Origin: a virus
Length of the DNA: 23,305 bases
Direction: 5' to 3' (one strand)
Virus record (IMG/VR): IMGVR_UViG_3300046777_001089
Coordinates: 1 to 23,305 of that record
Shown here in pieces: positions 1 to 23,305 of this stretch. Each line of letters starts with the position of its first letter. Position 1 is the first letter of the stretch. The notes under the pieces were generated by a model. It worked only from the letters and a program-made list of their open reading frames with translations. It ran no database searches and had not been told where the DNA came from. Both the position numbers and the translations under genes were made by a program.

Positions 1-1
1 G

Positions 2-316
2 ATCTATACGCTCCGGGAAGTCTCCGAGCCCGAGACCATGACCAGACCTCGCAAATACAACCGCGAGGTCGATTTCATGGTCGAGGGCATGGCGAAGGGC
101 ACCTCCGGGCTCGATAACACGCTCGACCAGATTGCGGTCGAGGTCGAAGAGGCTATGCTATCCGCTCCGACTTTCGATGGTCTGGCAAGAGATACTGTTT
201 TGTCTGGAACGGAAATTGACTATAATGCTGACGGAGAACAGCCTGTTGGCTCTATCCGAATGACATTCACGGTGCGCTACCGCACCAGCGAAACTGACGT
301 CGAAAGCGCATCGTGA
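2..316 (+). CDS. Tail terminator-like protein (5' partial)
   Basis: The reading frame is open from base 2, so the gene starts upstream of the window; the ATG at 38 is probably internal. The visible 104 residues resemble siphovirus tail terminator/tail completion proteins, which cap the tail tube at the head-proximal end and join it to the head. Supporting pattern: a helical stretch ending EVEEAML, then LSGTEIDYN, EQPVGSIRMTF and a closing VRYRT strand, the usual C-terminal half of this family. It lies 9 bp before the tail tube gene, the expected position. Family assignment is by pattern recognition and sequence similarity cannot be run here; the role is fairly secure from the gene order. Confidence 0.72.
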   Translation: MYTLREVSEPETMTRPRKYNREVDFMVEGMAKGTSGLDNTLDQIAVEVEEAMLSAPTFDGLARDTVLSGTEIDYNADGEQPVGSIRMTFTVRYRTSETDVESAS

Positions 317-325
317 GGCACGAAA

Positions 326-715
326 ATGGCTACTCATACCGGCTCTGAAGGTTTGGTTAAAATCAGCGCAAACACAATCGCAGAAGTGCGGTCGTGGACG
401 CTGACCGAAACTGCTGACACCATCGAAGACAGCACGATGGGCGATTCATACCGCACCTATAAGGTCGGCATGAAGACGTTCACGGGCTCGATCGTCTGCT
501 ATTGGGATGAGACCGACACAACGGGTCAAGGCGCTCTTACTGCTGGCGCATCGGTCACGCTCAACCTTTATCCAGAGGGTGCGACAACCGGCGACACCTA
601 TTATACCGGCACGGTCCTTGTCACATCGATCGAAGCCACGGCGGCTTTCGATGGCATGGTCGAAGCAACCTTCAGCTTCCAAGGCACCGGCGCTCTTTCG
701 AAGACCACTGCCTAA
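326..715 (+). CDS. Major tail tube protein
   Basis: This 129-aa protein is rich in beta-strand-forming Thr, Val and Gly. It has the hallmarks of small siphovirus tail tube proteins: an early strand containing VRSWTLTETADTIEDSTMGD, a central FTGSIVCYWD strand and a C-terminal VEATFSFQGTGAL, typical of the phage tail tube fold that polymerises in hexameric rings around the tape measure. It sits between the tail terminator and the tail assembly chaperone, the conserved position. The ATG at 326 follows GAGGCACGAAA, a modest ribosome binding site. An antisense frame of 177 codons overlaps it and is rejected. Fold and role are confident by family pattern; no structure prediction was run. Confidence 0.88.
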   Translation: MATHTGSEGLVKISANTIAEVRSWTLTETADTIEDSTMGDSYRTYKVGMKTFTGSIVCYWDETDTTGQGALTAGASVTLNLYPEGATTGDTYYTGTVLVTSIEATAAFDGMVEATFSFQGTGALSKTTA

Positions 716-739
716 TCTGTAACGTAAAAGGATCGAGAC

Positions 740-1078
740 ATGTCCTCGCCTATCGAGCGCGCAAAAGCTCACTTCAAGGCGCAGAACGTCAAAACGATTG
801 AAGTTCCTGAATGGGGAGAGGCTGGAAAGCCTCTCCTTATTTATGCAACTCCTCTCACCTTGGCGGAAAAGCGCAAGCTTTTTAATGGTGCAAAAGAAAA
901 CGATCTGGCTGTTCTTGTCGATTGCATCATCATGAAAGCCAAGGATGAAAAGGGCGATGCAATTTTCACTCTTGAGCACAAGCGCGATCTAATGAACGGT
1001 GTCGATCCTGATATTATCGGCAGGATTTCGAATGAAATCTTGTCGGGACCATCGCAGGATGAACTGCTAAAAAACTGA
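740..1078 (+). CDS. Tail assembly chaperone, short (gpG-like) product
   Basis: This is the zero-frame product, 112 aa, acidic and helical, matching the gpG role in lambda: a chaperone that binds the tape measure and recruits tube subunits, and is absent from the virion. AAGGATCG precedes the ATG. It ends in a TGA at 1076-1078 directly after a heptanucleotide slippery site, and the -1 frame continues to 1233, giving a longer second product (separate entry). The core (residues ~20-100) contains LTLAEKRKLFNGAKEND and LVDCIIMKAKDEKGD, the pattern of small tail assembly chaperones with a DxxA/LVxxI...DxxG motif. Position between tube and tape measure is diagnostic. Confidence 0.85.
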   Translation: MSSPIERAKAHFKAQNVKTIEVPEWGEAGKPLLIYATPLTLAEKRKLFNGAKENDLAVLVDCIIMKAKDEKGDAIFTLEHKRDLMNGVDPDIIGRISNEILSGPSQDELLKN

Positions 1079-1233
1079 GATCCGATCACGAGCGTTTTGT
1101 AACTTTCGCGCTCGCTGATCGGCTTGGGAAAACAATTTCAGAAATAGAAGACCTTCCCTATTCTGAAATTATTGAATGGATGGCTTACATCGAACTTGTG
1201 AACGAGAGGCAGAGAAATGGCAGAAACGCTTAA
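740..1233 (+). CDS. Tail assembly chaperone, -1 frameshift (gpGT-like) fusion
   Basis: A -1 slip at 1069-1075 lets the ribosome pass the TGA at 1076 and read 52 further codons (from CTG at 1075) to TAA at 1231-1233, giving a 164-aa fusion. The added segment begins LRSDHERFVTFALADRLGKT and carries the motif EWMAYIELVNER, which resembles the gpT-type extension seen in many phages (EIxEWxAYxxL). This extension has no usable start codon of its own, which argues for frameshifting rather than a separate gene. It overlaps the tape measure start at 1217 by 17 nt, as in other siphoviruses. In lambda the GT product bridges the tape measure and the tail tube protein; that role is inferred here. Confidence 0.88.
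1069..1122 (+). promoter_or_regulatory. Programmed -1 ribosomal frameshift signal
   Basis: Slippery heptamer A AAA AAC at 1069-1075 lies exactly in the zero frame (cta aaa aac) just before the stop codon TGA. After a 6-nt spacer (1076-1081) comes a 13-bp stem: 5' arm CCGATCACGAGCG at 1082-1094 and 3' arm CGCTCG at 1109-1114 plus TGATCGG at 1116-1122, with only C1115 bulged and a 14-nt loop. Heptamer, spacer length and stem all match known -1 frameshift elements. A pseudoknot with the loop is possible but not obvious. Confidence 0.9.
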
Positions 1234-3055
1234 TTTCACGCTTTCGGCGCAGGATAAGACGCAAGCTGCATTCAATTCTGTCAATAAGAGCATGAACGGA
1301 CTCAACGGGTCTGTTACCAAACTCAAATCAGCATTGGCTCTTGTTGCGACCGCAGCCACATTTTCTGGCATCACAAAAGGTCTGCAAGGTGCGGTCGAGC
1401 GTGCAAGCAAGCTCGAAGAGGCAATGCAAAAGACAGGCGCATCTGCTGAGTTTCTTTCGAGCATTAGCTATGCGGCGAAGCTGGCAAGCGTCGAATTCGA
1501 TCAGCTTGAAAATGGTCTGATCAAGCTATCTAAAGCAATGGATGAGGCATCGTCTGATGTTAAGTCCGGCATTTCTTATGATTTTAAGCGTTTAGGAATA
1601 ACGGTCAGAGATTCAAACGGCGATCTTAAATCGACCGAAGAAATCTTTATGCAGATTGCCGACACTGTTTCTCAAGTTCCTGATGGAATGAGAAAAGCTG
1701 CGATCGCTCAAAAGATTTTTGGCAAGTCTGGTGCTGATCTTATTCCATTGCTCAATGAGGGCAGAGCTGGTCTTGAGAAATTAAGAAAAGAAGCCGAGAA
1801 CATGGGTGTTCAGTTCTCGAGCCAATCCGCAAAAGACCTTGCGGCATTTGGCGATGAGATGGACAAGATTGGCTTCTTGAGCCAAGGCTTTGCAAATACA
1901 TTTGCGGCAAGTGTTATCCCAGCTATTTCTTTATTCCTGCAAAAAATAGGTCAGACAGGAAATGAAGCAGAAAAATCTGAGCGCAAGTTCAATGGTTTGA
2001 AATCTGTTGCTGAAATGCTCGGCGCAGTATTCAGAGCAGTTGCGGCTGGCGTTTATGTGATCGGTTCAGCTTTCATTGAAGTTGGAAGAGATATCACAGC
2101 TTTCGTTCAGGCAATCGGCAGCGCTTTCGAACTTGATTTCGAAGGGGCTGGAAGGACTATTCGTGAACGAATTGCAGAACAGGTCAGCCTTTCAGATATC
2201 CTGAAAAATGCATCTGATATTATCAAAAATAATACTGATGCAAATGAAGAGAATGTTCTCACCATCAGGAAATCAACGAAAGCAATCGGAGACAATGGAA
2301 AAGCAACATCTGAGTTGCTTGATAAATATCGCTCCCTGATCGATCCGGGCTATGAAGTCCTTAAACAGATGAAGGAATTCACCAAGCTCGCCGAGGGTGG
2401 AGCCTTCACTGCCGAAGAGTTTGCGATAGGCATGGATCGTCTGCGCCAGCGCTTGATCGATGCTCGTGCCGAAACTGATCCAATGGCGATGGCCATCAAA
2501 GGATTGCAGGGCATGGTCCAGAGCTTCGCCGACAATGCTGCATCGGCGATGGCAGAATTTACCATGACCGGCAAAATGGATTTCAAGTCGATGGTCAATT
2601 CGATGATCAAAGACTTGCTGACGCTCTTCTATAAAATGACAATCTTCCAACCTATTTCTAATGCTTTCAAAGGATTCCTAAGTGGAGCCAGCACCGGTGG
2701 CGGTGGTGGTCTTTTTGAAAGCATCTCAAGCGGCGTAGGTGATTTCTTCTCTGGGTTATTCGGCAGGGCTGCCGGTGGATCGGTCATGGGCAGAACGCCT
2801 TATATGGTCGGCGAAAAAGGTCCAGAGCTTTTCATTCCCGGCGCTCATGGCACGATCATTCCGAATCAAAATCTCGGGATGGGCGGCGGCGAAAGCATCG
2901 TCATCAATCAAACGATCAATGTCTCGACCGGCGTACAAGCGACCGTCCGGGCTGAAATCCAAAGCCTCATGCCGCAGATCGCAACCGCAACAAAAAGCGC
3001 AGTCCTCGATGCTCGGCGTCGCGGCGGGGCATTCTCAACCGCATTCGGAGGCTAA
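1217..3055 (+). CDS. Tail tape measure protein
   Basis: The 612-aa product sits between the chaperone and the tail-tip genes. Evidence: an N-terminal helical segment with repeated Gln/Asn/Lys-rich heptads, a hydrophobic helix near residues 43-58, the module containing AAIAQKIFGKSGADLIPLL (typical of the tape measure core), further hydrophobic helices around residues 225-245 and 260-300, a Gly-rich linker, and the well-known C-terminal motif GRTPYMVGEKGPELFIPG followed by GTIIPN. Tape measures set tail length at about 0.15 nm per residue, suggesting a tail near 90 nm (inference). The start overlaps the frameshift product; AGAGGCAGAGAA precedes the ATG. No lysozyme or peptidase domain is visible within it. 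Confidence 0.93.
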   Translation: MAETLNFTLSAQDKTQAAFNSVNKSMNGLNGSVTKLKSALALVATAATFSGITKGLQGAVERASKLEEAMQKTGASAEFLSSISYAAKLASVEFDQLENGLIKLSKAMDEASSDVKSGISYDFKRLGITVRDSNGDLKSTEEIFMQIADTVSQVPDGMRKAAIAQKIFGKSGADLIPLLNEGRAGLEKLRKEAENMGVQFSSQSAKDLAAFGDEMDKIGFLSQGFANTFAASVIPAISLFLQKIGQTGNEAEKSERKFNGLKSVAEMLGAVFRAVAAGVYVIGSAFIEVGRDITAFVQAIGSAFELDFEGAGRTIRERIAEQVSLSDILKNASDIIKNNTDANEENVLTIRKSTKAIGDNGKATSELLDKYRSLIDPGYEVLKQMKEFTKLAEGGAFTAEEFAIGMDRLRQRLIDARAETDPMAMAIKGLQGMVQSFADNAASAMAEFTMTGKMDFKSMVNSMIKDLLTLFYKMTIFQPISNAFKGFLSGASTGGGGGLFESISSGVGDFFSGLFGRAAGGSVMGRTPYMVGEKGPELFIPGAHGTIIPNQNLGMGGGESIVINQTINVSTGVQATVRAEIQSLMPQIATATKSAVLDARRRGGAFSTAFGG

Positions 3056-3057
3056 GG

Positions 3058-3687
3058 GTGACGATCTCCTATCCGCTCTCTCTGCCGACCGTCGCCGGGA
3101 TCGCTCAAATCCGAATCACGGCTCGAAATGCGATCGCGGTCTCCTCGTCTCCGTTCACCTACAAGCAACAAGTGATGCAGCATCAAGGCGCCAGGTGGGA
3201 GGCGGAAATCAGCTTGCCTCCGACCCAGCGGGCCGATGCCGAGGAATGGATAGCCTTTCTATTCGCATTGCAGGGCCAGTACGGCACTTTTCTGCTCGGC
3301 GATCCTCTTGGCGCTACTCCTCGCGGGTCGGCGTCTACGACGCCGGGAACGCCGCTTGTGAACGGCGCAAGCCAGACCGGTGGAACGCTGGCGATCGATG
3401 GTCTGCCAAACAATGCCACCAACTATCTGCGGGCGGGCGATTATATCCAGCTCGGCAGCGGGGCCGGGTCTCGGCTCCATAAGGTCTTGGAAAATGCCTC
3501 TAGCAATGGCTCGGGCCAAGCGACGCTTTCGATCTGGCCGCAATTGCGGGAAAGCCCAGCCGATAATGCGGCGGTGACACTGAGCGATACAAAAGGCGTT
3601 TTTCGGCTGGCAACGCCGGAAAGCTCTTTCTCGATCAATGAGGCGTCATTCTACGGGATCACCTTCAGCGCATTCGAGGCCATCTGA
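3058..3687 (+). CDS. Distal tail / tail-tip protein (209 aa)
   Basis: The gene starts with GTG two bases after the tape measure stop and ends overlapping the next gene by one base (TGATG). It belongs to a common family of siphovirus tail proteins after the tape measure: beta-strands at the start (YPLSLPTVAGIAQIRI), a WEAEISLPP strand, then EEWIAFLFALQGQYGTFLLG, ending with a domain containing GDYIQLG and IWPQLRESPAD. The position matches distal tail (Dit-like) or gpM-like proteins linking the tube to the hub. The exact equivalent is uncertain; the general role in the tail tip is secure from context. Confidence 0.75.
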   Translation: MTISYPLSLPTVAGIAQIRITARNAIAVSSSPFTYKQQVMQHQGARWEAEISLPPTQRADAEEWIAFLFALQGQYGTFLLGDPLGATPRGSASTTPGTPLVNGASQTGGTLAIDGLPNNATNYLRAGDYIQLGSGAGSRLHKVLENASSNGSGQATLSIWPQLRESPADNAAVTLSDTKGVFRLATPESSFSINEASFYGITFSAFEAI

Positions 3688-4244
3688 TGTCGCGCGTTTT
3701 TTCGAGCAACTTCGCAGCCATCCTCGACAATCCGGTGATGTCGCCATTCTTGGCGGTCGAACTGCTTTTCGATAGTGGCGCGGTGCGGCTTTGGACGGGG
3801 CTCAAAGACCTTTCGGTCGGCGGGGTGACATATACCGGGGCCGGATCGCTTCTCGGCGTCTCGGCGGTCGAAGAAACATCAGAAGTCGCAGCCAGAGGCG
3901 CGAATATGACACTTTCAGGCATCCCGTCTGAAATCATCAGTCTGGCGCTTGGCGAAGATTACCAAGGCCGAACTGCAAAGGTCTATTTCGGGCTGATGAA
4001 TGTCACAAGCGGTCTGCCGGAAATGGTCGAAATCTTCTCTGGTCTTATGGATCAGATGAACATCGAGGACACCGGGCAGACGCTCACGGTCGAAATCACG
4101 GTCGAAAACAGACTGATCGATCTCGAGCGTCCGAGAGTTCGGCGATATACCAGCGAAGACCAGAAGCGGTTTTATCCAAACGATCTCGGCTTCGATTTCG
4201 TCAATGATCTACAGGACAAAGAAATTGTCTGGGGCCGAGGTTAA
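3687..4244 (+). CDS. Tail hub-like protein (gpL/DUF2163-like, 185 aa)
   Basis: The sequence pattern is that of a widespread phage tail protein: F..IL..PV..PFLAVEL.FDSG.VRLWTG, then a strand region with TYTGAGSLLGVS, EETSEVAARGANMTLSGIP, GR.AKVYFG, a later IFSGLMDQM segment, and a C-terminal RRYTSEDQKRF with terminal EIVWGRG. Related proteins form part of the tail hub between distal tail protein and peptidase. It is shorter than GTA gp13-type DUF2163 proteins because it lacks their C-terminal domain, so the name is only an analogy. It overlaps the previous gene by one base and the next gene by 20-41 bases depending on start choice. Confidence 0.72.
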   Translation: MSRVFSSNFAAILDNPVMSPFLAVELLFDSGAVRLWTGLKDLSVGGVTYTGAGSLLGVSAVEETSEVAARGANMTLSGIPSEIISLALGEDYQGRTAKVYFGLMNVTSGLPEMVEIFSGLMDQMNIEDTGQTLTVEITVENRLIDLERPRVRRYTSEDQKRFYPNDLGFDFVNDLQDKEIVWGRG

Positions 4245-4668
4245 AGTCCCGTTCTGGGAGAGAAAACTTTCAGAATATGTCGGATCGCTTGAATCCGAGC
4301 CTTTCGCATGGGGTCAACTAGACTGCGCGATCTTCGCCCATCAATGCTTGATCGTGCAATTTGGCAGCAGCAAAATTCCTGATTTTCGCGGGAAATATAA
4401 GACGATCAAAGGTGCCATATCTGCTCTCAAAAAGCAGTCCGGCTTTTCTAATCTGGAAGATGCGGTCTCAAGCTATCTCGATGAAATCAACCCTAAGCTC
4501 GCCCAGCGGGGTGACATCGTTTCGCTCAAGATCAACAATCCTCCGATCGAAGGAATAGGGTGCTCTCTCGGCGTCTGCATGGGCGCCCGTTATGCTGTCC
4601 TAACGACTCAAGGTGTGGCATATATTGAGTCGGCTCAGGTCGATCGAGCATGGAGGGCGGCAAGATGA
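4204..4668 (+). CDS. NlpC/P60-superfamily tail peptidase-like protein (DUF6950-like)
   Basis: This 154-aa protein contains the cysteine peptidase signature FAWGQLDCAIFA (predicted nucleophile Cys about residue 40), as in the DUF6950/NlpC-P60-like proteins encoded just before phage tail-tip proteins. Such enzymes (lambda gpK type) are thought to cleave peptidoglycan peptides during DNA entry or tail maturation. A second histidine partner is not obvious: the C-terminal half has RGDIVSL and GCSLGVCMGARYAV, but the usual G.HVGI His is replaced, so activity is uncertain. Start choice: ATG 4204 has no Shine-Dalgarno, whereas TTG 4225 has AGGA 8 nt upstream and would shorten the protein by 7 residues. 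It ends in an ATGA overlap with the tail-tip gene. Confidence 0.75.
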   Translation: MIYRTKKLSGAEVKVPFWERKLSEYVGSLESEPFAWGQLDCAIFAHQCLIVQFGSSKIPDFRGKYKTIKGAISALKKQSGFSNLEDAVSSYLDEINPKLAQRGDIVSLKINNPPIEGIGCSLGVCMGARYAVLTTQGVAYIESAQVDRAWRAAR

Positions 4669-7586
4669 AATTTAGGCTCCTTGCCAGCACCGCTCTGGCC
4701 GGATTCCTTTTCATCACTCCTGCCCAAGCCGATCCGGTTTCTCTCGCGGTCGCAGCGGCATCCGCTCTTGCATCTAGCGTTTCTTTTACCGGCGGCGCTT
4801 TTGTTTTTGCGGGATTTGCTTCTTTTGCCACTAAATTTGCCATCGCAGCCTCGCTCGGTCTGGCGGCAAAGTTGTTGGCTCCAAAACCAAAAGCTCCTTC
4901 TTTCTCCTCGCTTGCCAATCGAACACAAACAATCAAGCAGTCGATTGTCGCTCGTTCGATCGTATATGGCGAAGCCAAGGTTTCCGGTCCTCTAGTTTAT
5001 GCGGAATCTACCAATAACAATGAATATCTTCACCTCGTCGTGGCGCTTGCTGGACACGAAGTGCAAGCGATTAACACGATCTATTTGAATGATGATGAAC
5101 TGACGCTCGATGGCAGCGGCAATGTCACGGCTCCGACAAAATATGTCGGCTTCGTTCGTGTCAAAAAGCATCTCGGCACCGCAACGCAATCTGCCGACAC
5201 TGATCTTGTCGCAGAGTCAGACGGGAAATGGACAAGCGACCACAAGTTGCTCGGCACCGCGTATGTTTATGTGCGGCTGAAATTCTCTCAGGATGCCTTC
5301 CCGAATGGTATCCCGAATATTGCAGCAATCGTTCAGGGCAAGAAGGTTTATGATCCTCGCACCGACACGACTGCTTATTCGAACAATGCCGCTCTCTGCC
5401 TTCTCGATTATCTGCAAGATTCGATCTATGGGCTCGGCGCAGAAGATTCCGAAGTCGATCTTACTCGCTTCGAGGCAGAGGCTAATATCTGCGATGAGGC
5501 GGTCGCTTTGGCTGCCGGCGGAACGCAAGCCAGATATTCCTGCAATGGCGTGGTCGAAAGCGATGACTCGCCGAAATCCATCATCGAGGACATGCTCACG
5601 TCCTGCGCCGGGACGGTCTACTATTCCGGCGGTGTCTGGTCTCTCAAGGTCGGAGCCTATCAGGCACCGACATCGACGATCACAGATGATGATATGCGCG
5701 GGCCGATCAGCATCCAGACAAAGCTATCCCGGCGCGACAATTTCAATGGTGTGAAGGGCGTCTTTGTCTCGCCGGAATCGAACTGGCAAGCGACCGACTA
5801 TCCATCCTACACCAGCGATCAATTCCTGTCCGAAGACAATAACATCGAGAGTTTCTTCGATCTGACGCTGCCATTTACGACATCGAGCGCGGCAGCACAA
5901 AGGCTTGCAAAGATCGCACTTTATCGCAACCGCCAGCAAATCTCGCTCGAGGTTAAGTGCAAGCTGACGCAATTCGGCGTCTCGGTCGGTGATATCGTCT
6001 CGATCACGAATTCTCGCTATGGCTGGACATCGAAACCTTTCGAGGTGGTTTCGTGGAATTTCGTGGTCGAAGGCGATCAGGATTCTCCTCTTCTCGGCGT
6101 CGATATGATGCTGAAGGAAATCAATGCGGCTGTTTTCGATTGGGATGCCGAGGAGACGGCTTTCGTCTCAGACAATACTAATCTGCCGAGCGCATTCTCG
6201 ATCGATCCTCCTGTTTTATCCGTCACCGACATTCTTAGAGTGGTAAATGAACAGGTGTTCTCGATCCTTGTTGCAACCGTCAATTCGGCAAATGGATTCG
6301 CCAGCACCTTTGAGGTTCAAGCCAAGCAATCGACCGAAACAGATTTTGTAAATCTTGGCATTGCGGGCGGAAATATTTTCGAGCTTATTGATGTGGTCGA
6401 TGGCGCAACTTACAATGTGCGTGCTCGAGTTGTGAACACGATCGGCGTTCGATCCGAATGGGTAACAGTTAACAGACAAATCGTCGGCAAGACGGCTCCG
6501 CCAAGCGATGTCACCAATCTATCAATCAACTCGATCGGCGGCAGCGCGATCCTGTCTTGGACTCCAGTTCCTGATGCTGATCTTTCGCATTATAAGGTGC
6601 GATATTCAACAGACACGACAGGTGCATCTTATCAAAATGCGATTGATCTAGTTGATAGAATTGCTCGACCGGGAAATTCTGTCATTGTTCCATCAAGGCA
6701 GGGTACATATTTCGTCAAGGCAATAGATAAACTGGGTCTTGTTTCGGTCAATCCTGCGACCGTCGTGCTTTTGACTGACATCGATAGCGTTGAATCGATG
6801 AATCTGGTTGAAACGCTTATAGAGCATCCGGCTTTTACCGGCGCAAAAACACGCACTGTCAAAGTGACGGATGGCGGAGAAACATGGATTCAGCTCGACA
6901 CCGCTTTATTTGATAGCGTGACTAGTCTTTTTGATAGTGCTGGTGGCTTCTTTGATGGTGGTGGCGGCACTATTGAAGCAGATGGCTATTATGATTTCTC
7001 GACTTATGTTGATCTAAGTGAGAAATATACAAGCCGGATTGTTGCATCAATTAAAAATGAGCGAATTGATTTCGTTAATCTATTCGATTCTGTTATCGGA
7101 AATTTCGATGATCGGCTTGGCGATTTCGATGGCGATCCGACTGCTTTTGATGACACCAATGTTCAGCTACAAGTTGCCACAACCGATGACAATCCTGCCG
7201 GAACGCCAACTTGGTCTGATTGGCGACCTTTCTTTGTCGGAGATTATTCGGCTCGAGCTTTCAAGTTCAGGGCATATTTGACGACTACGGATGCGACGGC
7301 TTCGCCTTCGATCCGGGAATTGAGCGTCAACATAGACATGCCAGATCGGGTCATTGCCGGGAATGATATTGTCAGCGGGGCTGGGGCTTATAATTTGACA
7401 TTTAGCGAGGCTTTCAAAGCTCTCGGCGGTGTCGGGATTGTGGCTCAAAACCTAGCAACCGGCGATTATTATGTTATAACTGGCAAATCAGCCAGCGGGT
7501 TCACCATCGAATTCCGTAATTCCGCCGGGACGGCGGTCAGCCGGACATTCGATTATGTCGCAAAAGGTTATGGAAGGGTCATCTGA
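4665..7586 (+). CDS. Tail-tip / host specificity protein J-like (973 aa)
   Basis: Start taken at ATG 4665 (ATGA overlap with the peptidase gene, GGAGGG 7 nt upstream) rather than ATG 4650. The protein is the large central tail-tip subunit that contacts the receptor. Seen: residues 1-22 look like a Sec signal peptide (Lys-Arg start, hydrophobic core, PAQA site); residues ~28-75 are hydrophobic Ala/Gly/Phe-rich, ending LAPKPKAPSF, as in many J-like proteins; ~80-480 is the J core; ~505-605 and ~607-700 look like two fibronectin type III-like domains (second contains AILSWTPVPDADLSHYKVRY); residues 748-768 and 806-833 are Asp/Phe repeats; the C-terminal ~130 residues are beta-rich. Assignment is strong from size, position and domain order. 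Confidence 0.9.
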   Translation: MKFRLLASTALAGFLFITPAQADPVSLAVAAASALASSVSFTGGAFVFAGFASFATKFAIAASLGLAAKLLAPKPKAPSFSSLANRTQTIKQSIVARSIVYGEAKVSGPLVYAESTNNNEYLHLVVALAGHEVQAINTIYLNDDELTLDGSGNVTAPTKYVGFVRVKKHLGTATQSADTDLVAESDGKWTSDHKLLGTAYVYVRLKFSQDAFPNGIPNIAAIVQGKKVYDPRTDTTAYSNNAALCLLDYLQDSIYGLGAEDSEVDLTRFEAEANICDEAVALAAGGTQARYSCNGVVESDDSPKSIIEDMLTSCAGTVYYSGGVWSLKVGAYQAPTSTITDDDMRGPISIQTKLSRRDNFNGVKGVFVSPESNWQATDYPSYTSDQFLSEDNNIESFFDLTLPFTTSSAAAQRLAKIALYRNRQQISLEVKCKLTQFGVSVGDIVSITNSRYGWTSKPFEVVSWNFVVEGDQDSPLLGVDMMLKEINAAVFDWDAEETAFVSDNTNLPSAFSIDPPVLSVTDILRVVNEQVFSILVATVNSANGFASTFEVQAKQSTETDFVNLGIAGGNIFELIDVVDGATYNVRARVVNTIGVRSEWVTVNRQIVGKTAPPSDVTNLSINSIGGSAILSWTPVPDADLSHYKVRYSTDTTGASYQNAIDLVDRIARPGNSVIVPSRQGTYFVKAIDKLGLVSVNPATVVLLTDIDSVESMNLVETLIEHPAFTGAKTRTVKVTDGGETWIQLDTALFDSVTSLFDSAGGFFDGGGGTIEADGYYDFSTYVDLSEKYTSRIVASIKNERIDFVNLFDSVIGNFDDRLGDFDGDPTAFDDTNVQLQVATTDDNPAGTPTWSDWRPFFVGDYSARAFKFRAYLTTTDATASPSIRELSVNIDMPDRVIAGNDIVSGAGAYNLTFSEAFKALGGVGIVAQNLATGDYYVITGKSASGFTIEFRNSAGTAVSRTFDYVAKGYGRVI

Positions 7587-9067
7587 TGTCGCAGCATGAC
7601 ATGAACATCGCAAACCAAGGCTTTCCAGCCTTTCGATCTGATCTGAATGATGCTCTTGCGGCTCTGGTCAGCACGTCATCTGGAGCAACCGCTCCATCAA
7701 CGACTTTTGCCAATCAGCTGTGGTATGACACCGCGAATGATAAACTCAAGATCAGAAATGAAGCCAATTCTGGATGGATCGAAATTGTCTCGATCAACCA
7801 AAGCACCGGCGTTCTGACCACAATTTCAGGAACGGTGATCGATACACCCACCATTACCGGCGCTGCAACCTTTGCGGCTGGCACGTTAGGGTCTCCGGCA
7901 ATTACTACAACGGGTGACACGAATACTGGTATTTATTTCCCTGCTGCCGATACGATTGCTTTTGTCGAAGGTGGCGCAGAGGCAATGCGTATTTCGTCAG
8001 ATGGAAACATTGCTGTTACAAATACATTGGCGATGGGTTCGTCGTATCTGCGGAACCGCATCATCAACGGGGACATGCGTATTGATCAGCGTAATACTGG
8101 GGCAAGTGGAACGGCAAACGGCTACACCGTTGATCGTTGGAATTATTATGGATCGCAAGCGTCAAAATTTACTTGGCAGAGAAATGCTGGAGGCGTAAAC
8201 CCTCCCGTTGGGTTTACTAACTATCTTGGGTTCACCTCAAGCTCTTCATACTCGGTCATAGCTTCTGACAGATTCCTCGTATACCAACCGATTGAGGGGT
8301 TCAATGTTTCTGACCTCGCATGGGGTTCAGCAAATGCCGCACAGGTAACTATTTCGTTCTGGGTTAGAAGCTCCTTAACTGGAAATTTCGGCGCTTCTTT
8401 GCAGAATTCTGGGAGCAGCCGATGCTACCCTTTCCCGTTCTCAATTTCTGCTGCAAACACGTGGGAAAAGAAAACAATTACAATTCCCGGCTGTACTGAT
8501 GGCACGTGGGGAACTGATAATTCTGTTGGTGTTTATATAGCCTTTGGTCTTGGAACTGGTTCTTCTGCTCAAGGAACAGCAAACACTTGGCTTACAAGTC
8601 TGTATGATGTTCCGACAGGATCAGTGTCTGTTGTTGGCACAAGCGGCGCAACCTTCTACATCACAGGCGTTCAGCTTGAGGTCGGCACGGTCGCAACTCC
8701 GTTTGAGCGCCGACAGTATGAGCAGGAGCTTGCGCTGTGTCAAAGATACTACTACCGAATGAAGGCAGCAACAAACTACGCCAACTTTGGTATAGGGCGA
8801 GCCTACAACTCAACAGGAGCAGGGGTAAATATTGAGCTTCCTGTACCAATGAGGGCTGCGCCATCTGGAAGCACCAGCGGTTACGGAAACTTCAATTCGT
8901 CCGGGACTAGTCCAACAGTTACTAACCTTGATCCGGTAAACCAATACGACACTAACTATCGGCGTATGACAATCAATGTCGTAAGCTCATTTACTTCTGG
9001 TCAGGCAGTAGCGTTGAACGCTGAAAATACCACTGCTGCCGAAATGTCGTGGAGTGCAGAACTATGA
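7586..9067 (+). CDS. Tail fibre / receptor-binding protein
   Basis: This 493-aa protein has an N-terminal attachment part (NQGFPAFRSDLNDALAAL, then NQLWYDTANDKLKIRNEANS), a shaft segment containing TGDTNTGIYFPAADTIAFVE and EAMRISSDGN that is common in fibres of aquatic phages, and a C-terminal domain beginning RNRIINGDMRIDQRN with TVDRW, a beta-sandwich module often found in phage receptor-binding proteins. TGVQLEVGT and PFERRQYEQELALCQRYYYR close that module, followed by a ~110-residue variable tip. The start overlaps the tail-tip gene stop by one base (TGATG); the end overlaps the next gene (ATGA). Codon choice from about 8040 onward looks less GATC/TCG-rich than the flanks, consistent with domain swapping (inference). 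Confidence 0.88.
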   Translation: MSQHDMNIANQGFPAFRSDLNDALAALVSTSSGATAPSTTFANQLWYDTANDKLKIRNEANSGWIEIVSINQSTGVLTTISGTVIDTPTITGAATFAAGTLGSPAITTTGDTNTGIYFPAADTIAFVEGGAEAMRISSDGNIAVTNTLAMGSSYLRNRIINGDMRIDQRNTGASGTANGYTVDRWNYYGSQASKFTWQRNAGGVNPPVGFTNYLGFTSSSSYSVIASDRFLVYQPIEGFNVSDLAWGSANAAQVTISFWVRSSLTGNFGASLQNSGSSRCYPFPFSISAANTWEKKTITIPGCTDGTWGTDNSVGVYIAFGLGTGSSAQGTANTWLTSLYDVPTGSVSVVGTSGATFYITGVQLEVGTVATPFERRQYEQELALCQRYYYRMKAATNYANFGIGRAYNSTGAGVNIELPVPMRAAPSGSTSGYGNFNSSGTSPTVTNLDPVNQYDTNYRRMTINVVSSFTSGQAVALNAENTTAAEMSWSAEL

Positions 9068-9237
9068 AATATAGACTCGTAAAAGACGTATTTACAGGGG
9101 AGATCAATAAGGTTTTTCGCGAAGAAGACCTGACTTGGATTCCGTTTGACCCCGCCAACACCGACTACCAGAAATATCTGGAATGGCTTGCGGAAGGCAA
9201 CGAGCCGCTGCCGCCTGATCCGGTGGAGGGTCAATAA
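9064..9237 (+). CDS. Small fibre-associated protein (57 aa)
   Basis: The ATG at 9064 overlaps the fibre stop (ATGA) and is preferred to the in-frame ATG at 9049. The motif WIPFDPANTDYQKYLEWLAE followed by Gly-Asn and a Pro-rich tail is a recurrent short protein directly after fibre genes in many marine and freshwater phages; its function is unproven, and a fibre chaperone or fibre-bound cap is a reasonable guess. It is acidic, with no membrane segment. It ends in a TAATG overlap with the first lysis-region gene and its last codons carry GGAGGG, the ribosome binding site for that gene. Confidence 0.75.
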   Translation: MKYRLVKDVFTGEINKVFREEDLTWIPFDPANTDYQKYLEWLAEGNEPLPPDPVEGQ

Positions 9238-9470
9238 TGGACCAGCAGACGATCTTGAATGTCGCTTTCATGATTGCAACCGGCGTCGGTGGCTGGTTCG
9301 CTCGAGAAATGTGGGGCGCGGTGAAAGAACTGCGTCGTGATCTGCACGAGATCGAGACAGAACTGCCGAAGACTTATGTGATGAAAATCGATCTCGATAA
9401 GAGAATGGAACATATCGAGCAGATGTTTCAGCGCATCTATGACAAGCTCGAAGGCAAAGCAGATAAGTGA
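9237..9470 (+). CDS. Small membrane protein with coiled coil (77 aa), lysis region
   Basis: One N-terminal hydrophobic segment (ILNVAFMIATGVGGWF, residues ~6-21) is followed by a charged helical/coiled-coil part (VKELRRDLHEIETELP and RMEHIEQMFQRIYDKLEG). Proteins of this shape, ending KLEGKADK or similar, are common next to fibre and lysis genes of phages, where they are sometimes annotated as holin accessory proteins; no function has been shown. GGAGGG precedes the ATG by 6 nt. Overlaps: one base with the gene before (TAATG) and four with the gene after (GTGA). It could be an antiholin, spanin-like partner or assembly scaffold; the sequence does not decide. Confidence 0.7.
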   Translation: MDQQTILNVAFMIATGVGGWFAREMWGAVKELRRDLHEIETELPKTYVMKIDLDKRMEHIEQMFQRIYDKLEGKADK

Positions 9471-10135
9471 GACGCCCAGCCAAGAAAGCCCCTGTAAAGA
9501 AAAAACGCCCTGCCCGGAAACCCGCGCGGGGTGTTTCTTCGTCAGGGGTTTTGGATAAGGCAATTGATGTCATCAAATGGGTCGATTCACCTTTTAAGTT
9601 GCTGGCCGTCATCTTGCTCGGCGTCTTTGGTTTGGCTGGCTGGCTTGTTTATGAAAACCGCGACAAGCTGGTGAACAAGATCGTGGCTTATGAAGCCATG
9701 CCGGTGATCGTGTCCGATGAGCGTCTTTTCCAGATCGGTCAGCAAGCATTGAGCGATATGGGCGCGGAGACGCTGGTCATCTATACGATCGATCTCGCCA
9801 AGAACACCCGCACGATCAAGCTGGCGATGTCATCTCGAGGTCGCAATACATCGATCGAGAATAAGTCGGCTTCTTTTTTCTCGAGCAGTCCTTATCGCAA
9901 CAAGGCAGCGATTGCGCTCCTGACCGGCGAGATGTTCTGCGAGGATTTCGTTCCATCATCTGACATTGGCGAGTGGCTGGTCGAACGCGGTGTTAAATAT
10001 GCTTGCCGAGCCTCGATCCCTCCCGAAGTCGGGTCGATGATTGGTTATGCCACTTTCGGCTTCTCCGCCCAGCCTCGTGATATGATTTCGGTCAAGACGC
10101 GAATCAATCAGGCAACCTCTTCGATGGCGAGATGA
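9467..10135 (+). CDS. Membrane-anchored protein with possible GAF-like domain (222 aa)
   Basis: GTG start in a GTGA overlap with the previous stop. N-terminus is a Lys/Arg/Pro-rich basic tail of about 22 residues, then a single transmembrane helix (LLAVILLGVFGLAGWLVY, residues ~44-61). The remaining ~155 residues form a soluble alpha/beta domain with the order helix (LFQIGQQALSDMGAETLVIY), strands, and a final GYATFGFSAQPRD strand that recalls GAF-type sensory domains. Charge distribution suggests the basic tail is cytoplasmic and the domain periplasmic (positive-inside rule; inference). It lies inside the lysis cassette, so a role in lysis timing is possible. I do not recognise a named family with certainty. 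Confidence 0.65.
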   Translation: MRRPAKKAPVKKKRPARKPARGVSSSGVLDKAIDVIKWVDSPFKLLAVILLGVFGLAGWLVYENRDKLVNKIVAYEAMPVIVSDERLFQIGQQALSDMGAETLVIYTIDLAKNTRTIKLAMSSRGRNTSIENKSASFFSSSPYRNKAAIALLTGEMFCEDFVPSSDIGEWLVERGVKYACRASIPPEVGSMIGYATFGFSAQPRDMISVKTRINQATSSMAR

Positions 10136-10136
10136 T

Positions 10137-10601
10137 ATGGACCCGCTAACAATTCTCGCACTTGCGAAGGGCTCTTATGAAGCCATCAAGACCGGGGTCA
10201 AGCTCGGCAAAGAAGTCCAAAGCCTTTTTCGGGATATCTCGAACCTGATGGATTCGGCTTCTAAGCTCACCAAAATCGCTGCCAATCCTCCAAAACCTAA
10301 GCTATTCGGCAAAGAGAGCGCGGAAAAGCTGGCGATGGACGCCTATATGGCAAAGCGCGAAGTCGAAAAGATGTTCGCCGAGGCTAAGAATCTTTTCATC
10401 TCCGAGCAAGGTCTTCAGGCTTGGGATTGGGTCATGGCCGAGACAACCCGGATCAAAAAAGAACAGAAGGCTGCGGCTGAAAAGGCTCAGAAGGAACACG
10501 AAGAAGCCATGCACGAATTGATGGTCTATGGCGCAGCGGGCTTGGTCGTTTTTGTCCTGCTGATCGGCATTTTCGTGACATTGTTTGTCGTGACAAAATA
10601 G
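10137..10601 (+). CDS. C-tail-anchored membrane protein (154 aa), lysis region
   Basis: The N-terminal two thirds is helical and strongly charged (TGVKLGKEVQSLFRDISNLM, then a Lys/Glu/Ala-rich coiled-coil part around residues 100-125), and the C-terminus is one hydrophobic helix (YGAAGLVVFVLLIGIFVTLF) ending VVTK. Such proteins occur beside holin and lysin genes in marine phages but have no proven function. The topology (cytoplasmic coiled coil, single C-terminal anchor) would suit a holin modulator, while a periplasmic coiled coil would suit a spanin component; no lipobox is present. The ATG is one base after the previous stop. Real gene by coding pattern, spacing and context. Confidence 0.7.
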   Translation: MDPLTILALAKGSYEAIKTGVKLGKEVQSLFRDISNLMDSASKLTKIAANPPKPKLFGKESAEKLAMDAYMAKREVEKMFAEAKNLFISEQGLQAWDWVMAETTRIKKEQKAAAEKAQKEHEEAMHELMVYGAAGLVVFVLLIGIFVTLFVVTK

Positions 10602-10610
10602 GAGGGGTAA

Positions 10611-11132
10611 ATGGACATTATGAAGGCAGTAGGTCCTTTGCTTGGACAGGTCGCTCCGACGCTGGCAACCGCTCTAGGAGGGCCGCTAGCAGGCTTGGCA
10701 GCCAAGACCCTATCTAACGTCCTCCTCGGCAATGAAAGCGGCTCAGAGGCCGAAATTGCCAAGGCAATGCAGAACGCAACGCCGGATCAGCTGGCTGCGA
10801 TTAAGCAAATCGATGCCGATTTCAAAACCCGGATGGCCGAGCTTGAGATCGATCTCGAGCGCATTGCTGCCGGCGATCGGGACAGCGCTCGCAAGCGGGA
10901 GGTTCTGACCGGCGATTATACGCCAAAGGTTCTGGCGGCGGCGATCACGGTCGGCTTTTTTGGCATCCTGTTTTGGATGTTTGTGCATGGCGTGCCGAAG
11001 AACGGGAACGAGGCTTTGCTCCTGATGCTCGGTGCGCTCCAGACCGCTTTCACCGGCGTCATTGCCTATTATTTCGGCTCGTCGGCGGGCTCCAAAGCCA
11101 AGACCGATGCGCTCGCCAAAGGAGACAAATGA
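10611..11132 (+). CDS. Holin-like membrane protein (173 aa)
   Basis: A strong AGGAGG lies 5 nt before the ATG. Residues ~8-38 form a Gly/Ala/Leu-rich amphipathic stretch, residues ~45-90 a charged helix, and two transmembrane helices follow (VLAAAITVGFFGILFWMFVH and ALLLMLGALQTAFTGVIAYY, ending FGSSAGSKAKTD). The block GDRDSARKRE then two helices and FGSSAGS is a familiar pattern in phage holin-like proteins directly before an endolysin. It would permeabilise the inner membrane to release the muramidase. Its stop codon overlaps the endolysin start (ATGATGG), so expression is coupled. Holin assignment is by topology and position; a holin has not been shown experimentally for this pattern. Confidence 0.75.
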   Translation: MDIMKAVGPLLGQVAPTLATALGGPLAGLAAKTLSNVLLGNESGSEAEIAKAMQNATPDQLAAIKQIDADFKTRMAELEIDLERIAAGDRDSARKREVLTGDYTPKVLAAAITVGFFGILFWMFVHGVPKNGNEALLLMLGALQTAFTGVIAYYFGSSAGSKAKTDALAKGDK

Positions 11133-11725
11133 TGGAATTCAAGGGCGCCGCTCGTAAGATCGAGGATTCCGAAATCGACCAGATCGCTGCCGATCTCGGG
11201 GTCGAGAGCGCTGCCTTTCGGGCGGTGATTGCGGTCGAGGCTGCCGGGTCCGGCTTCGATAAGGCTGGCCGTCCGAAGGCACTTTTCGAGCGGCATCATT
11301 TCTTCAAACACCTCAAGGATGCGCCGGGGCTTCAGGCTCAGGCGGTGGCCGAGGGGCTTGCCTATCCACGGTGGGGCGAGAAACCCTATCCGAAGGGCTC
11401 AGATGCGGTTTATGCCGAGATCGAGCGGGCTTGCGCGATCGACGAAGAGGCAGCTCTCCTCTCGACATCGTGGGGCTTGGGCCAGATCATGGGCTCGAAC
11501 TTCAAGATGGTCGGCTGCTCCTCGGTCGAGGCTATGGTGGAGGAGGCTATCGAATCCGAGGCTGGGCAACTCCGGCAGATGGCGGCTTTTATCCGATCTG
11601 CCGGTCTTCTCGATGAGCTTGCCAATAAGGATTGGGCCAAGTTCGCTCGCGGATACAATGGGCCGCAATATGCGAAAAATGCCTACGACACGAAGCTGGC
11701 TGCGGCTTATGAAAAATTTGCCTGA
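11132..11725 (+). CDS. Endolysin: N-acetylmuramidase (DUF3380-like)
   Basis: Start taken at ATG 11132 (ATG 11129 is the alternative), with GGAGA 6 nt upstream; the much longer frame from 10973 runs through the holin gene and is rejected. The 197-aa product has the signatures of the phage N-acetylmuramidase family PF11860: residues ~31-54 AVIAVEAAGSGF and KALFERHHF (candidate catalytic Glu at 36 and 53), ~111-122 STSWGLGQIMGS, and ~170-190 ARGYNGPQY..N.YD. It cleaves peptidoglycan glycan strands. There is no signal peptide or SAR anchor, so it needs the holin. Its stop codon lies in the 5' arm of the shared hairpin at 11720-11741. Confidence 0.92.
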   Translation: MEFKGAARKIEDSEIDQIAADLGVESAAFRAVIAVEAAGSGFDKAGRPKALFERHHFFKHLKDAPGLQAQAVAEGLAYPRWGEKPYPKGSDAVYAEIERACAIDEEAALLSTSWGLGQIMGSNFKMVGCSSVEAMVEEAIESEAGQLRQMAAFIRSAGLLDELANKDWAKFARGYNGPQYAKNAYDTKLAAAYEKFA

Positions 11726-11741
11726 AGTTCATACTTCAGGC
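11720..11741. terminator. Shared hairpin containing both convergent stop codons
   Basis: Perfect 8-bp inverted repeat GCCTGAAG (11720-11727), loop TTCATA, CTTCAGGC (11734-11741). On the plus strand it is followed by ATCTTTCTTCT, on the minus strand by AAATTTTTC, so it may terminate in both directions. The endolysin stop TGA (11723-11725) is in one arm and the minus-strand stop TGA (11738-11736) in the other; both genes end with the identical codons GCC TGA. The T-tracts are imperfect, so termination strength is uncertain. Confidence 0.68.
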
Positions 11742-12059
11742 ATCTTTCTTCTCCCCTGCAAGGACGGAGCGGGCGGTCTCTCCGCAGTCATTGAGAAGTT
11801 CTTCAGTCGGCTTCCATTCAGACAGATTGATCCCTGTACTTGTCCGCTTTACGTGATACCGAAAACCGTCTTTGTAAAACTGTAGCGCCGTTTCCAGTTC
11901 CTTATTGCGCTCACTCATTTCCATGCACGTTTCCAACGACACCTTTAGCGCATCGCCTAACGCCTCAATGCGGTCGGCGGCTTCTTCACGCGCATCATTG
12001 ATCTTGCCTTCGTCATACTCAGACCAATCGCGCAGCCGCTTCACAAGATCGTCGGTCAT
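11736..12059 (-). CDS. Hypothetical protein with N-terminal coiled coil (107 aa)
   Basis: Last gene of the leftward operon. The N-terminal part (MTDDLVKRLRDW..., then EAADRIEALGDALKVSLETC) is a helical motif that recurs in small phage proteins of the Ea22-like type, followed by NKELETALQFYKD and a less structured C-terminus. No catalytic motif is visible. It overlaps the preceding gene by four bases (ATGA), so it is translated as part of the operon. It ends in the shared hairpin with the endolysin gene. Coding is credible from the phage-typical pattern and overlap; function unknown. Confidence 0.68.
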   Translation of the reverse strand: MTDDLVKRLRDWSEYDEGKINDAREEAADRIEALGDALKVSLETCMEMSERNKELETALQFYKDGFRYHVKRTSTGINLSEWKPTEELLNDCGETARSVLAGEKKDA

Positions 12060-12265
12060 GCCACACCCGCCTTATGTTTCAACAGCTCCAAGACGATTTC
12101 GCCTTTCGGTGTAATCGTCGGAAGCTTGCCCGCTTTGCACGTAATCCATCCTTCCGCTGCCATGCGGTTGAGCGTCTCCGGATCAGGGACCGCGGTCCGT
12201 TTGTTCCTCGTCGTCAGGTCAAAGAGAAACTTGACTGTCGTTTTGTTAAGAATGTGTTCGGTCAT
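12056..12265 (-). CDS. Small hypothetical protein (69 aa)
   Basis: Start taken at ATG 12265, which overlaps the upstream gene's stop (ATGA) and follows AGAAGAGG; the frame extending to 12310 would overlap that gene by 49 bases and is not preferred. The protein (MTEHILNKTTVKFLFDLTTR at the start) contains a pattern LNRMAAEGWITCKAGKLP followed by ITPKGEIVLELL, which could be a small winged-helix or wing-like fold binding nucleic acid, since ITPKG is common at the end of winged helices. This is a guess; there are too few residues to be sure. Confidence 0.62.
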   Translation of the reverse strand: MTEHILNKTTVKFLFDLTTRNKRTAVPDPETLNRMAAEGWITCKAGKLPTITPKGEIVLELLKHKAGVA

Positions 12266-12498
12266 GACCTCTTCTCTTTTATAATCGCAAGTCGGGCGGT
12301 GTACCCACAACCGACGCCATCACGATGCCTATCAGGGCAGCATTCGCCATTACACTCGGCTGCGTAAAAAAACACCACACGCATCAGACGCTCGATCTCA
12401 TCCGCAGCAGCTAGATCGATTGAGCAATCGGCGGCATAGGCGATCGAGCTAAGATTTCTCCGAGCGGCTCGATCTCTTAGTTCTTGAACGATGTTCAT
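12262..12498 (-). CDS. Small Cys-rich hypothetical protein (78 aa)
   Basis: Residues 1-40 are helical (QELRDRAARRNL, then AAADEIERLMRVVFF). The C-terminal half has four cysteines in AAECNGECCPDRHRDGVGCGY, which with the nearby His could bind a metal ion, though the spacing matches no finger I recognise. Four-base overlap with the gene after it. The gap to the gene upstream is 10 bases. Function unknown; coding potential is supported by tight packing in the operon. Confidence 0.58.
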   Translation of the reverse strand: MNIVQELRDRAARRNLSSIAYAADCSIDLAAADEIERLMRVVFFYAAECNGECCPDRHRDGVGCGYTARLAIIKEKRS

Positions 12499-12508
12499 TT
12501 CGCCGCTC

Positions 12509-12910
12509 CTACTTTTTCAGAGCTTCTTTGAGATCGTCTTCCATCTGCTTGACCAAGAATGATGGCGGATCGAGCGGTGCGTCGTTCTCCTGCTTCTTGA
12601 TCGAGACAGGCAGCTTCGCCATCGGGATTTCTGGAGTCTGGGATCCGCCTTTGCGGGCTTCCAATTCTTTCACAACTAGCTGAGCATAACCCGAAATGTC
12701 CTGCCAATGATCGATCTCGTCATTGTCGCCGGTCAGGGCTCGGGAAATCTTATCGCAAAAGGCTTCCATCGATTGAGCTTGGCAGAAATCCATCTTTTCC
12801 CAGTTGCGGGTATTGCGGAGCATCCGCTTTAGATTCTGCGCGAGAGCAGCTTGATCGGCATAATCGCCATGGGTTTTATTACGGGCCGCAAGAATGGTTT
12901 CGATAAGCAT
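12509..12910 (-). CDS. DUF6378-like phage protein (133 aa)
   Basis: The protein has the pattern of small phage proteins annotated DUF6378: AARNKTHGDYADQAALAQNL, a central helical region with QAQSMEAFCDKISRALTGDN, and EIDHWQDISGYAQLVVKEL. The conserved THGDY and DHW.DI.GYA.L blocks are recognisable; the helical arrangement with acidic residues is reminiscent of all-alpha NTP pyrophosphohydrolases, but no clear ExxE metal site is visible. A nucleotide-pool role is only a possibility. The C-terminal ~45 residues are Lys/Pro-rich and less conserved in appearance. It lies one base after the DnaA-like gene. Confidence 0.72.
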   Translation of the reverse strand: MLIETILAARNKTHGDYADQAALAQNLKRMLRNTRNWEKMDFCQAQSMEAFCDKISRALTGDNDEIDHWQDISGYAQLVVKELEARKGGSQTPEIPMAKLPVSIKKQENDAPLDPPSFLVKQMEDDLKEALKK

Positions 12911-12911
12911 T

Positions 12912-13337
12912 TCAGTTCTCCTCTTTGATGTTTTCTGACTTCAGTCTTTCTTCGTGTTTTTGAATGCCATGCAGGATCGTCGTGTGATCTCGATTGAAGC
13001 GATTCCCGATCTCTGGGAGGCTCCAGCCAAGCTCGGTGCGGATCGTATAAAAGATTTCCTGCCGCACACGCACAAGCTCCCTTTTCCGATCCTCGCCAAG
13101 AATATCCTCGAATGAGACATCGTATTTTTTGCAGATATCCATTGCGATCTGTTTCCAAGCTGGTCGCTTAAAGATTTCTCTCGGCATCCTTTTTAGTTGC
13201 AACTCGAATTCATCGAGCGTCGGCTTTTTTGCAATCTCCTCTGGTTTTTCTTTCTGTTTTTTCAACGATTCCGCTTGCTCGGAAATCTTGTTTCGGAATG
13301 CAACGCGGCGCTCATGAATAACGCGAACAAGGTCCAT
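12912..13337 (-). CDS. DnaA domain IV-like DNA-binding protein (141 aa)
   Basis: Residues ~60-130 match the DNA-binding domain IV of the replication initiator DnaA: WKQIAMDICKKYDVSFEDIL, then IFYTIRTELGWSLPEIGNRF and the hallmark NRDHTTILHGIQKHEE (compare GRDHTTVLHA in DnaA). No AAA+ ATPase domain and no Walker motifs are present, so it cannot act as an initiator alone. The N-terminal ~58 residues are Lys/Glu-rich and helical. Stand-alone domains of this type occur in phages and prophages and may bind DnaA boxes of host or phage DNA to modulate replication or transcription (inference). ATG overlaps the stop of the upstream 55-aa gene (TAATG), so the pair is co-translated. Confidence 0.85.
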   Translation of the reverse strand: MDLVRVIHERRVAFRNKISEQAESLKKQKEKPEEIAKKPTLDEFELQLKRMPREIFKRPAWKQIAMDICKKYDVSFEDILGEDRKRELVRVRQEIFYTIRTELGWSLPEIGNRFNRDHTTILHGIQKHEERLKSENIKEEN

Positions 13338-13504
13338 TATTGCAGCACCATATCCAGCATGAGGAGCAAGGCAACCAGTCCAATGCAGCCGAAAATCAGA
13401 CCGATCAGACCGATGACGGTTTGAATGATTTCCATCGTCATCGAGCGCTTATATTTCGCATCTGCTGCGTCGCGGATAACTTCTTGCATTGATCTCTGTT
13501 GCAT
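13337..13504 (-). CDS. Small membrane protein (55 aa)
   Basis: ATG at 13504 preceded by AAAGGAG 7 nt upstream, stop TAA at 13339-13337. The N-terminus is a charged amphipathic part (MQQRSMQEVIRDAADAKYKR), then one transmembrane segment (IIQTVIGLIGLIFGCIGLVA followed by LLLMLDMVL). There is no signal peptide cleavage site. It overlaps the DnaA-like gene by one base (TAATG), so the two are probably translated together. Function unknown. The strong ribosome binding site, overlap and clean frame make it a real gene. Confidence 0.8.
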   Translation of the reverse strand: MQQRSMQEVIRDAADAKYKRSMTMEIIQTVIGLIGLIFGCIGLVALLLMLDMVLQ

Positions 13505-13561
13505 AACGACTCTCCTTTACGTGTTTCGATCCTACCTAAGCGGGTGAGGATTTCAATTGTT

Positions 13562-13587
13562 ATAGATTTCACAAGTTAAAAATCTAT
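13562..13587. repeat. 8-bp inverted repeat ATAGATTT / AAATCTAT
   Basis: Perfect 8-bp arms at 13562-13569 and 13580-13587 with a 10-nt AT-rich loop. It covers the stop codon of the VRR-NUC gene and lies in the 79-bp gap before the 55-aa membrane protein gene. Neither strand has a following T-run of six, so it could be a weak terminator, an RNA processing hairpin or a protein operator. The rest of the gap holds no recognisable promoter I can support with confidence. Confidence 0.5.
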
Positions 13588-13934
13588 GAACGCTGCCGCA
13601 TTGATTTCTCGAATTCTCGAGCCATTTCGACTGCGTGATCGAATCCTCGGCAGACGATCGCGGAATATCCGCAACTCTCAAGGTATGCGATCCAGTCTTT
13701 TTGTTGCTGGCTTACGATTCCGCCTTGCGCTCGTTTCATCTCAATCCACAACCGCCAAGCCGGGATAAATAGATCGGGCACGCCAGCGACAACTCCTTCT
13801 GCTTTTAGCCTTGCGGCGGTCGCAATATTCCGCGCACCGCCATTCGGAATCGCCATGATCCTCACGCCGGGATAAGACAATCGAAACCATCGAACGAAAT
13901 TCCTTTGATCTTCATGCTCGGAGATTTTCACCAT
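13584..13934 (-). CDS. VRR-NUC domain nuclease (116 aa)
   Basis: A minimal VRR-NUC endonuclease (PF08774; PD-(D/E)XK superfamily): residues 29-54 IPNGGARNIATAARL, then EGVVAGVPDLF with catalytic Asp54; WIEMK gives Glu65 and Lys67; GIVSQQQKDW with Gln77-78, and a final GYSAIVCRGF strand-helix. All expected catalytic residues are present and length is typical of phage versions. These enzymes resolve branched DNA such as Holliday junctions or process flaps. The start overlaps the helicase stop by 7 bases. Pairing with an SF2 helicase is a very common phage arrangement and suggests joint action. Confidence 0.92.
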   Translation of the reverse strand: MVKISEHEDQRNFVRWFRLSYPGVRIMAIPNGGARNIATAARLKAEGVVAGVPDLFIPAWRLWIEMKRAQGGIVSQQQKDWIAYLESCGYSAIVCRGFDHAVEMAREFEKSMRQRS

Positions 13935-15517
13935 TGAACCTTGACCACTTTGTAGAACTTCCCCTCCTGCCGATAATCGATCGATGCCGGCGGGCGAGCA
14001 ATATTCATATTTGCAGCGATGCGCTCAATGTCTGATGTATCAAAGATTCCATGCGGTGCCTCGCTTTTTTTTGCCATCGTGACTAGCTGCGACAAGGCTT
14101 TTTCTCCGGCATATCCGCCATGCGTGATCGGCAGATAATCGGTGACCGGCGGATCAGATAGATCGCCATAATAGGTCACAGCGAGCATTTCTTTGCCGCT
14201 GGCTCGGCTCAAATGCTTGCGCCAATGCCAATTGCTGACGTTCATCTTCACGCCTTCGAGCCCCATAATATCGACATCGTGAAGCTTTAGACGCTTAGGC
14301 TCGCGCACCGGGAATGGTGCGCCGCAGCAAGTGCATTCCTTCGCAGACAAATGGCAAAGCTCGCCACATGCCTCGCAGACCTTGACCGGGGCTTCGCCGG
14401 TGCCATCGCTGCCTTTGCGCGGTGGTCTGACGGCGGTGATAGGGCCATGCGTCTGCACAACTCCGGCGAAGTCGAGGACTAGGCAATGATCAGTGTGCGA
14501 TTTCGGGCGCATCCCGCGTCCAGCCATTTGCATATAAAGGCTCGCGCTCATCGTCGGGCGGAGCATGGCGATCAGATCGATGTCGGGATAATCAAAGCCG
14601 GTGGTCAAAACATTAGCGTTCGTCAAGGCTCGCAGCTTGCCAGACTTAAAATCGGCAATCATCTGCTCGCGGTCTTTCTTCGATGTCGAGCCAATAACGC
14701 AACCGGCGGGAATATTGTTCTCGTTCAAGATCGCGGCGATCTTCTCGGCATGATCAACGCCGGAGCAAAACAACAGCCAAGCCTTGCGATCTCCCGCAAG
14801 CTGGATAATCTCGCGCACGGCTTTCTCGTTATTGTCTTTCGTATCGACCGCCTTGAAAAGCTCGCTCTCGATAAACTCTCCGCCGCGTTTGTGAACACCG
14901 GTCGTGTCCAGCCGGAGGCTCGTGATCTTGCTGCGAAGCGGCGCAAGGTGACCTTTAAAGATCAACTCCTCGATCGACACCGGCTCGATGAGATCATCGA
15001 AGATGGCTGGCTTATCGGTGATCAATCCGTGGCCGAGCCTATATGGCGTCGCGGTGAGACCGATAACCCGGAGATGCTGATTGATCGCTCGAAGCTCGCC
15101 GAGAAGGCGCCTATATCCGCCTTCGTCCTTGTGATTGATTAGGTGGCATTCATCGACCAGCACCAGATCAACATGGCCGATGTCCTTCGCTTTTGTGCGG
15201 ATCGATTGAATTCCGGCAAAGGTGATCGGTTCGCCAAGCACCTTCGACCCGATCGAGGCACTATAGATGCCAAGCGGAGCGCTGGGCCAATGAGCGAGCA
15301 TTTTCTCGGCATTCTGCTCGATCAGTTCTTTGACATGCGTCAGCATGAGGATTCGCGTCTCGGGCCATTTCGTCAGAACGTCTTGGCAAAACCCGGCGAT
15401 CACATGCGATTTTCCCGATCCGGTCGGCAGGACAATGCAGGGATTTCCTGCATTCCCGGCGTCGAACCATGAATAAAGATTGTCGATCGATCTGGTCTGA
15501 TAATCACGAAGCTGCAT
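13928..15517 (-). CDS. SF2 DEAD/DEAH-box helicase with C-terminal zinc ribbon
   Basis: 529 aa, RecG/UvsW-like type I restriction-type fold. Motifs seen: Q-motif-like LRDYQ near residue 3-7, Walker A PTGSGKS (31-37), DECH (122-125), TATPYR (155-160), LTTGFDYPD (304-312) and QMAGRGMRP (330-338). After the two RecA-like domains comes a Cys-rich ribbon: CEACGELC (381-388) and CTCCG (395-399). The C-terminal ~130 residues are a family-specific accessory domain. It probably remodels branched DNA or replication forks during recombination-dependent replication, in concert with the VRR-NUC enzyme. GAGGAG precedes the ATG by 5 nt; it overlaps the nuclease gene upstream by 14 bases. Activity is by motif, substrate inferred. 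Confidence 0.93.
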   Translation of the reverse strand: MQLRDYQTRSIDNLYSWFDAGNAGNPCIVLPTGSGKSHVIAGFCQDVLTKWPETRILMLTHVKELIEQNAEKMLAHWPSAPLGIYSASIGSKVLGEPITFAGIQSIRTKAKDIGHVDLVLVDECHLINHKDEGGYRRLLGELRAINQHLRVIGLTATPYRLGHGLITDKPAIFDDLIEPVSIEELIFKGHLAPLRSKITSLRLDTTGVHKRGGEFIESELFKAVDTKDNNEKAVREIIQLAGDRKAWLLFCSGVDHAEKIAAILNENNIPAGCVIGSTSKKDREQMIADFKSGKLRALTNANVLTTGFDYPDIDLIAMLRPTMSASLYMQMAGRGMRPKSHTDHCLVLDFAGVVQTHGPITAVRPPRKGSDGTGEAPVKVCEACGELCHLSAKECTCCGAPFPVREPKRLKLHDVDIMGLEGVKMNVSNWHWRKHLSRASGKEMLAVTYYGDLSDPPVTDYLPITHGGYAGEKALSQLVTMAKKSEAPHGIFDTSDIERIAANMNIARPPASIDYRQEGKFYKVVKVQW

Positions 15518-16571
15518 CGCCGCTCCTCACTATCTGCGCACCGGGGAATGCTTCTTTGACTTTCAAAAGAACATCAGGCGGGTTTTTTACAACCTCGAGA
15601 TGCTCAAGAATTTCCCTGCTTGTAAAAACCGCATCGCTTTTTTTACCGCCGCTTATGTGCTGGCCGTTCCAAACGTCAACGCCATCGATGCAATAAATGC
15701 CGATCCATTCATCGAAGCTTTCTTTTTGCTGCCAAGGCACAAGGTCGGGGTGCAAGACATGATCATCGCAGCCGGTGCGCTGGAACTCAACCGGGATGCC
15801 ATCGGCATTGTGCCGCTCGCAGCGCCATGTCGAATCTTCCTTTGCGGTCGAATGAGCGCAAGTGCGGCAATTCACATGCTTCGTCAGTTTCGTTTCGTGG
15901 CAGAAAGAATGAGCATCGCAGAACTTGCAAACATACCATGACGGATCGGTGCTAATCGGCTCCGGCATTCGATCCGCAAGTGCGATCCGCTGCGCTCGAG
16001 CGACGATCTTCTCGGCGAATTCTTTGTCCAGCTTCACCCGCTCTGTATAAATCCGATCATCATCCTTGCAGACCGCCAGATATAAAGCGCGGTCGATCTT
16101 CGTGCCGAGCATATAGGCTTGCATTTGCGCGTAATGAATCGGCTTCGATTTCTCGATGCCATTTTTCTCGAGATCGTTGAACGATTTCAGCGAGTGCGTT
16201 TTAAATTCTGCGATATGGGTTTTGAGCGGAGCCTCCGGCACGCCAGCATCGATGATCGCATCGATTGAGCCCGAGACATGCGATCCGAAATCGACGCTTT
16301 CTTGCTTGGCGCTTTGTTTCCGCACGTCCATGCCGATCGCTCGTAGATCAGAAACGATCTGGTTTTCTTCTAGATGTCCTCGACGAAACAGGCGAAGGAT
16401 TCGACCGGAGAACTCTGGCTGAACTGCCCATCGAAACGAAAGCCAGAGCCATCGATCGCATGAATGGCCGATCATCGAGGCGCCCATGTGCGGGCGAGGT
16501 TTGTTTTCTCTCTTTTCGTGGCATTGATCGATAAGAGCGGCGATGCTATTTTCTGGCTGTGGGATTTGCAT
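15504..16571 (-). CDS. Cas4-like PD-(D/E)XK exonuclease with Fe-S signature (355 aa)
   Basis: Start at ATG 16571 with AAGGGG upstream; the 50-residue longer reading would overlap the DUF669 coding region and is a low-complexity read-through. Nuclease motifs: GHLEE (His66), GSID (Asp104), EFKT (Glu122, Lys124) and QMQAY (149-153). Cys38 in SCDRWLWL plus C215-x2-C218-x5-C224 is the cysteine pattern of Cas4/AddB 'iron staple' nucleases. Another Cys set, C235-x2-C238, C251, C268, may be a second metal site. It probably resects dsDNA ends for the Sak4-type annealing protein. C-terminal ~100 residues are accessory. It overlaps the helicase gene by 14 bases. Confidence 0.88.
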   Translation of the reverse strand: MQIPQPENSIAALIDQCHEKRENKPRPHMGASMIGHSCDRWLWLSFRWAVQPEFSGRILRLFRRGHLEENQIVSDLRAIGMDVRKQSAKQESVDFGSHVSGSIDAIIDAGVPEAPLKTHIAEFKTHSLKSFNDLEKNGIEKSKPIHYAQMQAYMLGTKIDRALYLAVCKDDDRIYTERVKLDKEFAEKIVARAQRIALADRMPEPISTDPSWYVCKFCDAHSFCHETKLTKHVNCRTCAHSTAKEDSTWRCERHNADGIPVEFQRTGCDDHVLHPDLVPWQQKESFDEWIGIYCIDGVDVWNGQHISGGKKSDAVFTSREILEHLEVVKNPPDVLLKVKEAFPGAQIVRSGDAAS

Positions 16572-16602
16572 TCCACGTTCCCCTTCTAACTTGCTGAGAG
16601 GC

Positions 16603-16632
16603 GGGGCTGCCGGATTGGTACACGGCAGCCCC
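16603..16632 (+). terminator. Strong GC hairpin followed by T-run on the plus strand
   Basis: Perfect 10-bp stem GGGGCTGCCG (16603-16612) / CGGCAGCCCC (16623-16632), 10-nt loop, and AC then six T on the plus strand (16635-16640): the shape of an intrinsic terminator facing rightward, although both flanking genes run leftward. On the minus strand it lies between the DUF669 gene and the nuclease gene and lacks a T-tract. Either it blocks antisense transcription or it is an RNA-stability or attenuation hairpin for the leftward transcript. Confidence 0.7.
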
Positions 16633-16638
16633 ACTTTT

Positions 16639-17121
16639 TTATTTCGCCCAAGGCGGGGCTGCCTTTGCGGCAGCCGGAGCGGGAGCGGCAGCTTTAGGTG
16701 CGGCAGCCGGAGCCTTTGCACCTTCGATCGCCTTATATCCCTTCACCTCGTTCTGAGCGCCATATTGAGCACTCTCTTTGATTGCGACCTTGATCGACAA
16801 TGCGCCACCGACAAACTGATCGGTGTCCTGAATGCGAGCCAAGCCAATCGCTCGCATGACTTCGCCGAGTTGCTGGCGACCAATCCGCTCGGCTTCTGGC
16901 GAGGCGTTGCGGATATTAAGATTGCCGAACACAACTCGACCCTGATGCGACGGGCCGGTCACGTCATACCGGAGGCGGATATACTGACCGCCACCGACTT
17001 TCGTGTTTTTCAATTCTGCCGAGGTGATCGTCGCGTTATACCAACCCGCCGGGATTGGCTCATAAGAGGTCTCAGAAACCGGCAAGTCTTCGACCGAGAG
17101 TGCTTCGTCAAGGAATCCCAT
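16639..17121 (-). CDS. DUF669 protein, probable ssDNA-binding protein (160 aa)
   Basis: Start ATG 17121 with AAGGA upstream; the longer frame to 17202 is out of step with the gene upstream. It matches DUF669 (PF05037): YEPIPAGWYNATITSAELKN, GGGQYIRLRYDVTGPSH, GRVVFGNLNI, NASPEAERIGRQQLG and VKGYK, a predicted OB-type fold. The last ~30 residues are an Ala/Pro-rich tail ending PPWAK, analogous in position to SSB tails but without the acidic DDDIPF tip. DUF669 genes commonly accompany phage Sak4/AAA_24 ATPases, so it probably coats ssDNA for annealing. It is separated from the upstream gene by 4 bases. ssDNA binding is inferred from family and context. Confidence 0.85.
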   Translation of the reverse strand: MGFLDEALSVEDLPVSETSYEPIPAGWYNATITSAELKNTKVGGGQYIRLRYDVTGPSHQGRVVFGNLNIRNASPEAERIGRQQLGEVMRAIGLARIQDTDQFVGGALSIKVAIKESAQYGAQNEVKGYKAIEGAKAPAAAPKAAAPAPAAAKAAPPWAK

Positions 17122-17125
17122 CGCT

Positions 17126-17512
17126 TCAATCCTTTTTGCTGATGGTGAAAGAAGGGCGACCCGGAGAGGTCGTGATTGCGCCAGAGAGCGGCTTAACCAC
17201 ATAGGCGTCGGCTGCTTTCCAAGCTGTCAGGTTCAATTCCGGCTTCCACCGGAACAAGCTCGACAAGTGATGCGACAGACCAAATTCTGCCGCTATTTCT
17301 TGCAGCCGGTCGCCATCAACCTTGCGATTGAGGCGTCCGACCACTTTGATCTGGAATCCGTTCTCGATCTCGGTGGTCTTGGTGCCATCGAGCATCTCAT
17401 CGATGCCGAGCGTTGCGACCAGATCATCCTCGATCCTGCGACGGTTTTCGACCGCTGCTTGTTCTGCTTGCTTGGCTTCGATCCAAGCGGAGGCGAGTTC
17501 TTCGATCGTCAC
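17126..17512 (-). CDS. DUF7173-like phage protein (128 aa)
   Basis: Start taken at GTG 17512, in a GTGA overlap with the stop of the Sak4-like gene; the longer frame to 17617 would overlap that gene by more than 100 bases. The N-terminal ~35 residues form a charged helix (IEELASAWIEAKQAEQAAVE then RRRIEDDL), followed by a beta-rich part (IENGFQIKVVGRLNRKVDGD, ELNLTAWKA, RPSFTISKK). The pattern of a helix then RxxxKxD, FxWKPEL and a C-terminal RPSFTI resembles proteins annotated DUF7173, found beside phage recombination genes. Function is unknown; context points to recombination or replication. Confidence 0.75.
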   Translation of the reverse strand: MTIEELASAWIEAKQAEQAAVENRRRIEDDLVATLGIDEMLDGTKTTEIENGFQIKVVGRLNRKVDGDRLQEIAAEFGLSHHLSSLFRWKPELNLTAWKAADAYVVKPLSGAITTSPGRPSFTISKKD

Positions 17513-18183
17513 GCCTTGCCTCCGATCTTGGCAATGATCTCGCCGAGGTCGGGAGCCTCCCACTGACCGAGCTTTCCGCTGCGGTCTTTGGCTGTCCAAA
17601 GCCCATCGCCATCGCACATCAAGGCTCGCTGCGGATTTCCATCGGCGTCGCGTTCAACCCGGAGGGCCAGCACCTCGTCGAAGAAATAGGGCAATTGCTG
17701 GCCGGTCTTATTTCCGGGCATCGATGGCGAATAAAGGATGCGACCCGTCTCGTCCTGCGATTTTTCGAGCTTGGCGCTCATATAGACATTGCGATCCGGG
17801 ATGTCGCGGAATGCGCGGATCAGGTCTGCCATTTGCTCCTGCATCGCACCGTATGCCTGACGCGGGTCTTTGGCGGTCTTCTTTTCCGCGTTCAGGATCA
17901 CCTCGGCGATCTCGGAGATGCTATCGAGCGCGATTGTCTCGAATTCCTTTCCTTCGCTGCCTTGCAGCCAAGTGTAGGCTTCGCGGATCGTCTCGATCGA
18001 ATTCACCTCGATGTAAGGAATATTCGCATCTTGGATTGAGAGAAGACCAGCTTCTGCCGAGAGCACAATCGGCTTAGGCAGAGTCTTGATAAGTGTGGTC
18101 TTACCGGCACCGGCTTGACCATACACAAGCAGCTTCACGCCATTTGAGGCGAGCGTGCCTGTCCGTTTCAGAGAGATTGCCAT
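17509..18183 (-). CDS. Sak4-like RecA-fold ATPase, single-strand annealing recombinase (AAA_24)
   Basis: 224 aa, the size of phage Sak4/AAA_24 (PF13479) proteins. Walker A GQAGAGKT (residues 22-29), a Walker B-like strand ETIALDSISE (~82-91, Asp87), SAKLEKSQDETGR (~135-148), and a terminal SMPGNKTGQQLPYFFDEVLAL block typical of the family. Sak4 proteins carry a minimal RecA core and promote annealing of complementary ssDNA; in phage PA73 Sak4 activity is reported to depend on its cognate SSB, here probably the DUF669 protein. GAAGGA lies near the ATG, 3 bases after the methyltransferase stop. Strong assignment. Confidence 0.9.
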   Translation of the reverse strand: MAISLKRTGTLASNGVKLLVYGQAGAGKTTLIKTLPKPIVLSAEAGLLSIQDANIPYIEVNSIETIREAYTWLQGSEGKEFETIALDSISEIAEVILNAEKKTAKDPRQAYGAMQEQMADLIRAFRDIPDRNVYMSAKLEKSQDETGRILYSPSMPGNKTGQQLPYFFDEVLALRVERDADGNPQRALMCDGDGLWTAKDRSGKLGQWEAPDLGEIIAKIGGKA

Positions 18184-18186
18184 CGT

Positions 18187-18768
18187 TCATCCTTCTTTCG
18201 TTTGACCGGCGGGACGCCGGTCGCTTGTTATCTGAACCCGTCCTCTTGAGACGAATTCAGTTTTTTTGCCGATGTGGTTCACATCGAACAAATACCAGCA
18301 GCAGTTGTCCATCCCAGTGTTGGCGGATTCTGCGATCCATTTGACGCGACCGACCGAGACGATCTTGACGCAAATCTCGAGGTGCCGAGCGGCTTGTGCG
18401 GTGTGCATCCAGTCGGCGTCAAAGAGCAGCCAAGTCGGCTTCAGGCTCGCCGCACGCTCGATGATCTGATGCAACACCGGGCGATCCCACGGCGGATTCG
18501 TTATGATCAGGTCGCAATCAGCGCAGTCTGTTTCTTGCATCCAAGAAGCATCGCCGAGGCTTATATATTCGGCTTGCGGAGCGACATCGAAAGCAGAGCG
18601 GCACTGGTGGCCATAGACATCGAGATGGCGGATCAGATCGCCAGCGCCAGCGCATGGCTCGCAGAAGGTAGCTTTCGGTGCGAGATGCGGGATCAGAGGG
18701 CGAACTGCCTCCATCGGCGTCGCATAGAAATCCAGCTTGTTGCGTTCGAAGTCTGATCGCTTGCCCAT
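18187..18768 (-). CDS. DNA adenine-type methyltransferase (193 aa)
   Basis: SAM-dependent class I methyltransferase fold: N-terminal NKLDFYATPMEAVRPLIPHL, motif I FCEPCAGAGD (35-44), acidic strand D61, and motif IV ITNPPW (89-94), the catalytic NPP[YFW] of N6-adenine/N4-cytosine DNA methyltransferases. No target recognition domain is visible and the protein is short, as in the compact phage family with this N-terminus. It probably methylates phage DNA against host restriction, or acts on host DNA; target unknown. AAGGA precedes ATG 18768 by 6 nt. An intrinsic hairpin lies immediately upstream. A GATC target is tempting given the GATC excess but unproven. Confidence 0.87.
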   Translation of the reverse strand: MGKRSDFERNKLDFYATPMEAVRPLIPHLAPKATFCEPCAGAGDLIRHLDVYGHQCRSAFDVAPQAEYISLGDASWMQETDCADCDLIITNPPWDRPVLHQIIERAASLKPTWLLFDADWMHTAQAARHLEICVKIVSVGRVKWIAESANTGMDNCCWYLFDVNHIGKKTEFVSRGRVQITSDRRPAGQTKEG

Positions 18769-18789
18769 GTCGATTCCTTAGAGAAAGGT

Positions 18790-18811
18790 AAGAGGGGCCG
18801 AAGCCCCTCTT
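18790..18811 (-). terminator. Stable hairpin (C-UUCG-G tetraloop on minus strand) between leftward genes
   Basis: Perfect 9-bp stem AAGAGGGGC (18790-18798) / GCCCCTCTT (18803-18811) with loop CGAA on the plus strand, which reads TTCG on the minus strand (C-UUCG-G, an exceptionally stable tetraloop). It begins one base after the stop of the 61-aa gene. On the minus strand it is followed by ACCTTTCTC, a weak tract; on the plus strand by GTTATTTT. It probably attenuates between the first leftward gene and the methyltransferase gene. Confidence 0.7.
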
Positions 18812-18812
18812 G

Positions 18813-18998
18813 TTATTTTCCGCAGTTTGCTTTGTCGTGACCTTCGCAAATTATTTTTGCATCTTTGGTCAGGCGACCATTTTGCGATCCGGGGCAAGAG
18901 CAGCAAGCCATCAACCAACCATTAATCAGCACTCCGCGATGGGCCTTGCCATTGTTGCTGCGGAAAGTGACGATCTTCTCGTTGCTAATCGTGTTCAT
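18813..18998 (-). CDS. Cys-rich small protein (61 aa), first leftward gene
   Basis: Start ATG 18998 with AAGGAGC 7 nt upstream; the longer frame to 19088 would run through the promoter region. The core NGKAHRGVLINGWLMACCSC is followed by KIICEGHDKANCGK, giving five cysteines and nearby His residues, probably a small metal-binding fold. No named family recognised. It is the first gene after the bidirectional promoter region and is separated from the rest of the operon by a hairpin, so it may be made in excess of the genes that follow. Early-expressed small proteins of this kind often target host functions, which is speculation here. Confidence 0.65.
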   Translation of the reverse strand: MNTISNEKIVTFRSNNGKAHRGVLINGWLMACCSCPGSQNGRLTKDAKIICEGHDKANCGK

Positions 18999-19043
18999 CT
19001 TTTTTGCTCCTTGCCCAGTCGGCCAATCCGGTCGGGCGATGAT

Positions 19044-19071
19044 TTGACAATAAAGCGAGTCGTAGGATAAT
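19044..19071 (+). promoter_or_regulatory. Rightward sigma70-type promoter
   Basis: Perfect -35 TTGACA (19044-19049), 16-bp spacer, -10 GATAAT (19066-19071; 5 of 6 matches to TATAAT). It is 40 bp before the HTH gene and the primase operon. The spacer holds a GAGTC at 19057-19061, a GANTC site, the target of the alphaproteobacterial CcrM methylase. Best promoter match seen in the window. Confidence 0.75.
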
Positions 19072-19075
19072 GCAA
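19047..19075 (-). promoter_or_regulatory. Leftward promoter candidate overlapping the rightward one
   Basis: On the minus strand TTGCAT (19075-19070), 17-bp spacer and TATTGT (19052-19047). Both hexamers are imperfect (about three and four of six). It would transcribe the leftward operon from about 19040, giving a 40-nt leader before ATG 18998. Its -10 lies within the -35 of the rightward promoter, so the two would exclude each other. Confidence 0.45.
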
Positions 19076-19110
19076 CCTCATTCGGCAATATTTTCCCGGA
19101 GAATGTAAAA

Positions 19111-19290
19111 ATGATGGAACTAGACGCTATAAGGGCAGCACTGAAAGATTGTAATATCCAAGCGGTCGCTCGATCGACCGGATTGCATCCAAACGCGATT
19201 TATCGCTTCATCAGGGGCCAGACCGAGCCTCGATACGCCACAATCGAAAGGCTCGCCCGATATCTCGCTGCAAAGGGTGTAAATGTATGA
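19111..19290 (+). CDS. HTH transcription regulator, Cro-like (59 aa)
   Basis: A 59-aa protein starting ATG 19111 (in-frame ATG at 19114 is the alternative) with GGAG 9 nt upstream. The helix-turn-helix is clear: residues ~15-37, IQAVARSTGLHPNAIYRFIRG, where helix 2 is IQAVARST, the turn GLHP and helix 3 NAIYRFIRG. TIERLARYLAAKG forms a following helix. This is the shape of short Cro-like phage regulators, probably binding as a dimer. It is the first gene of the rightward operon and overlaps the primase start (ATGA). It lies beside the divergent promoter candidates, which it may repress. No separate CI-type repressor is visible in the window. Confidence 0.82.
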   Translation: MMELDAIRAALKDCNIQAVARSTGLHPNAIYRFIRGQTEPRYATIERLARYLAAKGVNV

Positions 19291-21284
19291 CAGACCTAAC
19301 AAAAATACTGGGGGAAACATGGTCGCCATCGTCGGTTTCGCTGCCTCCGCCAGAGGTCCAGCTATTTGACGCCATCCAGCGGTCGGGGCTCGAGCCTCCG
19401 TCCGAAATCGTCCTCGATGGGCAAATCCACCGTTTCCGATCCGGCTCAAAGGGCTCGGGCGGGAATGGCGACAAAACTGGCTGGTATATCGCGTTTTCAG
19501 ACGGAATCCCGGCGGGGCGATTCGGGTGCTGGCGGGCCGGGATCGAATCATCTTGGCGAGCGGATATAGGGCGAAAGCCAACGCCATCGGAGGAAATCGC
19601 GCATATCCGGCGGATGTCCGAGGCAAAGGCGGCTCGGGATGCCGCTCTGGCAGTCCAACGCGAAGTGAAGGCCCAGACGGTCGAGACGATCTGGAACGAT
19701 TGCACCGGCGCCCATCCAGACCATCCCTATCTGCGCCGCAAGGGCATCCAGCCCCACGGGGCTCGCGTGACCGGCGACGGGCGGCTGGTCGTGCCGCTCT
19801 ATCAGCCAGACGGGTCGATCTCCTCGGTTCAATATATCGACCCAGAGGGCGGCAAGCTTTACCATGCCGGGGCGCAGACCGGCGGCTGCTCATGGATGAT
19901 CGGCACGCTCGATGAGCCCGGCACCGTCTATATCGCCGAGGGCTTTGCTACTGCCGCGACAATCCATGAGGCAACCCGGCGTCCGGTCGTGGTCGCTTAT
20001 TCTGCCTCGAACCTAGTGCCGGTGACCGGTCAATTGCGCGATCGACACGGGCCAATGCTCGACCTAGTGATCGTCGCCGACCACGATGCCTCCGGCGTCG
20101 GGCAGCGCTATGCCGAACAAGCCTCCGCCAAACATGGTGCGCGAATGGTTATGCCTCCGGTGATCGGCGATGCGAATGATTATGTCCAAGCGGGGCATGA
20201 CCTGGTCGCACTCCTTAACCCGCCGGCAGATGACTGGCTTATCCCGGCGGATGAGTTTTGCGCTCAACCCGCTCCGATCTCATGGCTCGTCAAGCATTGG
20301 CTCCAGTCCGATGCGCTAATCATGGTTCACGGGCCAAGCGGCGGCGGCAAAACCTTTGTGGTCCTCGACTGGTGTCTCTCGATGGCCGCAGGGCTGTCCG
20401 AATGGCGCGGTGTTCGGGTGCGCTCAGCTCCGGTCGTATATCTGGCCGGTGAGGGCCATCACGGGCTGCGCTCCCGCGTGGCGGCGTGGAAGCACCACCA
20501 TAAGGCGGGCAAGCTCAATATGTGGCTCTCGAAGGACGGCTGCGATCTCAACACGGCGATCGGCTATTCTCGCGTCATCGAGAACGTCCGAAAGCTCCCG
20601 GTTCGTCCCGGCGTGATCGTCGTGGACACCTTGCATAGATTCCTATCAGGCGACGAAAATTCTGCTCAAGATGCCAAGACTATGCTCGATTCCTGCGGTG
20701 CGCTTATGCGGGAATTCGGCTGCTCGGTGATCCTCGTGCATCACACCGGGGTGTCGGATGAAGCCCAGCACCGGGCTCGAGGATCGTCAGCATGGCGGGG
20801 TGCGCTCGACATCGAGGTGAGCGTTGTACCGGCAAAGGGTGCCGAGCCAATGCAGCTGGTTCAGCGCAAGAGCAAGGATGCCGAACTGGCCGAGCCCCTA
20901 TTCTGTAACCTTGAAAAGGTCGCCATCCCCGGCTGGCTCGATGAGGATGGGGCGCAAGTGACCAGCGCAATCGTGGTCGCGGCGGAGGCTCCGACCGAGA
21001 AGAAGCCATCCTTGCACACCGAAAACATCCGCATCATCGAGCGGGCTTTTTGGGCCGCAGGGGCCGAGCGCCGGGATGGAAAGCCATACATTTCAAAGTC
21101 TGGTCTGATCGATTTCATGATGACCTCGCTCGGCTGGGCCGATCGTATGGCCAAGAATATGTCCGACTCCGCCAAGCCGAAAGGCACGATTTTCCCGCTC
21201 CTCACAGCCGGGATTATCGAGCCATTCGAGCACGGATGGGTGATCATCGACCCGGTGACCACAGCCGCAATTGATATGACCTAA
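19287..21284 (+). CDS. TOPRIM primase-helicase (AAA_25/RepA-like), 665 aa
   Basis: Starts in the ATGA overlap with the HTH gene. N-terminal ~200 residues: primase-accessory region (DHPYLRRKGI, then VVPLYQPDGSISSVQYIDPE). TOPRIM domain ~210-300: TVYIAEGFATA with Glu218, VAYSASNL, LVIVADHDASG with Asp265 and Asp267, and GDANDYV. Helicase domain from ~325: Walker A GPSGGGKT (349-356), PVVYLAGEGHH, Walker B GVIVVDTLH (442-450), VILVHHTG. A TOPRIM-AAA_25 fusion combines primer synthesis and RepA-type unwinding and is a usual replicase of such phages. The C-terminal ~110 residues are accessory. No zinc-binding domain is seen at the N-terminus. High GC compared with the tail genes. Confidence 0.92.
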   Translation: MTDLTKILGETWSPSSVSLPPPEVQLFDAIQRSGLEPPSEIVLDGQIHRFRSGSKGSGGNGDKTGWYIAFSDGIPAGRFGCWRAGIESSWRADIGRKPTPSEEIAHIRRMSEAKAARDAALAVQREVKAQTVETIWNDCTGAHPDHPYLRRKGIQPHGARVTGDGRLVVPLYQPDGSISSVQYIDPEGGKLYHAGAQTGGCSWMIGTLDEPGTVYIAEGFATAATIHEATRRPVVVAYSASNLVPVTGQLRDRHGPMLDLVIVADHDASGVGQRYAEQASAKHGARMVMPPVIGDANDYVQAGHDLVALLNPPADDWLIPADEFCAQPAPISWLVKHWLQSDALIMVHGPSGGGKTFVVLDWCLSMAAGLSEWRGVRVRSAPVVYLAGEGHHGLRSRVAAWKHHHKAGKLNMWLSKDGCDLNTAIGYSRVIENVRKLPVRPGVIVVDTLHRFLSGDENSAQDAKTMLDSCGALMREFGCSVILVHHTGVSDEAQHRARGSSAWRGALDIEVSVVPAKGAEPMQLVQRKSKDAELAEPLFCNLEKVAIPGWLDEDGAQVTSAIVVAAEAPTEKKPSLHTENIRIIERAFWAAGAERRDGKPYISKSGLIDFMMTSLGWADRMAKNMSDSAKPKGTIFPLLTAGIIEPFEHGWVIIDPVTTAAIDMT

Positions 21285-21468
21285 GCCGACCTTTACTTTA
21301 CCTGCGAATAACTATAAGACATTAAAAGGATAGTATTAGGGAGGCAGCAAATGCCTGTTTTCTATCCTTACCTTACCAATAGGTTTGGTGCCTAATTATT
21401 ACGAAAGTAATTAGGCCAAACCTTAGGCTAAGGTAAGAGAAACAGCACGGTCGAGGTCGGAGGGTAGA
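21285..21468 (+). other. Structured AT-rich intergenic region; possible origin or RNA element
   Basis: 184 bases without a gene. CTTTACTTTACC (21291-21302) and CTTACCTTACC (21367-21377) are similar repeats, with an inverted copy TAAGGTAAG (21429-21437). Hairpin 1: AAGGATAG (21326-21333) / CTATCCTT (21362-21369) with inner AGGCA-GCAAA-TGCCT (21342-21356). Hairpin 2: CTTACCTTA (21367-21375) / TAAGGTAAG (21429-21437), GGTTTG (21382-21387) / CAAACC (21417-21422), GCCTAATTA (21390-21398) / TAATTAGGC (21408-21416): 24 pairs with a 6/6 internal loop, a 2-nt bulge and a 9-nt loop. No T-run follows, so it is not a classic terminator. GGAGGG (21459-21464) serves the next gene. Confidence 0.6.
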
Positions 21469-22008
21469 ATGGACTATAAAAAGATCATGATTGGGGCGCT
21501 TGGGACGCTCGCAGACGGGACGGTTTTTAAGCGGTCGCAAGTGCTCGAACATATCGTCTCGCTTGGCTATGCCGAAAGAACGGCGATCCATGCGCTCACG
21601 CCATCGAGGCCGGGTGGCATGTTCAACCGGCTGATCGCGGCGGGCGCCATCGAACCCCACGGGCCGCGATCCTATCGCATCCTCGATATGAAGAAGATTA
21701 AGAAACCGGAGGCGGCCAGAAGGGTGCCTCTGTATCTTGGCGAGCCAAAAGCTGGGTGGGACGATCTAGGGCTGATGAGCGACCCGGAGCTACATAAGAT
21801 TGAATGGCACCTATGCGGGAAAGAATATGCGCCCGGATCGTTTAGCCTCAAACTCTACGCAGATGGTCGAGTGCCATATAAGGCGAACTATTGGATGCGC
21901 TGGAATAACGGGAGACTGTACGGAGACGATGTAGCTACGCTTATTGAGCACCATCGAGACATTTACGAGAATGTCGTGAACGATATGCGGGCAATCACGG
22001 AGGCTTGA
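21469..22008 (+). CDS. Winged-helix-like hypothetical protein (179 aa)
   Basis: N-terminal residues ~5-70 form helices and a wing (DGTVFKRSQVLEHIVSLGY, AERTAIHALTP, MFNRLIAAGAIEPHGPRSYR), resembling a winged-helix DNA-binding domain. The rest (EPKAGWDDLGLMSDPELHK, then KLYADGRVPYKANYWMRWNN) looks like a separate alpha/beta domain of unknown function. GGAGGG 4 nt upstream supports ATG 21469. It follows the structured region, which may regulate it or serve as the target it binds (inference). No family recognised. Confidence 0.6.
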   Translation: MDYKKIMIGALGTLADGTVFKRSQVLEHIVSLGYAERTAIHALTPSRPGGMFNRLIAAGAIEPHGPRSYRILDMKKIKKPEAARRVPLYLGEPKAGWDDLGLMSDPELHKIEWHLCGKEYAPGSFSLKLYADGRVPYKANYWMRWNNGRLYGDDVATLIEHHRDIYENVVNDMRAITEA

Positions 22009-22010
22009 CC

Positions 22011-22115
22011 ATGAAACCAGAGGATCATGCTTTCTGGAAGAAAGTGCTCTTCACGAGCTGGCTCGCGTTCTTTGTTTTGGGCATCATGGTCGGGCGAAAG
22101 ATGGAAGGGTTTTAA
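22011..22115 (+). CDS. Tiny membrane protein (34 aa)
   Basis: ATG 22011 lies 7 nt after a GGAGG (21999-22003) inside the end of the previous gene. The 34 residues comprise a charged start (MKPEDHAFWKK), one hydrophobic helix (VLFTSWLAFFVLGIMVG) and a basic end (RKMEGF). Stop at 22115 is one base before the next start. It could be a small regulator of membrane proteins or a holin-like peptide. It is below usual ORF cutoffs; the ribosome binding site and packing support it. Confidence 0.65.
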   Translation: MKPEDHAFWKKVLFTSWLAFFVLGIMVGRKMEGF

Positions 22116-22116
22116 G

Positions 22117-22704
22117 ATGCGGCTCCAGATCACAAGCAATATCCTCGACGTCATGGGTCGGTTTCGGCGGATGCAAGCCCAGATACCATTCGCCCAGTCG
22201 AAGGCGCTCAATGACACGGCGTTCCAAATCCGCCGGCAGATCGTCCAGCATACCTATCCAGACTCTTTCACGGTCAGGAACTCCCGGTTTATTAACTCCG
22301 TCCTCCGGGTCGAGACGGCAAACAAGACAAACCTCAATGCGCGGGTGTTCGATAAGCTCGGGCGGGACTATCTCCAGCGCCAAGCCAAAGGCGGGACCAA
22401 GAACCCGAAGGGCACCAACCTTGCCATCCCCGGCGTTCGCAACACCGCTCGCACTGCCGGCGGCGCTATCCGCAAAGCCGACCGTCCTCGCAGCCTGATC
22501 AACCGCAAGGATGTCTTTAAGACGCCGCAAGCGATCTTGCAGCGCCAGAAGGGGCAGCCGCTCAAGGTCTTGTACATCCTCGAGCCATCGGCAAATATTC
22601 CTAAACGGTTTCCCTTCTATGAGGACGCCACTAAGGTCGCCAATACCAAGTTCAGAGCCAATTACCAGAACGCACTCCGCTTTGCGATGAGGACAGCACG
22701 ATGA
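22117..22704 (+). CDS. Minor tail protein gpZ-like (195 aa)
   Basis: Start taken at ATG 22117, one base after the 34-aa gene; the frame opening at 22027 reads through that gene. The start (VMGRFRRMQAQIPFAQSKAL then NDTAFQIRRQIVQ) resembles phage minor tail protein Z and tail completion proteins, with a basic middle part and C-terminal IPKRFPFYEDATKV. It is very basic and about the usual length for this group. It lies in the replication arm, away from the tail module, which fits a gene close to the start of the missing head module. Assignment by pattern only. Confidence 0.6.
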   Translation: MRLQITSNILDVMGRFRRMQAQIPFAQSKALNDTAFQIRRQIVQHTYPDSFTVRNSRFINSVLRVETANKTNLNARVFDKLGRDYLQRQAKGGTKNPKGTNLAIPGVRNTARTAGGAIRKADRPRSLINRKDVFKTPQAILQRQKGQPLKVLYILEPSANIPKRFPFYEDATKVANTKFRANYQNALRFAMRTAR

Positions 22705-23258
22705 CCACCAAGGACAAAGAGCGCATCAAATACGAGCGGATGTGGAGCTTCCCGGAATACCGGGGCTGGTCTCCGGGTCTTGACGCGGCGCCCATCGCCT
22801 ATGCGGCAATGCAATGCCGAGAAGGCGAGACCCTGATCGATATGGGGTGCGGGACGGGAAGGGCTGGCAACTTCTTTGCCGATCGAGGGCTGGCGGTCAC
22901 GCTGGTAGACTTCGTGACCACGGCGGTCGAGATCGGATATCTCCCGTTCGTTAACCAATGTCTATGGGAACTCTCAGAGGAACTTCGGGCCGACTACACT
23001 TTCTGCGCGGATGTCATGGAGCATATCCCCCCCGACTATGTTGAGCGCACGCTCGACTGTATCGAGAAGGCAACACTCACTCGTTGCTTCTTCCAGATCG
23101 CAACGGGTCGGGATAGTTGCGGCGCATTGATCGGAGAGACCTTGCACCTGACGGTCGAGCCAGACAGCTATTGGAGAAACCTTTTATGCAAGCGGTTCGA
23201 CATGATCGAAGAGGCTTCGATCGGTCATGCCTATCGGTTCGTCGGGGCGAAAAAATAG
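22701..23258 (+). CDS. Class I SAM-dependent methyltransferase (185 aa)
   Basis: Rossmann-type methyltransferase: motif I LIDMGCGTGRAGNFF (45-59), acidic strand end TLVDF with Asp70, and a motif IV-like stretch TFCADVMEHIPP typical of small-molecule methyltransferases of the UbiE/Methyltransf_11 type. NPP[YF] is absent, so DNA adenine methylation is unlikely. The start YERMWSFPEYRGWSPG recalls phage-encoded methyltransferases. Substrate unknown; possibilities include a surface glycan, a nucleotide or a protein. It overlaps the gpZ-like gene by four bases (ATGA). An alternative role in modifying a virion protein cannot be excluded. Confidence 0.8.
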   Translation: MTTKDKERIKYERMWSFPEYRGWSPGLDAAPIAYAAMQCREGETLIDMGCGTGRAGNFFADRGLAVTLVDFVTTAVEIGYLPFVNQCLWELSEELRADYTFCADVMEHIPPDYVERTLDCIEKATLTRCFFQIATGRDSCGALIGETLHLTVEPDSYWRNLLCKRFDMIEEASIGHAYRFVGAKK

Positions 23259-23305
23259 ATCATCATGGCTAAGTCTTTGATATGTCTAGGTTTTCGGGTC
23301 CTACC

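Follow-up and report, generated by a model that had tools for sequence, protein, structure and literature searches.

A very probable lambda G/GT-type -1 frameshift in the tail assembly chaperone gene of a phage from a little-studied aquatic group

Introduction

G/GT frameshifting is textbook knowledge for long-tailed phages, and the -1 frameshift of phage lambda G/GT was reportedly described by Levin in 1993 and by Xu in 2004. The lambda system has been reviewed, with a gpG:gpGT ratio of about 30:1 (PMC5009743), and reporters of two HK97-type chaperone genes gave 6-7% frameshifting (PMC3711429). The slippery sequence A_AAA_AAC is listed for the g-t genes of the archaeal virus HCTV-2 (PMC5009743), and a tail chaperone gene in which the stop codon immediately follows A AAA AAC was published in 2017 for Acinetobacter phage Loki (PMC5313236). 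Some bacterial dnaX genes also have a stop directly after the frameshift site (PMC5009743), and the distance from heptamer to stop averages 26 nt in the PRFect training phages and 36 nt in the phages compiled by Xu et al. (PMC10885494). An adjacent stop codon is at the short end of the known distances, but it is not new.

The DNA analysed here (hereafter the window, the whole stretch of 23,305 nt of a virus contig) encodes a tail assembly chaperone, G, which is very probably extended into a longer product, GT, by a -1 programmed ribosomal frameshift of the lambda G/GT type. A -1 frameshift in this gene had been proposed by a first-pass annotation and is now backed by homology, selection, synteny and predicted fold.

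Locus organization and frameshift signal

According to Pfam and PHROG assignments, the gene order is tube protein, G/T and tape measure protein, so that G/T lies between both, the position of a G/GT-type pair. The features are as follows.

38..316, + strand: tail terminator (PHROG 4204, E 2.8e-15; gene start uncertain, the frame being open to the window edge)
326..715, + strand: major tail (tube) protein, directly upstream of G (PF06199, E 2e-6; PHROG 1407, E 7.6e-18)
740..1078, + strand: G, tail assembly chaperone, zero-frame product of 112 aa (open reading frame; PHROG 16513; AlphaFold model)
1056..1059, + strand: candidate Shine-Dalgarno-like AGGA, 9 nt 5' of the heptamer (weak in the window itself)
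1069..1075, + strand: slippery heptamer A AAA AAC (window sequence; same register in all near relatives)
1076..1078, + strand: zero-frame stop TGA, adjoining the heptamer (window sequence)
1075..1233, + strand: T, -1 frame extension of 52 codons plus TAA, the GT fusion having 164 aa (translation, PHROG, pN/pS)
1082..1122, + strand: predicted hairpin of 13 Watson-Crick pairs and one G-U pair, with bulged C1115 and a 12-nt loop (fold, codon shuffles)
1217..3055, + strand: tail tape measure protein, its start overlapping the end of T (PF09718, E 1.3e-9; PHROG tail length tape measure families)

The 3' end of the open reading frame at 740-1078 reads ...CTG CTA AAA AAC TGA, and the signal can be seen directly in the sequence. 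The first-pass annotation had described A AAA AAC in the zero frame at 1069-1075, a stop codon directly 3' of it, a 6-nt spacer and a 52-codon -1 extension with no start codon of its own, and each of these agrees with the window sequence: the heptamer is exact, the stop is TGA at 1076-1078, the spacer covers positions 1076-1081, and the extension takes up 1075-1230 and is followed by TAA at 1231-1233. An upstream stop in the -1 frame lies at 1060-1062, and from there to the middle of T the frame holds no ATG, GTG or TTG; its first start-type codon is the ATG of the residues EWMAY, too late to start T. The T sequence is LRSDHERF...EWMAYIELVNERQRNGRNA, and at the GT junction ...ELLKN is followed by LRSDHER.

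Elsewhere in the window, a baseplate-hub-like gene (3687-4244, + strand, weak PF09931 match) shares 41 bases with a DUF6950 gene (4204-4668, + strand), and a 141-aa protein encoded at 12912-13337 (- strand), which sits among phage replication genes, carries a DnaA C-terminal DNA-binding domain (PF08299, E 9.5e-19) and no AAA+ part. A megablast search of the window (1-23305) against 50,697 phage records gave no match, and a scan of bacterial genomes for GT found no relative, and thus no prophage or host.

Homology and coding status of G and T

Residues 5-156 of the GT fusion match PHROG 16513, "tail assembly chaperone" (E 3.8e-13). G by itself matches this family more weakly (E 4.6e-6), and the match of T by itself is to PHROG 337, "tail protein" (E 3.4e-7). 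T alone had no match in Pfam, and Pfam and NCBIfam together gave no significant family for G or T. By tblastn, both halves have relatives in isolate phages of Roseobacter, Pelagibacter and Sinorhizobium, the G half also in Rhodobacter phages, and the GT fusion aligns end to end with isolate phages. Homologues of the -1 extension in other phages, whose absence the first reading had named as the result that would speak against it, are therefore clearly present.

In the PDB, the best match to the model of G built by AlphaFold (pLDDT 83.8) is 2ob9, the tail assembly chaperone of HK97 (Foldseek probability 1.00, E 4e-3), and the VIA comparison of the two gives Z 9.2 over 100 residues with an rmsd of 3.7, the next row after 2ob9 being 3klu (YqbN, Z 7.3). 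Named matches of the model in a viral library include the tail assembly chaperones of RcRhea and of Arthrobacter phage Salgado.

The coding status of T is directly supported by its pattern of change. In five near sequences, namely the window and four relatives with 86-94% protein identity, T has a pN/pS of 0.147 when read in the -1 frame, the two other frames giving 1.4 and 3.0, and the value for G is 0.121. T and G are both under purifying selection.

Conservation across the family

The survey covered 170 loci, of which 80 are roseophage-type contigs and 90 are others (the window, 9 isolate phages and 80 contigs). T lies in the -1 frame in all 80 roseophage-type loci, and in the set of 90 every T match adjoining G is in the -1 frame, with three loci having no T match and one a distant chance match; none of the 170 was seen to have G and T in a single frame. 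Grouping at 85% nucleotide identity gave 53 clusters, which share descent and consist mostly of metagenome contigs, so that counts over them are not counts of independent events. G identity to the window falls to 26-30% among these clusters, and a 13-sequence protein alignment contained no stretch conserved enough for a motif scan.

An in-frame slippery heptamer near the stop is present in 53/53 clusters: A AAA AAC in 31, A AAA AAG in 8, G GGA AAC in 7, A AAA AAT in 4 and A AAA AAA in 3, with A AAA AAC in all 80 roseophage-type loci. The heptamer of the window, which had been called a notable variant, is thus the commonest one of its own family, besides being published for HCTV-2 and Loki. The stop adjoins the heptamer in 49/53 clusters, its identity varying among TAA, TAG and TGA. 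By itself AAAAAAC is not rare, with 7 occurrences in the window against 3.4 expected; the combination of heptamer and stop is far above chance, a slippery heptamer forming the last two codons before the stop in those 49 clusters, whereas such heptamers account for 0.32% of codons in the rest of the same genes. What appears constant across the family, judging from these alignments, is the heptamer with its adjacent stop, and the predicted hairpin comes and goes.

The main gain of the analysis is in annotation, the -1 half of the tail chaperone being missing from several deposited relatives among the roseophages and Pelagibacter phages. The expectation that gene callers miss the extension is seen to hold in GenBank records: T is absent from those of CRP-811, CRP-831, CRP-406, DSL-LC06, HTVC026P and HTVC202P, in HTVC112P an antisense call (gp41) stands in its place, and phi3LM21_p41 is a call of the C-terminal part of T only. 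The RcCronus record has a properly joined (frameshifted) chaperone at the same place. The loci with T missing or miscalled are L004 (1903-2049), L008 (1893-2003), L002, L003, L005-L007 and L009.

Candidate stimulators of frameshifting

The predicted hairpin downstream of the heptamer has its arms at 1082-1095 and at 1108-1114 plus 1116-1122, with 14 pairs in all including G-U. It consists of CCGATCA/TGATCGG (7 pairs), the bulged C1115, CGAGCG/CGCTCG (6 pairs) and a terminal U-G, which agrees with the 13-bp stem with one bulged base first described at 1082-1122 and adds one wobble pair to it. The 55-nt fold has a minimum free energy of -21.6 kcal/mol, with z -2.8 against dinucleotide shuffles; when codons are shuffled and the T protein is left unchanged, z is -3.2 and 2 of 200 shuffles fold as well. 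The structure begins 6 nt after the heptamer, within the range of about 5-9 nt for -1 frameshifting with a downstream RNA stimulator. In codon shuffles, z runs from -2.9 to -4.2 in the clade of the window and from -3.4 to -4.5 in its sister clade (L019-L026); a few roseophage-type contigs also fold exceptionally, and most other relatives do not.

Synonymous change in the clade of the window is scarce within the stem. The 3' arm shows none in 50 comparisons and the 5' arm 8 in 40, hence 8 synonymous differences in 90 comparisons for the two arms together, all of them in a single CGN codon at the top pair, compared with 0.36 per comparison in G. The sister clade keeps the lower helix, in which a single compensatory change turns A-U into C-G. 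Its upper helix is built anew, one base out of register, from different codons that still encode A-L-A; because of this shift, an RNAalifold consensus computed over both clades recovers chiefly the lower helix. Covariation is weak, amounting to the one compensatory pair, with further pair types no better than in shuffles, and the support for the hairpin was not rested on it. An Rfam search of the window gave no match. From fold energy and synonymous constraint, the hairpin is taken as a real, clade-specific stimulator, probably acting in the clade of the window and its sister. The importance first attached to the long stem holds for these two clades and does not extend to a family-wide requirement; as the stem is missing in many relatives, it may not be needed.

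A second candidate, absent from the first reading, lies upstream. Many relatives (L002-L174) carry GAGG(A) 6-7 nt 5' of the heptamer, 10-20 nt upstream of the G stop, and the codon choice there is biased: GAG is favoured at the glutamate of the element (31 GAG to 10 GAA, against 181 to 244 elsewhere, p 6e-5), and GAA at the glutamates neighbouring it. A 4-nt Shine-Dalgarno match 5-9 nt upstream occurs in 36/53 clusters, against 21.2 +/- 2.8 (maximum 30) in 1000 synonymous shuffles. The window itself has only AGGA, 9 nt 5' of the heptamer, which is weak. The spacing of GAGG in the relatives is about one codon closer to the heptamer than in dnaX. Stimulators resembling Shine-Dalgarno sequences have been described in dnaX, and the share of IS elements with one is estimated at 56% (PMC5009743), and the element is possibly a stimulator of frameshifting in many relatives as well.

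Mechanism and alternative explanations

The -1 programmed ribosomal frameshift would proceed as follows. Most ribosomes would stop at TGA and release the 112-aa chaperone G, and in a minority the tRNA-Lys and tRNA-Asn on A AAA AAC would slip back by one base, giving the 164-aa G-T fusion. In the clade of the window, ribosomes would be delayed by the downstream hairpin, as well as by the stop codon, which would occupy the A site or be on the point of entering it. Weak Shine-Dalgarno-like pairing upstream might add to the delay. GT would presumably be made at low frequency, as the ratio of about 30:1 in lambda and the values for the two HK97-type chaperone genes suggest. By analogy with lambda, many G and few GT molecules may coat the tape measure protein, with T recruiting the tail tube protein encoded just upstream. 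A point against slippage at this site is that ribosomes of E. coli shift far less readily on A AAA AAC than on A AAA AAG (PMC5009743).

Other ways of relating G and T have to be weighed against this. T might be a separate protein, initiated at a start codon of its own or by ribosomes that terminate at the end of G and reinitiate there, all the more as Shine-Dalgarno sequences just before gene ends can serve reinitiation (PMC5009743) and 15/53 clusters have some ATG, GTG or TTG in the -1 frame within the tested stretch. However, 38/53 clusters have none from the upstream -1 stop to T codon 12, the window reaches its first start-type codon only in EWMAY, reinitiation would not keep a slippery heptamer in 53/53 clusters, and PHROG 16513 spans G and T as one protein, so that a separate T is highly improbable. 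Equally improbable is transcriptional slippage on the A run, with mRNAs losing or gaining bases. Runs of 8-10 A do occur in some relatives, and reporters with poly-A tracts of 7-11 showed frameshifting at 10-63% (PMC3711429), but the run in the window is of just six A followed by C, the 7/53 clusters with G GGA AAC lack a long homopolymer, and several sequences keep a Shine-Dalgarno-like element or a hairpin, both of which act on ribosomes.

A homopolymer is a usual place of indel errors and the window is a virus contig, and G and T could on that account be taken for one open reading frame broken by a sequencing or assembly error, or for a decaying pseudogene. Nevertheless, G and T stand in this frame relation, with a heptamer preceding the stop, in more than 160 contigs and also in isolate genomes, the stop is TAA in some sequences and TAG or TGA in others, and purifying selection acts on both T and G; this reading is already refuted by the relatives and deserves practically no credence. 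A variant that we consider unlikely, though worth stating, is a termination-coupled -1 shift, in which the stop would wait in the A site with the last sense codon in the P site while GAGG pulls the ribosome back. The evidence for such coupling is purely positional, consisting of the adjacent stop in 49/53 clusters and of GAGG 6-7 nt upstream of the heptamer. If it applied, the G:GT ratio would depend on release-factor activity, and the downstream hairpin would be a dispensable addition in some clades.

Comparison with known systems

The -1 frameshift proposed for the window resembles that of lambda in its position between tube and tape measure genes, in giving a short and a -1 extended form, and in having an X XXY YYZ heptamer shortly before G ends. 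In contrast, lambda uses G GGA AAG with 15 nt from heptamer to stop, whereas the window has A AAA AAC, an adjacent stop and a long predicted hairpin. In phage Loki, the record of gp12/gp13 confirms A AAA AAC adjoining the stop, the -1 extension is annotated as joined, and a downstream hairpin is likewise predicted (-19.1 kcal/mol for 60 nt); the extension is much longer than in the window. Loki gp12 was also considered as a homologue of the window chaperone and rejected, the two being not detectably related (hhalign probability 0.35%).

Among relatives, Rhodobacter phage RcCronus (Cronusvirus) shares a homologous G half (26% identity), a stop adjacent to the heptamer and a T of 46 aa, but its heptamer is G GGA AAC and its hairpin is not exceptional for its codons (z -0.6). 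The CRP-822-type roseophages (PMC12629253) and the Pelagibacter HTVC phages (GenBank) have homologous G and T halves, with the stop immediately following A AAA AAC or A AAA AAG; unlike the window, most are without a significant hairpin and many have GAGG 6-7 nt upstream. The HK97 chaperone 2ob9 is like the G model in structure, yet the two share 17% identity and a sequence-profile search of the PDB gave no match.

The window very probably carries another system of the lambda G/GT type, a well-known device, in a little-studied aquatic phage group. With its fixed heptamer and stop and its variable hairpin, the family offers a natural set of sequences in which to look for the stimulator that governs the G:GT ratio.
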